This document shows positions 1 through 64,000 of a stretch of 64,000 bases of DNA, in pieces (the first letter of the stretch is position 1; every line of letters begins with the position of its first letter). The notes below the pieces were generated by a model. It did no database searches, was not told where the DNA came from, and saw nothing but the letters and a program-made list of their open reading frames with translations. The position numbers and the translations under genes are program-made. Source of the stretch: Clostridia bacterium (GTDB taxonomy: Bacteria; Bacillota; Clostridia; Christensenellales; CAG-314). The stretch covers positions 124,001 through 188,000 of the forward strand of contig JAVVRZ010000002.1 of the NCBI GenBank assembly GCA_036654455.1, in the 5' to 3' direction.

Positions 1-19
1 ATATTATAGATAAACCCAC

Positions 20-679
20 TTACTTTTCAATTTGCCTATGACTCTTAGTCTTATATCTTGACATTATTCGGTCAAGGGCAAAAAAAAGTAAACTAACGAC
101 TAAAAAACTTACCATAAGTAGGCTTACATATTTAAGAACTTGCCCTATTCCTAACAAATCAAAATCTAAAAAAAAGTATGGATAGCGTGTTTTTACGCCG
201 TCAACATTAAAAGTTCCGCCTAAAAAGGCGTAGCCGTAGCAATATAGGGGATATAATAAAAAAATTGAAAGGTAACTAAACGAATGCCACCACTTGATTA
301 ACCCCTTGTTGTCATATAGACAGTAGTCAACAAAAATTAACGAGGGCGCTAAGTAGTGCAATATAAAACTAGAAAAAGTAAGCTCGGTAGAAATATCTAT
401 TAAACTCATTGCGGGAGTAAGCACAAAACCATATATTACAAAAGTAACCAAGATGCCCTGTGTGACTAGCATCTTGGCAAATTGAAGTTTTTGACTAAAT
501 CCCCCGTTAATTGTTTTTACTAATACAAAACAAAATACCACCAAAGCGCCAAAATTACTCAGCACAGTAAAATAGAAAAAGCTAGGTACAATGTCGCTTT
601 TTCCTAAAAAGTGTGTTGTTAAGCCCACAATCTCGCAAATAACTATTAAAAATTTATTGATAATCGATAGCTTTCTCAT
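20..679 (-). CDS. Pr6Pr-family membrane protein
   Basis: Predicted integral membrane protein of 219 residues with about six hydrophobic helices. The spacing of helices and the short motifs TVLSNFGALVVF, HYLAPSLIFVDY and YPYFFLDF are those of the Pr6Pr (FAR-17a/AIG1-like) family, whose biochemical role in bacteria is not established. I chose the ATG at 679, four bases after AGAGG; an in-frame TTG at 706 would add nine residues but has a weaker ribosome site. The C-terminus is short and basic. It is divergent from the cyclophilin gene and nothing nearby suggests a pathway. The family call is fairly secure; the function is unknown. Confidence 0.65.
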   Translation of the reverse strand: MRKLSIINKFLIVICEIVGLTTHFLGKSDIVPSFFYFTVLSNFGALVVFCFVLVKTINGGFSQKLQFAKMLVTQGILVTFVIYGFVLTPAMSLIDISTELTFSSFILHYLAPSLIFVDYCLYDNKGLIKWWHSFSYLSIFLLYPLYCYGYAFLGGTFNVDGVKTRYPYFFLDFDLLGIGQVLKYVSLLMVSFLVVSLLFFALDRIMSRYKTKSHRQIEK

Positions 680-820
680 ATCGCCTCTTATAGATATATT
701 GCTCAAAACTTACTTTTTTTATCCAGAATAAAAATTGACGGCTTAATAAATATCAATATCGTTGACTTATAATATTTCTTCAATTACAATATCACTATAA
801 TAAAAAAGGAGCGACATCAA

Positions 821-1297
821 ATGCAATTAATTAAAATAACTATGGAAAACGACAAAACTATGGTTGCCGAATTATACGAAGAAATTTCGCCTATTACAGT
901 TGCTAACTTTGTAGAATTGGTTAAAGCTAACTTCTATGACAGCTTAATCTTTCACCGTGTAATTAGTGGTTTTATGATACAAGGCGGAGACCCAAAGGGT
1001 ACGGGTATGGGCGGTAGCAAAAAGACAATTAAAGGCGAATTTAGTTCTAACGGCATAGCTAACAGCCTTAAACATACCAGGGGCGTGCTAAGTATGGCTC
1101 GTTCAAATTCTCCAAATAGCGCAAGCAGTCAATTCTTTATTATGCACAAGGATAGCCCCCATCTTGACGGTCTTTACGCTAGCTTTGGCAAAGTAATTAC
1201 AAACTTAGAAGTATTAGACGAAATAGCTTCTACAAAAACCGATTATAACGATAAACCTATCGTTCCGCAAGTAATCAAAAAGATTGAATTAATCTAG
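821..1297 (+). CDS. Peptidyl-prolyl cis-trans isomerase, cyclophilin type
   Basis: Cytoplasmic cyclophilin of 158 residues that accelerates cis-trans isomerisation of prolyl peptide bonds during protein folding. Visible landmarks are FHRVISGFMIQGGDP (active-site Arg, Phe and Gln), a GEF block, LSMARSNSPNSASSQFFI, and a final LDGLYASFGKV block. The length is that of a single-domain bacterial cyclophilin and there is no signal peptide. The start is fixed by AAAAGGAG ten bases upstream. The gene appears monocistronic, with a strong terminator after it. Confidence 0.95.
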   Translation: MQLIKITMENDKTMVAELYEEISPITVANFVELVKANFYDSLIFHRVISGFMIQGGDPKGTGMGGSKKTIKGEFSSNGIANSLKHTRGVLSMARSNSPNSASSQFFIMHKDSPHLDGLYASFGKVITNLEVLDEIASTKTDYNDKPIVPQVIKKIELI

Positions 1298-1367
1298 ATT
1301 ATTTAAGCTATATAATAGTTTAAATTAGTTACCAAACTATTTATAATTTTAATTTACCACCTTATTA

Positions 1368-1397
1368 CGGCTACAACCTCAAATGTAGCCGTTTTTT
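1368..1397 (+). terminator. Rho-independent terminator after cyclophilin
   Basis: Eight-base-pair stem CGGCTACA/TGTAGCCG with an eight-base loop, followed by six T residues. It lies 70 bases after the cyclophilin stop codon and separates it from the lipoprotein pair. Confidence 0.9.
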
Positions 1398-1428
1398 ATG
1401 CAAAAAAATTTATCAAGTATGTAATTTT

Positions 1429-1457
1429 TTGAAATATTTGGCAAAAATTACTATACA
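1429..1457 (+). promoter_or_regulatory. Sigma-70-type promoter for the flavin lipoprotein pair
   Basis: TTGAAA and TATACA separated by exactly 17 bases, about 25 bases upstream of the first lipoprotein ATG, which itself follows an AAAGGAG ribosome site. Confidence 0.6.
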
Positions 1458-1482
1458 ACTTTAATTAAAGGAGAATAAAAAA

Positions 1483-2427
1483 ATGAAGAAACTAAGAATA
1501 GTCGCTTTGTTTGTAGTGTTAATTCTTGCTATTTCTTGTTTTGTCGCTTGCGGTCAAGACCCTGCTAACGACGCTGAGATTAAAAAGCTTCAAGAGCAAC
1601 TCACCGCAAAAGAAACAGAAATTAAGAACCTAAAAGAACAAGCGAAAGGCAAAATTAATCCGGCTACCGATTACGCAGAGTGGTTCAAAGAACAAATTTG
1701 GCGAACGGTAAATAACGGCAGTTGGAGCGAAAACGAAGCCGACAAACCCACAACGGCTCAAATTGAAACCATGCTTGCATTTGCCTCTAAAATGGCTTGC
1801 TCGGGCGGAAAAGGCGACTACTTTATGGTAGCTATTCCAGACTATAACGAACAAGTTAAGGCGGTAGGTCAGGTCGATACCGCAAAACGAGTTACAAAAG
1901 GCACGGTAACCATTCTTGTCTTTGGCGATAGAATATATTCTAACGCATTTAAAGAGGGCTATAAGATTAAAAATCCCGACTTTGTAGCAGGCGGAGCGTA
2001 TGCGCCCGACAGAGGCTACTATGACGCAGGGCTAGTAAGCGGTTACCTAAACGCAATAGCCGTAACTATGGGCTTTGGCACGCACTACTTTATGACGCCT
2101 ACTACTTCCGGCGGTACGGGGGCTGAGGGTACGGGTATGCACGCAGACGACGGACAATTTAATCCCGGTTCGACAGGTTACGACGCTAGCGCTTGGCTAA
2201 AAGGAAAAACTTATATGAACGCAGGCGTAGAATATCCCGTTCTTGGCAACTTAAAATTTGTTTGCGCAGTAGTAATTGGAAAAATTGCAAAAGGCGCTAC
2301 AATCGATTCGGCTTTGACCAGTCACGAGTATCCAAACAATAGTTATATTTATCAAGTTACGCCTCCAAAGCCAGCTTCCGCAGATATTAGCGGTAACAAA
2401 GAACCCATAAAAGCAAATGGCAAGTAA
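1483..2427 (+). CDS. Lipoprotein with nitroreductase-like domain
   Basis: Secreted lipoprotein of 314 residues. A hydrophobic signal peptide ends at a lipobox with Cys23, followed by a charged coiled coil (about residues 31-56) that probably spaces the domain from the membrane. Residues about 65-285 resemble the FMN-dependent nitroreductase fold: an early helix, a strand DYFMVAIPD, a strand TVTILVFGDR, then YYDAGLVSGYLNAIAVTMGF with GTHYFMTP, which matches the second conserved nitroreductase block. The segment LKFVCAVVIGKIAKG fits the last core strand. The reaction is unknown. It overlaps the next gene by 11 bases, so the two are translated together; that neighbour carries FMN-attachment motifs, so an extracytoplasmic flavin redox role is likely. 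The fold is inferred from motifs only. Confidence 0.6.
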   Translation: MKKLRIVALFVVLILAISCFVACGQDPANDAEIKKLQEQLTAKETEIKNLKEQAKGKINPATDYAEWFKEQIWRTVNNGSWSENEADKPTTAQIETMLAFASKMACSGGKGDYFMVAIPDYNEQVKAVGQVDTAKRVTKGTVTILVFGDRIYSNAFKEGYKIKNPDFVAGGAYAPDRGYYDAGLVSGYLNAIAVTMGFGTHYFMTPTTSGGTGAEGTGMHADDGQFNPGSTGYDASAWLKGKTYMNAGVEYPVLGNLKFVCAVVIGKIAKGATIDSALTSHEYPNNSYIYQVTPPKPASADISGNKEPIKANGK

Positions 2428-3718
2428 ATCAAAAATTGCTCTAATCACTATGTTAGCCGTATTATTATGCGGTTGTAACCCCGTTGTTAAGGTAACCCTA
2501 ATTAGCAACGGGGTAACCCTTAGGACGCAAACTGCCGACTATGGCGCAAGCGTGCCGGGAATTATGCCTAGCGAACTAGGATATCGCTTCTTAGGTTTTT
2601 TTAAAGAAGGCGAAGATAAACCGTTTGACTTCTCAACCAAACTTTTTGCAAATTTAACCCTAGTTGCAAAATTTAAAAATTTAGTTAGCGGTAAGACATC
2701 AACGCAAGTCGACAAATTTACCCAAATAGAAGTGAACCCAAATTACAAAAATTACGGCGAGCTTGACTTAACTTACAACACTTACTTAGGTCAAATTCAA
2801 CAAGTTTATAAGGTCGAACAAGGCTATTACTTAGTCGCTCGGGCAAACTACGGCATTCATAAAGAACTTCGCCCCTATGTTGAAATAGGAATAGGCATAA
2901 CAAATAACGGCGTAATAGGCGGAACGCAAATCTTGTCGTCAAGCGGACAAAGTCAAGGGTACATTGAAAAAATTACTCCCGATTATCTTTCTAAGGCGTA
3001 CGACAATATGCCCTGTCAACCCGAGCTAGAAACATCGCTTGTTACGGGGGCTACGGTTACAAGTAACGCTGTACTATACGCTGTTAGAACGGCTACGACT
3101 TACCTAAGCAAAACTTACGGCATTGAGCAAGACACTTCGCAAGAACAAAAAGAAACGCTTATGTCTTTATTTAACGCAACCTATACGACAATCGACCAAA
3201 ATATTGACATTTTTGAAGGCAAAGCCCAACTAGGCACGGTAATATATTCGGCAAGCGGAGTAACGACGCAAGGTCAAAAAGTCGTAGGAGCAATCATTCG
3301 CAATCGAGCAAAGTTAAATCTAATCAATACGGCAGGCGGTCACGTCGAGTGGGACGACTCGCAAACGCCTAACCCTTACACTTTGGTTATTATCGTAGAT
3401 ATTTCAACAAAAAAGGTTATAGCGTGCAGTTTCCTAGTAGAAGGAAATAAGAAACCGCAATTTGTAATCTCGCAAGAGTTGCTTAACGTTTATAAACAAG
3501 TCGTAATTAATTCTCCAACCGCTTACGACAACTTTGAAAACGGACTTATAAAAAACTTAGACGTCGAACTTGTGTATAGCCCGGAAAACAACGGCTATAT
3601 AATAGCAGGCACAAGCACAATTTATAGCGGAGCTACCAAAGACGGCACGTTTTCCTCTCAGTTTGTTAGACTTTGTTTTAAAATTTTGGCTAGATATTAC
3701 TGTTCGATTAAAATCTAA
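2417..3718 (+). CDS. Lipoprotein with two FMN-binding (flavinylation) domains
   Basis: Secreted lipoprotein of 433 residues with lipobox LCGC (Cys20). Residues about 24-86 look like a Listeria-Bacteroides (InlB B-type) repeat, ending with DFSTKLFANLTLVAKF. Two FMN_bind-like domains follow. The first (about 120-235) ends with LVTGATVTSNAVLYAV, and the second (about 265-425) with IYSGATKDGTFSSQFV. Both contain the S/T-G-A-T core in which the Thr (213 and 407) receives FMN by phosphoester linkage in RnfG/NqrC-type proteins, a reaction carried out by ApbE. No apbE is in this window. The ATG lies inside the end of the nitroreductase-like gene, and its ribosome site is poor, so translational coupling is probable. 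Likely role: electron carrier outside the membrane, partner of the upstream lipoprotein. Confidence 0.72.
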   Translation: MASKSKIALITMLAVLLCGCNPVVKVTLISNGVTLRTQTADYGASVPGIMPSELGYRFLGFFKEGEDKPFDFSTKLFANLTLVAKFKNLVSGKTSTQVDKFTQIEVNPNYKNYGELDLTYNTYLGQIQQVYKVEQGYYLVARANYGIHKELRPYVEIGIGITNNGVIGGTQILSSSGQSQGYIEKITPDYLSKAYDNMPCQPELETSLVTGATVTSNAVLYAVRTATTYLSKTYGIEQDTSQEQKETLMSLFNATYTTIDQNIDIFEGKAQLGTVIYSASGVTTQGQKVVGAIIRNRAKLNLINTAGGHVEWDDSQTPNPYTLVIIVDISTKKVIACSFLVEGNKKPQFVISQELLNVYKQVVINSPTAYDNFENGLIKNLDVELVYSPENNGYIIAGTSTIYSGATKDGTFSSQFVRLCFKILARYYCSIKI

Positions 3719-3758
3719 GGCAATCAATCTATACTACAAAATAGCAATTTTATCCTAT

Positions 3759-3790
3759 AAACAGCCAAAATTTTGGCTGTTTATTTTTAC
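3759..3790 (+). terminator. Terminator after the flavin lipoprotein pair
   Basis: Perfect palindromic stem AACAGCCAAAATTTTGGCTGTT followed by TATTTTT, 40 bases after the stop codon. Confidence 0.85.
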
Positions 3791-3853
3791 TTCTATTGTA
3801 AAGTCAGCTAAATTGTGATATTATAATTAGTGATAATACTAAGGAGGCAACGT

Positions 3854-5278
3854 ATGTTTAATCATAAGAAAAATAACGAGCGTATAGCTAAACCTAAAAA
3901 GAAATTTTTTGAGTCAAAGGCAAAGTACCAAAAAAGGCTTGACGAATATAACGCTCAAATAAATAGTGTTTCTGCCCCTAAGCAAAAGAGGAAACGCACG
4001 TTTACACAAAAAATATTCTTAACCGTTAAAGTCTTTGCGTCGATTTTAATTGTATTTGCGATTGCTTTTGGAGCGCTAACCATTGCAACTGGCGTAAGCG
4101 TATCTTCTACCATTAAGGTAGCTAAAACTTTTGACACGGTTACATACGAGTCGCAACTTACGCCTATCAAACAAGACGGACATTGGACTTTTACTACTGA
4201 CAATGATTTTAAAATACTTCAACTTACCGACCTACATATCGGCGGAGGTTTTTTAAGTAAGCAACAAGATAAAATGGCAATTAACGCAATTTCGGCGATG
4301 ATTACCTACAACAAACCCGACCTAGTAATTATTACGGGCGATATGGTATTTCCCGTTCCGTATATTTCGGGCAGTTTCAACAACAAACTTTGCGCAGATA
4401 TTTTAACCGAGCTTATGCGTAAACTAGGCGTATACTATACCGTAAGTCTTGGCAACCACGACGCCGAAGCTTATAACTATTACAGCCGAGAACAAGTCGG
4501 CAACTACTACCAAAAAATAGCCGATACCGCTGGCAGTTACTGTTTGTTTGATAAAGATTCCGCAGAAATAGACGGTCAAGGCAATCAACTGATTAACATC
4601 AAGAATTCTCTGGGATTAATCACGCAGTCGTTATTTATATTTGACTCTCAGTCTTATACCGACGGCGACTGGTTAGGTCTTGACTGGAAGTATGACAACA
4701 TTCACGAGAATCAACTAACTTGGTACACAAATACTCTGGCTAGTCTTAATCAATATAATACCAAAATAGTAGATAATTTAGGCGAACAATATAATGAGTT
4801 TAGGCAAGTAAAATCTCTTGCGTTTTGGCATATTCCACTTCAAGAAACAGCTGACGCTTATAAAGAATATGTGGAAAATGGCAGGCAAGACACCGCAAAC
4901 GTTAAATTTCACTTTGGCTACGCCGGCGAAGCCATAGCGAACGCAACGGCTGACGCAGTAGTATGTTATCCGCCCCTTTATCCCGACCAAGTATTTGAAA
5001 CCATACTTAGTTTAGGTAGCACTAAGGGTATATTTTACGGACACGACCACTTAAACAACTTTTCGCTTACATATAAGGGCATAATGCTTACCTATGGTAT
5101 GAGCATAGACTATCTTGCATATAAGGGAATTGACAAGTTTGGAGCGCAAAGAGGTTGCAATATTATTATAAGTAGCCCAAATTCGTCCTTTACAGTCCAA
5201 CAAAGTAACTATTACCAAGACATTTATCAACCAAAGTACCCCAAAGAAACTGTATCTATGGATTCTTATTATAAATAG
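3854..5278 (+). CDS. Membrane-anchored metallophosphoesterase
   Basis: Calcineurin-like phosphoesterase of 474 residues. A basic cytoplasmic N-terminus of about 50 residues precedes one transmembrane helix (about 53-80), so the catalytic domain is outside the membrane. All five metal-binding motifs are visible: LTDLHIGG (Asp126), TGDMVFP, LGNHDAEA, a lone His in AFWHIPL, and YGHDHLN. The fold is that of purple-acid-phosphatase-type enzymes; the substrate is not predictable. The start was moved to the ATG at 3854 because AAGGAGG lies immediately upstream of it; the longer reading from 3830 would put the ribosome site inside the coding sequence. The small membrane protein that follows is 13 bases downstream and probably cotranscribed. 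Confidence 0.85.
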   Translation: MFNHKKNNERIAKPKKKFFESKAKYQKRLDEYNAQINSVSAPKQKRKRTFTQKIFLTVKVFASILIVFAIAFGALTIATGVSVSSTIKVAKTFDTVTYESQLTPIKQDGHWTFTTDNDFKILQLTDLHIGGGFLSKQQDKMAINAISAMITYNKPDLVIITGDMVFPVPYISGSFNNKLCADILTELMRKLGVYYTVSLGNHDAEAYNYYSREQVGNYYQKIADTAGSYCLFDKDSAEIDGQGNQLINIKNSLGLITQSLFIFDSQSYTDGDWLGLDWKYDNIHENQLTWYTNTLASLNQYNTKIVDNLGEQYNEFRQVKSLAFWHIPLQETADAYKEYVENGRQDTANVKFHFGYAGEAIANATADAVVCYPPLYPDQVFETILSLGSTKGIFYGHDHLNNFSLTYKGIMLTYGMSIDYLAYKGIDKFGAQRGCNIIISSPNSSFTVQQSNYYQDIYQPKYPKETVSMDSYYK

Positions 5279-5291
5279 GAGAAAGGCAAAT

Positions 5292-5696
5292 ATGAAAAAA
5301 CACACCGTGGCAGAGCCTAACATAAACGGCGAGGCTAATACCCCTAACCTTACCAAACGACAAAAGAGAGAAGCCAAAAAAATAGAAGCCAAACGCACGC
5401 AAAAACCAAACCTTGTAAGTCAAATTATTTGTTTTGTCCTAATGGTATTTTTAAGCGTGGGATTGCTTGTGTCGCTTGCAAGCTCGCCAACAAATATTAC
5501 AATTCAAATGATATTTGCCTTGCTTACAGTTGTTTCTTCGATTGGAGCAGTTATTGCCATTTTGCCTGCGTTAGTAAGCTTATTTAGTGGAATTAGCGCA
5601 ATAAGAAGTAAAATTTTGTCGGTAAAAATAACCGCTATTATCTTTTTAGTTTTACTTCTTGCTTACATTGTTTGTTTAGCTATATTTTTACTATAA
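5292..5696 (+). CDS. Small membrane protein of unknown function
   Basis: Predicted protein of 134 residues. The first 45 residues are hydrophilic and very basic (KRQKREAKKIEAKRTQK); three hydrophobic helices follow, at about 42-62, 67-95 and 108-133. I do not recognise a family. It starts 13 bases after the phosphoesterase stop with a GGAGAAAGG site, so it is probably in the same operon. Both proteins share a lysine-rich cytoplasmic N-terminus, which may be all they have in common. Confidence 0.6.
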   Translation: MKKHTVAEPNINGEANTPNLTKRQKREAKKIEAKRTQKPNLVSQIICFVLMVFLSVGLLVSLASSPTNITIQMIFALLTVVSSIGAVIAILPALVSLFSGISAIRSKILSVKITAIIFLVLLLAYIVCLAIFLL

Positions 5697-5897
5697 AAAT
5701 ACTAACTAGACCGCTTAAAGCAAATCGGGCGAGGTAGTTTTTTAAACTACTTACCATTTATTATTGACGCAATAACTAATATAGCCAACTTAAAGTAAAT
5801 AAAATGTGGTAAATTTAAAACTTCTTGCAATTTGCAAATAACAAAATAGAATTTACTATAAATTTTTTATTCTATTTAACTATTTACTTTACACACC

Positions 5898-5920
5898 GAC
5901 TAATATATGGTATATTAGTC
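5898..5920. promoter_or_regulatory. Perfect 10-bp inverted repeat upstream of tRNA-Ser
   Basis: GACTAATATA and TATATTAGTC separated by TGG, in the 297-base gap between the small membrane protein (stop 5696) and tRNA-Ser. The same gap holds an AT hairpin (GTAGTTTTTTAAACTAC near 5735-5751, terminator-like) and a looser AAATAGAAT/ATTCTATTT pair at 5844-5877. The inverted repeat could be an operator or a hairpin in the tRNA leader; it overlaps the place where a tRNA promoter would be expected. Confidence 0.4.
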
Positions 5921-5993
5921 AAGCAAAAACTTTAAATTTGATTGTTTAACTAGCCTTAAACTTGTTAAACAACCTTTTTGTAAACAAGCCATT

Positions 5994-6085
5994 GGAGAAA
6001 TACCCAAGCGGCCGAAGGGGCTCCCCTGCTAAGGGAGTAGTACGCGAGAAGCGTAGCGAGGGTTCAAATCCCTCTTTCTCCGCCA
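5994..6085 (+). tRNA. tRNA-Ser (anticodon GCT)
   Basis: Full cloverleaf: acceptor GGAGAAA/TTTCTCC, anticodon stem CTCCC/GGGAG around the loop CTGCTAA, a long class II variable arm (TACGCGAGAAGCGTA), T-loop GGTTCAAATCC, discriminator G and an encoded CCA. It reads AGC/AGT codons. Its last 21 bases are repeated at 6277-6297. Confidence 0.97.
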
Positions 6086-6297
6086 CCGCAACCACCCAAA
6101 CAGGCGTTCGCCTTTTGGGTGGTTTTGTATTGCTACGAAAGCGGGCTATGAACAGTAACGCATTTTGGCAAATACCAAAATGCTAGCCCGTCGCTACAAT
6201 TAACTTAGTTAAACAAATATTTGCGTTGTTATTAATCGTTTTGACAAAACCGTTTATGTATATCTTTCGCTCCTTACAAATCCCTCTTTCTCCGCCA
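6065..6297 (+). repeat. tRNA-Ser-anchored repeat unit, copy A
   Basis: A unit of 212 bases begins with the last 21 bases of tRNA-Ser (6065-6085) and ends in an exact copy of those bases (6277-6297). Inside are the terminator hairpin, a second hairpin built from GGGCTA...TAGCCC (6143-6148, 6184-6189) around GCATTTTGG/CCAAAATGC, and a conserved AT-rich tail beginning TCGCTACAATTAACTT (6191-6240). Just before the second tRNA fragment comes CTTTCGCTCCTTAC. The same arrangement, in the same order, follows tRNA-Ser(GGA) at 62.4-62.7 kb. The 21-base direct repeats look like att-type duplications of a tRNA 3' end. No recombinase gene is inside. The rest of the gap to 6465 holds only a terminator. Confidence 0.8.
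6091..6127 (+). terminator. Terminator hairpin after tRNA-Ser(GCT), part of the repeat unit
   Basis: ACCACCCAAA and TTTGGGTGGT with an inner AGGCG/CGCCT stem, then TTT. The same hairpin follows tRNA-Ser(GGA) on the other strand. In the second downstream copy there the inner loop is changed but the AGGC/GCCT stem is kept. Confidence 0.8.
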
Positions 6298-6307
6298 AAA
6301 ACAAACA

Positions 6308-6350
6308 AATCCTAATAACGTAAGTTATTAGGATTTTGGTTCTTTTTATA
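6308..6350. terminator. Strong hairpin terminator downstream of repeat A
   Basis: Twelve-base arms AATCCTAATAAC/GTTATTAGGATT with a GTAA loop, followed by TTTTGGTTCTTTTT on the plus strand. It probably stops the tRNA transcript; it may also serve the convergent ATPase gene weakly. Confidence 0.75.
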
Positions 6351-6465
6351 TTAATAAATAGCCGTGTAATACTAAATTAACAAATGAGAATCTCTGTGTT
6401 ATAAATGTTTTCTTATTCTATTTATGTTTACGGCGTGCCTTAATTTTTAGTATCACGCACATATA

Positions 6466-7680
6466 TTAAAATTCTTTTCCAAGTAAAAAGTCTATTGCAT
6501 TTATAGTTTTTATACCGTCGTGGTCGGGCGTAAACAAATCATCAAGCGTAATGATATATTTTGGATAGTTATCTTTAATATCTCCAAAAACGGCAAGCTC
6601 TTGTTTAAGTTTTTCTTCGCTTATAACGGTTGTGGCAACCTGTATATATTTAAGATTGTTATCATTACCTTTAACAATAAAATCAACCTCTTTGCTATCC
6701 ACTTTGCCGGTTGCAATTTTATATCTTCTGCGTTTTAACTCTAAAAATATAAGGTTTTCTAGTAGTTGAGGCATTTCGATTGTTTTGTTATTCAAAATAT
6801 AATACTTAAAACCAAAATCGGTAACGTAATATTTGTTTATTAATTTCAAATATTCTTTTCCAACTACATCATACCTGTCCGCTTTATATATAAAAAAACA
6901 ATCTTGCAACGTCTCAAAATAGCTTGCTACTGTATTGTAAACAACTTTTGTGCCGTTACTGTTGAGCGTGTCTGTTATCTTTTTAGCAGAAGTCAAACAC
7001 CCAATATTGTAAACAACATAACTCAAAATATTCTCCACCACTTGTTTGCTAGCGGTAGAATTACGCTTTAACACATCTTTCTCCAATATTGTTTTGTACA
7101 CGTTTTCAATGTATTCTCGTTGTTCTGCCGATCCGTTGTCAAACATATACGATCCGGGCATAGCTCCGTAAATAATATAATCCATAAACAAAGCTCGCTT
7201 ATCTTTGCCATTTGATTTATAATGTTCGTAATATTCCTTGAAAGAAATAGGCAAAACATTAATTTCAACATAGCGCCCCGTAAGCAGGGTCGCTATTTCG
7301 GAAGATAAAAACTTTGCATTAGAGCCGGTTACATATACATCAATGTCGTCTTTAACAAAAAGACTATCTATTACTTCTTCAAAATTGTCTACACGCTGAA
7401 TTTCATCAAGAAAAACATAAATCTTTTTTCCTTCAACACGCTTGCTGATAATATAATTATATAGCGCCATTTTATCTTGTAAAGCAACATTTTCTAGTTC
7501 TTCAAAATTGATTGTAATAATTTGTCTATCGGCTATTCCAATCTTTTTTAATTCGTCAATAAAAAGTAAAAAGATTGTAGACTTGCCAACTCGACGTAGT
7601 CCTGTCAAAACTTTAATTACTTTTTTATCCTTATAGTTTAGCAACCAATTAACATATTCGTTTCTTTGTATTAGTGACAT
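6466..7680 (-). CDS. AAA-type ATPase with DUF4143 domain
   Basis: Protein of 404 residues of the widespread ATPase/DUF4143 family. The AAA part has the Walker A motif GLRRVGKST, Walker B VFLDEIQ and a sensor-like VTGSNAKFLSSE; the C-terminal half matches the DUF4143 domain, with a PD-(D/E)XK-like end (KVDSKEVDFIVKG). The biological role of the family is not settled; members are frequent in variable regions. The start was set at the ATG at 7680, preceded by GAGGTG six bases upstream; a GTG at 7689 overlaps that site. It stands alone, with fragments of the tRNA-associated repeat on both sides (6191-6240 and 7825-7873), which suggests acquisition as a cassette. Confidence 0.85.
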   Translation of the reverse strand: MSLIQRNEYVNWLLNYKDKKVIKVLTGLRRVGKSTIFLLFIDELKKIGIADRQIITINFEELENVALQDKMALYNYIISKRVEGKKIYVFLDEIQRVDNFEEVIDSLFVKDDIDVYVTGSNAKFLSSEIATLLTGRYVEINVLPISFKEYYEHYKSNGKDKRALFMDYIIYGAMPGSYMFDNGSAEQREYIENVYKTILEKDVLKRNSTASKQVVENILSYVVYNIGCLTSAKKITDTLNSNGTKVVYNTVASYFETLQDCFFIYKADRYDVVGKEYLKLINKYYVTDFGFKYYILNNKTIEMPQLLENLIFLELKRRRYKIATGKVDSKEVDFIVKGNDNNLKYIQVATTVISEEKLKQELAVFGDIKDNYPKYIITLDDLFTPDHDGIKTINAIDFLLGKEF

Positions 7681-7709
7681 TATTAGCACCTCTATTATTG
7701 ATTGAGTAA

Positions 7710-7738
7710 ATTATACGCTAATTTTAAGCAAAATGCAA
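7710..7738 (-). promoter_or_regulatory. Promoter of the DUF4143 ATPase gene
   Basis: On the minus strand TTGCAT and TATAAT are separated by 17 bases, about 30 bases upstream of the ATG at 7680. The surrounding 303-base gap (7681-7983) also holds the partial repeat copy and the terminator of the flavin reductase gene. Confidence 0.65.
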
Positions 7739-7824
7739 TAAATAGAATGAAAACTTTTTAAAAATTATATAAAAGATTTCATTATAATGTCTAATTATAA
7801 CACAATTTTCAATATTCGAGTTTT

Positions 7825-7873
7825 TCGCTACAATTACTTAACAAAATATATATTTGCATTGTTATTAATCGTT
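7825..7873 (+). repeat. Partial copy (tail only) of the tRNA-associated repeat
   Basis: About 49 bases beginning TCGCTACAATTACTTAAC and ending GTTATTAATCGTT match the tail of copy A (6191-6240), with a few substitutions and small gaps, and the tail next to tRNA-Ser(GGA) (62345-62377, minus strand). No hairpins or tRNA fragment accompany it. Confidence 0.7.
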
Positions 7874-7913
7874 ATAAGAAATAACAATTAGCATTATGCC
7901 CCTAGGTAGACAT

Positions 7914-7948
7914 AAAAAACCCAAAGGATATAAATATTCTTTGGGTAA
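7914..7948 (-). terminator. Terminator of the flavin reductase gene
   Basis: On the minus strand ACCCAAAGAATAT pairs with the ATATCCTTTGGGT arm and is followed by a run of T residues. It lies 36 bases after the stop codon. Confidence 0.8.
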
Positions 7949-7983
7949 AACTTTAATATGTTTTTTTAAAAACGGCGATAGGT

Positions 7984-9333
7984 TTATTTGTCGTCGGCGT
8001 GCTTATCTCTAATTTTTGCCATGTGTTCTTTCTCAATAAGGGTTATTTTGCGAGCTTTTGCCCAATCGATACAGCCTTTTAGGGCGGTTGTTAGGAAAAT
8101 ACGAGGCACTTTGGTCATTGTTTCGCAAGCTTCCCTTGTAAATTGTACGGTAGGGTCAATACGATTTGCAGCGTAAAGCACAGACTCAACGTCTACGGCT
8201 TTGGCTTGAACTGTTTCGGCGTAAGGCGTCTTTTTGGTAGCAATCCAGAAGTTTTTGCTATCTCTATAACCATAGTCTACGGGAATAGGCGGGAACGAAC
8301 AAGGTTTAACTCCATCTAAAATACCCTTGTGTTGCTTTTCTTTTAATAAAATTTTGTCAATCTTTAAGATAAAGTGAGCGCCGTGAGGCGAAGTTATACC
8401 GTTGCAAGCGTGGTATGGCGGGTCGTAAACTTCTTGAACCTTATCGTCTTGCGCTCCGTCAATCTCTTTAACCCAGCTACACTCAAATACTTGGAAACTT
8501 TCTTCTACAATCTTAGGAAACTTCTCTTTGGGATTTTCCGTCGCCATTAAGCCGTCTTTCATAGTTAGGCAGAAGTCTTTCATCTTCTCTTTTGCCGAAT
8601 CTCCCGGGAAACCTAGCCTTACGCACTCACGCAAAATGCGTTTGCTTGCAGGCACAAAGTTAAGGCTTGCTTTGCCCGTCCTTAAAATGTTCTTGCAGGT
8701 GTTAGAACTGTTACGGCAGTTTAAAATCATTGCGTAATAGTCTTTTCCGGCAATATAGAAAGGAAAGCATAGCGAATAAGAACCATAGGTCGTTGAACCG
8801 TCTTCGGCAAGCGTGCCTATTAGCATTGTTGGCATTGGAAAATAACTTGATGTTTGATAAAAGTTGTCGACAATTCTCAAACTCTTCATTTCTGTTTTGT
8901 CCATTTGCAAATTCTCCTTTTTAAATTTCTTTATAATTTTATATACTATAATATCGTTATATACGCTTACCACAACTACAATAGCGGTAATTGCATAAAT
9001 TATAGGCATTTTTATATTTCTTGGAATTTCAAAGTGAAAAGGTAACCCGATAATCTTAATTAGCAAAAATGGTATGTAGGCTAAAAGCAAGACGTATTCT
9101 ATTAAATACCTACGGCTTAGGTTGACGCCAACTTTTTTAAACAGTTTTTTACTGACAATAAACAAGGCGATACCTACGTGCATTAGTAGCAAAACTAGAA
9201 TAAACAGCCACAACATCTCTTTGGGGCTGACAAATTGAAGCGCTACAATAAATCCAAAAGCGAATACTTGCGCTAGAATAAACAGTAAATACGGTACTAG
9301 CTTGTCTTTGGTTAAAGTAGAATGTGTGTTCAT
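7984..9333 (-). CDS. Membrane-anchored flavin reductase-like protein with C-terminal PCP_red-like domain
   Basis: Protein of 449 residues in three parts. Residues about 12-135 form four transmembrane helices. Residues about 160-330 match the flavin reductase-like FMN-binding split barrel (PTMLIGTLAEDGSTTYGSYS, then MILNCRNSSNTCKNI). The last 50 residues (FTREACETMTKVPRIF, then ALKGCIDWAKARKITLIE) resemble the small PCP_red domain of dark-operative protochlorophyllide reductase, which is also found in non-photosynthetic bacteria. The electron donor and acceptor are unknown. The ATG at 9333 has AAGGAG upstream, but a second strong site precedes Met144, so a soluble 306-residue form may also be made. 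The TetR gene is 90 bases upstream on the same strand and is the likely regulator. Confidence 0.75.
   Translation of the reverse strand: MNTHSTLTKDKLVPYLLFILAQVFAFGFIVALQFVSPKEMLWLFILVLLLMHVGIALFIVSKKLFKKVGVNLSRRYLIEYVLLLAYIPFLLIKIIGLPFHFEIPRNIKMPIIYAITAIVVVVSVYNDIIVYKIIKKFKKENLQMDKTEMKSLRIVDNFYQTSSYFPMPTMLIGTLAEDGSTTYGSYSLCFPFYIAGKDYYAMILNCRNSSNTCKNILRTGKASLNFVPASKRILRECVRLGFPGDSAKEKMKDFCLTMKDGLMATENPKEKFPKIVEESFQVFECSWVKEIDGAQDDKVQEVYDPPYHACNGITSPHGAHFILKIDKILLKEKQHKGILDGVKPCSFPPIPVDYGYRDSKNFWIATKKTPYAETVQAKAVDVESVLYAANRIDPTVQFTREACETMTKVPRIFLTTALKGCIDWAKARKITLIEKEHMAKIRDKHADDK
8902..8921 (-). promoter_or_regulatory. Internal ribosome binding site and start in the flavin reductase gene
   Basis: On the minus strand AAAAGGAG lies nine bases before an in-frame ATG at 8904 (Met144), exactly between the membrane part and the flavin-binding part. 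Initiation here would give a soluble flavin reductase. Confidence 0.55.
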
Positions 9334-9423
9334 ATTCTTCTCCTTAAAATTTAGTCTTATATATTATCTTATATTACTTACTTATCTTAAAATTTAATCT
9401 TATATTACTTACATTATTAGCGA

Positions 9424-9984
9424 TTATTTCTTTTCAAAAATTGCTCGTAAAATAAAATCTAAAAAAGAAAAATCTTTGTTGTCGGTTTTAAGCATATTCA
9501 TAAAATTGTCAAAGATGTAACGGCTAATACGCTCTAACCCAAACTTTTGAACAACCAAACTAGACAACAATTCCTTATCTTTGCTCAAAAACAACCCGAT
9601 TAAATCGAGCATTCTATCCATATATTTTTTTTCAACTCGCCTTGCGACAAGCTTCTCTTTGATACTAAGCGTAGCAAGCAGTTTTAACCAGTCGCTCTCG
9701 AAATTTCTTAAATGGCTATAAATGTGAAAATACAACTTCTCCATACTTAAAAAGAAATCTTGGCAGGCAAGCGATTCGATGTTATAAAAACATTCTTCCC
9801 ATTGTTGACTTATCATATCAATAATCAAGTCAACCTTAGAGTCGTAGTAGTTGTAAATTGTGCCTAGCGCAATATCACTGCGTTGAGCTAGTGCACGCAT
9901 ATTAAAGCAATCGCTTCCCTCTTTAAGAATTTCTCGTGTAGTCTTAAACAGTTGCTGTTTAACGTCGCATAAAATCTTAGGCAA
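9424..9984 (-). CDS. TetR-family transcriptional regulator
   Basis: Regulator of 186 residues. The N-terminal helix-turn-helix (about residues 25-46, with MRALAQRSDIALGTIYNYY) is typical of TetR repressors; the C-terminal two thirds is a helical ligand-binding domain with no recognisable specificity. I place the start at the TTG at 9984, seven bases after AAGGGAGGG. An upstream ATG would run through that ribosome site. The membrane flavin reductase gene follows on the same strand after 90 bases, so self-regulation with control of that gene is likely. Confidence 0.85.
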   Translation of the reverse strand: MPKILCDVKQQLFKTTREILKEGSDCFNMRALAQRSDIALGTIYNYYDSKVDLIIDMISQQWEECFYNIESLACQDFFLSMEKLYFHIYSHLRNFESDWLKLLATLSIKEKLVARRVEKKYMDRMLDLIGLFLSKDKELLSSLVVQKFGLERISRYIFDNFMNMLKTDNKDFSFLDFILRAIFEKK

Positions 9985-10061
9985 AATCAAACCCTCCCTT
10001 ATTATTATTTTAATTGTAACACTGTTCATAATAAAAGTCAACGCATAAATAAAAAATATTT

Positions 10062-10092
10062 TATAAATAAAAAACCACGCAAGTTGCGTGGT
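10062..10092 (-). terminator. Terminator downstream of typA
   Basis: Nine-base arms ACCACGCAA/TTGCGTGGT with a one-base centre. On the minus strand they are followed by TTTTTTATTTAT. It sits about 180 bases beyond the typA stop and just upstream of the TetR gene. Confidence 0.7.
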
Positions 10093-10274
10093 AAAAATTG
10101 GTTAAGTTGAGTAATGTAGACTCTATTAAATTTGGTAGGTTGGACAAATTAGCTAAGATATAAGATTACTAAGTTGAAAACTACTAAACATTGCGCAAGC
10201 ATTTGGATTTGGCAAATTAAGTAACGAATTTATCTACAATTTTTAATATATCGGCATTTTGGCTTAAAAAAATA

Positions 10275-12119
10275 TTAATTGCTATTGGCAATTTTGCCTT
10301 GACGAGCTATAAACTTTAAGCGTTGGTCGTTATTTAATATCTTCTTGCGTAAGCGTATTGTCTTAGGAGTTACTTCTATTTGTTCGTCGTCGGCGATAAA
10401 TTCAAGCGCTTCTTCTAGGCTGAGTTTTTTGGGGGTTTCTAGTCTTAACGCATCGTCGCTACACGCCGCCCTTGTATTTGTAAGATGTTTGCGTTTGCAA
10501 ACGTTGACCGCTATGTCCTCGTTTTTGGGGCAAATACCCACAATCATGCCCTCATATACTTCGGTATTTGGCGCAATAAATAGTTGACCTCTGCCTTGCG
10601 CATTAAATAGACCATAGGTTACGGCTTCGCCGGTTTCAAATGCGACTAGCGAACCGGTAAATCGACGATAAATCTCGCCTTTATAGGGTTGATATTCCAT
10701 AAATAACGTATTAAAAACGCCTTCGCCCCTTGTATCGGTTAAAAATTGGCTCTTGTAGCCAAACAAACCTCTTACGGGAACGGCAAATTCCATTCTTGTG
10801 CGAGTTTGCGACAAGCTCTCCATTTGAAGTAGTTCGCCCTTGCGTGAACCCATACTCTCAAACACTGCTCCGCTCTTGTCGGTAGGAACGTCAACAATTA
10901 ATCTATCAACTGGCTCATACTTAACATCGCCTACCATCTTATAAAGAACTTTTGGCGAACTAACGGTAAATTCATAACCGTCACGACGCATTGTTTCTAT
11001 AAGAATAGAAAGGTGCATTTCACCTCTACCGCAAACACGATAACCGTCGGTTGTATCGCTATTCTCTACCCTAAGCGAAACGTCTTTGAGCGTTTCTCTA
11101 AATAGTCTATCTCTTAAATGTCTAGTTGTGACAAATTTGCCCTCTCGACCTGCAAACGGGCTGTCATTTACCGAAAAAGTCATTTCTACCGTAGGCTGAG
11201 ATATCTTTACAAAAGGCACTGGCGTAACGTCGACGGGGTCGCACAGACTGTCGCCTATTGAAATATCTTCTAACCCTGACACGCATATAATATCGCCTGC
11301 GTTTGCCTTGTCTACCGCCTTACGAGCAAGCCCTTCTATTTGATAGAGGCTAATAATCTTGCCTGTCTTGTTGATTAATACGTTGTTATGATTGCATAGC
11401 GTTACAACTTGACCAACCTTAATCATTCCACGTTCTACCCTACCTATTCCAATCCGTCCAACGTAATCGTTGTAGTCTACGCTAGAAATAAGCATTTGTA
11501 AAGGTTTGTCTAAGTCGACTTCGGGCGGTGGAAAATGCGAAACTATCATATCAAATAAGGGAACTAAATTTTTGCCGGGATTATGATAATCTAGCGTTGC
11601 CGTACCAAATCTACCCGAACAATATATAATAGGGCTACTAAATTGTTCCTCATTTGCGTTAAGCTCTAATAAAAGATTGAGAATCTCATTCTCGACTTCG
11701 CCAAGTCTTGCGTCGGCTCGGTCTATCTTGTTGACTACTACAATAAGTTTGTGTCCTAAGTCAAGCGCTTTTTGCATTACAAAGCGTGTCTGGGGCATTG
11801 GCCCTTCCGCCGCATCTACAAGAACAAGCACTCCGCTAACCATTTTTAATACCCTTTCGACCTCTCCGCCAAAGTCGGCGTGACCGGGCGTATCAATAAT
11901 ATTAATCTTTATGCCCTTATAGAATACTGAGGTATTCTTTGCTAATATGGTAATACCACGCTCCCTTTCAAGGTCGCTACTGTCCATAACTCTATCCATA
12001 ACGGCTTGATTTTCACGAAAAACACCGTTTTGTTTAAGCATCTCGTTTACAAGGGTAGTTTTGCCGTGATCTACGTGGGCAATAATGGCTACATTTCTTA
12101 AATCATTTCTTACTGTCAA
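10275..12119 (-). CDS. typA: Translational GTPase TypA/BipA
   Basis: Ribosome-binding GTPase of 614 residues that acts in ribosome assembly and stress or low-temperature adaptation. The GTPase domain shows G1 AHVDHGKTT, the switch block RERGITI, G3 DTPGHADF and G4 VNKIDRAD. EF-G-like domains II, III and V follow, and a TypA-specific C-terminal region with FIADDEQIEVTPKTIRLRK. The length is the family norm. The start codon is TTG, eight bases after GGAG. The gene is single, with its own terminator. Confidence 0.97.
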   Translation of the reverse strand: MTVRNDLRNVAIIAHVDHGKTTLVNEMLKQNGVFRENQAVMDRVMDSSDLERERGITILAKNTSVFYKGIKINIIDTPGHADFGGEVERVLKMVSGVLVLVDAAEGPMPQTRFVMQKALDLGHKLIVVVNKIDRADARLGEVENEILNLLLELNANEEQFSSPIIYCSGRFGTATLDYHNPGKNLVPLFDMIVSHFPPPEVDLDKPLQMLISSVDYNDYVGRIGIGRVERGMIKVGQVVTLCNHNNVLINKTGKIISLYQIEGLARKAVDKANAGDIICVSGLEDISIGDSLCDPVDVTPVPFVKISQPTVEMTFSVNDSPFAGREGKFVTTRHLRDRLFRETLKDVSLRVENSDTTDGYRVCGRGEMHLSILIETMRRDGYEFTVSSPKVLYKMVGDVKYEPVDRLIVDVPTDKSGAVFESMGSRKGELLQMESLSQTRTRMEFAVPVRGLFGYKSQFLTDTRGEGVFNTLFMEYQPYKGEIYRRFTGSLVAFETGEAVTYGLFNAQGRGQLFIAPNTEVYEGMIVGICPKNEDIAVNVCKRKHLTNTRAACSDDALRLETPKKLSLEEALEFIADDEQIEVTPKTIRLRKKILNNDQRLKFIARQGKIANSN

Positions 12120-12191
12120 AGTTTTAACTCCAATATTTTAAATTGCCTTTTGTACAATTATTATAACCAAAAGCCTTTGCTTATAATAATC

Positions 12192-12228
12192 AAAAAAGCG
12201 AAAAGATATTTTTTATCTTTTCACTTTT
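12192..12228 (-). terminator. Terminator of the ABC-2 exporter operon
   Basis: On the minus strand AAAAGTGAAAAGATA pairs with TATCTTTTCGCTTTTTT, giving a long stem with a T-rich end. It lies 110 bases after the permease stop. Confidence 0.7.
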
Positions 12229-12338
12229 ATAATTTTACAGCAAATTTGTAATTTTGTCAAACACTATGCGATAAATGTACTTAAAGCTAAGAAATTGTTT
12301 ATTTAGATATTAATTCTAATTATTAGTTTTTAACTAGG

Positions 12339-13520
12339 TTATTTTGCAAACATAAACTTTTCTTGCTTAAACATATAGGCAAGTAATGCCGAAAGACCTA
12401 CGGCAAGCAAAATATTAATAACTACGGTAAACGTTACGGCAAGATAGTTTGGGGTAAACAAGAAAATGCCGTTCATAGTTTGAACGCTGTTATAAAGCGG
12501 TATTAAATATAACCACAAATTTGTTACCGCTCCGTCGCTAAACATAGTTGTAAGTCCTAGTAGCATTGAAAGAATCATAATAGGAGTAACTAGGGCGCTT
12601 GCTTGTTTAACGCTATTCGAGTAAGCCGATATTACCGAAATTAAAGCCGTAAGTAAAAGAACGGTTGAAAGAATTACCATAAATAACATTGCATAGTCGC
12701 CAAAAACATACTGGCTTGCCCCATCTCCTGCGCCGTGTATCATTTTAGGTAGCGACAAAACCGTGCCTAAAAAGCTTGAAATACCGCTAAGTAGGGCGAT
12801 TACCGACAAGCTGATTATTTTGCCTACCGCAAGGTGACTTCTCTTTAAGGGGGTAACAAGTAGCGTCGCTATTGTCCCACGCTCTTTTTCCCCTGCGATT
12901 GACTCGGGCGCAATGGCCATACAACCGCTAAACAAAAAGCTCATCATAAGCATAGGTAACAGACTTGCAAAAAATTTGCCCGTAGTGTCTTTTTTGGTAG
13001 CAAGGTCGGCGGAAGGGTTGCCTTTATTTATATCGAATTTATTAGCTAACATAGCTTCGTAACTGTTAAATATTCCGCTAAACATACTATACGCAGTATA
13101 TGACTCGGTGCGTGTTGAGTTGTAAAACATATTTATATTGGGGGCTATTGCTTGCGGATTAGTTATATCGTAATCTTTTACAAGATTGTCAAAGTCTTGC
13201 GGAAAAACTATAACTAAGTCAAGCGTTTTATTAACAAGTTTCTCTTTGGCTTGTTCAATCGTATATTCGCCTATATCTACGAATTTTATTTTTATTTTGT
13301 TAAGCGTTACAATATTAGAAACAGATTCGGGAGTGTTGCAAGAATACACTTGATAAACATAGTCTTTGCTAACTTCAAATTCTCTGTCCATCGCTCCGCC
13401 TATTAGAGAATACATTGCGAAAATCAATAATGCGGGTAAAATTAAGGTGGTAAGCACAAGTCTACGGTCGCAAAAGAAACGTGTAAATTCTTTTTTAATA
13501 ATTACCAATATATTTTTCAT
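12339..13520 (-). CDS. ABC-2 type transporter permease (NatB-like)
   Basis: Permease of 393 residues with a first transmembrane helix near residues 20-42, a large extracytoplasmic domain (about 45-215), and five to six helices in the C-terminal half, the architecture of NatB-type ABC-2 permeases. The block MAIAPESIAGEKERGTIATLLVTPLKRS is the conserved cytoplasmic coupling region (first 20 residues are the clearest). The start was set at the ATG at 13520, where it overlaps the ATPase stop as ATGA and follows AAGGAG; the longer reading has no support. The substrate is unknown; Na+ export or drug export are the usual family roles. Confidence 0.85.
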   Translation of the reverse strand: MKNILVIIKKEFTRFFCDRRLVLTTLILPALLIFAMYSLIGGAMDREFEVSKDYVYQVYSCNTPESVSNIVTLNKIKIKFVDIGEYTIEQAKEKLVNKTLDLVIVFPQDFDNLVKDYDITNPQAIAPNINMFYNSTRTESYTAYSMFSGIFNSYEAMLANKFDINKGNPSADLATKKDTTGKFFASLLPMLMMSFLFSGCMAIAPESIAGEKERGTIATLLVTPLKRSHLAVGKIISLSVIALLSGISSFLGTVLSLPKMIHGAGDGASQYVFGDYAMLFMVILSTVLLLTALISVISAYSNSVKQASALVTPIMILSMLLGLTTMFSDGAVTNLWLYLIPLYNSVQTMNGIFLFTPNYLAVTFTVVINILLAVGLSALLAYMFKQEKFMFAK

Positions 13521-14293
13521 TTTATCTCCTTGCTTTGCTTGTATAGGTCGAAAAACAAGCTCTCTAAATCTTGCTCTTTGGTAAGTTCGGCAAGCGTACC
13601 GCAACAACACATCTTACCGTCGATAATAATACCTACTTTGTCGCAAATCTTCTCAACAAGACTAAATATATGGGTAGAAAGAATTATGCTCTTGCCTAGT
13701 TGCCTTAATTCTAACAAAAAGTCGGTAACTACCTTAGCCGTAAGCACGTCAAGCCCATTAGTAGGTTCGTCAAAAATAATAAAGTCGGGGTTGTGTACTA
13801 TTGAAATAACCAGCGACACTTTTTGCCTCATGCCCGTTGAAAGCTCGCCAATACGCACTTCGGCAAACTCGTCAATGCCAAACTTAGTAAACAACTCTGT
13901 CTTTCGCTGAGCCGTTGTCTCTTTACTCATATTATGAAGTTCGGCAAAAAAGTCAAATAGATAGTTTGGAGTAAAGAAATCTTCAAGTTTGAGGTCGCTT
14001 GTTAAAAAACCAATGTTCTCTCTAACTTTCTCGGGGTTTGCAATAACGCTTACTCCGTTTATTGTAGCGTCGCCAGAATCGGCCTTAATTAATGTGGCAA
14101 GTATTCTTAGAGTAGTAGTTTTTCCCGCTCCGTTTGGACCGAGCAAACCGAAAATTTCACCTTTATTTGCGCTAAACGATATTCCGCCGACTGCGGTCTT
14201 TACTTTAACTTTTGTCTTCTCAATTTTTTGTTGCTTTGACGAAAGCTTAAAAGTCTTGACTAACTCATTAACTACAAGTACTTCTTGTTGCAT
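13517..14293 (-). CDS. ABC transporter ATP-binding protein (NatA-like)
   Basis: ATPase of 258 residues with Walker A LLGPNGAGKTTT, signature LSTGMRQK, Walker B FIIFDEPTNGLD and the H-loop STHIFS. The sequence is of the NatA/CcmA class that pairs with ABC-2 permeases. It is translated first in a two-gene operon and its stop overlaps the permease start by four bases, so the two are made in step. The start ATG follows AAGGAGAG. Confidence 0.93.
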   Translation of the reverse strand: MQQEVLVVNELVKTFKLSSKQQKIEKTKVKVKTAVGGISFSANKGEIFGLLGPNGAGKTTTLRILATLIKADSGDATINGVSVIANPEKVRENIGFLTSDLKLEDFFTPNYLFDFFAELHNMSKETTAQRKTELFTKFGIDEFAEVRIGELSTGMRQKVSLVISIVHNPDFIIFDEPTNGLDVLTAKVVTDFLLELRQLGKSIILSTHIFSLVEKICDKVGIIIDGKMCCCGTLAELTKEQDLESLFFDLYKQSKEIK

Positions 14294-14471
14294 TATTTTC
14301 TCTCCTTAACGCTCAAATATGTTTTAATTATATCATACTTTATTAAATTATTGCAATTAAAAAAACTTACTGTATTAGATTAATAATAATGCTTGACAGT
14401 TAGCCAAACAAGTGATAACTTTTTATTGATTGCGTCTATAAACCGCTAGAATAAAAAAGGGGACAATTACT

Positions 14472-16055
14472 ATGCCAAAGAAAATTACACGAAAAACGGC
14501 TAGCAAAAACTTACCGATTAATAAAGACGATTGCGAAGTCGCTAGTCAATTAAATACCAGTCCCGCTCAAACCTTGCCACCACAAATGGCTAGTCAAGCA
14601 GACCAACCGTCTAGCAACTTCGACGCTACAAATCAAGAAGAAGTTGCGACTGCTAACCAAGTCACAAATTCTACCGCTAGTCAAGAAGAAATTGCGACTG
14701 CTAACCCAGCCACAAATTCTACCGCTAGTCAAGAAGAAGTTGCGACTGCTAACCCAGCCACAAATTCTACTGCTAGTCAAGAAGAAGTTGCGACTGCTAA
14801 CCAAACTTCTCTTTATGAAGAAGCTATAACGCAAGCAAAACATAACGAAAAACCTTCAAACATAGTTATTCACCAAACAATAGTAAAAACCGATACCCCG
14901 CAAATCAACGTATACAAAAAAGTCGTAAGTCTAGAAGGGTTTATCTGTCTTGCATTAATCGCAGGCGGAGTAATCGCTTTCGGTTTGATTATGGGCTTTA
15001 CAAATTCGCTTAACACTATGTTTAATACCGCTTTTCACCTGTTGACAAACACTGTGTGGTATTTGCTCGCTTTGATTGTGCTTATGGGCGCTCTTTCGGG
15101 AATACTCAACGAATTTGGCGTAACCTCGATAGCTAACAAAGTTTTTTCTCCGCTTATGCGACCTTTATATGGTATGCCCGGCGCTACAAGCGTAGCTATA
15201 CTTACTTCTTTCCTTTCGGATAACCCCGCTATTCTCACTCTTGGAAACGACAAAAACTTTGCAAGATACTTTAAAAAATATCAGCTTGCTGCGCTTACAA
15301 ATATAGGCACAACTTTTGGTATGGGCTTAATTGTAATAGTGGCTATGTCTTCGGTTAAGGGCGAACATTTCTCGCTTGCAATCTTAATTGGGCTACTTGC
15401 GGTAGTACTAGCTAGTATTGTAACAACTCGCTTAATGTTATTTAAGACCAAACGAGTCTTTGGAAAAGACCAACCCGCAGTAGAAGAAGATACTTCGGCT
15501 ACCGTAGACTTACTTAAATATCGTGAAGTTCGTCAAGGTAGCGTAATGTCTAGGCTTTTTTCGGCTATGCTTGACGGAGGCGAAAGCGGAGTAAAAATTG
15601 GGCTAGGTATTATACCCGGCGTATTAATAATCGCTACCCTTGTGCTTATGCTTACAAATGGCTGTCCTGAGGGCGGTTATAGTGGCGCATACGGCGAAGG
15701 GATAGGCTTTATAACAAAGGTAGGGCAGTTTCTAATGCCCGTCCTAAACCCTCTCTTTGGCTTCAATTCGCCCGAAGCAATAGCTGTTCCCCTAACTTCT
15801 CTCGGCTCTGCCGGCGCTGCGGTAAGCCTTGTTCCCGAACTTGCTAAGTCGGGAATGCTTACGCCAAATAATATTGCCGTATTTACCTCTATGAGTATGT
15901 TTTGGAGCGGTTATCTCTCAACTCACGTATCTATGATGGATACCTTACATTTTAGAAATCTCGTAGGTTGGTCGATTGCTTTCCACACTATCGGCGGACT
16001 GCTTGCAGGAATACTTGCAAATTGGCTATTTAACTTAGTAGCGTTATTTTTATAA
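14472..16055 (+). CDS. Nucleoside-recognition (Gate) domain membrane protein
   Basis: Protein of 527 residues. The first 155 residues are polar, rich in Thr, Ala, Asn and Gln, with three perfect or near-perfect 16-residue repeats, and have no known fold. The remainder has about nine hydrophobic helices of the nucleoside-recognition/Gate family, with MGALSGILNEFGVTSIANKV and LTSFLSDNPAILTLG as clear landmarks; it resembles the clostridial CD0519/CD1768 group. Transport function is presumed but unproven. The polar extension is unusual and appears to be expanding by slippage. The start follows AAAAGGGGACA. Confidence 0.7.
   Translation: MPKKITRKTASKNLPINKDDCEVASQLNTSPAQTLPPQMASQADQPSSNFDATNQEEVATANQVTNSTASQEEIATANPATNSTASQEEVATANPATNSTASQEEVATANQTSLYEEAITQAKHNEKPSNIVIHQTIVKTDTPQINVYKKVVSLEGFICLALIAGGVIAFGLIMGFTNSLNTMFNTAFHLLTNTVWYLLALIVLMGALSGILNEFGVTSIANKVFSPLMRPLYGMPGATSVAILTSFLSDNPAILTLGNDKNFARYFKKYQLAALTNIGTTFGMGLIVIVAMSSVKGEHFSLAILIGLLAVVLASIVTTRLMLFKTKRVFGKDQPAVEEDTSATVDLLKYREVRQGSVMSRLFSAMLDGGESGVKIGLGIIPGVLIIATLVLMLTNGCPEGGYSGAYGEGIGFITKVGQFLMPVLNPLFGFNSPEAIAVPLTSLGSAGAAVSLVPELAKSGMLTPNNIAVFTSMSMFWSGYLSTHVSMMDTLHFRNLVGWSIAFHTIGGLLAGILANWLFNLVALFL
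14646..14804 (+). repeat. In-frame 48-bp tandem repeats
   Basis: Three units start at 14646, 14694 and 14742, each beginning GCGACTGCTAACC, plus 15 bases of a fourth. The units encode 16 residues (ATANPATNSTASQEEV) and keep the frame, in the N-terminal extension of the Gate-domain protein. Units two and three are almost identical, pointing to recent duplication. Confidence 0.9.
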
Positions 16056-16255
16056 ATTAGTAGCGTATAGACTTGTAACCGCTAGGAACAAATTTATTAA
16101 TTATTAAAGAGAATTAATTTGACCTAAACTAATAAAGGTTGTGAGGACTAATCGATTTAAATATTACAAACTAAAATAAAACTACCATTAACATAAGACA
16201 AAACTAAATTTATAAAGTAAACTATTATTTAAAAAATATATTATATTTACAATAT

Positions 16256-16287
16256 TTAAGGGAGAACAAAAAATTGTTCTCCCTTAA
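16256..16287 (-). terminator. Hairpin at the end of the ilvE-vor-CoA-transferase operon
   Basis: Perfect twelve-base arms TTAAGGGAGAAC/GTTCTCCCTTAA with an eight-base A/T loop, 26 bases after the CoA-transferase stop. The T-run is weak, so it may protect the mRNA end as much as terminate. Confidence 0.65.
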
Positions 16288-16312
16288 ACTTATCTTGATT
16301 ATTTAGTAAAAT

Positions 16313-17608
16313 TTATATTAGGTTTAACTTTTCGGCTTCTTCGGTTAGCCAATCTCTAAATCCCGGATGAGCGATTGAAATAAGCTTTAAGGCTCTTTCT
16401 TTCATTGAACAACCTCTAAGATTGACAATACCGTATTCGGTAGCTATATATTGCACGTCGTTACGTTGAAGACTTACGGTAGCGCCTCTTTTTAGTTGAG
16501 GCACAATCTTGCTAATCATTTTAACGTTGCCACTTTCTAGAACATTTGCCGTAGACCCTAGCACAATAAATGATTTGCCGTTTTTGGCTCTTTGAGCGCC
16601 TATCGCCGTATCGGCTTGACCGCCAGTACCGCTATATTGACGGCTACCCAACGACTCGCTACAACATTGTCCGGTTAAATCGACTTCTAGCGTTGTATTG
16701 ACTGACACTTGATTGTCGTTTTGTTGAAGTACGGCAACGTCGTTAGTGTAGCTACTGTCAAATACAATTACGTCTTTGTTGTCGTTTACAAAGTCAAACG
16801 CTTTTTGCGTGCCGTCTACTATCGAAGTGACAATCTTGCCCTTATAAAGAGTTTTGCGCGCATTTGTAACTACGCCAGCCTCTACAAGGTCAATTAATCC
16901 GTCGCCTAATAGCTCAGTATGTATGCCCAAATCTTTCTTATCTTTAAGACATTGCATAAGAGCGTCGGGAATACCGCCGATACCTACTTGCAAGCAGTCG
17001 CCGTCGTCGATATATTCGGCTACAAGGTTGCCTATTTCTCTATCTCGGTCGCTTACTTTTCCAAGTATAACCGGATTAAGAGGAATATTCTCCTCCGTAA
17101 CATAGTCAACGTCATTTAAAGAAAACTCGGTGTCGCCGTAAGTATAAGGCATATTCTCGTTGATTTCTGCAATAATAATTCTACTTTTTTGTCTTAGCTC
17201 CTTAGCAAGCCCACCACTTAGACCTGAGGAAACCATTCCGTTTGGTTTGGGCAAAGAACAAGTAGTAACAAATATATCGGGTACTCTTTGCGCCGAAACG
17301 GTAGCGCCTAGCTTAGATAGATGTGTGGGAACATAAGAAATATTTTTAAATTCTGCATTTCTTAATGGTTTAGTTATAAAAGTATCGTGGATTGTGCAGA
17401 ACGTTATGTTACGCATTTCTAGCATAGGAAAACCTTGCGGTAATCTACAAGTCCACAGTTCGACGTTGTTAACCTTGTCTTCTAATGTGTGGAACTTAGA
17501 TAGAAATCCTCTCGGCGCTCCCTGCCCCTCGCCAACGGCTACTTTGTAACCGCTCTTTACTAGGGCTAGCGCCTGCTCGGTTGTGATAAGTTTGTTGGTA
17601 TAATCCAT
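16313..17608 (-). CDS. Acetyl-CoA hydrolase/transferase family CoA-transferase
   Basis: Enzyme of 431 residues of the AcH1/4-hydroxybutyrate CoA-transferase family, which moves CoA between an acyl-CoA and a free acid through a glutamyl-CoA intermediate. Visible blocks are QVGIGGIPDALM, and the catalytic region CSESLGSRQYSGTGGQADTA with the probable nucleophile Glu. The last helices and YGIVNLRG are family-typical. It lies three bases after the oxidoreductase gamma gene, so it is the last gene of the ilvE operon. That context suggests transfer between branched-chain acyl-CoA and acetate, or activation of branched acids, rather than butyrate or succinate exchange, but the substrate cannot be read from sequence. 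Confidence 0.85.
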   Translation of the reverse strand: MDYTNKLITTEQALALVKSGYKVAVGEGQGAPRGFLSKFHTLEDKVNNVELWTCRLPQGFPMLEMRNITFCTIHDTFITKPLRNAEFKNISYVPTHLSKLGATVSAQRVPDIFVTTCSLPKPNGMVSSGLSGGLAKELRQKSRIIIAEINENMPYTYGDTEFSLNDVDYVTEENIPLNPVILGKVSDRDREIGNLVAEYIDDGDCLQVGIGGIPDALMQCLKDKKDLGIHTELLGDGLIDLVEAGVVTNARKTLYKGKIVTSIVDGTQKAFDFVNDNKDVIVFDSSYTNDVAVLQQNDNQVSVNTTLEVDLTGQCCSESLGSRQYSGTGGQADTAIGAQRAKNGKSFIVLGSTANVLESGNVKMISKIVPQLKRGATVSLQRNDVQYIATEYGIVNLRGCSMKERALKLISIAHPGFRDWLTEEAEKLNLI

Positions 17609-17611
17609 AAT

Positions 17612-18133
17612 CTACTTAGCCTCGTATCCAGCGTTAAATATCGCTATCACGCTATCTTTTTTACTCCCAAATTTGTTAGAAAGCATCTTTATTACAGTTT
17701 CTTTGTCAAGAATATTAGTAGCCTTAATAAAAGCGCCTAACATTACTATATTAGCCGAACGGTCATTGCCAAGTTTGTGAGAAATCTCAGTTGCGTCAAC
17801 ATAAATAGCCGAAATATCTTTTCTTTGTACCTTTACGTCGATTAAACTGCTGTTGACTATCATCATACCGCCGGGTACGATAGCATTCTCAAATTTGTCA
17901 AGGCTAGGTCTATTCATAGCGATAACGCAATCTGGGGTATTTACAAGGGGAGAAGCAACTTCGTCGTCGGCAATTACCAACGAACAGTTTGCCGTACCGC
18001 CTCTCATTTCTGGACCATAGCTAGGTAGCCAAGTCGATTCAAGTCCCTTATCGATTGCCGAATAGATGATAAATTTGCCTAGCGATAATACGCCTTGTCC
18101 GCCAAAGCCCGAACAAACAATTCTATATTCCAT
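17612..18133 (-). CDS. 2-oxoacid:ferredoxin oxidoreductase, gamma subunit
   Basis: Subunit of 173 residues with the conserved N-terminus GFGGQGVLSLGK and the block WLPSYGPEMRGGTANC, both diagnostic of the gamma domain of ferredoxin-dependent 2-oxoacid oxidoreductases. Together with the three genes before it, it forms a complete four-subunit enzyme that converts a 2-oxoacid, CoA and oxidised ferredoxin to acyl-CoA, CO2 and reduced ferredoxin, reversibly. It abuts the beta gene by a one-base overlap. Confidence 0.92.
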   Translation of the reverse strand: MEYRIVCSGFGGQGVLSLGKFIIYSAIDKGLESTWLPSYGPEMRGGTANCSLVIADDEVASPLVNTPDCVIAMNRPSLDKFENAIVPGGMMIVNSSLIDVKVQRKDISAIYVDATEISHKLGNDRSANIVMLGAFIKATNILDKETVIKMLSNKFGSKKDSVIAIFNAGYEAK

Positions 18134-18876
18134 TATTTGTTACCTCCTATGTCTTTATATACGCCTAGTGGATATTCTTTTGTTACTTCGTTTTTCATAA
18201 ATTCAAGCGAATCGCTTGGACTCATATTCCAGTTTGTAGGACAACTTGATAGTAGTTCGACAAGAGAGAAACCTTTGCCTTCCATTTGATAAGTAAACGC
18301 TTTCTTAATTGCTCGTTTAGCCTTAATAACGTTTGCATAATCGCTTAGCATAGCTCTTTCAAGATAAACTGGCCCGTCCTGAGTTGCCAGCATTTCGCAA
18401 ACTTTGATAGGATTGCCACAACGGCTTGCTTCTCTACCAAAGGGGCTGGTAGTTGTCTTTTGACCTATTAATGTTGTGGGCGCCATCTGTCCGCCTGTCA
18501 TACCATAAATAGAGTTGTTGATAAATATTACGGTAATATTCTCATTTCTTAAAGCTGCGTGAACTATTTCGGCTAGACCAATACTAGCTAGGTCGCCGTC
18601 GCCTTGATAAGCGAATACTACTTTACTAGGGTGAACTCTCTTAATACCAGTAGCAACTGCCGGAGCACGACCGTGAGCCGCTTCCTGCATATCGCAGTTG
18701 AAGAATTTATATGCAAATACAGCGCAACCAACAGGGGCAACGCCTATTACATTCTTTTCAAGTTTAAGTTCTTCTAGTACTTCGGCGATAAGTTTGTGGG
18801 CAATACCGTGCGTACAACCCGGACAAAAGCTAAGCGGGGTATCGGTTAGCATTGAAGATTTTTTATAAGTCGCCAT
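18133..18876 (-). CDS. 2-oxoacid:ferredoxin oxidoreductase, beta (TPP) subunit
   Basis: Thiamine pyrophosphate-binding subunit of 247 residues. CPGCTHGIAHKL near the N-terminus and GRAPAVATG, YQGDGDLASIG and NNSIYGMTGGQMAPTT match the TPP and Mg2+ site (GDG...N). It lacks its own Fe-S motif beyond the first Cys pair; the ferredoxin-like cluster subunit is encoded separately upstream. Both ends overlap the neighbouring genes by one base, a sign of tight translational coupling and fixed stoichiometry. Confidence 0.93.
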   Translation of the reverse strand: MATYKKSSMLTDTPLSFCPGCTHGIAHKLIAEVLEELKLEKNVIGVAPVGCAVFAYKFFNCDMQEAAHGRAPAVATGIKRVHPSKVVFAYQGDGDLASIGLAEIVHAALRNENITVIFINNSIYGMTGGQMAPTTLIGQKTTTSPFGREASRCGNPIKVCEMLATQDGPVYLERAMLSDYANVIKAKRAIKKAFTYQMEGKGFSLVELLSSCPTNWNMSPSDSLEFMKNEVTKEYPLGVYKDIGGNK

Positions 18877-19937
18877 TATTTGCCTACCTCCTCTACAAAT
18901 TTAACAATCTCTTCGGGCGTCATAACCGCTCCGCCCATTCTGCCGTAAAACTCAACGGGTAATCTGCCGTTTACCGATAACCTAACGTCTTCTACAAATT
19001 GACCGCTAGATAATTCAACCGTGATAAGGCGTTTGATAATACCCTTGTCGAGATACTTTTGATAAATTTTTGTGGGGAAAGGAAATAAAGTCTTAGGTCT
19101 AATTAAGCCGATTTTTACGCCCTTATTGCGTAAATTCTTAACGGTTGACTTGCAAATTCTGCCTACTGTGCCATAAGCGGTAAGTAGTATCTCTGCGTCC
19201 TCGCACATAAATTCTTCGCATTGAACTTCGTTATCTTCTACTTGCTTGTAGATAGCTTGAAGCATCTTGTTGTGAGCTTCGTTATCTTCTACTTCAATAT
19301 GTAGACTGTTGACTATTCTTCTGTCCTTGCCAGAGTGAGTGCCTGTTGTCGCATAATCTTTGGTTTCGGGGTCGGGCATTTCTTTCATAGGGGGAAATTC
19401 TACCGGCTCCATAATTTGCCCTAGCATACCATCGCCTAGTATAAATACCGGCATACGATATTGGTCTGCCTTGTCAAACGCAACATACATCATATCAACG
19501 GCTTCTTGTACGGTTGAAGGAGCGTAAACAATCATTTTATAGTCGCCGTGTCCGCCACCCTTAACGGCTTGGAAATAGTCGGCTTGCGAAGGAGTAATAC
19601 CGCCTAGACCCGGACCAGAACGTTGCATATTAACTATTACACAAGGTAGTTGAGCACAAGCTATGTAAGATATACCTTCTTGCTTTAAGCTAATTCCCGG
19701 AGAAGAACTGCTTGTCATTGCTCTTGCGCCAGCAGCTGCTGCGCCGTAAACCATATTTATTGCGGCAATTTCGCTTTCGCTTTGTATAAAGCAACCGCCA
19801 ACTTCAAACATTCTCTTTGAGAGATATTCGGGTATTTCGGTTTGGGGGGTAATAGGGTATCCAAAGAAGAATCTGCAACCGCCACGAATTGCGGCTTCGC
19901 CGATAGCTTCGTTGCCTTTAATTAATTGTTTAGCCAT
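18876..19937 (-). CDS. vorB: 2-oxoacid:ferredoxin oxidoreductase, alpha subunit (VorB-like)
   Basis: Alpha subunit of 353 residues. The sequence from KQLIKGNEAIGEAAIRGGCR through GYPITPQTEIPEYL, TSSSSPGISLKQEGISYIA and PCVIVNMQRSGPGLGG closely follows the proteins annotated in Clostridia as VorB, the 3-methyl-2-oxobutanoate enzyme, rather than typical KorA. The distinction from 2-oxoglutarate enzymes is not absolute. The start was set at the ATG at 19937, which follows GGAGGTG and overlaps the ferredoxin gene end by eight bases; the longer reading from 19982 covers that gene. Cotranscription with ilvE supports branched-chain 2-oxoacids as substrates. Confidence 0.85.
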   Translation of the reverse strand: MAKQLIKGNEAIGEAAIRGGCRFFFGYPITPQTEIPEYLSKRMFEVGGCFIQSESEIAAINMVYGAAAAGARAMTSSSSPGISLKQEGISYIACAQLPCVIVNMQRSGPGLGGITPSQADYFQAVKGGGHGDYKMIVYAPSTVQEAVDMMYVAFDKADQYRMPVFILGDGMLGQIMEPVEFPPMKEMPDPETKDYATTGTHSGKDRRIVNSLHIEVEDNEAHNKMLQAIYKQVEDNEVQCEEFMCEDAEILLTAYGTVGRICKSTVKNLRNKGVKIGLIRPKTLFPFPTKIYQKYLDKGIIKRLITVELSSGQFVEDVRLSVNGRLPVEFYGRMGGAVMTPEEIVKFVEEVGK

Positions 19938-20133
19938 TCTGCACCTCCACTGCGCTATCCGGACACATATAAGCGCAAGCACAGCAACCTATACATTGTT
20001 CGGGATTTGCAACTTGGGCTACAAAGTAACCCGCTCTGTTGCTTTTTTCTCCAATAGCAAGAACTTTTTTAGGGCAGGCTTTAACGCACAGTCCACAGCC
20101 CTTGCATACTTCAAAACTGATTTTTACTTGCAT
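19930..20133 (-). CDS. 2-oxoacid:ferredoxin oxidoreductase, delta (2[4Fe-4S] ferredoxin) subunit
   Basis: Small ferredoxin-like protein of 67 residues with two cluster motifs, CKGCGLCVKACP and CIGCCACAYMCP, each giving four Cys ligands. It carries electrons from the catalytic subunits to free ferredoxin. It is placed between ilvE (20 bases upstream) and the alpha subunit (overlap of eight bases). Confidence 0.94.
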   Translation of the reverse strand: MQVKISFEVCKGCGLCVKACPKKVLAIGEKSNRAGYFVAQVANPEQCIGCCACAYMCPDSAVEVQNG

Positions 20134-20153
20134 TTGATTTACCTCTTTATATA

Positions 20154-21209
20154 TTATTTTACGATTGTTAGCCAGTTGAATTTGTCGGGTGTCTTTCTTG
20201 TTCTAATGTCGTCAAGTTTGTAATAAGCAAGTTTGCTAATCTCTCCCACTTTGCCGTCGTTAATGCGGTAGTCTACGCCCTTATAAGCAAGTACGCTTAC
20301 CGGCGACACAACTGCGGCTGTGCCTACGCCAAACATCTCGGTAAATTTGCCAGCCTTGTGAGCTGTGATTAATTCTTCAACTGAAATTCTTCTTTCTTCT
20401 ACTTCTATGCCTTCGTTTCTAAGTATCTTCAAAACCGAATCTCTGGTTATTCCTCTTAAAATACTGCCGTTTAAAGCAGGGGTGATAACTTTGCCGTCGA
20501 CTACAAATATTACGTTCATAGCGCCGACTTCTTCAATATATTTATGCTCGGCAGCGTCAAGCCATAATACTTCGTCGTAACCGTCCTTCTTTGCCTTGTC
20601 TACTGCAAGTAAAGAAGTAGCGTAGTTACCCATACATTTAGCTTCACCTGTCCCGCCGATTGCGGCTCTTACATAGTGGTCTTCAATTCTTATTGTAGAA
20701 GGGCAATCAATGCCGTGTAGATATGCGCCAACCGGACTAAGAATAACAAAGAATTTGTATTGTAGTCCCGGTCTTACGCCTACGCCTACGTCGGTAGCTA
20801 CCATAGTAGGTCTAATATAGAGCGAACAACCATCGGCTACGGGTATCCAATCTTTTTCAAGTTTGATTAATTCGATTAAGGCTTGTTTAACTAATTCGAC
20901 ATCGAGTCTAGGCATACACATTCTGTCTGCGCTTAGATTCATTCTTGCCAAGTTGTCGTCAATACGGAAAAGAGTAATCTCTCCTTGATTGTTCTTAAAT
21001 GCTTTACAACCCTCAAATATTCCTTGACCATAGTGCAAACATAGCGTTGCCGGCGACATTGTTAAGTCGTGGTAAGGACAAATAAGCGGAGCGCTCCACT
21101 TGCCTTGATCGTAGTCCATCTCTAACATATAATCTGTAAATACGCTACCGAATTTAAGATTAGTGTTCTTTGGTTTCTCTTTAAGCTTGCTTGCTTTAAT
21201 AAATTCCAT
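20154..21209 (-). CDS. ilvE: Branched-chain amino acid aminotransferase
   Basis: PLP enzyme of 351 residues that interconverts Leu, Ile and Val with their 2-oxoacids, using 2-oxoglutarate/glutamate. Blocks that identify it are LCLHYGQGIFEGCKAF, FRIDDNLARMNLSADRMCMP, SLYIRPTMVATD, the lysine region GGTGEAKCMGNYATSLLAVD and EVGAMNVIFV. The length is that of the type II (fold IV) long IlvE. It is the first gene of an operon with the four-subunit oxidoreductase and a CoA-transferase, and is preceded by a leader of about 180 bases with features of an attenuator. The start follows GGGAGGC. Confidence 0.95.
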   Translation of the reverse strand: MEFIKASKLKEKPKNTNLKFGSVFTDYMLEMDYDQGKWSAPLICPYHDLTMSPATLCLHYGQGIFEGCKAFKNNQGEITLFRIDDNLARMNLSADRMCMPRLDVELVKQALIELIKLEKDWIPVADGCSLYIRPTMVATDVGVGVRPGLQYKFFVILSPVGAYLHGIDCPSTIRIEDHYVRAAIGGTGEAKCMGNYATSLLAVDKAKKDGYDEVLWLDAAEHKYIEEVGAMNVIFVVDGKVITPALNGSILRGITRDSVLKILRNEGIEVEERRISVEELITAHKAGKFTEMFGVGTAAVVSPVSVLAYKGVDYRINDGKVGEISKLAYYKLDDIRTRKTPDKFNWLTIVK

Positions 21210-21249
21210 ATTAGCCTCCCAAAATTTATATTGTCAACATTTGTTGAAT

Positions 21250-21322
21250 TACCTAAAAAAAGACTTCCTTTAAAGGATAGCCTTACGATTACTTGAAAAA
21301 GACTTCCTTTAAAGGATAGCCT
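21250..21322 (-). promoter_or_regulatory. Tandem stem-loops in the ilvE leader (putative attenuator)
   Basis: Two identical 27-base copies at 21257-21283 and 21296-21322. Read on the minus strand each contains GGCTATCCTTTAAAGGAAGTC, shown here as a hairpin with a palindromic TCCTTTAAAGGA core, followed by T5 (upstream copy) or T7 (downstream copy). The downstream copy looks like an intrinsic terminator; the upstream copy lies inside the leader reading frame. Because the core is palindromic, the copies can also pair with each other. The rest of the 588-base gap 21210-21797 holds a promoter, the gltA terminator and about 300 AT-rich bases in which I see nothing. Confidence 0.6.
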
Positions 21323-21387
21323 ATATAAATTACTGTGTTTAGCCCGAGTAAAACACTATTGCACATAATTATTGATAATAGTTCCAT
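21289..21387 (-). CDS. Possible leader peptide rich in branched-chain residues
   Basis: Open frame of 32 codons in the ilvE leader: it begins MELLSIIMCNSVLLGLNTVI and ends GYPLKEVFFK. Thirteen of 32 residues are Leu, Ile or Val. In-frame TAA and TAG codons just upstream limit the start to the ATG at 21387, two or three bases after the predicted transcription start, so translation would be nearly leaderless; a second ATG at 21366 also has no ribosome site. The stop lies between the two copies of a stem-loop repeat. This layout fits ribosome-mediated attenuation, but translation is unproven. Confidence 0.5.
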   Translation of the reverse strand: MELLSIIMCNSVLLGLNTVIYIGYPLKEVFFK

Positions 21388-21395
21388 ACGCTATT

Positions 21396-21424
21396 ATAAT
21401 AACGCAGTCGACTAAAAAAGTCAA
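21396..21424 (-). promoter_or_regulatory. Probable promoter of the ilvE-vor operon
   Basis: On the minus strand TTGACT and TATTAT are 17 bases apart (an overlapping TATAAT gives 20). Transcription would begin near 21389, giving a leader of about 180 bases before ilvE. Confidence 0.5.
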
Positions 21425-21736
21425 TACCCTATTTGACAAAATTAGTTAAAAGTTAAGTGAAGTTTAAACTTTTTAAGTATTTAAAACTTACATTGATTGG
21501 CAAAATTTTAACTCAAAGCATTTTATTTGTTAACTTCTATTTATTGCTATTTTTGTTGACTTTTGAAGTTTTTGCGTCAATCTTTTTGTTCTAAATAGAG
21601 GGTTTAAATCTTTAACCGTTGCTTCGTAAAAGGTGTTACAAAGCGTAAAATTTCTTCAAAAACAAGCCTGTTCTTTTCAAAAACGCTTAAAAAAACAAAT
21701 TATCTATGTAATCGGTTTGGTTGTATTAAATTTGCT

Positions 21737-21773
21737 AATAAAAAAGCTCCTTAGCAATAGTATGTAAGGAGCT
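21737..21773 (-). terminator. Terminator after gltA
   Basis: Nine-base arms AGCTCCTTA/TAAGGAGCT with an 11-base loop; on the minus strand they are followed by TTTTTTATT. It ends the citrate/glutamate operon 25 bases after the stop codon and separates it from ilvE. Confidence 0.9.
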
Positions 21774-21797
21774 AGATTAAATTAGTATTGTCAAAAA

Positions 21798-23183
21798 TTA
21801 TTGTTCGGTCTTGTATTTGTCGCTAAGATATTCCATAATTGACCTTGCCGCCGTACGCCCTGCGCTCATTGCGGTAATTACGGTAGCCGAACCATTTACT
21901 ACGTCACCGCCTGCAAAAACGCCTTCTACATTTGTTCGACACTTCTCGTCGGCTACGATTGTGCCTTTTGGGCTAAATTGTAGGTCTTGTATGGCTTGCT
22001 TAATTACTTGGTCGGGCGAAGCGCCTAACGCCATAATTATACAGTCTGCCGAAATTGTGTAATTTGAGTCTTTGATAGGGATAGCTTTGGGTCTGCCCGA
22101 GCCGTCAAGTTCGCCTAGCTCCATTTTTACGCATTCTATCCCGATAGCGTAACCGTTATCGCCTATTATTCTAATTGGATTAGTAAGAAATTTAAAGTCG
22201 ATTCCTTCGTCAACGGCGTCTTCAATCTCCTCTTTGCAAGCCGGCATTTCTTTTTCCGAACGACGATAAATACAATAAACCTTGCTTGCCCCTTGTCTAA
22301 GAGCGCATCTTGCTGCGTCCATTGCGGTATTGCCACCGCCAACTACGGCTACTACACGGTTTGCGTCTATATGATTGTCCGAAATGTCTAAAAAATTAAT
22401 TCTTGCAAGATATTCGCTAGCTGTAAATACGCCTTCTAGCTGTTCGCCCTCTACCCCCATTTGATAGGGTTTTGTAGCGCCGATTGCTATAAAGAAAGCG
22501 TCATATCCAAGCATTCTAAGATTTTCCAGCGACTGAGCATTCTCAATAGGCGAATTAGTCTTAATCTCCACGCCTAGTTCGGCAAGTTCCTCTAACTGTT
22601 TATCTACGACTTCACGAGGAAGCCTAAACTTAGGTATGCCATAAACTAACATTCCGCCTGCGTGAGCGTTCTTTTCAAAAATAGTTACGTGGTAACCATT
22701 TTGAGCTAGCTCGCTAGCGCAAGTAAGCCCTGCTGGACCGCTACCTATTACTGCAATCTTGGTGTTAATAGCGTTTGACCAGCTGACCTTTACGGGTTGA
22801 GCTATTTGCAATTTATTGACGTGATAATCTGCGATAAATCTTTCAAGACTGCCTATTGCGATAGATTGTCCCTTAATCCCTTGTATACAGTTGCCCTCGC
22901 ATTGATGCTCGTGCGGACAAACTCTACCGCACACCGAGGGCAAACTGTTAGTCAAGGAAATTACATCATAGGCTAAGTCAAGTTTATCTTCTTTTAAACA
23001 ACTTATAAATAAAGGTATGTTTGTGTGCACAGGGCACCCCGTAACACAGCGTGGTTTTTTGCAATTAAGACACCTCGTCGCCTCGGCGACGGCCTCTGCC
23101 TTGCTATAACCCATAATTACTTCGGAAAAGTTGCTTATGCGCTGATTAGGTTGTTGGTGCGTTAAAGGCACTCGGTTACTCAC
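21798..23183 (-). CDS. gltA: NADPH-dependent glutamate synthase small subunit-type oxidoreductase
   Basis: Flavoprotein of 461 residues. An N-terminal [4Fe-4S] domain has CLNCKKPRCVTGCPVH and CGRVCPHEHQCEGNC; then come the FAD site AVIGSGPAGLTCASELA and the NADPH site VAVVGGGNTAMDAARCA, and a final GVFAGGDVVNGSATVITAM. This is the family of GltD, of the single-chain clostridial GltA, and of NfnB. No NfnA gene is adjacent, and its neighbours make 2-oxoglutarate, so glutamate formation is the better reading. The gene lies 11 bases after icd. Confidence 0.83.
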   Translation of the reverse strand: MSNRVPLTHQQPNQRISNFSEVIMGYSKAEAVAEATRCLNCKKPRCVTGCPVHTNIPLFISCLKEDKLDLAYDVISLTNSLPSVCGRVCPHEHQCEGNCIQGIKGQSIAIGSLERFIADYHVNKLQIAQPVKVSWSNAINTKIAVIGSGPAGLTCASELAQNGYHVTIFEKNAHAGGMLVYGIPKFRLPREVVDKQLEELAELGVEIKTNSPIENAQSLENLRMLGYDAFFIAIGATKPYQMGVEGEQLEGVFTASEYLARINFLDISDNHIDANRVVAVVGGGNTAMDAARCALRQGASKVYCIYRRSEKEMPACKEEIEDAVDEGIDFKFLTNPIRIIGDNGYAIGIECVKMELGELDGSGRPKAIPIKDSNYTISADCIIMALGASPDQVIKQAIQDLQFSPKGTIVADEKCRTNVEGVFAGGDVVNGSATVITAMSAGRTAARSIMEYLSDKYKTEQ

Positions 23184-23194
23184 TACTTATCTCC

Positions 23195-24403
23195 TTATTT
23201 AAGCAATTTAGCAAGTCTTGATGCTATTTCTTTAATAAAGACTTGGGAATTTACTAGTTTAGGCGCAATACCTTCGGCAAGACCAACTAGGTCTTTGGTC
23301 ATTATGCCTTCTTCTAATGTTTGAATTGTAGCTTGTTCAAGTTTGTCGCCATAAGCGATTAATTCGGGTAGATTGTCTTTCTCGCCCCTCTTTTTGAAAG
23401 CTCCGCTCCAAGCAAAAATTGTAGCTACTGGGTTAGTAGAAGTTTCTTCGCCCTTTAAGAATTTATAATAGTGCTTTGTTACCGTGCCGTGAGCCGCTTC
23501 GTACTCAAAGTTGCCATCAGGCGAAACAAGTACGCTTGTCATCATAGCAAGAGAACCAAAAGCTGTCGAAACCATATCGCTCATTACGTCGCCGTCATAG
23601 TTCTTACAAGCCCAAATAAATCCGCCGTCGCTACGAATAACTCTGGCTACTGCGTCGTCAATTAAGGTATAGAAATATTCTAATCCTAATTTTTCAAATT
23701 CTGTCTTATAGGTCGATTCGTAGATATCTTCAAAAATCTTTTTAAAAGCGCCGTCATATTTCTTGCTGATTGTTTCTTTGGTTGCAAACCACAAATCTTG
23801 TTTGCTTTCGATTGCAAATTTGAAACAAGAGTGAGCAAAAGAGATAATTGAACTATCTTTATTGTGCATACCTTGTAGCACGCCTGCGCCCTTTAATTTA
23901 GCAACTTCAACTTCGGTAACTTTACCGCTATCGCCAACAAATCTAAGGGTGGCAACTCCGCCTTCTTCTGTTCTAATTTCCGAAGCCTTGTATACGTCGC
24001 CGTAAGCGTGTCTTGCTATTGTGATAGGTTTTTTCCAGGTTTTTACTACGGGTTTAACACAGTTAATTGTAATTGGAGCACGGAAAACTGTGCCGTCAAG
24101 TATTGAACGGATAGTGCCGTTTGGGCTCTTCCACATTTCTTTAAGATTGTATTCCGACATTCTTGCAACGTTAGGAGTAATTGTGGCGCATTTAACCGCA
24201 ACGCCATACTTCTTTGTTGCATTTGCAGAATCTACCGTAACTTGGTCGTTTGTGCGATCTCTTTCTTGTAAGCCTAAGTCGTAATAATCAACTTTAAGGT
24301 CTACAAAGGGAAGGATTAACTCATCTTTAATCATCTTCCACAAAATTCTGGTCATTTCGTCCCCGTCCATTTCAACTAAGGGTGTGGTCATTTTGATTTT
24401 CAT
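23195..24403 (-). CDS. icd: Isocitrate dehydrogenase (NADP+), dimeric eukaryote-like type
   Basis: Enzyme of 402 residues that decarboxylates isocitrate to 2-oxoglutarate, or runs in reverse at high CO2. The N-terminus VEMDGDEMTRILW, the substrate block SPNGTIRSILDGTVFRAPI and the C-terminal AAHGTVTKHYYKF with STNPVATIFAWSGA are those of the homodimeric type II family found in eukaryotes and some bacteria, not the E. coli type. The coenzyme is presumed to be NADP+. It lies between the aconitase-type hydratase (nine bases) and the glutamate synthase gene (11 bases). Confidence 0.95.
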   Translation of the reverse strand: MKIKMTTPLVEMDGDEMTRILWKMIKDELILPFVDLKVDYYDLGLQERDRTNDQVTVDSANATKKYGVAVKCATITPNVARMSEYNLKEMWKSPNGTIRSILDGTVFRAPITINCVKPVVKTWKKPITIARHAYGDVYKASEIRTEEGGVATLRFVGDSGKVTEVEVAKLKGAGVLQGMHNKDSSIISFAHSCFKFAIESKQDLWFATKETISKKYDGAFKKIFEDIYESTYKTEFEKLGLEYFYTLIDDAVARVIRSDGGFIWACKNYDGDVMSDMVSTAFGSLAMMTSVLVSPDGNFEYEAAHGTVTKHYYKFLKGEETSTNPVATIFAWSGAFKKRGEKDNLPELIAYGDKLEQATIQTLEEGIMTKDLVGLAEGIAPKLVNSQVFIKEIASRLAKLLK

Positions 24404-24412
24404 AAATATCTC

Positions 24413-26668
24413 CTATTTTTTTGCGTTGATAGCTGCATAATAGTTCATTAGGCAACCTTCTAGCAATATTGTTTTTTCGTCTTGGGTTAAATTTGCAACG
24501 TGAAGCATAATATCTTTGGCTATTCCGTTTGTAATAACCTTAGCTGGAATATTAGCGTTACCTTGTTCAATCGCTTGCCTTACGTTGGGAACGTAAATAT
24601 AATCGCCTACATTGTACTCAAATGGAACATCTTTGTCAATGGTAAAAGGCACAATGCCCCAGTTAATACAGTTGCTTCTATATCTCTTGGTAGCGTATTC
24701 GTAACAAATATTAGCGTCGCCGCCGAGAACTTTTTGCGAGCTTGCGGCTTGTTCTCTTGCCGAACCGTCGCCGGGCTTATTGGCAAATATACAAGAACCA
24801 TAAGAAGTAGCCTTAACTAATTCGTCGGCGTTACCAACGGTATTTAAAGCGTTAATTATGCTTTGGTCGACATTGCCGGCTCGTCTTGCCCTGTCGGCGT
24901 CTTGAACCTTCTTGCTACGAGCTACGTATTGAGGTTCTCTTCTGCCTAACGCAAAAGTTGCAAGTTTAAGAGGATTAGAGCGGTAAGAACTTGTTTCGCC
25001 CGAAGGAATAAGCTCGTCTGTTGTTGTAACGGGGTCGTGTATTACAGCTACAAGGTTGAGCAACATATTTTGCGATAACGCATACATTTTAGGCCAGTCG
25101 GTAATATTTGGTCCAAGTTTAAGTTCGACAGAATTATCTGCCTTCTTGTAACCATTATAAACTCTCTTTGCATAGATACTGCCGTCAAAGTGATATTTCT
25201 TCTTAGGTTGAGCGTAATCAATGTCGGTAGCGGCGGTTAAAATGCCACCGTTTGCAGCGGTTGCTGCAATACTTCTTGCATCCATTAAAGCAACCGAACT
25301 AATCTGTCCGTTTGCGGGAATACTGCCTTCTCTATTTGGGAAGTTTCTTGTAGTGTGTCTAATTGAAAGAGCATTGTTTGCGGGAACGTCGCCTGCGCCA
25401 AAACAAGGACCGCAGAACGAGGGTTTAATCACTGCGCCGGCTTCTAATAAAGTTTGCGCTGTGCCGTCCTTAGTGATTGCAACTGCAACCGGCATAGAAG
25501 CTGGATAAATTGACAAACTGAAATAATCGTTGCCTGTTGAAGCATTTTTAAGGATACTTGCAGATTCGGTTAAGTTATCATATAGTCCGCCTGCGCAACC
25601 TGCGATAATGCCTTGGTCAACTACTACTTTGCCATCTACAATCTTGTCGCATAGGTTATATTGGACTTTGTCGCCAAATTTCTTTTTTGTACTTTGGTCA
25701 AGTTCGGCAAACAATTCGGCTGCGTGTTCTTGCACATAGTGAATTGTATAAGCGTTTGAAGGGTGGAAAGGTAGAGCTATCATACATTCTTCGGTAGATA
25801 GGTCAATCTTAATTACCGAGTCGTAGTAGCAAATATCGCCTTGTTTAAGTTCGGCGTAGTCTTCTTTCTTGCCGTGCTCAATGTAATAGTCTTTAACAAC
25901 GTTATCGGTTACCCAAATCGAAGATAAGCAAGTTGTTTCGGTTGTCATAACGTCAATGCCATTTCTAAAATCAATAGGAAGTTTAGCTACTCCCGGTCCT
26001 GCAAATTCTAACACCTTGTTATTTACAAAACCATTCTCAAATACGGCTTTAACAAGAGAAATTGCAATATCGTGAGGTCCAACGCCCTTCTTAACCTCGC
26101 CTTCAAGCCATACTAACACAACTTGGGGAGCGTCAACGTCATAAGTATTTTTAAGTAATTGTTTAACAAGTTCCGGACCGCCTTCGCCTATGCCCATTGT
26201 GCCTAATGCGCCGTAACGGGTGTGGCTGTCGCTACCTAGTATCATACTACCGCATTTAACCATAGCTTCTCTTGCATATTGGTGAATAACCGATTGGTTA
26301 GCAGGCACATAGATACCACCGTACTTTTTAGCCGCCGACAGACCAAATACGTGGTCGTCTTCGTTAATAGTTCCGCCTACCGAACACAATGAGTTGTGGC
26401 AGTTGGTCATAGCGTAGGGCATTGGAAATTCGGTTAGTCCGCTTGCACGAGCAGTTTGGATAATACCTACATAGGTAATATCGTGGGACATTAAACAGTC
26501 AAAAACGATATTTAACTTGTTGCTTAGCCCGGACATATTGTGCTTGCGAAGAATTTGATACGCTAAGGTATTCTCCCTCGCCTCTTGCGGAGTGGGTAAG
26601 CCCTCTCCTTCTTCAATAAGGGTTTTACCATTTTTTAAGTATGCGCCCTTTTCTAACAGTTGAATCAC
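24413..26668 (-). CDS. Aconitate hydratase-type enzyme (YbhJ-like hydratase)
   Basis: Fe-S hydratase of 751 residues, shorter than AcnA and AcnB and matching the clostridial YbhJ-like group. MGIGEGGPELVKQLL, GSDSHTRYGALGTMG and the cluster ligands CAGGLYDN and CGPCFGAGD are present, as is the swivel-domain block YGSCIFANKPGDGSAREQAA. Position directly upstream of icd strongly suggests it converts citrate to isocitrate. The start is GTG, with AGGAGG nine bases upstream. The 116-base gap to citG contains a small hairpin (CAAGCTATAAGCTTG) but no strong terminator, so it may be cotranscribed with the cit genes. Confidence 0.87.
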   Translation of the reverse strand: MIQLLEKGAYLKNGKTLIEEGEGLPTPQEARENTLAYQILRKHNMSGLSNKLNIVFDCLMSHDITYVGIIQTARASGLTEFPMPYAMTNCHNSLCSVGGTINEDDHVFGLSAAKKYGGIYVPANQSVIHQYAREAMVKCGSMILGSDSHTRYGALGTMGIGEGGPELVKQLLKNTYDVDAPQVVLVWLEGEVKKGVGPHDIAISLVKAVFENGFVNNKVLEFAGPGVAKLPIDFRNGIDVMTTETTCLSSIWVTDNVVKDYYIEHGKKEDYAELKQGDICYYDSVIKIDLSTEECMIALPFHPSNAYTIHYVQEHAAELFAELDQSTKKKFGDKVQYNLCDKIVDGKVVVDQGIIAGCAGGLYDNLTESASILKNASTGNDYFSLSIYPASMPVAVAITKDGTAQTLLEAGAVIKPSFCGPCFGAGDVPANNALSIRHTTRNFPNREGSIPANGQISSVALMDARSIAATAANGGILTAATDIDYAQPKKKYHFDGSIYAKRVYNGYKKADNSVELKLGPNITDWPKMYALSQNMLLNLVAVIHDPVTTTDELIPSGETSSYRSNPLKLATFALGRREPQYVARSKKVQDADRARRAGNVDQSIINALNTVGNADELVKATSYGSCIFANKPGDGSAREQAASSQKVLGGDANICYEYATKRYRSNCINWGIVPFTIDKDVPFEYNVGDYIYVPNVRQAIEQGNANIPAKVITNGIAKDIMLHVANLTQDEKTILLEGCLMNYYAAINAKK

Positions 26669-26784
26669 AGTGTAATTCCTCCTAAATATAATACAAAATA
26701 TTGTTTTTATATATCAAGCTTATAGCTTGTTATTCTTATACTTTAATTTATCTTGTCTAATAAAGGTAATATTCTATCTAACTT

Positions 26785-27594
26785 TTAAAGCGTAATAAAT
26801 TTATATTCCTTTAACTTGTAACAAAGTAAGGTTAAACTTAACATATCTGCGCTACCGCCTCCGCTGATGTTAGCTTTAATAAATTCTTGGTCAAGCTTTG
26901 TTACCTTTGCTAAGTCAAAGTCTTTGAGCGCTTGACTAGCTATTACCCTGACTTGGCTTGCTACTACGTCGCCTACCCTATAACAAATGTTTGTGTCTGT
27001 AAGTTGCGACATAGCGTAAAGCAGAACTTTAATTTTACCGACATTGTTTACTTCGCCTAAAATTGCAAGGGAATTGGTTAAATAGTCAAAATAGCCCTCT
27101 TTTGCTTGCTCAAAAGCTCCGCTAACTTTGTATTTATCTTTTACTACTTGCCCGTGCGAATTAGCCTTAGTGGCAAGTTTGCTCAGTTGGTCGACTAACT
27201 TCTTTATAGTGTCGCAAACATTACTAAGAGTGTTGCTAATACCGTTTGCCCTGTTATAACTAACCGAACAAACAAGTAACCCTAGACAAAATATTGCGCC
27301 CTTATGAGTGTTTATGCCCAAAGTTGCGTCAAGCATAGTTTGTTCAATCTCAATTCCGCAAGTTTTTGCTCGCTTGGCAACTTCGACAAGGTCGGCGGAA
27401 TTAGATATAACCACATATTTAGCAAACTCTTTGCTAATCGCCTTAATGCTAGATACAAAAGTATCGTAATTCATATCGGCGTGCGCTCCCGAATTAGCTC
27501 GGTCAACTAAACCGGGCTTAGGGGTAGTGTCAAGTTCTTCTTGCAAAGCCCAAAAAACGGCGTCTACTACGCTACAAGAAAAATTATCTTGCAT
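26785..27594 (-). CDS. citG: Triphosphoribosyl-dephospho-CoA synthase
   Basis: Enzyme of 269 residues that makes the precursor of the citrate lyase prosthetic group from dephospho-CoA and ATP. The motif EELDTTPKPGLVDRANSGAHADMNYDTF (Lys, Pro, Gly, Leu, Val, Asp followed by the Gly-Ala-His block; first 20 residues are the most conserved) and the late GGGSADMLSLTLL are family marks. I use the Met at 27594, an 11-base overlap with citC; the longer reading overlaps citC by 41 bases and lacks a ribosome site. It is the last cit gene. Confidence 0.9.
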   Translation of the reverse strand: MQDNFSCSVVDAVFWALQEELDTTPKPGLVDRANSGAHADMNYDTFVSSIKAISKEFAKYVVISNSADLVEVAKRAKTCGIEIEQTMLDATLGINTHKGAIFCLGLLVCSVSYNRANGISNTLSNVCDTIKKLVDQLSKLATKANSHGQVVKDKYKVSGAFEQAKEGYFDYLTNSLAILGEVNNVGKIKVLLYAMSQLTDTNICYRVGDVVASQVRVIASQALKDFDLAKVTKLDQEFIKANISGGGSADMLSLTLLCYKLKEYKFITL

Positions 27595-28585
27595 AGTCTG
27601 CGTCGTGTGAAACAAGAAAGTCATAGGTTGACTGCGGAACTAATTGCTTGATTGTTTCAAAATCGTTTTTGGCGAATAACTCTCTTACGTAACTTGCGCT
27701 AATTGGCTTGTCGTTTAATTTAAGCCGTTCTATAACCTTACACTCAATGTTGTGTTTAGCTAACACTTCTTGCATAATCTCATTGTAACTACACAAAAAA
27801 ATTTCTCGCTCGCTACCCACGAAACGCTTGGTAATATTTAAAGCGGGCGCTATATGTTTACAAAATATATCTAAATCTAGTTGCATTTGGTTACGGGCAA
27901 CTATCAAATTGTCTTTAAGAAAGTACGAGGGGAAAGTAGCTGCGGAAATAATATATTCGCTACCTTGGTGTACTATTACGTTAGGCAAGTGACTTATTCC
28001 TTGTCTAACAAGCCTAAGTCTGTCGTCAAATCTAAACTTGCTTAAATCTTCGCTAACTACAAAGACGTGTAGAAAATCTACAAGTTTGCTTGCTTGTTCG
28101 ATTAAATATAAGTGACCGTTAGTAAAAGGATTGCAGTTTACTACCACAGCTCCGCTTACGCCGTTTTTACTATACGGACGCAAACTCTGGGCGTAATCGT
28201 CTATTCCATAGTGATTACTTTCAAGCAGTATTGCCTGCGAAGAACTCCCTACAACGTAAAAAGCAAGACTAGTAAACACTTGTTTGTACATAGGTTTTGT
28301 AAATACAAAAATGTTGCCGTAGCCTTGTAGTTTAATTTTTTGTCTTAGACAAGATACTAACTTGTTTGTCAAAGATTGCTCTCTAAGCTCTTGGTCAATG
28401 GCTACGCATTTTATAACATTTTTGTATGTTCCGCCTCCGCCGACTAACCTTTCGCCATCAAAAAGCCCCACGTAACAGTCTAATGTTTCGGGGCTTAAAT
28501 CGTTAGCTATGAGGAAAGACTGTACCTTATTTAAGGTACGTTTTGCACTTATGGGCATATCTCTTAACTCATAATTGTCAAACAC
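27584..28585 (-). CDS. citC: [Citrate (pro-3S)-lyase] ligase
   Basis: Enzyme of 333 residues that acetylates the thiol of the citrate lyase prosthetic group using acetate and ATP, switching the lyase on. The N-terminal third is GNAT-like. The nucleotidyltransferase part has VVVNCNPFTNGHLYLIEQA, equivalent to the HxGH motif, and the C-terminal ISASYVREL. The start is GTG after AAGGAAAG. It lies 12 bases after citX. Confidence 0.93.
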   Translation of the reverse strand: MFDNYELRDMPISAKRTLNKVQSFLIANDLSPETLDCYVGLFDGERLVGGGGTYKNVIKCVAIDQELREQSLTNKLVSCLRQKIKLQGYGNIFVFTKPMYKQVFTSLAFYVVGSSSQAILLESNHYGIDDYAQSLRPYSKNGVSGAVVVNCNPFTNGHLYLIEQASKLVDFLHVFVVSEDLSKFRFDDRLRLVRQGISHLPNVIVHQGSEYIISAATFPSYFLKDNLIVARNQMQLDLDIFCKHIAPALNITKRFVGSEREIFLCSYNEIMQEVLAKHNIECKVIERLKLNDKPISASYVRELFAKNDFETIKQLVPQSTYDFLVSHDADYAR

Positions 28586-28597
28586 TGGCTTTCCTTT

Positions 28598-29092
28598 TTA
28601 TTTATATGCTGATATAATATTTTCTATTTGTTGATTAAGTTGGCTAATGCTGTGAACTTTTGCCCTTGCGCACTCGCAAGCGGGATTGTCGCATAGCAAA
28701 CATTTGCGTTTAGCGTAACCTATACTTTCCCTTGACAAAGGAATAAAGTTTTTACCGATTACGTCAATATCAAATAGCCTGCCTAATTTGTGATTTTCTT
28801 CTATTGCGGTAGTAAGTTTCTTAACGGCAACTTCCTCTAAATCGACTACAAACAAGGACTGAAACCCTGTTGGGTCGTCGTCGACTTGTTTAAAAACAAT
28901 TAGGTCTTTAAAAGTTTGCTCTATTGTTTCTACGCCAACTTGCCCTACAAAAGTCGAATTGCTTGATTGCTTATTACTTCCAACGGCAAGGACGGTAAAC
29001 GATATTACCGTCTTGCCATATTTTTGAATTAATTGTCGTTGCAAGCTTTGCCTTGCGTCTTTGCTGGCTAGTATTTGTTGTAAACTGACCAA
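28598..29092 (-). CDS. citX: Holo-citrate lyase synthase (apo-citrate lyase phosphoribosyl-dephospho-CoA transferase)
   Basis: Protein of 164 residues that transfers the prosthetic group to CitD. Recognised from the order of short blocks SLQQILASKDARQSLQR, YGKTVISFTVLAVG, GRLFDIDVIG and the Cys-rich KRKCLLCDNPACECARA. I place the start at the TTG at 29092, one base after the citF stop and six bases after GAGG, which is within the end of citF; a TTG at 29104 would overlap citF by 11 bases. Confidence 0.9.
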   Translation of the reverse strand: MVSLQQILASKDARQSLQRQLIQKYGKTVISFTVLAVGSNKQSSNSTFVGQVGVETIEQTFKDLIVFKQVDDDPTGFQSLFVVDLEEVAVKKLTTAIEENHKLGRLFDIDVIGKNFIPLSRESIGYAKRKCLLCDNPACECARAKVHSISQLNQQIENIISAYK

Positions 29093-29093
29093 A

Positions 29094-30638
29094 CTATTCC
29101 TCAACCGCCTTAATTTGATAAATTAAATCAAGTATTGCATTGTCCGGACTTGTAACTACGCCGACAACCTTGTCGCCAAAGGGTAGTTCGTCGGGCTTGC
29201 CGAGAATTTTCTCCGCCTTTGCTTTAAGGTCTTCGATAGATACAATTTTAATGCCGGCTTTTTTAAGTCTTTTTGCAACTTCGGGTCTAGCGGGATTAAC
29301 CGCTACGCCTTGGTCGGTGACAATTACGTCTACAAACGAACCCGGCGTGATTAACGTCGTAACTTTTTCAACTACGCAGGGAATTCTACCTCTTGTTAAA
29401 GGACAAAGCACTATTGATAATGCAGCTCCGCAAGCAGTGTCGGGGTGACCGCCTATTGCCCCTCTAATTACGCCGTCGCTACCCGTTAGAACGTTTACGT
29501 TAAAGTTAACGTCAACTTCAAGAGCCGACAACATAACTACGTCTAACCAGTGAATAGCCGAACCTTGTTGATAAGGGTTAGCGTAAATATTAGCGCATAT
29601 TTGTTGGTGGAAACGGTTATTTTTAAGCGAACGCGCGGCAACCATATCAAAACTTTGTACATCAAGCAATTTGCCGATAAGCCCTTCTTCGTGAAGTTGA
29701 ACCATGTGGCTTGTAATTCCGCCAAGAGCAAATCTAGCTTTGACATTTTTGCGAATCATAGCTTCTCTAATATATTGAGTGCAAGCAAGGCTAGCTCCGC
29801 CCGAACCGGTTTGTAGAGAGAAACCATCATAGAAGAAACCGCCAAACTCAACTACTTGCGCAGCTGTTTGGGCAATTAAAATATCGTGAGGATTTTTCGT
29901 TTCTTTGATTGCGCCGGAAGCTATCTTGGTTGCGTCGCCAACTTCTTCTACGCTTACAATATAGTCAACGTGTTTCTCGCTAATTGCAACCGGTACATTG
30001 GGGTAAGCTACCAAACTATCGGTTAAAATAATAACCTTGTCGGCATATTCGGCGTCTACTTTTGCATAGCCTAAGCTACCGCAAATAGACTTCTCTTTTT
30101 CACGACTGTAACCGTTAGCGTTGCCTAAATAGTCGCAAGAAGATGCGCCGATAAACGCTAGGTCAATGTGGAGTTGTTTGTTTGCAATAGCAGCCGCTCT
30201 ACCGCCGTGCGAACGGAAAATAACGGGATTTTCCATTAAGCCGTGTGAAATTGCCTCGGCAAGTTCGCCTCTTAGTCCGCTAGTTTGAATTCTTGTCACA
30301 ACGCCGTTTTGTATATGTTTAATTAACGGACTGTGAACTTCGCTTAACGAAGAAGGAGCGATTTGTAAATTTTTAAAGCCCATACCGGCGAGTTTATCCA
30401 TAACCATATTGAGAATTTTGTCGCCGTTTCTAAAATGGTGGTGGAAAGAAATTGTCATACCGTCTTTAAGCCCTGCGCTCTTAATTGCGCTTTCAAGGTC
30501 GGTAATTTTACCGCATTTGGTTTGTAATTCTAACCTTGGGGTAAAATCTCTCTTTATTGTATTGCTATTCCAGTTATCTTCATATATTGGCATATCTAAT
30601 TGCTTAGATAATTTAGCCTCGTCAAGTAATTTATCCAT
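29094..30638 (-). CDS. citF: Citrate lyase alpha subunit
   Basis: Subunit of 514 residues, the usual length. It is the acyl-carrier transferase of citrate lyase, exchanging citrate for acetyl on CitD. Markers are GMTISFHHHFRNGDKILNMV, RSHGGRAAAI, ASSCDYLGNANGY, LQTGSGGASLACTQYI, GGHPDTACGAALSIV and VTDQGVAVNP. It starts after GGAGGATATTTAAATT and lies three bases after citE. Confidence 0.97.
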   Translation of the reverse strand: MDKLLDEAKLSKQLDMPIYEDNWNSNTIKRDFTPRLELQTKCGKITDLESAIKSAGLKDGMTISFHHHFRNGDKILNMVMDKLAGMGFKNLQIAPSSLSEVHSPLIKHIQNGVVTRIQTSGLRGELAEAISHGLMENPVIFRSHGGRAAAIANKQLHIDLAFIGASSCDYLGNANGYSREKEKSICGSLGYAKVDAEYADKVIILTDSLVAYPNVPVAISEKHVDYIVSVEEVGDATKIASGAIKETKNPHDILIAQTAAQVVEFGGFFYDGFSLQTGSGGASLACTQYIREAMIRKNVKARFALGGITSHMVQLHEEGLIGKLLDVQSFDMVAARSLKNNRFHQQICANIYANPYQQGSAIHWLDVVMLSALEVDVNFNVNVLTGSDGVIRGAIGGHPDTACGAALSIVLCPLTRGRIPCVVEKVTTLITPGSFVDVIVTDQGVAVNPARPEVAKRLKKAGIKIVSIEDLKAKAEKILGKPDELPFGDKVVGVVTSPDNAILDLIYQIKAVEE

Positions 30639-30641
30639 AAT

Positions 30642-31529
30642 TTAAATATCCTCCTCTAACATACCGCACGCCTTAGCAAGTTCGATACATCTTTGCGCCC
30701 TAATTACTACGGGCTTGTCAACCATTTTGCCATTTAGGCTGATAACTCCGCTACCACGAGCCTCTGCTTCCTTGATTGCATACATTATGCGACCGGCTTT
30801 TTCAAGCTCTTTTTCGGTGGGAGCAAATATGCGGTGAATAACGCTAATTTGTCTTGGGTTGATTATGCTCTTGCCGTCAAATCCTAGTTGTTTAATCAAC
30901 GTAACTTCTTTTTCAAAAGCGTCCATATCGTTGAGGTCCGAAAATACTGTGTCTAATGCGTCAATTCCGGCTGCTCTTGCGGCTACTACGATAGTTTGTC
31001 TTGCAAGAAGAAGCTCAGTCCCCTCTTTGCTACGATTTGTCTTTAAGTTTGCCGAGTAGTCTTCTGCGCCTAAGGCAATGCCCATCATTCTATTTGAAGC
31101 GGTAGCGATTGCATAAGCGTTAATTACGCCCAAAGCGCCTTCTATCGCAGCCATTATTCTTGTTTTGCCAACGGGAACGCCGATTTCTCTTTCAACTGTT
31201 TCAATTTCTCTTTCAACGTCGACTACGTCTTGGGCTGTTTCGGTCTTGGGCATTCTAATAACTTGCACGCCGGCTGAAACCATAGCTCTAATATCCATAA
31301 CGCCATAAGGAGTGTTGAGAGGATTAATTCTTACAACAAGCTCGGTGTTGCCATAATTAATAGTTTTAAGCGAATTGTAAACAAGTAGTCTTGCAGCGTC
31401 TTTTTCGTGCATCGTAACCGAGTCTTCTAAGTCAAACATTAGCGAGTCTGCGCCATAAATATGGGCGTCTTGCATCATACTTGGATTATTGCCCGGAACG
31501 AACATCATAGTCCTTCTTAATCTTTCCAT
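30642..31529 (-). CDS. citE: Citrate lyase beta subunit
   Basis: Subunit of 295 residues of the HpcH/HpaI aldolase family. It cleaves the citryl-thioester into acetyl-CitD and oxaloacetate. Landmarks are RRTMMFVPGNNPSMMQDA, FDLEDSVTMHEKD (metal site), VVRINPL, VIRMPKTE and IALGAEDYSANL. The start was set at the ATG at 31529 after GGGGG; 35 residues of the longer reading would run through citD, which ends at 31540. Confidence 0.96.
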   Translation of the reverse strand: MERLRRTMMFVPGNNPSMMQDAHIYGADSLMFDLEDSVTMHEKDAARLLVYNSLKTINYGNTELVVRINPLNTPYGVMDIRAMVSAGVQVIRMPKTETAQDVVDVEREIETVEREIGVPVGKTRIMAAIEGALGVINAYAIATASNRMMGIALGAEDYSANLKTNRSKEGTELLLARQTIVVAARAAGIDALDTVFSDLNDMDAFEKEVTLIKQLGFDGKSIINPRQISVIHRIFAPTEKELEKAGRIMYAIKEAEARGSGVISLNGKMVDKPVVIRAQRCIELAKACGMLEEDI

Positions 31530-31539
31530 AATATTCCCC

Positions 31540-31815
31540 CTACCACTTAAAGCAAGATTTATCGTCGCCACGCAATACTGCGGCTTGAACCCTTGCTTTG
31601 ATAGTGCAGTCAAGCGCCCCTTTATCGGTCGCAACTACTTGCACGCCGTCAACGCCCATTTCTTTGAGAGTAGACGAGATAACGCTTTTAATTTTCTTAC
31701 CAAATTGATGGGCAACAATGCTATCAAGCTTAATGCTAATTCCACTTGTAGCAACAGGCGCAATTTCAATGTAAATATCGCCTGATTCGAGTGTGCCGGC
31801 AGATGATTTTTTCAT
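31540..31815 (-). CDS. citD: Citrate lyase acyl carrier protein (gamma subunit)
   Basis: Protein of 91 residues. The N-terminal block SAGTLESGDIYIEIAP carries Ser11, the expected site of the phosphoribosyl-dephospho-CoA group. It is the first gene of the cit operon, preceded by GGAGATAAAAA and by a well-formed promoter. The order citD-E-F-X-C-G gives every enzyme needed to build and activate the lyase. No citrate transporter gene is present in the operon. Confidence 0.95.
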   Translation of the reverse strand: MKKSSAGTLESGDIYIEIAPVATSGISIKLDSIVAHQFGKKIKSVISSTLKEMGVDGVQVVATDKGALDCTIKARVQAAVLRGDDKSCFKW

Positions 31816-31906
31816 TTTTTATCTCCATTTATTTATAATAGTTGATAATATTTTTTATTTTCTTATAAGATTTGGTTAATATCGACAAATTTAAACCAGC
31901 GAATCT

Positions 31907-31935
31907 ATTATAGTCTACTTTGCCTTTTATTTCAA
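31907..31935 (-). promoter_or_regulatory. Promoter of the cit operon
   Basis: On the minus strand TTGAAA and TATAAT are separated by 17 bases, about 90 bases upstream of citD. The 307-base divergent gap 31816-32122 also has a 12-base direct repeat, AATATTTTGCAA at 32059-32070 and 32082-32093, near the nrdG-like gene, possibly an operator. Confidence 0.7.
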
Positions 31936-32122
31936 CCCTTCTATAACATATTTTTCAACCTATTTGCTCATTTTTACATATTTTCAGCTATTTTTCACAG
32001 ACACGTAGAATTGCATTGACTATATTTTTTAAATTAAATTAGCCTAGTTTAAACCTTTAATATTTTGCAAGTAAAACCCAAAATATTTTGCAAATTATAT
32101 TAATTTGTGGTAAAATAATAAT

Positions 32123-32812
32123 ATGAATATTTATGGAATGGAAAAATTATCCCTTGTGGATTTTGACTCTTACACGACTTGTACTTTGTTTACGGCGGGC
32201 TGTAATTTTGCTTGTCCTTTTTGTCACAATTCTTCGCTTGTGCAAGGCAAGGACTTAAACAAAATTGATACAACCTATATTTTTGACTATTTAAAGAAAC
32301 GCAAACATTTGCTTGACGCAGTTTGTATAACCGGAGGCGAGCCTACGCTAAACAAAGATTTGCCGGAATTTATCGCTAGCGTAAAAGAGCTAGGTTATAT
32401 TGTCAAACTTGATACAAACGGCGCAAACCCGACTATGCTACTTGACTTGATAAAAAACAACCTTGTCGATTACGTAGCTATGGACATCAAAAACAGTCTT
32501 GAAAAATATCCTCAAACTTGTGGCGTAAAAAATGTAGACACGCTAAAAATTAAAGAAAGCATAGATATCTTACTTTCTAATGCGGTAAATTACGAATTTA
32601 GAACAACGCTAGTTAAGCAATTCCATACCGAGCAAGATATGCTAGATATTTCTAAATTAATTAAAGGCGCAAAGAAATATTGCTTGCAACAATTTGTCGG
32701 CAATGAAAATTGTATAGACACCACTCTTTGCCCCATTGATAAAGATACCGCCCAAACTTACGCCGACTTATTAAAAACTTCAATTAAAGAAGTACTACTA
32801 AGGGGCTACTAA
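32123..32812 (+). CDS. Radical SAM protein, anaerobic ribonucleotide reductase activator type (NrdG2-like)
   Basis: Radical S-adenosylmethionine enzyme of 229 residues. The cluster motif is CNFACPFCHN (three Cys ligands), followed by ITGGEPTLNKD and KLDTNGANP, which bind SAM. The N-terminus MNIYGMEKLSLVDFD and the size match the NrdG2 group annotated as activating the class III anaerobic ribonucleoside-triphosphate reductase. No reductase gene is nearby, so the partner is not certain. There is no clear ribosome site. Downstream, an open frame of 39 codons without a start (32815-32934) may be a remnant. Confidence 0.85.
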   Translation: MNIYGMEKLSLVDFDSYTTCTLFTAGCNFACPFCHNSSLVQGKDLNKIDTTYIFDYLKKRKHLLDAVCITGGEPTLNKDLPEFIASVKELGYIVKLDTNGANPTMLLDLIKNNLVDYVAMDIKNSLEKYPQTCGVKNVDTLKIKESIDILLSNAVNYEFRTTLVKQFHTEQDMLDISKLIKGAKKYCLQQFVGNENCIDTTLCPIDKDTAQTYADLLKTSIKEVLLRGY

Positions 32813-32949
32813 TAGTCTTCATATTACCAGTAACGCTAAAAACCTATAACGACAAGCGGTTGATTAGTTTTTACAAATCTTGCTTGACAAGTAACGCCGA
32901 CGGTAGCGTAGACAAGATAGTTGACTTAATTTAAATAATCTTATAAACA

Positions 32950-32985
32950 AAAAAATAGAGAGAAATTATCTCTCTATTTTTGTTT
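32950..32985. terminator. Bidirectional terminator between nrdG-like and degV-like genes
   Basis: Arms AATAGAGAGA/TCTCTCTATT with A and T runs on both sides, in the gap between convergent genes. Confidence 0.85.
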
Positions 32986-33010
32986 GTTGACAATTAAATA
33001 TTATTTAGTA

Positions 33011-33880
33011 TTATCTACAATCGCTTGGGAAGATTACTGCAAGCGTGCCTGCTCCGCAATGAGCGCCTATTACAGGTCCAACAATAATCGTCCTTACGTT
33101 TGCTTTGCCCTGCGTTGCTTGCTCGACTAACGCTTTAAGTTCTTCCGCCCTACTCAAACAATCGGCGTGCATTACCCAAACGTCATATTTGTCAAGATTA
33201 GTCGCATACTTGCCTACTTGTTCGGCTAGGTGACGAGCAACCATCTTGTTGCCTCTAACCTTATTCATAACTTGAAGTTTACCTAATTCGTTGACTTTTA
33301 TTATTGGTTTAAGATTAAAGAAAGTGCCTAGCGTTGCGGCGGTTGAAGAAAGTCTACCTCCACGTTTAAGGTGGTGTAAGTCGTCTACCGAGAAGAAAGT
33401 CTTAACTTCTTTGGTAAAATGTTGCAAAAACTCTAAAACTTCTTGGTCGCTTGCCCCGCTATTTTTAAGTTTCATTGCGTAATAAACTTGTATGCCTGCG
33501 CCTATTGAAATAGATAAAGTATCAAAATAAGTAAATTTACGTTCGGGATACTTTAACAGCAGTTTGTCTACCGCCTTGTGCATAAAGTCAAATGTTGCTG
33601 ACATTTGCGAAGAAAAGGCGATGTAAAAAATATCTTCCCCCTTAGCAAAAATCGGTTCAAAATAGTCTGTGTAGATATATTCATTAAGAGCTATCGTTGT
33701 GGGCGTAGCGCCCTCACGAATTCTTTTGTAAAAGTTGTCAAAGTCGGTTTCTTTGCCGAAGTCATATAAATACTCTTTGCCGTCTAAAACATACGGCATC
33801 TTGATTACATTGATGCCTAATTCTTCGACATCGGTGTACCAAAGCTCGCAATCGGTGTCGCAAAAATATCTTGTCGCCAT
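33011..33880 (-). CDS. DegV family fatty-acid-binding protein
   Basis: Protein of 289 residues. The N-terminal DTDCELWYTDVEELGINVIKM, the AFSSQMSATFDFM block and the LHHLKRGGRLSSTAATLGTF helix are typical of DegV proteins, which hold a fatty acid and in Firmicutes act as FakB subunits that present fatty acids to the kinase FakA. No fakA is in the window. A SGT-type start ATG follows AAGGAG about ten bases upstream. The OlsB-like gene lies 25 bases upstream on the same strand, so the two may share a transcript and a link to fatty acyl groups. Confidence 0.88.
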   Translation of the reverse strand: MATRYFCDTDCELWYTDVEELGINVIKMPYVLDGKEYLYDFGKETDFDNFYKRIREGATPTTIALNEYIYTDYFEPIFAKGEDIFYIAFSSQMSATFDFMHKAVDKLLLKYPERKFTYFDTLSISIGAGIQVYYAMKLKNSGASDQEVLEFLQHFTKEVKTFFSVDDLHHLKRGGRLSSTAATLGTFFNLKPIIKVNELGKLQVMNKVRGNKMVARHLAEQVGKYATNLDKYDVWVMHADCLSRAEELKALVEQATQGKANVRTIIVGPVIGAHCGAGTLAVIFPSDCR

Positions 33881-33905
33881 ACTTAAAAAATTCTCCTTTA
33901 TTATA

Positions 33906-34658
33906 TTATTCTATGCCAAACATTCGTTTGAGCAGAGGTCTATTCATATTATCTAAATCAAATAGTATAAATATGTCAATGCAATTAAACACGCTATCTA
34001 TATAAACTTGATTGCTTATCTTTGCGCCTAAGGCGGCGTAAGCCCTGATTAACGGAGGAGTTTCTTGCTTAGCCTTTTGCAAATCTATGTCTTGTCTTGC
34101 AAGCCGAGGCAAGGCAAAAGATGGATATAAGGCGTCGACTAAAAATTGCGGGCTAACCAAATTATTATAATAGAAATTTGATAGCGAATTTTTATACAGT
34201 TCGACATCTTGACTATGGTAGCTTGCCGTGCCAAACAAATAGCGTATGCCGTAGTATTTGCTGTATTCCATAAGCCCAGTCCACAACAATTTAAGCACAA
34301 TACTATTGCGGTAATCGGGGTGCACGACAGCTCTACCTACCTCCATAATATTTTGTTCGTGATATATCTTGCCCAAATTAAATTCCAGCTTGGTAAAGTA
34401 ATCGATATTGTATTTAACGCAATTACAATGAGTAAGAAGTCTATACGTGCCGACGACTTTGCCGGAGTTATCGTCAATTACAATGAGGTGGTCGCAATAC
34501 TTGTCTTGTTCGCAGTTATCGGTTAAAATGTCGGTGCGTGTTGCGTTAAATGAAAGTAATAAGTACTTGTATCGTAGCTCCTGAGCTTGGGTTAGCTCGT
34601 CTATGGTCTGCGCAAGTTTGAGCGTAAACCCTAAATTTTTAACTGTATAATCTTGCAT
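33906..34658 (-). CDS. GNAT-type acyltransferase, OlsB-like
   Basis: Protein of 250 residues resembling ornithine lipid synthase subunit OlsB, which transfers an acyl group from acyl carrier protein to the amino group of ornithine. Similar features are the start LRYKYLLLSF, DHLIVIDDNSGKVVGTYRLL, MEVGRAVVHPDYRNSIVLKLLWTGL (the acyl-carrier binding region, first 20 most conserved), FGTASYHS and, near the end, PPLIRAYAALGAKISNQVYI. No OlsA acyltransferase is nearby. Another amine acceptor, or a different N-acyl amino acid product, is possible. The start follows AAAGAGGT. A following DegV gene suggests a shared link to fatty acids. Confidence 0.7.
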   Translation of the reverse strand: MQDYTVKNLGFTLKLAQTIDELTQAQELRYKYLLLSFNATRTDILTDNCEQDKYCDHLIVIDDNSGKVVGTYRLLTHCNCVKYNIDYFTKLEFNLGKIYHEQNIMEVGRAVVHPDYRNSIVLKLLWTGLMEYSKYYGIRYLFGTASYHSQDVELYKNSLSNFYYNNLVSPQFLVDALYPSFALPRLARQDIDLQKAKQETPPLIRAYAALGAKISNQVYIDSVFNCIDIFILFDLDNMNRPLLKRMFGIE

Positions 34659-34795
34659 TATTACCTCTTTGTTATTTATTTAGCGCCTATCTTCGGTATT
34701 TAATTATAACAGCAAAAAACCTTTAATACAAGTCCCTTGACATAAATATTTATTATTAGGAAAGCAATACTCACACAATTTTCACGGCTTTGAGT

Positions 34796-34824
34796 TTGAC
34801 TACAAAAATATAATGTGTTAAAAT
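34796..34824 (+). promoter_or_regulatory. Promoter of the thiolase/reductase operon
   Basis: TTGACT and TAAAAT are separated by 17 bases, about 30 bases upstream of the thiolase ATG. Confidence 0.6.
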
Positions 34825-34855
34825 GTAGATATAAATAATATTAGGGGGAAATGTA

Positions 34856-36058
34856 ATGAAAATCTTTATTGTAGGCGCAAAAAGAACGGCTGTTGGAAGT
34901 ATGCTCGGCGGTTTAAAAAGTTTACCTGCAAGCGAACTCGGCGCTATTGTAGTTAGACAACTTCTTGCAGATACAAGTATTAGCGCTTCAGTAATTGACG
35001 AAGTAATCGTGGGCAACGTGCTAAGCGCAGGACAAGGACAAGGCGTTGGCAGACAAGTTGCAATCAAGGCGGGAATTCCCGATACCGTACCGGCGTATGC
35101 CGTAAGTATGGTTTGTGGTAGCGGTCTTAAAGCCATAAGTAACGCTTATGCGCAAATTAAAGCAGGGCTTGCTAACTGCATAATTGCAGGTGGCGCAGAA
35201 TCTATGTCACGTGCTCCTATGCTTATTCCTTGTTCGGTTAGAACAGGCACTAAGATGGGAGACTTTAATATAGTAGACCACATGATATTTGACGCTTTAA
35301 CCGATGCTTATTCGGGCGTACACATGGGAATCACCGCCGAAAACATCGCTAAAAAACACAATATTACTCGTAAAATGCAAGATGACTTTGCATATCAATC
35401 GCAACAAAAAGCAATTAAAGCCGTAGACGGCGGAGTATTTGACAAAGAAATAGTTCCTATCACAATTAAAGAGAAAAAGAGCGAATATGTTTTTGCTCGT
35501 GACGAACACCCAAATCGCACTTCAACGCCTGAAAAACTTGCTAATCTTCGTCCCGCATTTGACAAGGCAGGCTCGGTTACTGCCGGCAACGCTTCGGGTA
35601 TTAACGACGGCGCAGCCTTTGTAATGGTAGCAAGCGAACAAGCGGTTAAAGAATATAATCTTACGCCTCTTGTAGAGATAGTCAGCGTTGGTCAAGGCGG
35701 AGTTGACCCACAAGTAATGGGGCTAGGTCCTGTTCCCGCAATTAGACAAGTCTTGAAGAATGCAAATATGACTCTTGATCAAATGGAATTAATCGAACTT
35801 AACGAAGCTTTTGCAGCTCAATCTTTGGGCGTTATCGCCGAACTTGTCGAAGAACACAAGATTGATAGAACCAAACTTATGTCAAGGACAAATATCAACG
35901 GCGGAGCTATCGCTCTTGGTCACCCTGTTGGAGCGTCGGGCAGTCGCATATTGGTAACCCTTATTTACGAACTACTTTCAAGCGATAAACAAGTCGGGCT
36001 TGCCTCGCTATGTATAGGTGGCGGTATGGGCGAAGCTATGATAGTTAAAAAAATCTAA
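34856..36058 (+). CDS. Acetyl-CoA C-acetyltransferase (thiolase)
   Basis: Biosynthetic thiolase of 400 residues that condenses two acetyl-CoA to acetoacetyl-CoA. The nucleophile is the Cys of VSMVCGSGLKAISN (near residue 88). ELNEAFAAQSLGVI, GGAIALGHPVGASG (His) and CIGGGMGEA (second catalytic Cys) complete the site. The strong start has GGGGG eight bases upstream. It is followed 45 bases later by a ketoacyl reductase, giving acetyl-CoA to 3-hydroxybutyryl-CoA. Confidence 0.95.
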   Translation: MKIFIVGAKRTAVGSMLGGLKSLPASELGAIVVRQLLADTSISASVIDEVIVGNVLSAGQGQGVGRQVAIKAGIPDTVPAYAVSMVCGSGLKAISNAYAQIKAGLANCIIAGGAESMSRAPMLIPCSVRTGTKMGDFNIVDHMIFDALTDAYSGVHMGITAENIAKKHNITRKMQDDFAYQSQQKAIKAVDGGVFDKEIVPITIKEKKSEYVFARDEHPNRTSTPEKLANLRPAFDKAGSVTAGNASGINDGAAFVMVASEQAVKEYNLTPLVEIVSVGQGGVDPQVMGLGPVPAIRQVLKNANMTLDQMELIELNEAFAAQSLGVIAELVEEHKIDRTKLMSRTNINGGAIALGHPVGASGSRILVTLIYELLSSDKQVGLASLCIGGGMGEAMIVKKI

Positions 36059-36103
36059 TACAACTAAACTAATTTAAAAAATTATTAATCTATGGAGGTC
36101 TAT

Positions 36104-36823
36104 ATGAAACTAAACGGTAAAGTCGCCATCGTTACGGGAGGCGCAAAAGGTCTTGGTCAAGCTATGGCAGAGTTGTTCGCAGAAGAAGGCGCTAAGGTAA
36201 TAGCTTGCGACGTAATGGACTTAACTTATTCAAACCCTAATGTTGAGGGTTATAAACTTAACGTAGCCGACAGCGCAAACTGCAAAGAGTGCTTTGACTA
36301 TGTAATGGGCAAATACGGCAAAATTGACATTCTTGTAAACAACGCAGGTATCACTCGTGATGGTATGACACGCAAGATGACAGACGAAATGTGGAATCTT
36401 GTAATTAGTGTTAACCTAACCGGCGTATTCAATTTAACAAGACTAATTGGACCGCAAATGGAAGCTAACAATTATGGCAGTATTATCAACATTTCTTCGG
36501 TAGTTGGCGAATACGGTAACATCGGTCAAGCAAATTATGCAGCTACAAAGGCAGGCGTAATTGGTTTAACCAAGACTTGGGCAAAAGAATTTGCACGTAA
36601 GGGCGCAAACGTTCGTGTAAACGCTATCGCTCCCGGCTACACCTTAACCGATATGTTAAAGACTGTTCCGCAAGATTTACTCGATAAATTTGCAAGTTTG
36701 ACAATGTTAGGCAGACTTGGTCAACCTATCGAAATTGCAAAAGCCGCATTGTTCCTAGCTAGCGACGATTCGTCTTACGTAACCGCTCAATTACTAAGCG
36801 TAAACGGCGGTATGCGTCTATAA
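36104..36823 (+). CDS. SDR-family acetoacetyl-CoA / 3-oxoacyl-ACP reductase
   Basis: Short-chain dehydrogenase of 239 residues. The nucleotide site is VTGGAKGLGQAMA, and NNAGITRDGM, the catalytic Ser in NISSVVGEYG and Tyr and Lys in YAATKAGVIG are intact. FabG and PhaB cannot be told apart by motifs; its place after thiolase favours acetoacetyl-CoA reduction. The start is the ATG at 36104, after GGAGGT. A terminator follows. Confidence 0.85.
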   Translation: MKLNGKVAIVTGGAKGLGQAMAELFAEEGAKVIACDVMDLTYSNPNVEGYKLNVADSANCKECFDYVMGKYGKIDILVNNAGITRDGMTRKMTDEMWNLVISVNLTGVFNLTRLIGPQMEANNYGSIINISSVVGEYGNIGQANYAATKAGVIGLTKTWAKEFARKGANVRVNAIAPGYTLTDMLKTVPQDLLDKFASLTMLGRLGQPIEIAKAALFLASDDSSYVTAQLLSVNGGMRL

Positions 36824-36850
36824 TTCTAGCAAATTAACATTTAAACAAAT

Positions 36851-36888
36851 AAAAATAGAGTTAAATTAATTTTTAACTCTATTTTTTT
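36851..36888 (+). terminator. Terminator after the reductase gene
   Basis: Stem AAAATAGAGTTAAA with TTTAACTCTATTTT, followed by further T residues, 28 bases after the stop. Confidence 0.85.
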
Positions 36889-36973
36889 AGTTTTGTTTTA
36901 CATTTTTTATCTTGTTTATATAATTTTTTTTAATAAGTAGGTTAACTGACTTTTTACTACAATTAATATACCC

Positions 36974-38344
36974 TTAAACATATTTAGATAAATTTGATAA
37001 CGTCGCTCTTGCCTTGTCTAATTCTAGACAAGAGTAATTAATTATAAATTCGTGTTCTAGCTTAGGCAAATTATGATAAAAACTGCTAACGGCAACTAAT
37101 CTAATACCGCAGTAACTTGCCTTACTAATTACCTCTTGGTCGCTTAAAGCGGTACTGAGCCTAATTATGAAGTGAAGCCCTGAGTTCTGCTCGGTAATAG
37201 TTACCTTCTGCTTAAAAATATCTTTGATTATATTAATAATACCATCTCGTTTTGCCTTATAAATTTTTCTCATTCGATTTATATGCTGTTCAAAATATCC
37301 TTTATCAATAAATTTAGCTAGCGCAAGCTGTTCAAAGCTTGACACCGAACACGAATAAAAGTTAAATAACGCTTGATACTTTTCTACAAGCTGTTGAGGC
37401 AGAGCCATAAAACTTATTCTAAGCGAGGGCGAAATAGTCTTGGTAAAAGTGTTCATATAGATTACTTTGCCGAAATTGTCTATGCTTTGTAGAGTAGGAA
37501 TAATTTTCCCTACGTGACGAAATTCGCTGTCGTAGTCGTCCTCTATTATATAACGGTTAGATTGTTGGTTTGCCCAGTTAAGCAGTTCGGTTCTTCGCTT
37601 AATAGACATAACTATGCCTGTTGGAAAGTGATGGTTTGGGCTGATATGGGCTATATTTGCCTTGCTTGCGATTAGTTCTTGCAAGTTAATTCCGTCGCCG
37701 TCAAGACTGATGTGTTTGCACGTTATGCCTTCAAGCTCGTAAGATTTGCCTATATTTAAATAGCCGGGTTCTTCTAATGCAAAGACGCTACCCTTAAAAA
37801 ATTTTGAAAGCGTATTGTAAAAATGTTGACTGCCTGCGCCTATAAAAATTTGCTTTTCTTCGACGTTAATACCTCGCATACGATAGAGCAATTTGGCGAT
37901 TGCGTTTCGCAAAGCAAAACAGCCTTCGAGGCAAGGGGCTTCAAGACCCTTGCCTTCGCTTAATGTTTCCCTTATTTGTCTTGACCACACAGAAAAAGGA
38001 AATTTGTCTTGACTAATTGAGTTTGCCGAAAAATCTACGGCAAAGCCAACTTTTTCTTGTTTTTTTGAGCTGACAAAGGGAACTGATGCAATTTTAATAA
38101 ACTCAACTTGCTCGACAAAATAGCCTTTTCTTAACAAACTCTTTATATATCCTTGTTCGAGTAGTTCGGCGTAAGCGTTCTGTACTGTCATAACGCTTAC
38201 TTTTAAACGTTCGCTAAGTTCTCGTTTAGAGGGTAACTTTTGCCCTGCGATTAATTTTCCGCTTGTTATATCGTCTTTAATACATTCGTACAAATACATA
38301 TAAAGCGATTTATCTTTTCTCAGCTCGATGTCGTAAGTTAACAT
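36974..38344 (-). CDS. pdxR: MocR/PdxR-type regulator (GntR helix-turn-helix plus aminotransferase-like domain)
   Basis: Protein of 456 residues. The first 75 residues are a GntR winged helix (LPSKRELSERLKVSVMTVQN, AYAELLEQGYI). The rest is a fold-type I aminotransferase-like domain that binds PLP as an effector, with the lysine in NTFTKTISPSLRISF. Proteins of this kind regulate pyridoxal 5'-phosphate synthesis. It is divergent from pdxS over a gap of 128 bases that contains candidate operator sites. The enzyme activity of the domain is probably absent. Confidence 0.88.
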   Translation of the reverse strand: MLTYDIELRKDKSLYMYLYECIKDDITSGKLIAGQKLPSKRELSERLKVSVMTVQNAYAELLEQGYIKSLLRKGYFVEQVEFIKIASVPFVSSKKQEKVGFAVDFSANSISQDKFPFSVWSRQIRETLSEGKGLEAPCLEGCFALRNAIAKLLYRMRGINVEEKQIFIGAGSQHFYNTLSKFFKGSVFALEEPGYLNIGKSYELEGITCKHISLDGDGINLQELIASKANIAHISPNHHFPTGIVMSIKRRTELLNWANQQSNRYIIEDDYDSEFRHVGKIIPTLQSIDNFGKVIYMNTFTKTISPSLRISFMALPQQLVEKYQALFNFYSCSVSSFEQLALAKFIDKGYFEQHINRMRKIYKAKRDGIINIIKDIFKQKVTITEQNSGLHFIIRLSTALSDQEVISKASYCGIRLVAVSSFYHNLPKLEHEFIINYSCLELDKARATLSNLSKYV

Positions 38345-38383
38345 TTTTTCTCTCCTGATTAATTTAACTAAAATATCTAATCT

Positions 38384-38441
38384 GGTATTATAAAATATAA
38401 TCGAAATGGGTATTTGATTAATACCATTAATGTATTATACT
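38384..38441 (+). promoter_or_regulatory. pdxS promoter with candidate PdxR operator
   Basis: The -35 TTGATT (38414-38419) and -10 TATACT (38436-38441) are 16 bases apart. The -35 sits inside an inverted repeat GGTAT (38409) ... ATACC (38421-38425). A direct copy of GGTAT(TA) lies at 38384, 25 bases upstream. Binding of PdxR over the -35 would fit control by PLP level. Confidence 0.5.
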
Positions 38442-38472
38442 AAAAGAAAAAATATATGTCAAGGAGCAAAAT

Positions 38473-39339
38473 ATGAATCAAAAACAATTATTTAACAAAA
38501 AATTAGCCGAACAGCTTAGAGGCGGAGTTATTATGGACGTAACTACCAAAGAGCAAGCTATTCTAGCCCAAGAAGCAGGCGCAGTAGCGGTAATGGCGCT
38601 TGAAAGAATACCAGCCGACATTAGAGCGGTTGGCGGAGTTTCCCGAATGAGCGACCCGAAGATGATTAGAGAAATACAATCTGCCGTAACTATTCCGGTA
38701 ATGGCGAAATGTCGCATAGGACACTTCGTAGAAGCTCAAATATTACAAGCTATCGGCATTGATTTTATCGACGAAAGCGAAGTTCTTTCGCCAGCCGACG
38801 ACAGCAATCACGTTGACAAGACACAGTTTGAAGCTCCCTTTGTATGCGGTGCGAGAGATTTAGGCGAGGCGTTAAGAAGAATTAGCGAGGGCGCTTCTAT
38901 GATACGCACAAAAGGCGAGGCAGGTACAGGCGACGTTATACAAGCCGTAAGACATTTAAGAAAAATAAATTCGCAAATTAAACAAGTAGTCGTAGCAAGT
39001 CGTGACGAACTGTTTGACCTTGCCAAAGAATTGCTTGCCCCCTATGAACTACTTCTTCAAGTGCATTCAACCGGCAAACTACCCGTAGTTAGTTTTTCAG
39101 CAGGCGGAGTTGCAACTCCGGCAGACGCAGCTCTTATGATGCAATTAGGCGCAGAGGGCGTATTTGTAGGTAGCGGAATATTTAAGTCCGGCAACCCCAG
39201 TTTAAGGGCAAAAGCCATAGTTCAAGCCGTAGCAAATTTCAAGGACGCTAAACTAATCGCCGAATTGTCCTCAAATTTAGGAGAAGCTATGGTGGGAATC
39301 AACGAAAGCGAAATAGCTATTCTTATGGCTGAACGGTAA
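38473..39339 (+). CDS. pdxS: Pyridoxal 5'-phosphate synthase subunit PdxS
   Basis: The PLP-forming synthase subunit, 288 residues. It builds PLP from ribose 5-phosphate, glyceraldehyde 3-phosphate and ammonia. Marker blocks are [72 protein letters not shown] and [19 protein letters not shown] (close match). The N-terminus is exact. The ammonia-supplying glutaminase PdxT is normally the next gene, but is not found here. Confidence 0.97.
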
Positions 39340-39401
39340 AAAATAATATAAAGTTTAACAAAAGCTAGTAATTAAATATAATCGTTTAAATTATAAACAA
39401 G

Positions 39402-39431
39402 TAAGGTCGTAGAAAAATATCTACGACCTTA
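39402..39431. terminator. Terminator between pdxS and the SGNH hydrolase gene
   Basis: Eleven-base arms TAAGGTCGTAG/CTACGACCTTA, loop of eight A/T bases, followed by TAATTTATT. It lies between convergent genes. Confidence 0.8.
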
Positions 39432-39490
39432 TAATTTATTGTTGGCGTAATATAATAATATCTTGCAAATAGCCTTAAACCTTAAAAAAA

Positions 39491-40171
39491 TTATTCTTCG
39501 ATATATGGTCTAAGCACCTGAGTAATAGCGCAATAACCGAGTATAGTAATATGTAGCCCTTCTACGGTGTATTCTTTCTTGCAAATATTCTTTTCGTCGC
39601 AAAGAGTGTCCCACATATTAATGTAGCTCAAACCTTCTTCTTTACACAATTTTTCTAATAGAGCGTTAATCTTTTGTAATTTATTAATTGTTCTTAAACC
39701 GCATACAATATGCGCCCAAAGATTCTTCCTTCTTCTTATTGGATAAGTTGAGATTACATAAACCTTAATGTTTGGGCAAGCAAGTTTAATTTGGTCGACT
39801 ATTTTTTTAATATTCGCTACAATAAACGCAGGCTTCTTGCCTTGCGAAAGGTCGTTTGTGCCAATTTGAAGAAATAGCTTTGAGGGCTGTAAACCTATAA
39901 CATTATCTAGCCTTGCAAGTAGGTTTGCCGTGGTGTTGCCGGCAATACCACGATTGTAAATTGTTGGCACGTCGATAAACTCTTGAAGCGGAAAAAAGTC
40001 GGTCAAGGAGTCGCCGAAGAACACAATTTCCCCCTTTTTAGCAGATTTGTTGATTAAATTATAAGAATTTGCACGATTGACTTCCATACTTTTGATTACG
40101 CACAAATAAACTATAAGCAAGATTAAACAAAAACCAAAAGCGGAAACCAAGACAATATTTAAAACGTTCAT
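39491..40171 (-). CDS. Membrane-anchored SGNH/GDSL hydrolase
   Basis: Protein of 226 residues with one N-terminal hydrophobic helix (about 4-28). Block I is FFGDSLTDFF with nucleophile Ser55; block II has NRGIAGNTT (Gly); block III is IGTNDLS (Asn); block V has EGLHIT, where the usual Asp before the Gly-Leu-His is Glu. The substrate, an ester of a lipid or sugar, is not predictable. It stands alone. Confidence 0.85.
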   Translation of the reverse strand: MNVLNIVLVSAFGFCLILLIVYLCVIKSMEVNRANSYNLINKSAKKGEIVFFGDSLTDFFPLQEFIDVPTIYNRGIAGNTTANLLARLDNVIGLQPSKLFLQIGTNDLSQGKKPAFIVANIKKIVDQIKLACPNIKVYVISTYPIRRRKNLWAHIVCGLRTINKLQKINALLEKLCKEEGLSYINMWDTLCDEKNICKKEYTVEGLHITILGYCAITQVLRPYIEE

Positions 40172-40331
40172 AAGTTACCCCCACTAAAAATTCATTCTTT
40201 TATTATATAGCAAAACCCGACTTTACGCAATAGCAATTAAAATATTAATCAATTTTTTATCTAAGATATTTACTTATCTACGCTATTGTGATAGTGTAAT
40301 AAGTAGTTTTACTAACTTAGGAGAATAAGAA

Positions 40332-41027
40332 ATGAATCACCAAGGTCATAGAGAAAGAGTAAGGGCAAGATTTCTTAGCGAAGGGCTTAAAAACTTTAAA
40401 CCGCACAGCGTTGTCGAAATGATGTTAATGATGCTTATCCCCTACAAAAATGTAACTGAAATTGCCGACGACCTTCTTGAAAAATTTGGCAACCTTACCG
40501 CAATATTCAATGCGCCCGTACCTAACCTTATGCAAATAGACGGCATAAACAGAGTTACCGCAATCAACATCAAATTTATTGGCGAATTCCTCGAATACTA
40601 CTACCTATCTAAAAAAGACGACCTAGCTATACTCTCTACCGCCGACATATACGATTACTCACGCTATATGCTTGATAACAGCAAAAACGAATGTTTGTTT
40701 GTAGTATGCCTTGACAGTTCGTGCAAAATTGTGGGAAAATACGAATATAAGAGCGACAATCAACATCAAGTTATAGTCAATTTTAAGGAATTGATAGAAA
40801 AGATACTTAATGTCGGCGCAGTAAAAGTCTTTGTGGCGCACTCTCACTTGCTTGGAAACTGCGCGCCTAGCCAAAAAGATATTTCTTTTACCCGCAGGCT
40901 ATTTATAGCTTTAAACGCTCTTGACGTAGCCTTAGTCGAACATACAATTTTTGGCATAGACGGTTCGTTTAGTTTTTATGCAAACGGGCTACTAGACGAA
41001 TTTAGACAAATTCTAGCCAAACTATAA
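40332..41027 (+). CDS. radC: RadC family JAB-domain protein
   Basis: Protein of 231 residues. A helix-hairpin-helix-type N-terminal part (about 25-85) is followed by the MPN/JAB metal site, here AHSHLLGNCAPSQKD, equivalent to the HxH-P-S-xx-D motif. The second position reads SHL rather than NHP, a common variation in anaerobes. It was historically called a DNA repair protein, but the biochemical function is unknown. The start follows TTAGGAGAA. Confidence 0.88.
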   Translation: MNHQGHRERVRARFLSEGLKNFKPHSVVEMMLMMLIPYKNVTEIADDLLEKFGNLTAIFNAPVPNLMQIDGINRVTAINIKFIGEFLEYYYLSKKDDLAILSTADIYDYSRYMLDNSKNECLFVVCLDSSCKIVGKYEYKSDNQHQVIVNFKELIEKILNVGAVKVFVAHSHLLGNCAPSQKDISFTRRLFIALNALDVALVEHTIFGIDGSFSFYANGLLDEFRQILAKL

Positions 41028-41109
41028 CGATTACTTTAATATAGCAAAATGTTAAAGCATAAGCGTTAATTACCTTTAACTGAAAAATATTTAATGGAAG
41101 TACGACACA

Positions 41110-43350
41110 TTGAACAAATTACCTCAATACTCTAATTGCGAATTGCTTTGCCCCGCAGGCGATAAACTTGCCTTCTTTTCTGCAATAAATAATGGCGCAG
41201 ACGCAATCTATCTTGGGCTTACGCAATTTTCCGCGCGACAAAAAGCCACAAACTTCGATATTGATAATCTAGATTACTACCTTTGTTATGCTCACAACTT
41301 AGGCGTAAAAATCTATATAACGCTTAACACCTTAATAAAAGACACCGAAGTAAGTCAATATCTTGAACTTGCAAGGCAGGCGTATCAAAAAGGCGTAGAC
41401 GCTTTTATCGTACAAGATATTTTTTTAGCAAAGGAAATTGCTAAACTTTGCCCGAATATAAGCCTACATCTATCTACGCAGGGCGGAACTTGTAACGTCG
41501 AGGGGGCAAAATTAGCAAAGGCTATGGGCTTTAATCGAATAATCGTCGCAAGAGAAACACCTATTGAAGAACTTGCTCTAATGACTAAAATTATCGACAC
41601 CGAAGTATTTACGCAAGGCGCTCTATGTTCTTCAATATCAGGTCAATGCTTATTTAGTAGCGTTGTAGGCGGAAATAGCGGTAACAGAGGTCTATGCAAA
41701 CAACCGTGCCGACAATTATACAGCCTAGATAATAGCCCGCCTAACTATGCGTTAAGCCTTGCGGACTTATCGGTAGGAGAAGATATAGAAAAGTTTGCAA
41801 ATATCGGCGTAAAAAGTTTTAAAATCGAGGGCAGGCTTAGAGGCGTTGACTATGTCGCTTCTAGCGCAAAATACTACTCTTGTATTATGCGTGGACTTGA
41901 CGCTAAACAGGCTTATCTAGATATGCAAAGTTGTTATTGCAGAGGCGAATATACCAAAGGGCTAGCTTTTGGGCAAAATAAAGATTTGTTTGCTCACCTT
42001 TCGCAAGGACATATAGGACGAGAAATAGGGTTGGTTAGTAAAGTCGGCAATTTTTGCGTAATTTCTACAAAAGAAAAATTTAAAACTAACGATTGCTTTA
42101 AACTACTTCGTCAAGGCAAAGAAAGCGGAACAGGCGTCTTTTTGCAACAAACAAACGACTTAATAATTAAATATAACGGCGACATTAAGTTTGGCGATTC
42201 GGTAAGACTGATTAAAACTACCCTTTGCCCAAGCTTAACTAAAAAAATTGACATAACTTGCGTAATCGACTTTGAAATAAACAAACAATCAAAAGTAAGC
42301 CTTTCTTATGGCGACACAATAATTACGGTAGAAGGACAAATTCTTGAACAAGCCCAAAATCAACAACTGACTGAGCTAAGTTTATCAACTTGTTTTTCAA
42401 AAACACAAGACTATCCCTTTAACCCAAAAATTGTAATCGAAAAGTTAGACAACGTGTTTATGCCGACTTCTAAACTTAACGAGCTAAGGCGCCTTGCGTA
42501 TTTAACGCTATTTGAAAAGTTAGGCAACGTTAATAAGGCTGAAAGACTGAAAGAAATAGCGCCTACGCAAAATTTAAATTTGATAGAAATGGGCAAATTA
42601 AACACAATTTTATCTAGTTTAACTGCGGTAATCGACGACGAATTTGAAGGTTACGACAACTACGACATCGCAGTATATTTCCCCAATAATTATAAGGACA
42701 AAGACAAACTTGCTAAATTTATAAATAATACTTGTGGCAAACAAAGATATCTCTACCTTCCTAACTTTCTAACAAGCAAAGACATAGCCGTTATTGAAAA
42801 AATAATCGACAATTTTGAGGGGATATTTGTTCAAGGTTACTATGGAATAGAACTTAGCAAACGCTTAGGCAAACAACTTTTTTGCGGATTTGGCTATAAT
42901 ATCTTTAATACTATTTCGGCAAAATACTTAAAAGAAAGTGCGAAATATATATCGTTATCAAACGAATTAAATCTTGAAGAAAGCCAAAAAATTAAAGACG
43001 CCGTTAGCGACGCTTTTATTCAAAATATCGGTAGCTTAGAAATAATGCAATTTGCCTATTGCCCTCTGGGTAAGGACTGTGTAAATTGCGCTAAAAACGA
43101 ATTTCACACGCTAATTGACAAAGATAAAAGAATAAATATTTTGCGAAGATATGAAATTTCTCAATGCAGATTTACGCTATATAATTGCTCAAATTTACTT
43201 TATAGGCAAAATGGAAATAGAATTGTTAACCTAGTCGGCATTGAAAAAAGTCTAAAAGCTAAGGTAATTTCTTGCCTTGACTCCCCCGCACAGCTGACAA
43301 ACATTATGGGTAGCTACACAAGAGGACACAGTAATAAAGGCGTACAGTAG
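41110..43350 (+). CDS. Peptidase U32 family protein (TrhP/RlhA-like) with DUF3656 region
   Basis: Protein of 746 residues. The N-terminal half is a TIM-barrel U32 domain (CPAGDKLAFFSAINNGADAI, EVFTQGALCSSISGQCLFSS and KQPCRQLY carry the marker Cys residues). The long C-terminal half matches the DUF3656 extension. In E. coli, U32 members are needed for tRNA or rRNA hydroxylation, so a role in RNA modification is more likely than proteolysis. The start is TTG, and its GGAAG ribosome site is ten bases upstream; there is no ATG nearby. Confidence 0.88.
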   Translation: MNKLPQYSNCELLCPAGDKLAFFSAINNGADAIYLGLTQFSARQKATNFDIDNLDYYLCYAHNLGVKIYITLNTLIKDTEVSQYLELARQAYQKGVDAFIVQDIFLAKEIAKLCPNISLHLSTQGGTCNVEGAKLAKAMGFNRIIVARETPIEELALMTKIIDTEVFTQGALCSSISGQCLFSSVVGGNSGNRGLCKQPCRQLYSLDNSPPNYALSLADLSVGEDIEKFANIGVKSFKIEGRLRGVDYVASSAKYYSCIMRGLDAKQAYLDMQSCYCRGEYTKGLAFGQNKDLFAHLSQGHIGREIGLVSKVGNFCVISTKEKFKTNDCFKLLRQGKESGTGVFLQQTNDLIIKYNGDIKFGDSVRLIKTTLCPSLTKKIDITCVIDFEINKQSKVSLSYGDTIITVEGQILEQAQNQQLTELSLSTCFSKTQDYPFNPKIVIEKLDNVFMPTSKLNELRRLAYLTLFEKLGNVNKAERLKEIAPTQNLNLIEMGKLNTILSSLTAVIDDEFEGYDNYDIAVYFPNNYKDKDKLAKFINNTCGKQRYLYLPNFLTSKDIAVIEKIIDNFEGIFVQGYYGIELSKRLGKQLFCGFGYNIFNTISAKYLKESAKYISLSNELNLEESQKIKDAVSDAFIQNIGSLEIMQFAYCPLGKDCVNCAKNEFHTLIDKDKRINILRRYEISQCRFTLYNCSNLLYRQNGNRIVNLVGIEKSLKAKVISCLDSPAQLTNIMGSYTRGHSNKGVQ

Positions 43351-43460
43351 GCAAATGAGAGCCTCTAAAACGCATATTTGTTAGCTAATAAGGAAATATA
43401 TACAAATTTACTGTTTCTTACCTCAACATATCTAATTAAAAAAAGTACTAATAAATATAT

Positions 43461-43499
43461 AAAAAATTACAAAACTTTTTTTGGTTTTGTAATTTTTTT
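43461..43499 (+). terminator. Terminator after the U32 gene
   Basis: AAAATTACAAAAC pairs with GTTTTGTAATTTT and a run of T follows. It may serve both strands. Confidence 0.8.
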
Positions 43500-43585
43500 A
43501 GCAATTTTATATATAAAAATTAACTTGCATAAATAAAAAAATAAGTAAAAGTTCTATTTAAAAATTTGCTAATTAGGCTGTAAAA

Positions 43586-44185
43586 CTAATCTAAATTACA
43601 ACCGCAATAATGTTGACGATAAAGACCGTACTGCTTAGAAAGTTCGCAACTGCGCTTATATCCGTCGTTTTTAGCAAAGTCGCTACACAAAAAATTTACG
43701 TTATTCTCTTGACCTAACGTAATGCCTAACTGATTAATTAAGGTAGAATTTTTATAGGGCGAAACGGTAAGAGTAGTGCAGAAATAATCAAAACCATATT
43801 TGCTTGCATACTTAGCGGAATTTGCAAGTCTAAGCGTTAAGCAAGCTTGGCAACGGCTCCCCCCTTCTTTTTCCTGCTTGATATCGGCAACGGTAGAAAA
43901 GTATTGGCTTTGGTCGTATTCGGGTACGACAAGCTTGACTTGACTATTGTTAGCAAGGTTAAACTCAATTATAAATTTTTGTAGACAGGTTAGTCTAAGC
44001 AAGTATTCTTCTTGCGGTAATATATTAGGATTGTAAAAATATAACGTGATGTCAAAGTGGTCTACAAGACTCTCTATAACTGCGCTTGTACAAGGGGCGC
44101 AACAAGAATGAAGTAGCAACTTCGGTCTTGTCGTCAACTTGGAAATAGTTTTAAGTAGAATATTTTGATAATTAATTTTGTTCAT
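43586..44185 (-). CDS. queH: Epoxyqueuosine reductase QueH
   Basis: Protein of 199 residues that performs the last step of queuosine synthesis in tRNA. It is the non-homologous replacement for QueG. Conserved Cys motifs are HSCCAPCT at the N-terminus and SRCQACLTLRL in the centre, plus the late YRQHYCGC; these bind the Fe-S and Fe site. KYGFDYFCTTLTVSPYKN is characteristic. The start has only a weak ribosome site. The neighbouring genes are not related. Confidence 0.93.
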   Translation of the reverse strand: MNKINYQNILLKTISKLTTRPKLLLHSCCAPCTSAVIESLVDHFDITLYFYNPNILPQEEYLLRLTCLQKFIIEFNLANNSQVKLVVPEYDQSQYFSTVADIKQEKEGGSRCQACLTLRLANSAKYASKYGFDYFCTTLTVSPYKNSTLINQLGITLGQENNVNFLCSDFAKNDGYKRSCELSKQYGLYRQHYCGCNLD

Positions 44186-44288
44186 TTTTTAAAAAAACTT
44201 AGCCTCTTTAATTTTTTGTTTTTGCCTATGTAACCGTCAATTTTTGCCTTGCTAATTTTTGTATTTTACTTACTTGTTTTGTCTTGTT

Positions 44289-44356
44289 CTTTACTTTGTT
44301 TATTGTTTTTTGCGTTCTTTTGTTTTGCTCTTTACTTTGTTTATTGTTTTTTGCGT
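44289..44356. repeat. Tandem duplication at the thioesterase gene end
   Basis: CTTTACTTTGTTTATTG... occurs at 44289-44315 and again at 44330-44356, a 27-base identity at a 41-base distance. The second copy includes the stop and last codons of the thioesterase gene; the first lies just downstream of it. A local slippage duplication is the simplest reading. Confidence 0.7.
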
Positions 44357-45069
44357 AGGACAAATTCGGCTACGACATTAGGTTTGTCAGCTACAAAAGT
44401 TTTGAAATAGTAAGTCTTGACATCGCCTTTTTCAACCGAGTACGAATAAATATCAATAGGACTATTAAGGGGCGCTTCGGCAATATAGTGAAAGGTCATT
44501 TCGATAGGGTTAAATAAATCTCGGTCGACACAAAAATGATACAGCATATCGGCGTAATTGGTGTTGTTAAGATGCCCGTTACAATCAATCTGCCCATACA
44601 TAACGTTGACTTGCCCAACCTTACTAAATTGAGCGTTAGGCAAGGTTATACGGCGAGAAAGAGTGGTTTGTAGAGGCGGATAAGTCGAGTAATTAGATAA
44701 ATCTACCTCTCCAAAAGGTACAAATCTATTCTTGGCTATTTCTAAAAGAACCCAGATACCGCTAGCCTCAGCGCAAACGACATTGTCCCGTTCAATTACA
44801 TAGGAACGAATATACGTTACGCTACCCGAAAAACTAGCCCAAACTTTTACCGTTAAAACATCGTTAATCGCCATAGGGTGATAAATATTGAGATTAAATC
44901 GGCTTAATATAAAAGCGTAACCGTTGTTAAACAATTCTTGATAACTTGGACGTTGGTCTCGCATTTGTTGATTAGTAGCTTCCTGCATATACCGCACAAT
45001 CGAGCTTGGGCGAGCTATAAAATTTTTATCTACGTCGTGAAGAAACACAACAAACTGGCTTGCGTACAT
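44341..45069 (-). CDS. Acyl-ACP thioesterase
   Basis: Enzyme of 242 residues, a double hot-dog of the plant FatA/FatB family found in Clostridia. It hydrolyses acyl-acyl carrier protein to free fatty acids. FLHDVDKNFIARPSSIVRYM and YAFILSRFNLNIYHP in the first half, and NVMYGQIDCNGHLNNTNYAD (Asn and His site) in the second are typical. The start follows AAGAAGGT. It lies downstream of the biotin ligase operon but is separated by 257 bases. Confidence 0.88.
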   Translation of the reverse strand: MYASQFVVFLHDVDKNFIARPSSIVRYMQEATNQQMRDQRPSYQELFNNGYAFILSRFNLNIYHPMAINDVLTVKVWASFSGSVTYIRSYVIERDNVVCAEASGIWVLLEIAKNRFVPFGEVDLSNYSTYPPLQTTLSRRITLPNAQFSKVGQVNVMYGQIDCNGHLNNTNYADMLYHFCVDRDLFNPIEMTFHYIAEAPLNSPIDIYSYSVEKGDVKTYYFKTFVADKPNVVAEFVLRKKQ

Positions 45070-45325
45070 TATCTACAACCTTCTTAATTATTATTGATAT
45101 AATTATATCACTATTTTGACAAGTTTGCTAAAAAGTTTGGTGAAACTTATAATGTATAACCGTAATTACGCTGTGTTATGCAAAAATTGATAAGTTATTT
45201 TACTCTTAGTAGACCTTAGACTGAAATTTAATAAGTTATGGTTTGTATTTAACAAAATTTAGACCTAATTTAACAATATTAGCTAGGGTAACAAAGCTTA
45301 AACTATGGTAAAAAGCCCTGTATGT

Positions 45326-46084
45326 TTAAGTTTGCAAATTAATCTCGCCATAGTTAAGAATATGTTCTTGATTGCCTACCTTAATGACTAAGGCAAGCTC
45401 GCTTGTCAAGCTGACGGCTGTGCCGACTAAATTTACTTCGTTTTCCGTAAAAGATACGGTCTTGCCTAGCGTTATACAGCTAGCAATATAATCTTGTCTA
45501 AATTTATCTTTAACTAGGTCAAAATTATTTACCAAACTTGCAATCTTTTGAGTTAGTCGCTCGGCTAAAAGCAAAGTATTATAGCGTTTGCCTAAAAGTA
45601 TTCTTATACTTGTAGCCCTGTTGGGCAAAACTGCCAAATCTTTGCTAACGTAATTGACATTGACGCCTACGCCTAACAAAACTATTCTTTGTCCACAATC
45701 TATGCTTTCACATAAAACACCGCATATTTTTTTGCCGTCTATCAGCAAATCATTAGGCCATTTAATTGAAGAAACAATATCTAGCTCGCTAAGCAATTCT
45801 TGTACGGCAAGCGAAACAAGTCCGCTAAGAATAGGTAGGGTCGAGCAATCTTGCCAAGTTGAAAAAAAAGTAAGATAAATACCCTTGCCACGCTTAGAAA
45901 GGAAGGTTCGGTCGAACCTACCCCTACCGCCTGTTTGTTTATTTGCAATTACGCAACCGCAAGTAACACCGCTTAAAGCAAGTTGTTTAGCCTGCGTCAT
46001 TGTGCTAGATAGGCTCGAATAAAAAAAGCAAGGTAAAGATATACCTTGCTTGTCTTTTAAATTGTTAAGAAAAAATTTACGCAT
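45326..46084 (-). CDS. birA: Biotin--[biotin carboxyl carrier protein] ligase
   Basis: Enzyme of 252 residues without the N-terminal DNA-binding domain of E. coli BirA. Blocks are TGGRGRFDRTFLSKRGKG, IYLTF, SIKWPNDLLIDGKKICGVLC and GVGVNVN. Being the last gene of the decarboxylase operon, 11 bases after oadB, it probably serves the biotin carrier made by the same transcript, although it should act on other carriers in the cell. Confidence 0.93.
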   Translation of the reverse strand: MRKFFLNNLKDKQGISLPCFFYSSLSSTMTQAKQLALSGVTCGCVIANKQTGGRGRFDRTFLSKRGKGIYLTFFSTWQDCSTLPILSGLVSLAVQELLSELDIVSSIKWPNDLLIDGKKICGVLCESIDCGQRIVLLGVGVNVNYVSKDLAVLPNRATSIRILLGKRYNTLLLAERLTQKIASLVNNFDLVKDKFRQDYIASCITLGKTVSFTENEVNLVGTAVSLTSELALVIKVGNQEHILNYGEINLQT

Positions 46085-46095
46085 AGATTTGTTTA

Positions 46096-47265
46096 TTATC
46101 CAAATATTGCCATTAAAAAGCCTGCCGCAACTGCCGAGCCTATTACGCCGGCAACGTTAGGTCCCATTGCGTGCATAAGCAAGTAGTTGTCGGGGTTTGC
46201 CCTTCTGCCTTCGCTATTGACCACTCTTGCAGCCATAGGAACAGCCGAAACGCCGGCAGCGCCTATCAAAGGATTAATCTTGCCCTTAGTAATTACGCAC
46301 ATAAGTTTGCCAAGTAGTAACCCTCCGCAGGTTGAACCGATAAAGGCAAGTAGCCCGAGTAAAATAATCTCGATTGTCTTTAATTGTAAAAACGTTGCGT
46401 ATTGAGCCGTAGCGCCAACCGATAAACCTAAAAAGATTGTTACAATATTCATTAAAGAATTTTGCGCCGTGTCGCTAAGTCTTGCCATAACGCCGGATTC
46501 ACGCATTAAGTTGCCAAACATCAAGCTACCTAGCAAGGGAGCTACGCTTGGAAGTAATAGACAAGTTAGAATAATAACCATAATAGGGAATATTATCTTC
46601 TCTTTCTTAGTGACTTCACGAGTTTGCTCCATTACAATAAGACGTTCTTTTTTGGTGGTAAGCAATCTCATAAAGGGTGGTTGTATAAGGGGTATTAACG
46701 CCATATAGGAATATGCCGCAATGGCGATAGGACCAAGTAACTCCGGCGCAAGAGATTTGGTTAGCCAAATTGCCGTAGGTCCGTCAGCTCCGCCGATAAT
46801 GCCTATTGAAGCGGCTTGCGCTCCCGTAAAACCTAACGCAACAGCCAAAAACAAAGCTATGTAAATACCTAGTTGAGCCGCAGCGCCTAAAAGCAAATTG
46901 CGAGGGGCGGAAATTAACGGCCCAAAGTCGGTCATAGCGCCTATGCCTATAAATATCAAACAAGGGTAAAGTCCGGTCTTAACGCCGATATACATAATGT
47001 CAAGTAATCCGCCGTCGTTAAGAACTTTAACATAATCAATTTTACCGCTACCTGCCCAAAGAGAGGGCGTATATACGTTGGAGTTAGGTAAATTTGTAAG
47101 TAGCATACCAATAGCTATGCCCACTAAGAGCAAGGGTTCAAATTTCTTAGCTATTCCTAAGAAAAGCAACAAGCCAGCTATAACAATCATTATGGCTTGT
47201 CTATAATCCATTGTGGCAAAACCGCTAGTTAACCACAAGTTTTTAAAAATTTCAATTATGTCCAT
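46096..47265 (-). CDS. oadB: Sodium-pumping oxaloacetate decarboxylase beta subunit
   Basis: Membrane subunit of 389 residues with about nine helices. It decarboxylates carboxybiotin and drives Na+ out. The conserved site around the Asp in GIIGGADGPTAIWLTKSLAP is present, as are FTGAQAASIG and the C-terminal LLMHAMGPNVAGVIGSAVAA. The length is slightly shorter than the Klebsiella form (about 430), mainly at the N-terminus, as is common in Clostridia. It lies 16 bases after the biotin carrier gene. Confidence 0.95.
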   Translation of the reverse strand: MDIIEIFKNLWLTSGFATMDYRQAIMIVIAGLLLFLGIAKKFEPLLLVGIAIGMLLTNLPNSNVYTPSLWAGSGKIDYVKVLNDGGLLDIMYIGVKTGLYPCLIFIGIGAMTDFGPLISAPRNLLLGAAAQLGIYIALFLAVALGFTGAQAASIGIIGGADGPTAIWLTKSLAPELLGPIAIAAYSYMALIPLIQPPFMRLLTTKKERLIVMEQTREVTKKEKIIFPIMVIILTCLLLPSVAPLLGSLMFGNLMRESGVMARLSDTAQNSLMNIVTIFLGLSVGATAQYATFLQLKTIEIILLGLLAFIGSTCGGLLLGKLMCVITKGKINPLIGAAGVSAVPMAARVVNSEGRRANPDNYLLMHAMGPNVAGVIGSAVAAGFLMAIFG

Positions 47266-47281
47266 ATTAACTCCTTGTCTA

Positions 47282-47707
47282 TTATAGAATTTCTAGAATT
47301 GGAGCTCCTATTGAGATTTGCACGCCCTTAGTTAAGAAAATCTTGCCGATTACGCCGTCACGAGAGGCGGATATTTCATTTTCCATCTTCATAGCCTCAA
47401 TTACAGCAACGCATTGACCCTTTTTTACGCTTTGACCCGTAGTCACTTTAACGTCTACTAGCGTTCCCGGTAGAGGCGAACTAACTAAGGTTGCTCCGCT
47501 AGAAGCTGCTGCAACAGGGGCTACCGCTACAACGGGCGTTGCTACGGGAGCTACCACTGGGGCTACCGCTACGGGAGCTACTACTGGGGCGGTTTGTTGC
47601 GGGGCGATTGTTAACGTTTCGGCTTGCTTTACCGAAAGTACGCTCGCTACGCCTCTATTAACTTCGACTTCATAGGTCTTACCGTTAAGATTAATATTAT
47701 AAATCAT
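47282..47707 (-). CDS. Biotin carrier protein of oxaloacetate decarboxylase
   Basis: Carrier of 141 residues. A short N-terminal domain is followed by a flexible linker rich in Ala, Pro and Val (about 37-68) and a biotinyl domain with the site EAMKMENE (Lys107). In Klebsiella this domain is fused to the alpha subunit; here it is separate. The start is the ATG at 47707, after GGAG; the longer reading lies inside oadG. It lies two bases after oadG. Confidence 0.93.
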   Translation of the reverse strand: MIYNINLNGKTYEVEVNRGVASVLSVKQAETLTIAPQQTAPVVAPVAVAPVVAPVATPVVAVAPVAAASSGATLVSSPLPGTLVDVKVTTGQSVKKGQCVAVIEAMKMENEISASRDGVIGKIFLTKGVQISIGAPILEIL

Positions 47708-47709
47708 AA

Positions 47710-48102
47710 TTATTCTCCTTTGACACGTTTGATACTGACAAATTGTAATTCTTGAACTGGTATTTCGCTTGTATCGGCTACTATCGCCATAATTAATGCG
47801 GCGTCTTGTTCTTCGCAATCATATAGTTTAACGCTTCCTACGCCTATGCCACCCGGTGTTTGTTCGGTAGTTGTGGTAAGAGTCGGTTGGGCGTTAACAA
47901 CGTCTAGATTTGTTTGCGTTGCCGATTGATTTGTTTGCGTTGCCGAATCGGTTGCGGGTTTGCGGTCTTTAAGTAAAAGAGCCATAAGCTTAATCGCATA
48001 CATTAGTAGGGCAAGCACGGCTATAATTAACGCCATACCAACCAAAGAAAGTAATGCAATATTGCCAAGCGATATTTCTTCAAATAATAATAAGCTAGTC
48101 AT
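47710..48102 (-). CDS. oadG: Oxaloacetate decarboxylase gamma subunit
   Basis: Small membrane protein of 130 residues with a single N-terminal helix (about 15-45), a polar linker and a folded C-terminal segment ending QELQFVSIKRVKGE. It anchors the complex and supports assembly. The size and position between oadA and the carrier support the call; sequence conservation in OadG is low. It lies 10 bases after oadA. Confidence 0.85.
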   Translation of the reverse strand: MTSLLLFEEISLGNIALLSLVGMALIIAVLALLMYAIKLMALLLKDRKPATDSATQTNQSATQTNLDVVNAQPTLTTTTEQTPGGIGVGSVKLYDCEEQDAALIMAIVADTSEIPVQELQFVSIKRVKGE

Positions 48103-48112
48103 AGTAACCTCC

Positions 48113-49501
48113 CTACTCTATGCGAGTGATACTGTAAGTAACTGTGCGACTCTCCCTTTCTTCCCTTTCTTCAAAGAATTTTTGCGCAACTGCGGGGAAT
48201 AAAATGTAACTAAGCACGTCTTCTTCGTTTCGAGCAGTCTTACCGAGTTGTTTTGCAGTCTTTTCAAATTCGTCGGGCAAAGTGTCGGCAAAACGTGTGG
48301 TAATTTTTGTTTCGCCTGCAAGCGCCTTTGCTTCAAGCTCTGCGTCGATGGGAGCCGGAGAAAGACCATATTCGCCACGAACATACGCCTTGACTTCTTT
48401 GCTAATACTCTTGTAACGTTCGCCTAACAAAACGTTACTAGCGGCTTGAACGCCAACCATTTGCGACATTGGCGTAACAAGTGGCGGATACCCTAAGTCT
48501 TTGCGAACCTTAGGCGTTTCTTCTAGCACCAAGTCGAGCTTATCAAGCGAATTCTGCGACTTTAATTGAGCTACTAGGTTGCTTAACATTCCGCCGGGTA
48601 CTTTATATACAAGGGCGTCTGTGTCCGTCGCCATCATACGAGGGTTGAGCGAACCGCTAGCTAAATATTTGTCACGAATAGGTTTGAAGTGGTCGTTAAC
48701 TTTTTTAAGTAAATCTAAGTCTATGTCTACTTTATAACCTAATTGTTTAAGAGCGTAAGCAAGCGTTTCGGTTGCTGGTTGACTGCTACCGCCTGAAAAA
48801 CTTGACGTTGCAGTGTCTATAATATCTGCGCCGGCTTCAATTCCCTTTAAATAAGTCATAAATGCAAGACCGGTTGTGCAGTGAGTGTGCAAAATAACGG
48901 GCAACTTAACCGCCGACTTAATAGCTTTAACTAAGTCGTAAGCTTCAAACGGACTCATTACGCCCGCCATATCTTTAATACAAATTGAGTTAACGCCCAT
49001 ATCTTCTAGTTGCTTAGCGTATTTAGCAAAATTTTCAAGCGTATGCACCGGGCTAGTAGTGTAACTTATTGCGCCTGAGACTATTGCTTTACGTTTAAGC
49101 GCTTCATTAATAGATACTTCAAGATTGCGAGGGTCGTTGAGCGCATCAAATATACGAATAATGTCGATACCGTTGTCAACCGACTTAGCCACAAATTTAC
49201 GCACCACATCGTCTGGGTAATGCTTGTAACCAAGTAGGTTTTGCCCACGCAAAAGCATTTGTAATTTGGTGTTGGGCATAGCCTTACGCAACTTTCTAAG
49301 ACGCTCCCATGGGTCTTCGCTTAGATAACGTAGACAGCAGTCAAACACCGCTCCGCCCCAACATTCGACAGAATAATAATTAGCCTTGTCCATTGTTTGC
49401 AAAATTGGTTCAAATTCATCAAAGGCTAAGCGAGTAGCTATCAAAGATTGGTTAGCGTCTCTCAAAACAGTTTCTGTAAATTGTACTTTTTGTTCTTTCA
49501 T
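48113..49501 (-). CDS. oadA: Oxaloacetate decarboxylase alpha subunit (carboxyltransferase)
   Basis: Carboxyltransferase of 462 residues that moves CO2 from oxaloacetate to biotin. It has the aldolase-type barrel with TVLRDANQSLIATR (metal Asp), CIKDMAGVMSP (Lys), and LHTHCTTGLAF (metal His pair), then the conserved PYC_OADA region with VPGGMLSNLVAQL. There is no biotinyl domain. The start was set at the ATG at 49501, after GGAGGAC. It is the first gene of a five-gene operon (oadA, oadG, carrier, oadB, birA). Confidence 0.95.
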   Translation of the reverse strand: MKEQKVQFTETVLRDANQSLIATRLAFDEFEPILQTMDKANYYSVECWGGAVFDCCLRYLSEDPWERLRKLRKAMPNTKLQMLLRGQNLLGYKHYPDDVVRKFVAKSVDNGIDIIRIFDALNDPRNLEVSINEALKRKAIVSGAISYTTSPVHTLENFAKYAKQLEDMGVNSICIKDMAGVMSPFEAYDLVKAIKSAVKLPVILHTHCTTGLAFMTYLKGIEAGADIIDTATSSFSGGSSQPATETLAYALKQLGYKVDIDLDLLKKVNDHFKPIRDKYLASGSLNPRMMATDTDALVYKVPGGMLSNLVAQLKSQNSLDKLDLVLEETPKVRKDLGYPPLVTPMSQMVGVQAASNVLLGERYKSISKEVKAYVRGEYGLSPAPIDAELEAKALAGETKITTRFADTLPDEFEKTAKQLGKTARNEEDVLSYILFPAVAQKFFEEREERESRTVTYSITRIE

Positions 49502-49529
49502 ATTTTTGTCCTCCATTCTTGCCCACTAT

Positions 49530-49558
49530 ATTATAGCAAGGTGTTTTGTCAAATGCAA
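49530..49558 (-). promoter_or_regulatory. Promoter of the oxaloacetate decarboxylase operon
   Basis: On the minus strand TTGCAT and TATAAT are 17 bases apart, ending about 30 bases before oadA. The downstream 160 bases to spmB are AT-rich without clear features. Confidence 0.65.
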
Positions 49559-49721
49559 CACTTATTTAGTAAATTAAAAATAAACTTTATATTTTTATAT
49601 TTAAAACATTCAAAAGTAAAAAATCTTATGTTTTTTTAGTTTTTAATTAGTATAAGTAAAAGAAATTATAATATTTAAAAAAATATAAAAATAAATTAAA
49701 AAAGGCTGTTTTATTGTGAAA

Positions 49722-50228
49722 TTACATAATTCTACATAGCAAACAAGCCAAAATACAACCTATAAACGAGCAAAACAGAGCTATAAGCACAACTTTTGCC
49801 GTTCTACCGACACGAGCGGTCGCAAAGTAAAGAGCCGACACGTAAAACACCGTTTCGGTACTGCCCATAATAATACTAGCGCATCTTGAAACGTAACTAT
49901 CCACCCCATACTTAGCGTAAATATCGCTAAGTAGAGCTAACGACCCGCTTCCGGTAAAAGGACGCAAAATTATTAGATTGACAAGCTCGGTTGGAATGCC
50001 TAGAAGATTAAATAGCGGACTAGTTAAGTCGGTAAGCAACACGTCTAGTCCGGACGCCTTCATAAGGGCTACTGCAATAAATATTGCAGATAAATAAGGA
50101 TAAAGCGAAAAGGAAAGCGAAAGCGATTGTTTTGCGCCCTCTACAAAAGCGTTATAAGCCGACACCTTCTTAATAATACAAATAACTAAAACAATAATTA
50201 TTAAAACAGGAATAAAGTAATTAGCCAT
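49722..50228 (-). CDS. spmB: Spore maturation protein B (SpmB)
   Basis: Membrane protein of 168 residues with four hydrophobic helices. It belongs to the nucleoside-recognition family, and the block RPFTGSGSLALLSDIYAKYG with GSTETVFYV is typical of SpmB. It acts with SpmA in dehydration of the spore core in Bacillus and Clostridium. Presence does not prove sporulation, since the pair persists in non-sporing relatives. It overlaps spmA by eight bases. Confidence 0.9.
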   Translation of the reverse strand: MANYFIPVLIIIVLVICIIKKVSAYNAFVEGAKQSLSLSFSLYPYLSAIFIAVALMKASGLDVLLTDLTSPLFNLLGIPTELVNLIILRPFTGSGSLALLSDIYAKYGVDSYVSRCASIIMGSTETVFYVSALYFATARVGRTAKVVLIALFCSFIGCILACLLCRIM

Positions 50229-50901
50229 TATTTGCCTGCGCTTTTTTAGAGTCGCTAGCCGTTTTGCTTAGCTTGCTTAATTTTTGATTTGACTTTTGAC
50301 CTTGATTTGACTTTTGGTTGGTCGTACTATTTCTATACAGCAAACTTGTTAGACATATACCTATACAAGTGGTGACTAAGGTTGCAATTAAGGTCGGTAG
50401 AGTTATGTCGGCAGGCGAAAGGCTAGAAAAACTTGACCGCATAGAAATAACCGTGCTTGGCAATAACTGTATTGAAGTTGCATTTACTATAAATATCATA
50501 GCAACCGCTCTTGAAGGCGAACGGGAAGTTAACGGCAAACTATTATCTTGGTCTTTGGTTACTTCTTTAATTGCCGATAGCGCCGACGGAGTAGAAGCGT
50601 TAGAAACTCCCAAAAGATTTGCCGAAATATTAAGCGCAATATATTGCGACGCAACCTCGCTAACCGTACCGTAAACTTTACAAATTAACGGTTTAATCAA
50701 ACGAGAAATAAAGTCAACTACCTTAGATTCTTGCAAAATATTAAAAATACCTAACCAAAAACAGTAAATTCCGCAAAGCGAAACGCAAAGAGTCAACGAG
50801 TCCTTGCAAGCATTGACTACGCTAGGAAGAAATAGCGAAATATCCCCGGTTAAAAGCAAAAATATACTAATTGAAATGACAGTTACCCAAATTATATTCA
50901 T
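50221..50901 (-). CDS. spmA: Spore maturation protein A (SpmA)
   Basis: Membrane protein of 226 residues. The family blocks are GIYCFWLGIFNILQESKVVD, NISANLLGVSNASTPSALSA and FIVNATSIQLLPSTVISMRS. The hydrophobic part is followed by a polar tail rich in Asn, Lys, Gln and Ser. It is divergent from metG and is the first gene of the spm pair. Confidence 0.9.
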   Translation of the reverse strand: MNIIWVTVISISIFLLLTGDISLFLPSVVNACKDSLTLCVSLCGIYCFWLGIFNILQESKVVDFISRLIKPLICKVYGTVSEVASQYIALNISANLLGVSNASTPSALSAIKEVTKDQDNSLPLTSRSPSRAVAMIFIVNATSIQLLPSTVISMRSSFSSLSPADITLPTLIATLVTTCIGICLTSLLYRNSTTNQKSNQGQKSNQKLSKLSKTASDSKKAQANNG

Positions 50902-50923
50902 ACATCATTATACTAAAACTTGC

Positions 50924-50952
50924 TTTACATTATTTGTCAAAATTGATATAAT
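50924..50952 (+). promoter_or_regulatory. metG promoter
   Basis: TTTACA and TATAAT are separated by exactly 17 bases, ending 31 bases before the metG ATG. No T-box leader is present in the short gap, so tRNA-sensing regulation is unlikely. Confidence 0.75.
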
Positions 50953-50983
50953 TTGTTTAAATTTAGCAAAGGACGGTAAAAAA

Positions 50984-52549
50984 ATGAAACCTACCTATTA
51001 CATCACTACGCCTATCTATTATAGCTCGGGTAAACTGCATATTGGACACTGTTACACTACTGTTATTTGCGACGCTATCGCAAGATTTAAACGAATGCAG
51101 GGCTATGACGTCTTCTATTTGACAGGAACGGACGAACACGGGCAAAAAGTGGCGGAAAAGGCGGTTTCTAAGGGGGTAACTCCGCAAGAGTTTGTTGACG
51201 AACTATTTATTAAAATTAAAGAATTATGGAAATTACTCAATATTAGTTACACAAAGATTATTCGCACAACCGACGACGACCACGTTAAGACCGTTCAAAA
51301 AGTGTTTAGACAACTTTACGACAAAGGCGAACTTTACAAAGCCGAATACGAGGGCAATTACTGCACCCCTTGCGAGTCATTTTGGACTACGAGCCAATTA
51401 GTTGATGGCAAATGCCCGGACTGCGGTAGAGAAGTCCACCTCGAAAAAGAAGAAAGTTACTTCTTTAAACTGTCTAAATATGCCGACAAACTACTTGCCT
51501 TGTACCAAAAAAATCCCGATATAATCTCGCCGATTGCGCGACAAAACGAAATGGTAAATAACTTTATCAAGCCCGGACTTAAAGATTTGTGCGTATCGAG
51601 AACTTCGGTTTCGTGGGGAGTTCCTGTTGACTTTGACCAAAAACACGTAGTTTATGTTTGGATTGACGCCCTTGTAAACTATATGTCGGCTCTTGGTTAC
51701 TCTCAACCCGACCATAGTCAATTTGACAAATATTTTCCGCCCGACCTTCAACTTGTCGGCAAAGAAATCGTACGGTTCCACTGCATAATTTGGCCTGCGC
51801 TACTTATGGCGTTAGACTTACCATTACCCAAACAAATTTTCGGTCACGGCTGGGTTTTATTTAATTCGGCAAAAATGGGCAAAAGCAGAGGTAACGTTGT
51901 CGACCCCGTTGTACTTTGCAGTAGATACGGCGTAGACGCTTTAAGATACTATCTACTTAAAGAAATTCCTTTTGGTAGCGACGGCAACTTTACTAACGAA
52001 CTATTTTTAAATTCAATTAACGCCGACTTATGCAACAGCTTGGGCAATCTTGTTTCAAGAACAACCGCTATGGTCGCTCAATACAATAACGGCGTAATTC
52101 CTCGCTATAATCTTGCTGACGAACTCGACGACGAACTAATAACTACGGCTAAAAATTGTTATGCGCAAGTCGAGCAACAGGTGGCTAAACCTAATTTACC
52201 CGAAGCTATTGCTTGCATATTTAAACTTGTCAACTGCGCAAACAAATATATTGACAATTCCGCCCCTTGGACGCTTGCAAAAGACCCGTCAAATAAACCT
52301 AGACTTGACACTGTGCTATATAATCTATGTCAATCTATTAGATACGTCGCCGTATTACTTGCGCCGTTTATTCCCGATACGGCTCAAAAAATATATGATA
52401 AACTAGGACAAGGACTTATTCCCGACAATTTTGACAGTCTTAATGACTTTTACAATCTATCTAGTTCGACAGTAAACAAGGGCGAAAACTTATTTGAAAG
52501 GATAAATATTTCAAAAGAGTTGATAGAGCTAGAAAAGCTGGGCGTTTAA
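50984..52549 (+). CDS. metG: Methionine--tRNA ligase
   Basis: Enzyme of 521 residues. It lacks the C-terminal tRNA-binding extension and so resembles the compact MetRS type. The class I signatures are KLHIGH and KMGKSRGN, a KMSKS variant with Gly for Ser. The zinc knuckle is CTPCESFW...CPDCGREV. The start is the ATG at 50984; the longer reading starts inside the divergent spmA gene. It is followed by a TatD-type gene three bases later. Confidence 0.96.
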   Translation: MKPTYYITTPIYYSSGKLHIGHCYTTVICDAIARFKRMQGYDVFYLTGTDEHGQKVAEKAVSKGVTPQEFVDELFIKIKELWKLLNISYTKIIRTTDDDHVKTVQKVFRQLYDKGELYKAEYEGNYCTPCESFWTTSQLVDGKCPDCGREVHLEKEESYFFKLSKYADKLLALYQKNPDIISPIARQNEMVNNFIKPGLKDLCVSRTSVSWGVPVDFDQKHVVYVWIDALVNYMSALGYSQPDHSQFDKYFPPDLQLVGKEIVRFHCIIWPALLMALDLPLPKQIFGHGWVLFNSAKMGKSRGNVVDPVVLCSRYGVDALRYYLLKEIPFGSDGNFTNELFLNSINADLCNSLGNLVSRTTAMVAQYNNGVIPRYNLADELDDELITTAKNCYAQVEQQVAKPNLPEAIACIFKLVNCANKYIDNSAPWTLAKDPSNKPRLDTVLYNLCQSIRYVAVLLAPFIPDTAQKIYDKLGQGLIPDNFDSLNDFYNLSSSTVNKGENLFERINISKELIELEKLGV

Positions 52550-52552
52550 GCA

Positions 52553-53317
52553 ATGATTGACGCTCACGTTCACTTAGACGACGATAAATTTGACGGCATA
52601 AGGGAAGAAATTATCGCAAATTTTAAAGCCGACAACATAAATTATTGCGTAAATTGCGCAAGCGATTACCAAACTACGCTGTCAAGCCTTGCCCTTGCGA
52701 CAAAATATCAAGAAATTTATTGCGCCTTAGGCTGTCACCCCCACGACGCAAAAACTTATGACAAAAGTTTTGAAAATAAAATTATCGAACTTGCAAACAA
52801 TCCAAAAGTTGTTGCAATCGGCGAAATCGGGTTAGACTACTACTATGAGCTTAGCGACAAAATTACGCAAAAAGAAGTATTCATTCGTCAAATACTACTT
52901 GCCGACCAACTTAAACTACCAATAGTACTGCATATTAGAGAGGCTTACCAGGACGCCTTAGATATTCTTACGCAATACAAAGGCAACTTAAATAACGGCG
53001 TTATGTTTCACTGTTTTAGCGGTAGCGCAGAAATAGCTAGCCAACTTGTAAAGCTAGGCTACTACTTCTCTTTTGGCGGAGTAATCACTTTTGCCAAACA
53101 TAAACCCGAAGTTATCAAACAAATACCTTTGACGCAAATTTTAACCGAAACCGACGCCCCTTACCTTGCCCCAATTCCATTTCGAGGCAAGCTCAACCAA
53201 CCAAAATACATCTCCTACGTATTGCCTATACTAAGCCAAGCTTACCAACTAACTTCTTCCCAGCTTGAAACTCAACTCGAACAAAACCTAAAAATCCTAT
53301 TTAAAAAAATTAAATAG
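52553..53317 (+). CDS. TatD family metal-dependent DNase
   Basis: Hydrolase of 254 residues of the amidohydrolase fold. The metal ligands are DAHVHLDDDKFDG, GCHPHDAK, the Glu of AIGEIGLDYYYE, LHIREA, FHCFSGSAEIA and the Asp of LTETDAPYLAP. All TatD-type motifs are intact. The close link with metG is common in Firmicutes. Confidence 0.95.
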   Translation: MIDAHVHLDDDKFDGIREEIIANFKADNINYCVNCASDYQTTLSSLALATKYQEIYCALGCHPHDAKTYDKSFENKIIELANNPKVVAIGEIGLDYYYELSDKITQKEVFIRQILLADQLKLPIVLHIREAYQDALDILTQYKGNLNNGVMFHCFSGSAEIASQLVKLGYYFSFGGVITFAKHKPEVIKQIPLTQILTETDAPYLAPIPFRGKLNQPKYISYVLPILSQAYQLTSSQLETQLEQNLKILFKKIK

Positions 53318-53360
53318 ACATAGAAAAATAATTAATAAATGTTTTGACAAAGATTATAAC

Positions 53361-53392
53361 AAAAAAGAGCAAATTATCGTTTGCTCTTTTTT
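53361..53392. terminator. Terminator after the metG-tatD operon
   Basis: Thirteen-base arms AAAAAAGAGCAAA/TTTGCTCTTTTTT with a short loop. It may act in both directions. Confidence 0.85.
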
Positions 53393-53564
53393 AGTATAAT
53401 TATTTATATTTTTTTGGTAAATGGCGAAGCGAATGTTTGAACGTCATATTTAGGTTAAAAATTAACGAAACGCTTATACAAAATAATTCTAGCCTGACTA
53501 CGCTTGTTGACAAGGCGGTACGACTGGCAATATTAAATGTTGGGGCTAACTTGGTCTTGCGCAA

Positions 53565-54923
53565 CTAAATGTTAATATTATAAATTGGTTTGATATGTTT
53601 CCTTGCGGGAATAATTATTATAAACACGCTTAGCAGGTTGACGGCAAACACACAGCTAATTATTATTGGAACGCTCCAACCGAGGTCGCCTATCGAACCG
53701 GCAAGTAACTGCCCTAAGATACTACCCAACATATTAAAGAATAGAAATGCGCCATTAAATCGCCCGCGTTTCTGGTCGGGAACATAAATTTGCGTGCTAC
53801 TTATGCGGATATTGTAGCTTGTAACGGCAAGCGCTCCTTCAAAAAACATAGTTAGCGCCATTAAATAAAGCGGTAAATGAAAGACTATTATTGAAATGCA
53901 GTTTGTGCAAATATAAACAAATACGGCAACGTTAAACTTCTTGCCCTCATTAAACTTAACCTTATATTGTACGGTTGCGCCAACTATACGCCCTATGGTA
54001 GAACAACCGAAAATTATTAGGTACGCCCACATGCCGTTAAAGGTGATTCCGTTAATAATCAGTTCGTAATTACTGCGAAAATATGGTAAAATTAGCGTGC
54101 TTTGCACTGCCCCGCAAAGACTGATTACAAAAAAGTAAATGGTAATTGCAAGCAAACCTTTCTCGCCAAAAATATATTTAATACCCTCTTTAAAGTCTGC
54201 GAAAAAGTTGCGTTTTTGATGTCGTTCCAACGTATCGACAATATTTACGCCTTGCTGAAAAAGTTCAATCTCCTTAGGCGAGGGCGGTAACTTTGCTTGT
54301 TCCGCCGGACGAATTAACATTAAGTGAGGTTCTCTTACTCTAATAAATAATTCGCTCGTAGCTGTCAACGCAAAAAGAATAGTCGCCCCTAAAAAGATAT
54401 TTGTCGCCCCAATACTGTCGTAACCTAGTAAGGTTAAAGGCGAAGTGATAACCGACGCTATCGGCATAAGCATACTGTTAATGCTATACGCTTTGCGAGC
54501 CGTATTATTAGTTACAAATAACGGAAAAAGACTGTCAAAAGCTACCATATACGTGCCGTCGATACTGCCTAGCAGTAAAGCTACGACGATATACATCCAA
54601 TAAACAAAGCTATTGAAGTAAAGCAACAAAGTTACGGTTGCAAAAATTATAGTATAACAATAGTCAAGCATAGGTATTGCTTTGCGTCGAGAATGACGGT
54701 CGAAAAAAGTGCCGGCAATCATAGGCGCAATTATACGAGGTAAAATTGAAGCTACCTGCATTAAAGCAAATAACATAACGCTACCCGTAGCGTCAAAAGT
54801 AAGCAAGCTAATCGCAAACGTTGCGCAAGTATGCCCCATCATAGAGATAAAACTGCCCACTACTACGATGTTAAAATTTAAGTTCCACATACGTGGAATT
54901 TTGTTCATATTATAGTTATACAT
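53565..54923 (-). CDS. Major facilitator superfamily transporter
   Basis: Protein of 452 residues with about 12 helices and a cytoplasmic loop of about 65 residues in the middle. The loop-2 motif reads GTFFDRHSRRKAIP, a typical MFS signature. The substrate is unknown; drug or metabolite efflux is usual for this MFS_1 type. The start has no clear ribosome site; the Met six codons later is a possible alternative. The gene is single. Confidence 0.85.
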   Translation of the reverse strand: MYNYNMNKIPRMWNLNFNIVVVGSFISMMGHTCATFAISLLTFDATGSVMLFALMQVASILPRIIAPMIAGTFFDRHSRRKAIPMLDYCYTIIFATVTLLLYFNSFVYWMYIVVALLLGSIDGTYMVAFDSLFPLFVTNNTARKAYSINSMLMPIASVITSPLTLLGYDSIGATNIFLGATILFALTATSELFIRVREPHLMLIRPAEQAKLPPSPKEIELFQQGVNIVDTLERHQKRNFFADFKEGIKYIFGEKGLLAITIYFFVISLCGAVQSTLILPYFRSNYELIINGITFNGMWAYLIIFGCSTIGRIVGATVQYKVKFNEGKKFNVAVFVYICTNCISIIVFHLPLYLMALTMFFEGALAVTSYNIRISSTQIYVPDQKRGRFNGAFLFFNMLGSILGQLLAGSIGDLGWSVPIIISCVFAVNLLSVFIIIIPARKHIKPIYNINI

Positions 54924-55003
54924 CTAAGTTAAGAATAGCTTAATCAACAATTATTGTAAAGTAAAATCGAGCATAAATATTGATTATGCAAGACTAATAA
55001 ACG

Positions 55004-55032
55004 TTGACAAGGACCTTTAAAAGTGCTACTAT
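55004..55032 (+). promoter_or_regulatory. Promoter upstream of the cobalamin riboswitch
   Basis: TTGACA and TACTAT are 17 bases apart (an overlapping TATAAT at 20). Transcription would begin near 55039, just before the riboswitch P1 stem. Confidence 0.65.
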
Positions 55033-55049
55033 AATTAAAGTTGAATATG

Positions 55050-55220
55050 TTTTTCGGTCGTTGAAACACCAACGATAATAGGGAATAAGGTTAGAGTCCT
55101 TAACAGCCCCCGCTACTGTAATGTCGATACAATTTTTCTAGTTACGCCATTGTAATTTTTTACGAGAAGGCAAGAAAAACTGGTTTGAAGCGACAATTAG
55201 TCAGGAGACCTGCCGAAAAA
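55050..55220 (+). promoter_or_regulatory. Cobalamin riboswitch
   Basis: An aptamer closed by perfect P1 arms TTTTTCGG (55050-55057) and CCGAAAAA (55213-55220). Within it are the B12-box region ACAGCCCCCGCTACTGTAAT, GGGAATAAGGT, and the 3' core AGTCAGGAGACCTGCC. This is the standard adenosylcobalamin-type arrangement. It is oriented toward the DUF4430 lipoprotein and ECF S-component genes; binding of cobalamin should reduce their expression. Confidence 0.95.
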
Positions 55221-55232
55221 TCAATTACGAAG

Positions 55233-55267
55233 TTGTTGCTCGGAGGGAGCAAGGGCGGTCTTTTTTA
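55233..55267 (+). terminator. Expression-platform hairpin of the B12 riboswitch
   Basis: Stem TTGCTC/GAGCAA with the loop CGGAGG, followed after GGGCGGTC by six T residues. It could be the terminator formed in the bound state; the T-run is seven bases from the stem, so this is tentative. Confidence 0.45.
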
Positions 55268-55343
55268 GTTGTCCACAATTTAACTAAAACTACTTACTAA
55301 ACTCCTCTTAGCTCAAAATATTAACAAAAAGAGGAGTTTATTT

Positions 55344-55796
55344 ATGAAAAAAATTACAAAAGCGCTTAGTATTGTCCTTCTATTCTGTCTAGTCTTTGCC
55401 CTTGCAAGTTGCGGAGGTCTTAACCAAGAAGCAGTAAAATGTACCATTATTATTGGGGAAGAAACCTTTGCGGTAGAAACTAAGACACGGACATTGCACG
55501 AAGCCTTGCTCGAACTAAAAGAAAACAAAATTATTACAACTTACGAATTTACCGGTACAACTTTCTCGCCATTTGTAACTAAGCTATGCAAGCTAGAAAG
55601 TTCTTCCCAAAGTAGAACTTTTATCGCATTATATCACGATATTGACGACGCTTCTTTAAAGTTACTTGACTCAATAACCTGGCAACCTATTACCACGCTA
55701 GTAAACGGAAAAACATACTTTTCGTCTAACGTTGGATTTGCTCTACTGCCAATAGTTGAAGGCGCAACTTATTATATTATTCTAGCAACTTACTAA
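55344..55796 (+). CDS. DUF4430-like lipoprotein under B12 riboswitch control
   Basis: Secreted lipoprotein of 150 residues, signal peptide with lipobox ASCG (Cys about 24). The mature part (TIIIGEETFAVETKTRTLHE, AALELK-like helix) resembles DUF4430, the domain also found at the C-terminus of transcobalamin and intrinsic factor. Combined with the upstream cobalamin riboswitch and the downstream S component, a role in binding or handing over a corrinoid outside the membrane is plausible. Not proven: DUF4430 also occurs in other surface proteins. The start follows AAAGAGGAG. Confidence 0.7.
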   Translation: MKKITKALSIVLLFCLVFALASCGGLNQEAVKCTIIIGEETFAVETKTRTLHEALLELKENKIITTYEFTGTTFSPFVTKLCKLESSSQSRTFIALYHDIDDASLKLLDSITWQPITTLVNGKTYFSSNVGFALLPIVEGATYYIILATY

Positions 55797-55802
55797 ACAT
55801 AA

Positions 55803-56378
55803 TTGAAACTACTTAAAGACAATTTAATTAGCCCGAGCGGAAAAACTATTGCGATAGCCTATATTGCAGTATTTGCCGCTACGCTTGTTGGCGGAAAACT
55901 TGCGCTTGCTATTATACCAAACGTTGAGATTGTTACAATACTAATATTGTGTTATTCTACGGTCTTTGGCGCAAAATATAGCGTGCCTGCCACAATAATA
56001 TTCTGCATTATGGAGGCTATCCTCTACCCTTTTGGTAGCTGGGTACTGCTATACTTTATCTATTGGCCCTTGCTTGCGTTTGGCGCATCGTATGCGCTTA
56101 AAAAAAGGAAAATTTGTGTAGCGTTAATCTATTCGTTAAGCTGTACGCTAGCATTTGGAATTTTATCTAGCCTTTTCGACGCCTGTATATACTCGCTTGG
56201 AACAAATACGGCAGACTCGTTTTTTAAGATGTTTGCTCTTTATTATGTAAGAGGACTATGGTTTTACGCATTTCACCTTGCGTCTAGTCTTGCCGGCGTG
56301 TTAATACTATATAAACCCCTTTGCAAAGCCCTTACTTATGTAAAGAATATGTCGCAAGCTCAACTTGCAAACGATTAG
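55803..56378 (+). CDS. ECF transporter S component, probably for cobalamin
   Basis: Membrane protein of 191 residues with about six helices. The N-terminal IAYIAVFAATLVGGKLAL and the central VEIVTILILCYSTVFGAKYS are typical of S components of group II ECF transporters, of the CbrT/B12-type. The EcfA/EcfT energising unit is not in the window and is probably shared. The start is TTG, six bases after the lipoprotein stop, with no visible ribosome site, so translational coupling is likely. Specificity comes from the riboswitch context. Confidence 0.8.
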   Translation: MKLLKDNLISPSGKTIAIAYIAVFAATLVGGKLALAIIPNVEIVTILILCYSTVFGAKYSVPATIIFCIMEAILYPFGSWVLLYFIYWPLLAFGASYALKKRKICVALIYSLSCTLAFGILSSLFDACIYSLGTNTADSFFKMFALYYVRGLWFYAFHLASSLAGVLILYKPLCKALTYVKNMSQAQLAND

Positions 56379-56464
56379 GCTTATTTATTTTTACCTAAAC
56401 AAAAATAAATTTTATATAAAAAGTTTAAATTAACCAACAAATTTATTAGCATTTATTAACCAAC

Positions 56465-56500
56465 AAAAAACAACTCAAAATATATTTTGAGTTGTTTTTT
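56465..56500. terminator. Terminator after the B12 uptake pair
   Basis: AACAACTCAAAATA pairs with TATTTTGAGTTGTT, with T and A runs on both sides. It probably also serves the convergent rpsF-ssb-rpsR operon. Confidence 0.85.
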
Positions 56501-56528
56501 AATAATGTTTTTAATTAATAAGCTACAA

Positions 56529-56777
56529 TTAGTCGGCTACATAAGGTAGAAGCGCCATTTGTCTTGCTCGTTTAATCGCTATTGTAAGCTCACGTTGGTG
56601 TTTACAGCAAACACCGCTCATTCTGCGAGGAATAATCTTGCCTTTTTCGGTAATATATTTTCTTAGTTTAGCGATATCTTTGTAATCAATATTTGTTACT
56701 TTATCAACGCAAAAGCTACACACCTTTCTGCGAATAGGGCGTTTAGCTGGGCGTTTGGTTGCAGTCTTTTCTTCCAT
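56529..56777 (-). CDS. rpsR: 30S ribosomal protein S18
   Basis: Ribosomal protein of 82 residues. The basic N-terminal extension is followed by [15 protein letters not shown] and [20 protein letters not shown], with Cys residues of the zinc-binding form. It is the last gene of rpsF-ssb-rpsR, 26 bases after ssb. Confidence 0.97.
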
Positions 56778-56803
56778 AATAATTATCTCCTTGTTGATTA
56801 AAT

Positions 56804-57205
56804 TTAGAATGGTAGCGACGAATCGTCGGTATCAATGGGTTCGAGGTCTTCAATCGACTTCTTCTCATAACTACCGCCCGAGCTACCGTTATTGTTATTG
56901 CGAGGTAGAAATTCGACGCTGTCTGCTACTACTTCGGTGCTATATCTCTTCTGCCCGTCCTTTTCATAGGTGCGAGTTTGGATTGCCCCAACAATAGCGC
57001 AAGGGTCGCCTTTTTTGAGATACTTGCAAGTATTCTCGGCTTGTGTTCTCCAAGCGATAATGTTGATAAAGTCGGCTGTCTGCCCGTCCGCCGTCTTAAA
57101 AGTACGGTTTACGGCGAGCGTAAAACGGCATACTGCTATGCCCGAAGGGGTATTGCTTAGTTCGGGGTCGGCTGTTAATCTGCCAATTAAGATAACTTTA
57201 TTCAT
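56804..57205 (-). CDS. ssb: Single-stranded DNA-binding protein
   Basis: OB-fold protein of 133 residues. The N-terminus [20 protein letters not shown] and [20 protein letters not shown] are typical. The C-terminal tail has the acidic DTDDSSLPF tip that recruits partner proteins, although the last residues are not the usual DDDIPF. The position between S6 and S18 is the conserved arrangement. Confidence 0.96.
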
Positions 57206-57224
57206 AGTATTAGCGTCCTTTTAG

Positions 57225-57509
57225 TTAGTTCTTGTTAATTAACAAGAAACGAATAACGGTGTCTGTTATATTCAAAACTCTCTCGATTTCTGCTGGAACT
57301 GTGGGAGCGGCAGAAAAATTAATTAAGACATAAAAGCCGTCGTTTTTGTGGTTGATAGTGTAGGCTAACTTACGTACGCCCCATTTGTCAACTGTATCTA
57401 TTGTTCCGCCGTTATCAGTAACGATAGCGGTAAACTTAGATATTACGGCTTCTCTTGCCTCGTCTTCGAGAGCGCTGTTGATAATAAACAATAATTCGTA
57501 ATTGTTCAT
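57225..57509 (-). CDS. rpsF: 30S ribosomal protein S6
   Basis: Ribosomal protein of 94 residues. MNNYELLFIINSALEDEA, VDKWGVRKLAYTINHKNDGF and the final ITDTVIRFLLI are family-typical. It is the first gene of the operon with ssb and rpsR. The start follows CAGGAGG. S6 and S18 form a dimer that can bind its own leader in many bacteria. Confidence 0.96.
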   Translation of the reverse strand: MNNYELLFIINSALEDEAREAVISKFTAIVTDNGGTIDTVDKWGVRKLAYTINHKNDGFYVLINFSAAPTVPAEIERVLNITDTVIRFLLINKN

Positions 57510-57526
57510 ATTTTACCTCCTGGTCT

Positions 57527-57612
57527 AAAAAATGGCCCTTAGTCATTTGCTAAGAGCAAGGTATGCTTTTTATTAGCTTTGTAATTATAGCAAAAATAAG
57601 TTATTTTTGCAA
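57527..57612 (-). promoter_or_regulatory. rpsF promoter and leader hairpin
   Basis: On the minus strand TTGCAA (57607-57612) and TATAAT (57584-57589) are 17 bases apart. Between promoter and gene a hairpin GCTCTTAG/CTAAGGGC (57535-57557) with the loop CAAATGA is followed by CATTTTTT-like T-run. It looks like an attenuator, possibly the S6:S18 autoregulatory site. Confidence 0.6.
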
Positions 57613-57640
57613 GGGAAATGTATGTAATTTAGGCAATATT

Positions 57641-58387
57641 TTAATTATTTATAAATTCTTTGATAACTTCGGCTATTGCGTTAGCTCGTGAACTGCGCAA
57701 CATCATGTGACCGACGTCGTCAAAAATATGAACTTTTGCTTGCCTAAAATAATTTTCAAGCATAGTAATCGAGCCGTACGGCACCATCTCGTCAAGTTTG
57801 CCGTAAAGAATAAGGGTAGGACAATCGTTTTCTTGTAAAAAACTATTGCAATGTTTGACCAAACGATTAAAGGTAAATAAGTTGCGGACGTTATAATTTG
57901 GTATCAATTCTTTAATCGCTATATTTATAGCTTTTTTGTTGTCTTCTATATATGGGGCGATTGAAGAATCGTCAAAAATATTTATATTTGTAAGTTTGCC
58001 TTTGTTTTCGCCTAGCATTTGAAAAGTTTTGCCTGCGTAAAAAGCAAGCCAACGAAAAGTCGTGCCGAAATTTAAATATTTATTTGCGGGCGAAAGCAAA
58101 ATTAATTTGTTGAGTTTGCGAGTGTTTGCAAGATAGGTTGCCAAAGCTCCGCCCAAAGAAAAACCAAGACAATCAATCTGGTCATAATATTTGCTTAAAC
58201 CATCATAAGTGTCGAGCAATCCTGCAAGCGTTTGAGTAAAAGAAAACTTTGTATAATCACGTGGAGTTGTATGACCGGGTATCGTATAGTGTTCGATATG
58301 GTCATAGGTAGGCGAAATAACGTCGATTGCGCCGTCAAAATCGGTTTTGTCGGTTAAAAAACCATGAATTGTAAGCAAGGCGCGCAT
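57641..58387 (-). CDS. Alpha/beta hydrolase (carboxylesterase-like)
   Basis: Hydrolase of 248 residues with the nucleophile motif GFSLGG (Ser about 96), the Asp of LYGKLDEMVPYG, and the His of FDDVGHMML, in the correct order. The N-terminal LLTIHGF shows the oxyanion loop. It resembles lipase/carboxylesterases such as Est30. The ATG follows directly after the TAA of ung, so the two are translationally coupled. The substrate is not known. Confidence 0.85.
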   Translation of the reverse strand: MRALLTIHGFLTDKTDFDGAIDVISPTYDHIEHYTIPGHTTPRDYTKFSFTQTLAGLLDTYDGLSKYYDQIDCLGFSLGGALATYLANTRKLNKLILLSPANKYLNFGTTFRWLAFYAGKTFQMLGENKGKLTNINIFDDSSIAPYIEDNKKAINIAIKELIPNYNVRNLFTFNRLVKHCNSFLQENDCPTLILYGKLDEMVPYGSITMLENYFRQAKVHIFDDVGHMMLRSSRANAIAEVIKEFINN

Positions 58388-59044
58388 TTACCAATCAATC
58401 TCCTTGTAAAAATTAGATAAAAATTCGTTAGCCTTAGAAAAATGTTTACACCCAAAAAACCCGTGATAGCTTGATAAGGGCGAAGGGTGAGCGCACATAA
58501 GCACTAGGTGCGCCTTATTTGTAATTAGGTATTTCTTAGTTTGAGCGTTATTTCCCCAAAGCATAAACACAATCGGGCGTTTGCGTTTGTTAAGAGCGAC
58601 AATCACGCTATCGGTAAATTGTTCCCAGCCCTGCCCTTTGTGAGAATTAGGTTTGCCCGATTCGACGGTTAAGACTGTGTTTAGCAGTAGTACGCCTTGT
58701 TTAGCCCAATAAGTAAGGTCACCATTGCTAATTTTACTTTTATAACCTAAATCTGCCTCAATTTCTTTCTTAATGTTATATAAACTAGGCGGAATAGGCG
58801 TATTAGCAGACACCGAAAAAGATAAACCCATAGCTTGTCCGGCGTTGCAATAAGGGTCTTGTCCCAAAATTACCACGTTGCACTCGCTATAAGAAGTAAG
58901 GTCAAATGCCTTAAACAAATCTTTTTGAGGCGGAAAAATTTGCTTAGTAGCGTATTCCTTTAACAAAAATTCCTTTAACTTAATAAAATAAGGCTGGGAA
59001 AACTGCGAAATAAATATGTCGTCCCAACCGTTGTAATCTCTCAT
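58388..59044 (-). CDS. ung: Uracil-DNA glycosylase (family 1)
   Basis: Enzyme of 218 residues that removes uracil from DNA. Motifs are VVILGQDPYCNAGQAMGLSF, where the usual His after DPY is Cys, the Phe/Asn region LLLNTVLTVE, and HPSPLSSYHGFFGCKHFS, in which His replaces the Arg commonly found before GFF. The catalytic Asp is present. I chose the ATG at 59044, after the stop of the preceding gene at 59050; a longer reading runs into it. The length is typical. Confidence 0.95.
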   Translation of the reverse strand: MRDYNGWDDIFISQFSQPYFIKLKEFLLKEYATKQIFPPQKDLFKAFDLTSYSECNVVILGQDPYCNAGQAMGLSFSVSANTPIPPSLYNIKKEIEADLGYKSKISNGDLTYWAKQGVLLLNTVLTVESGKPNSHKGQGWEQFTDSVIVALNKRKRPIVFMLWGNNAQTKKYLITNKAHLVLMCAHPSPLSSYHGFFGCKHFSKANEFLSNFYKEIDW

Positions 59045-59049
59045 AAATA

Positions 59050-59460
59050 TTATAAATCGGCTACTAAAATAAGCGTGCTTGATACGCAACAAAGACTGTC
59101 GCCTTCGCCGAGCGTAATCTTTTGATTGTTCTTAAATTCTTGCACAAGTCCGTTAAAGCGTACGTTAAAGGTAGCGTCGGCTTCTTCAACGGCTAAACGC
59201 ATAATATATTTACCCGGTTTAATCTCGTTATGCTCGCCTGAGCCTGCCGTCAAGGTGACATTTCTTGCAAGCGTGACGTATAATTCGTTGTTAGCGTTTA
59301 GCGACGGCGTTGCAAAGTCGGGTTTAGTTTCTTCAATATTTTTACGAGGGTCGGGCTTCTTCTTAAACTTCGCAATTAAAATTGTAATTAATACCGAACT
59401 CAAAAGGACTAGGGCAAGCACAATAATCCACAGCAAACCGCCTTGTGTTATGCAATACAT
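59050..59460 (-). CDS. Membrane-anchored small protein of unknown function
   Basis: Protein of 136 residues. One transmembrane helix (about 8-31) is followed by a basic stretch KFKKKPDPRK, a linker, and a domain of about 80 residues predicted to be mostly beta strand (NNELYVTLARNVTLTA, KPGKYIMRLAVEEADATFNV, KITLGEGDSLCCV). It may recall an FHA or carbohydrate-binding-like sandwich, but I recognise no family. It precedes ung by five bases and is probably in the same operon. Confidence 0.55.
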   Translation of the reverse strand: MYCITQGGLLWIIVLALVLLSSVLITILIAKFKKKPDPRKNIEETKPDFATPSLNANNELYVTLARNVTLTAGSGEHNEIKPGKYIMRLAVEEADATFNVRFNGLVQEFKNNQKITLGEGDSLCCVSSTLILVADL

Positions 59461-59618
59461 TTATATTTCCTCCAAGCATTAAAATCTTGCTATAATTATA
59501 CCACTAAATTTTTAAAAAAACTACATTTTTAGTAAATTTGTCTTTGCAACTTAGCAAAAAACAGTCTAATTCTATCTTAAATATGTCGAACAATTTTTCA
59601 GCAAGTTGTAAGTTATCC

Positions 59619-59664
59619 TAAAAAATTAGCCCCCTACTTTTTTAATAAGGGACTAATTGTTTTT
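59619..59664 (-). terminator. Terminator after asparaginase gene
   Basis: On the minus strand AATTAGTCCC pairs with GGGGGCTAATT around a loop of about 17 A/T-rich bases, followed by TTTTTT. It lies about 40 bases after the stop. Confidence 0.75.
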
Positions 59665-59700
59665 AAAAATATATTTGGTAAATACGTTATGTAAGCAAAA

Positions 59701-60708
59701 CTATTTGTTGATGTTAAAACAAGTCTTAGTTATTCCAACTTCTATTTGATTGTCGTTATAAATTATAGGCGAAGCAAGGTTGTCGATATTTTGTATAGTT
59801 TGCTTGTTGGAATAGTTAAGTTGACGCAAAATTTCTGCCACGACAAAGGTCCAAGAACGAGCAAGACTATCTTCCATTTTAATAGCCACGGAAATTTTTT
59901 CTTTTTTGAGGGCGAAACAATATACCCCTTGCGCTCCGTTTTTTGCCATAATGTTAAAGTCTGCGTTTAACACGCTTGTTAAGTCGTTTGTGCCGGAAGT
60001 GTAGTCGGGATACATATTAAATAAATGCGTAATCTTTTCAACTTGCTTTCTTACCGAGCTATCTTCAACAAGTTCGGGACAAGCAAGACGCAAGTAAGAC
60101 AGACACATATTGGGCATTGGCACGGCAAATACCGGCACACCGCAACCATCTACGCCGATACGAATTTTGTTATAGGGATAAGACGACATTTGAGAAACGA
60201 TTTGTCTAACTTCTTTTTGCGCCGGACAATCTATTTGCCAGTAGTTTTTGTGGGCGCAGGGGGCGTAATTGCCTATGTGACGGGCGAGCATCATAAGCGA
60301 TAAGTGTTTGCCCGAGCAATTATGCAGAACCTTGCGAGGGGGCAAATGTTGCTCTATCATACGATTTTTGTCAACTTCTTTTGCAGGATACGTGGGTAAC
60401 ATTATCAATTCTTGTTCGGTAACGCCTATTTTATCCATAATTGAAAGTAACGCCTTTAAGTGGATATCTTCCCCTGCGTGAGAAGACGCCATAACGGCAA
60501 TTTCTTGTCCTTCTAGGTGATATCTTTGGTCTAGCCCATAACAAAGCGTGGGTAAAATTTGTATCGGCTTAGAAGTAGAACGGTAATAGGTAAGCGCGCC
60601 GACGTTGCCTAGACTATATATAATTTTACCCGAATAGTCCATAATACAAATTCTGCCGTGATGGTCGTTTTCTAGCACGCTTCCACGATATTCCTTAGTT
60701 AAAACCAT
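59701..60708 (-). CDS. L-asparaginase II family protein
   Basis: Protein of 335 residues of the thermolabile asparaginase family (Asparaginase_II). It hydrolyses asparagine to aspartate and ammonia. Family blocks are YYRSTSKPIQILPTL, SSHAGEDIHLKALLSIMDKI, HNCSGKHLSLM and IGVDGCGVPVFA. This differs from the classical type I/II asparaginases. It is single, and its promoter and terminator are visible. Confidence 0.9.
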   Translation of the reverse strand: MVLTKEYRGSVLENDHHGRICIMDYSGKIIYSLGNVGALTYYRSTSKPIQILPTLCYGLDQRYHLEGQEIAVMASSHAGEDIHLKALLSIMDKIGVTEQELIMLPTYPAKEVDKNRMIEQHLPPRKVLHNCSGKHLSLMMLARHIGNYAPCAHKNYWQIDCPAQKEVRQIVSQMSSYPYNKIRIGVDGCGVPVFAVPMPNMCLSYLRLACPELVEDSSVRKQVEKITHLFNMYPDYTSGTNDLTSVLNADFNIMAKNGAQGVYCFALKKEKISVAIKMEDSLARSWTFVVAEILRQLNYSNKQTIQNIDNLASPIIYNDNQIEVGITKTCFNINK

Positions 60709-60835
60709 TTTATGTTTTTGCTCCTTTAAAATATTTCATCATTGCAATCGTACGCTTATTGACCTTTGACTTGTACTCATTTGTTGCTTTTAATATTATT
60801 TTAAAACTTCGATTTCAAATATTTTAAGCAATAAT

Positions 60836-60864
60836 ATTGTACACCACATATTGCAATTTGTAAA
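60836..60864 (-). promoter_or_regulatory. Promoter of the asparaginase gene
   Basis: On the minus strand TTTACA and TACAAT are 17 bases apart; the leader before the ATG is about 120 bases and contains an AAAGGAG site. In the remaining 318-base gap up to phzF I see only AT-rich sequence. Confidence 0.55.
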
Positions 60865-61026
60865 TAGCAAAACAAATATTAATTTGCTCCTTTAAGCTAA
60901 ATTATTGTTATATTAAAAAATTTAATTGTTTTTAGCATTATATGTTTTGACATATATAAGAAATAAAAAAGCATATTTTGCCGACAAGATTTGGACGACT
61001 AAATTACTAAAATTAAGTAAAATATA

Positions 61027-61911
61027 TTAAATATTAGGAACAGACAAAGACTTTTTACAAACTAAATAACCGCTTCCGCCGACATAGACTGCATCGATTA
61101 TATCGTCTTGATAAGTTAAATTTACAATTATTTGCGAAACTTGTCCTAGACTATAACCTTGCTCAAACACGTACTGCGGTTGCTTAGAGAAGTACTTAAA
61201 TAGATAGCAAGCCAAAGCGCAACTAGCCGTGCCGGTTGCTGATTCTTCGTCAATACCATATAACGGCGCAAAATTACGGCACGTTGCAATGTTATCTTTA
61301 TTTTTGTTTAAGACAAAAGCGTGTATTCCAACAACATCTTTTTGTTGGCTTAAACTGATTATGTTTTTAAAATTTGGTTGTAAGTTAGTTAAATTTTGCA
61401 TTGAGTCAATAGGTAGAATAATGTCTTTTAACCCTGTTGAAACAATTTGAATGGGCAAAGACTTATCGATAAACTCGCTATTTATACAGTTTGTAAACAA
61501 GCTAGGACTAAGAATATCTAGAAATGTTGGACTATTTTGTTGCATAAATATTAAATTATTTTTAATGCTGATTTTTAAAATTCCCGATTTGGTTTCTATT
61601 GTATAATCGACCTTTTGCTTACTAGATATTAAATAATTATTACTTTCTTGAATATTTAATAGTTTAAGCAATACAAAGGTCGCAATCGTAGCGTGACCGC
61701 ATAAGCTAACTTCGCTAGTTGGAGTAAAGTATTGCAACCTGTAATCTGCAATGGCGGAATTAGAAACAAAGACTGTTTCGGCATAACCTAGTCGGCTGGC
61801 TATCCACCTTTTTTGTAAAGTCGTCAAATTTGTATAGTCAAACACAACTCCGGCGTTATTTCCGCCTTTACCGTGTTTGCTAAATGCGCTGACTACATAC
61901 GCTTCGACCAT
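61027..61911 (-). CDS. PhzF family isomerase-like protein
   Basis: Protein of 294 residues in the PhzF (diaminopimelate-epimerase-like) fold. Marks are GKGGNNAGVVFD, the Glu in GYAETVFVSN, VSLCGHATIATFVLL, and EESATGTASCALACYLF. The enzyme probably catalyses an isomerisation but the substrate of such bacterial members is unknown. The start was set at the ATG at 61911, after GGAGAG; the longer reading lacks support. Confidence 0.9.
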   Translation of the reverse strand: MVEAYVVSAFSKHGKGGNNAGVVFDYTNLTTLQKRWIASRLGYAETVFVSNSAIADYRLQYFTPTSEVSLCGHATIATFVLLKLLNIQESNNYLISSKQKVDYTIETKSGILKISIKNNLIFMQQNSPTFLDILSPSLFTNCINSEFIDKSLPIQIVSTGLKDIILPIDSMQNLTNLQPNFKNIISLSQQKDVVGIHAFVLNKNKDNIATCRNFAPLYGIDEESATGTASCALACYLFKYFSKQPQYVFEQGYSLGQVSQIIVNLTYQDDIIDAVYVGGSGYLVCKKSLSVPNI

Positions 61912-62205
61912 ATTCTCTCCTTTACGCCCTTCGCAATTTATATCGCATAATAGTTTTTGCATATAGACAAACTTAAATTTAACAGCATTATATTTACGCT
62001 ATTACTAATTACTTTTTGCACAAATCTAACTCGGTCGTTGCTATTTTTAACAATTATAAAAATTTTAGCAAACAAGTAGACAACTTTTAACCTTTGCAAT
62101 TAATCTAACCGAAAAATACTGTAAAATCATTTATTGCTTGTCTTTGCCTTTTATCACTGTAATTTAAATATTGTTTTGTATTTTAAATATTATTTTTCTA
62201 CTTGT

Positions 62206-62234
62206 ATTATAGCACATTAACACAATTCTTTCAA
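62206..62234 (-). promoter_or_regulatory. Promoter of the phzF gene
   Basis: On the minus strand TTGAAA and TATAAT are separated by 17 bases. The leader to the ATG at 61911 would be about 285 bases, very AT-rich, with no structure I recognise. It covers most of the long gap 61912-62344. Confidence 0.6.
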
Positions 62235-62344
62235 CTTAGAACTATTTTAATTTAACGTTAATAAGCGTATGGCAGTTTTATTAATAGTACTTTGAGCAAA
62301 CTTACAAACCTAGCTATTATAATTTGTCAATACGATTGACAAAA

Positions 62345-62713
62345 CAAATATATATTTTGTTAAGTTAATTGTAGCGACGGGATAGCATTTTGGCGAATGG
62401 CAAAATGCGTTACTGTTCGTAGACCTAGCTCGTAGCAATACAAAACCACCCAAAAGGCAATAGCCTATTTGGGTGGTTGCGGTGGCGGAGAGAGTGGGAT
62501 TTGTAAGGAGCGAAAGATATATGAAAAAGGTCTTGTTAAGACAAATTATAACAAACTTAATTTATTCGAGTTTGTTAGTTTAAGCGACGGGATAGCATTT
62601 TGGCGAATGGCAAAATGCGTTACTGTTCGTAGACCTAGCTCGTAGCAATACAAAACCACCCAAAAGGCGAACGCCTGCTTGGGTGGTTGCGGTGGCGGAG
62701 AGAGTGGGATTTG
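62345..62713 (-). repeat. tRNA-Ser-anchored repeats, copies B and C in tandem
   Basis: Read on the minus strand from tRNA-Ser(GGA): the last 21 bases of the tRNA (62693-62713), unit C (62583-62692) with terminator and second hairpin, a different spacer to 62504, CTTTCGCTCCTTAC, an exact copy of the tRNA 3' end (62483-62503), then unit B with the same hairpins and the conserved AT-rich tail (62345-62377). The period is 210 bases. Units B and C are identical over about 84 bases. The layout matches copy A after tRNA-Ser(GCT) near 6 kb. Confidence 0.85.
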
Positions 62714-62782
62714 AACCCACGGTTGCATTCCTACAACACACGATTTCCAATCGTGCTCATTCGGCCACTCTGACATCTCTCC
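62693..62782 (-). tRNA. tRNA-Ser (anticodon GGA)
   Basis: Class II cloverleaf of 90 bases. Acceptor GGAGAGA/TCTCTCC, anticodon loop TTGGAAA, long variable arm, T-loop GGTTCAAATCC, discriminator G and encoded CCA. It reads TCC/TCT codons. An exact copy of its 3' end lies at 62483-62503. Confidence 0.97.
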
Positions 62783-63015
62783 AAAGCCATAAATAGTATA
62801 TACTATTTGCCTATTATTTGCAACCGCTTACGCAATTTTTATGCCTAGAAAATATTTTGTCAAATGTATCGGGCATTTAAAAAGTAGCTGAGGTTAGTTA
62901 GCAAAATTTTACAAAAGCACGGTTGTAAAGCAAAAAAAATTGTTGCTATATTTTTTTAAAAAGTTAAACTTTGCCGATTAAAATTAAATTACTGTTATTA
63001 TTTATTTTATTAACC

Positions 63016-63043
63016 TTGACATATAGCGTAAATTTGCTATACT
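63016..63043 (+). promoter_or_regulatory. Promoter upstream of the tRNA-Arg leader
   Basis: TTGACA and TATACT are 16 bases apart. The predicted start near 63050 precedes a structured segment and the tRNA-Arg gene. The gap 62783-63015 has nothing else I can identify. Confidence 0.75.
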
Positions 63044-63057
63044 TAAATAGCTTAGAT

Positions 63058-63126
63058 ATGCGGTCAATCTTTTCTATTGCCGTAGGGTAATAATGTAAAA
63101 TTTTACCCGTGGCTCTACCCCCGCAT
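63058..63126 (+). ncRNA. Structured leader RNA before tRNA-Arg
   Basis: About 69 bases closed by ATGCGG (63058-63063) and CCGCAT (63121-63126), with inner stems CAAT/ATTG (63065-63079) and GGGTAA/TTACCC (63085-63090, 63103-63108). A competing pairing GGGTA (63085-63089) with TACCC (63116-63120) is possible. It matches none of the riboswitch classes I know. It may simply be part of the tRNA leader. Confidence 0.4.
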
Positions 63127-63133
63127 TAATTAT

Positions 63134-63208
63134 GTTTCTGTAGTAAAACGGATATTACAAGGCCCTCCTAAGGCCTAGTTTCGGGTTCGATTCCCGGCAG
63201 AAACGCCA
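63134..63208 (+). tRNA. tRNA-Arg (anticodon CCT)
   Basis: Acceptor GTTTCTG/CAGAAAC, anticodon loop CTCCTAA, T-loop GGTTCGATTCC, discriminator G and encoded CCA. It reads the AGG codon. Confidence 0.96.
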
Positions 63209-63218
63209 AAATATACTT

Positions 63219-63244
63219 AGCCACGAAAAGAGCGTGGCTTTTTT
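63219..63244 (+). terminator. Terminator after tRNA-Arg
   Basis: AGCCACG/CGTGGCT with a loop AAAAGAG, followed by TTTTTT. Confidence 0.9.
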
Positions 63245-63258
63245 AGTAAGGAGTAAAT

Positions 63259-63588
63259 ATGAACGGAAAAGAAATTTATAAAGCGCTTGACGACCAAGAG
63301 AAAAAGGCTGTGCGAACGGCGTATGCCCAAAACACAAAGCACAAAAAGGCTATGCGAATAGCAACTTTAATAAGTTCGCTATTTTTTTGCGGTTTTGCTA
63401 TATGGGAACTTGTTGATTTGTGCAAATTTATCTTTAACGGGCTAGAAGTGTTGTCTCTAAATCTTTACGCTAACATTGGGCTAGCTGTATTTGGCATTGT
63501 CTTCTTCGTACTTAATTTTATCAATCTCAATAATTTCTACAAATTTATAGAAAGCAAGGCAGAAGAAAGCAAAAAAGACCAAACTTAG
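63259..63588 (+). CDS. Small membrane protein of unknown function
   Basis: Protein of 109 residues with two transmembrane helices (about 35-58 and 69-94) and charged, Lys- and Glu-rich ends. The N-terminus MNGKEIYKALDDQEKKAV is predicted to be helical. I recognise no family. The start has GTAAGGAG seven bases upstream, right after the terminator of tRNA-Arg, so it may depend on read-through or a nearby promoter. Confidence 0.6.
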   Translation: MNGKEIYKALDDQEKKAVRTAYAQNTKHKKAMRIATLISSLFFCGFAIWELVDLCKFIFNGLEVLSLNLYANIGLAVFGIVFFVLNFINLNNFYKFIESKAEESKKDQT

Positions 63589-63620
63589 CATTGTATTTAA
63601 CTTAATTATTTTATTACGAC

Positions 63621-63650
63621 AAAACGCTTAGATAACTCTCTAAGCGTTTT
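63621..63650. terminator. Bidirectional terminator
   Basis: Twelve-base arms AAAACGCTTAGA/TCTAAGCGTTTT with a six-base loop, between the small membrane protein and the convergent amidohydrolase. Confidence 0.85.
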
Positions 63651-63775
63651 CTTTGTGACGTAAAAATGTAAAAAATTAAGATAAAAAAGAATAGTTAAGT
63701 CGACTAAAATAAAAAGATATATAAATTTGTGTTGTATGGACGGAATAATTAAGTTACCGTTTGTTTGTCACGGCG

Positions 63776-64000
63776 CTAGACTTGATAATGTTTTCCACAC
63801 GCAAAGACCGACACTATTTTGTCGCCCCTTACAAGAACTATGTCGGCGTCTGCGCCTACTTTTAAATTGCCCTTACTAGCTAGACTTAGTATGCGAGCAG
63901 GATTTGTCGTTGCCGGAAGCAGGGCTTGACTAAGGTCAATTCCTTGCGAAACTAGGGCAGAAATTGTCTCCCAAACGCTTGCTACCTTGCCTACGCCCGA
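63776..64000 (-). CDS. Amidohydrolase C-terminus, possibly beta-aspartyl dipeptidase (partial)
   Basis: The last 74 codons of a gene running off the window. The peptide contains ALLPATTNPARILSLASKGN and LKVGADADIVLVRGDKIVSV, the usual end of an amidohydrolase, where the barrel meets the small beta domain. Its size and wording most resemble isoaspartyl dipeptidase (IadA), but dihydroorotase- or deacetylase-type enzymes end similarly. The stop is TAG at 63776-63778. Confidence 0.6.
   Translation of the reverse strand, partial: SGVGKVASVWETISALVSQGIDLSQALLPATTNPARILSLASKGNLKVGADADIVLVRGDKIVSVFACGKHYQV

Follow-up and report, generated by a model that had tools for sequence, protein, structure and literature searches.

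The DNA analysed here, called the window below, is a stretch of 64,000 nucleotides from a Clostridia bacterium (assembly GCA_036654455.1, contig JAVVRZ010000002.1, positions 124,001 to 188,000). Its minus strand carries an operon that starts with ilvE, encoding a branched-chain aminotransferase of the class II type (20154–21209; NF009897 and TIGR01123 above cut-off), which is preceded by the ribosome-binding site GGGAGG (21215–21220). Next come a small ferredoxin-type (4Fe-4S) subunit (19930–20133), with two cysteine motifs read in the translation, and vorB (18876–19982), encoding a subunit of 3-methyl-2-oxobutanoate:ferredoxin oxidoreductase (NF005507 above cut-off). The first 16 residues of the longest vorB frame overlap the preceding gene, and the true start is probably an internal methionine. 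The beta (18133–18876) and gamma (17612–18133) subunits of a 2-oxoacid:acceptor oxidoreductase scored below the cut-offs of their models, as did an acyl-CoA:acetate CoA-transferase family protein (16313–17608; TIGR03948, E 9e-78). On the other side of the leader, the gltD-type gene at 21798–23183 has a terminator of its own (21740–21773, minus strand), read from the sequence. The leader hairpins are thus not needed for this gene, and it is unlikely that they are a plain gltD terminator. The gltD-type gene belongs to a same-strand cluster at 21798–29104, with ORFs resembling isocitrate dehydrogenase, aconitase and a citrate-lyase accessory protein (names taken from the translations; gltD was scanned).

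The ilvC gene, encoding ketol-acid reductoisomerase, was missing from each of the five genomes with the ilvE-vor operon, three of which are 76–82% complete (G031 76%, G038 and G039 82%), and was present in all 14 control genomes. Its absence suggests that the operon is catabolic, or that it converts branched acids into amino acids. Run in reverse, an ilvE-vor operon could make branched-chain amino acids from branched acids. Given the lack of ilvC, the operon cannot simply be taken for a biosynthetic one under starvation control; even so, induction by starvation would not be absurd, since the reversed operon could yield branched-chain amino acids.

The leader of the operon opens with a predicted promoter on the minus strand, with a −35 box TTGACT (21419–21424) and a −10 box TATTAT (21396–21401) separated by a 17-nt spacer, from which transcription is predicted to start at about 21389, as judged from spacing. 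It contains an ORF of 32 codons, MELLSIIMCNSVLLGLNTVIYIGYPLKEVFFK (21289–21387, minus strand). As the earlier note had reported, 13 of these codons specify Leu, Ile or Val, and the UAA stop codon (21291–21289) lies between two identical hairpins. Copy 1, followed by U5, lies within the ORF (21296–21322), whereas copy 2 (21255–21283 with its U7, the latter at 21261–21255) starts 5 nt beyond the stop codon and is the last terminator before ilvE. The 27-nt direct repeats at 21257–21283 and 21296–21322 are 100% identical, with a start-to-start distance of 39 nt.

No Shine-Dalgarno sequence precedes the ORF in the window, even though 588 of the 811 called genes in this genome have a strong one. The −10 box and the ATG are only 8 nt apart, and the start codon falls approximately at the predicted transcription start. 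The window transcript would therefore be almost leaderless, and we infer that translation of the ORF would begin at this near-leaderless AUG. When the leader was shuffled by dinucleotides, 6% of the shuffles contained an ATG ORF of 32 codons or more. ORFs of 25–60 codons with at least 13 Leu/Ile/Val codons making up at least 40% were found in 0.9% of these shuffles. Given the ORF's own composition, however, its Leu/Ile/Val fraction of 0.42 is only mildly high against an expectation of 0.32 ± 0.08 (p = 0.11).

The two hairpins share the palindromic core TCCTTTAAAGGA, and one alternative is that a repressor binds these palindromes as a pair of DNA operators. The dyads are perfect over 12 nt and occur downstream of the promoter as two copies 39 nt apart, as such sites might. 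Yet, the core has no other exact copy in the genome and only three sites with one mismatch, and the dyad is not kept in relatives, whose terminator stems differ. We regard this alternative as very improbable. The 27-nt unit likewise has no further copies in the genome when up to three mismatches are allowed. A genome-wide repeat or regulon operator was considered and rejected, as both the 27-mer and the exact palindromic core were found at the leader only. A T-box riboswitch was also rejected: covariance models detected neither a T-box nor another Rfam family in the window leader, although the genome has T-boxes elsewhere, and no T-box reached the gathering score in the ilvE loci of the family.

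The duplication itself is unremarkable, because this genome holds many short tandem duplications (52 exact entries in the 1.01 Mb scanned); its location is the notable part. Short tandem duplications with periods of 29–38 nt, some of them in multiple copies, were seen in G000 at C1:263501, C2:43982, C1:301772 and C3:122659 (0-based, stretches L160–L210), and this genome seems prone to them. Within the window, a probable membrane protein ORF at 14472–16055 carries a 48-nt tandem repeat (SQEEVATANPATNSTA) in its N-terminal part.

Our family comparison covered 41 genomes, among which the window's genus is represented by one genome only. In nine of them ilvE was found, and vorB likewise in nine; the genes are linked as ilvE-Fd-vorB only in g1 (the window genome), g5 (G031), g10 (G038 and G039) and g11 (G040). 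In every linked genome (5/5), ilvE is preceded by a promoter, a short ORF and a terminator at the end of this ORF. The four relatives, which represent three genera besides that of the window, have a TTGAC(A/T) promoter with a 17-nt spacer at the equivalent place, a Shine-Dalgarno sequence (GAGGTA) before the leader ORF, and a terminator where the window has copy 2. Their leader peptides are MTLGFFILMLLLSIIFPIILVTGKIILPNNKG (G031), MLFIKQNITALISIVGVCLHMICKHSVEDLLFDYHNNSW (G040), MAMSMQIMHKLSLKQR (G038) and MVMLMQKIMRKLNLGQR (G039). The plan was not found in g4 and g6, where the ilvE and vor genes are unlinked. The loci examined outside the family also contained no comparable leaders; there, ilvE often follows a tyrS-yigZ-type pair and vorB lies elsewhere. 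In L086 (G032), a leader of another kind stands 140 nt before ilvE, with a strong promoter, an ATG at the predicted start, a short ORF rich in Cys and Arg, and a GC-rich hairpin.

What recurs among these leaders is the short ORF and its terminator, not the peptide or the doubled hairpin that the earlier note proposed to look for. The doubled hairpin is absent from all four relatives' ilvE leaders. The peptides are not conserved between genera, the differences between G038 and G039 mostly change the amino acid (as read from the codons), and no residues, including candidate arrest residues, are evidently common to the peptides across genera. Richness in Leu, Ile and Val does not hold as a trait of the family either: enrichment was significant in G031 (p 0.008) and not in the window (p 0.11), G040 (p 0.31), G039 (p 0.41) or G038 (p 0.76). 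The peptides of G038 and G039 are rich in Met, with three internal Met residues each (p 0.006 and 0.0025, respectively).

Terminator-like hairpins ahead of genes are not unusual in the window genome, which counts against an attenuator: in 1.01 Mb, they precede 43 of 315 genes (with crude gene calling). An ATG ORF with a Shine-Dalgarno sequence ends at the terminator in one of these 43 cases, which we take to be the C-terminal end of the ribosomal protein S15 gene (rpsO). Across 397 kb and 18 genes of G040, only the ilvE leader qualified, on two duplicate contigs. These contigs, C15 and C16 (L080, L087, L225–L230), have about 57.8 kb in common in opposite orientation, including the ilvE-vor operon, which may reflect either a true duplication or redundancy of the assembly. 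Across the five leaders, the stop codon lies 4–6 nt from the terminator or within its hairpin. In shuffle tests, this placement beside or inside the hairpin gave a combined p of 0.006 with the window and 0.022 without it.

The promoter, the ORF, the terminator, the operon order and the recurrence in three other genera together support, at the level of sequence, the architecture of an attenuator. Because the same arrangement is kept in three related genera, a switch controlled by the ribosome appears probable. We therefore consider it rather likely, with a probability of roughly 60%, that this region controls the ilvE-Fd-vor-CoA-transferase operon as a translation-coupled transcription attenuator, kept in one family of Clostridia. 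Transcription from the predicted promoter would yield a leader with a short ORF that leads into an intrinsic terminator, where RNA polymerase would stop unless a ribosome bound to the leader prevented the hairpin from forming. The signal may be charged branched-chain tRNAs or the branched-chain amino acids themselves.

An alternative explanation is that the peptide plays no role in control. The window ORF would then be a relic or have arisen by chance, and the doubled hairpins a constitutive double terminator that keeps expression at a low basal level. The missing Shine-Dalgarno sequence, the frequency of ORFs of this length in shuffles and the commonness of tandem duplications are all in agreement with this explanation. 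However, well-started ORFs occupy the same place in four relatives, and the start and stop of the window ORF match the plan of the family. Control without the peptide is therefore rather doubtful in our judgement.

Ways in which a ribosome could control the leader were explored by folding with default parameters. In the ribosome-blocked folds, the nucleotides beneath the ribosome were kept unpaired, and a strict version also barred pairing across the ribosome. The 216-nt leader folds with a z-score of −3.6. A single hairpin copy folds at −7.2 kcal/mol, and copies 1 and 2 paired with each other reach −25.5 kcal/mol. The earlier note had supposed that pairing of copy 1 with copy 2 prevents termination. 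Contrary to this, the unconstrained fold joins both copies into a single long stem-loop with the same U7 at its end, so that plain copy-to-copy pairing would terminate, and as a stronger terminator.

The antitermination by a stalled ribosome that the earlier note described is predicted by the constrained folds at four codons only. With the A-site at codons 19–22 (Val-Ile-Tyr-Ile; 21322–21333, minus strand), the sole stall sites in the middle of the ORF predicted to free an antiterminator, pairing of the 3′ arm of the terminator fell to 0.53, 0.01, 0.00 and 0.22, respectively. At all other stall positions in the window, this arm stayed mostly paired. A ribosome held at codons 19–22 would cover the 5′ half of copy 1, leaving the 3′ arm of that copy to bind the 5′ arm of copy 2, a predicted state with no clear counterpart in the relatives. 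Changes in the assumed ribosome footprint move this stall window by about one codon.

These folds would suit starvation attenuation, in which a shortage of charged Val, Ile or Leu tRNA would halt the ribosome and so allow an antiterminator to form and the genes to be expressed. Three of the four effective codons specify Val or Ile; the chance that at least three of four codons specify Val, Ile or Leu is about 0.1 at a background of 0.32. The enrichment in the G031 leader points in the same direction, and leader peptides responding to branched-chain amino acids are known, including one in S. aureus (PMC5794164). On the other hand, the window's Leu, Ile and Val codons at the start (LLSII) and in the middle (VLL) of the ORF are ineffective as stall sites in the folds, and none of the relatives' leaders showed a mid-ORF stall that gives clear antitermination. 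In addition, g10 lacks Leu/Ile/Val enrichment, ilvC is missing, and the gap from stop to terminator contrasts with the 52 nt of the S. aureus ilv attenuator. A modified version confined to codons 19–22 is conceivable, but starvation attenuation seems rather unlikely as the form that the control takes.

The folds look different once the ribosome has reached the leader's stop codon. There it would cover the 5′ arm of the terminator in each of the five leaders, and in G040 it would already have read through this arm. With strict blocking, the probability of the terminator was then 0.00–0.13 in all five leaders. The proposal that rapid translation to the stop leads to termination did not hold under strict blocking, where a ribosome that has come to the stop sits on the 5′ foot of the last terminator and keeps it from forming. 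Such occlusion in five leaders points to a polarity opposite to that of the earlier note. Hence, of its account, a leader attenuator on the ilvE operon gained support from the recurrence in three genera, and the mechanism as stated did not.

This geometry suits induction by completed translation, where a ribosome at, or arrested on, the leader stop codon covers the terminator, for instance when branched-chain amino acids are plentiful. The absence of ilvC fits such control of a catabolic operon, and it is known that intrinsic terminator hairpins can be kept from forming by translating ribosomes (PMC5021804). Yet, a ribosome that terminates normally departs quickly, and the leaders have no conserved arrest residues. 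Moreover, when pairing across the ribosome was allowed, the window terminator re-formed by using the 5′ arm of copy 1 (0.96), whereas the terminators of the relatives did not; copy 1 could thus rebuild the window terminator even with a ribosome on the stop codon. Such induction is possible, though short of likely. Given the stop-codon occlusion in five leaders and the absence of ilvC, we consider it about as plausible as starvation control, and it fits the shared geometry better.

Possibly, the 39-nt duplication of the terminator has rewired the stop-codon-occlusion leader of the family and inverted the sense of control in the window. Copy 1 would both let the terminator form again when a ribosome occupies the stop codon and create an antiterminator for stalls at Val-Ile-Tyr-Ile. 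We think that such a rewiring is improbable.

Another candidate antiterminator was found in g10. The leader Shine-Dalgarno sequence GAGGUAGUU of L083 (G038) and L085 (G039) is complementary over nine positions to the 5′ arm of the terminator (GACUACCUU / GGCUACUUU), with a pairing energy of −11.8 kcal/mol and a p of 0.007 in G038, and a p of 0.125 in G039. As a general antiterminator, this pairing was rejected: in G031 and G040 it was no better than in shuffles, and it is therefore kept as an observation on g10 only. The g10 leaders could be a different switch.

In the literature searched, no attenuator was described for an ilvE-vor operon. If our reading of the leader as a translation-coupled attenuator is correct, uncultured Clostridia without ilvC would use a leader-peptide switch to control an anaerobic pathway of branched-chain amino acids. 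It would also imply that a short tandem duplication can convert one hairpin into a multi-state attenuator.

Classical attenuators of the E. coli ilvGMEDA (ilvL) and trp type follow a four-segment logic of 1:2, 2:3 and 3:4 pairing, with the stop codon before segment 2. The same segments can be drawn from the two hairpin copies of the window. However, they arise here from a perfect duplication, the stop codon lies between segments 2 and 3, and there is one short stall window. In the tnaC leader of the E. coli tryptophanase operon, termination is Rho-dependent. Like tnaC, the ilvE-vor leader would pair a leader peptide with an operon for amino-acid catabolism, and termination would be averted by a ribosome held where the leader ends, but tnaC is a conserved arrest peptide, in contrast to the unconserved peptide and intrinsic terminator of the window (PMC3902921, PMC10941005). 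Another parallel is bmrB of the Firmicute B. subtilis, where the leader ORF also overlaps an intrinsic terminator and the position of the ribosome sets read-through; bmrB differs from the window operon in that it responds to ribosome-targeting antibiotics and controls an ABC transporter (PMC4191407).

The ilv-leu attenuator of S. aureus shares with our locus a short ORF with Leu, Ile and Val codons and an intrinsic terminator before a branched-chain operon in a Firmicute, again with no T-box at that place (PMC5794164). In S. aureus, however, the operon is biosynthetic, its terminator follows 52 nt after the leader stop codon, and staphylococci conserve the leader's Ile and Leu codons (PMC5794164), whereas the window terminator abuts the stop codon of an unconserved peptide in a genome that lacks ilvC. 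The tandem attenuators of Salmonella mgtCBR likewise place more than one control point in a leader, although they use two different short ORFs rather than a duplicated hairpin (PMC3641672). In view of these likenesses and differences, we regard the ilvE-vor leader as a variant form of leader attenuation rather than as an established member of any one subtype.
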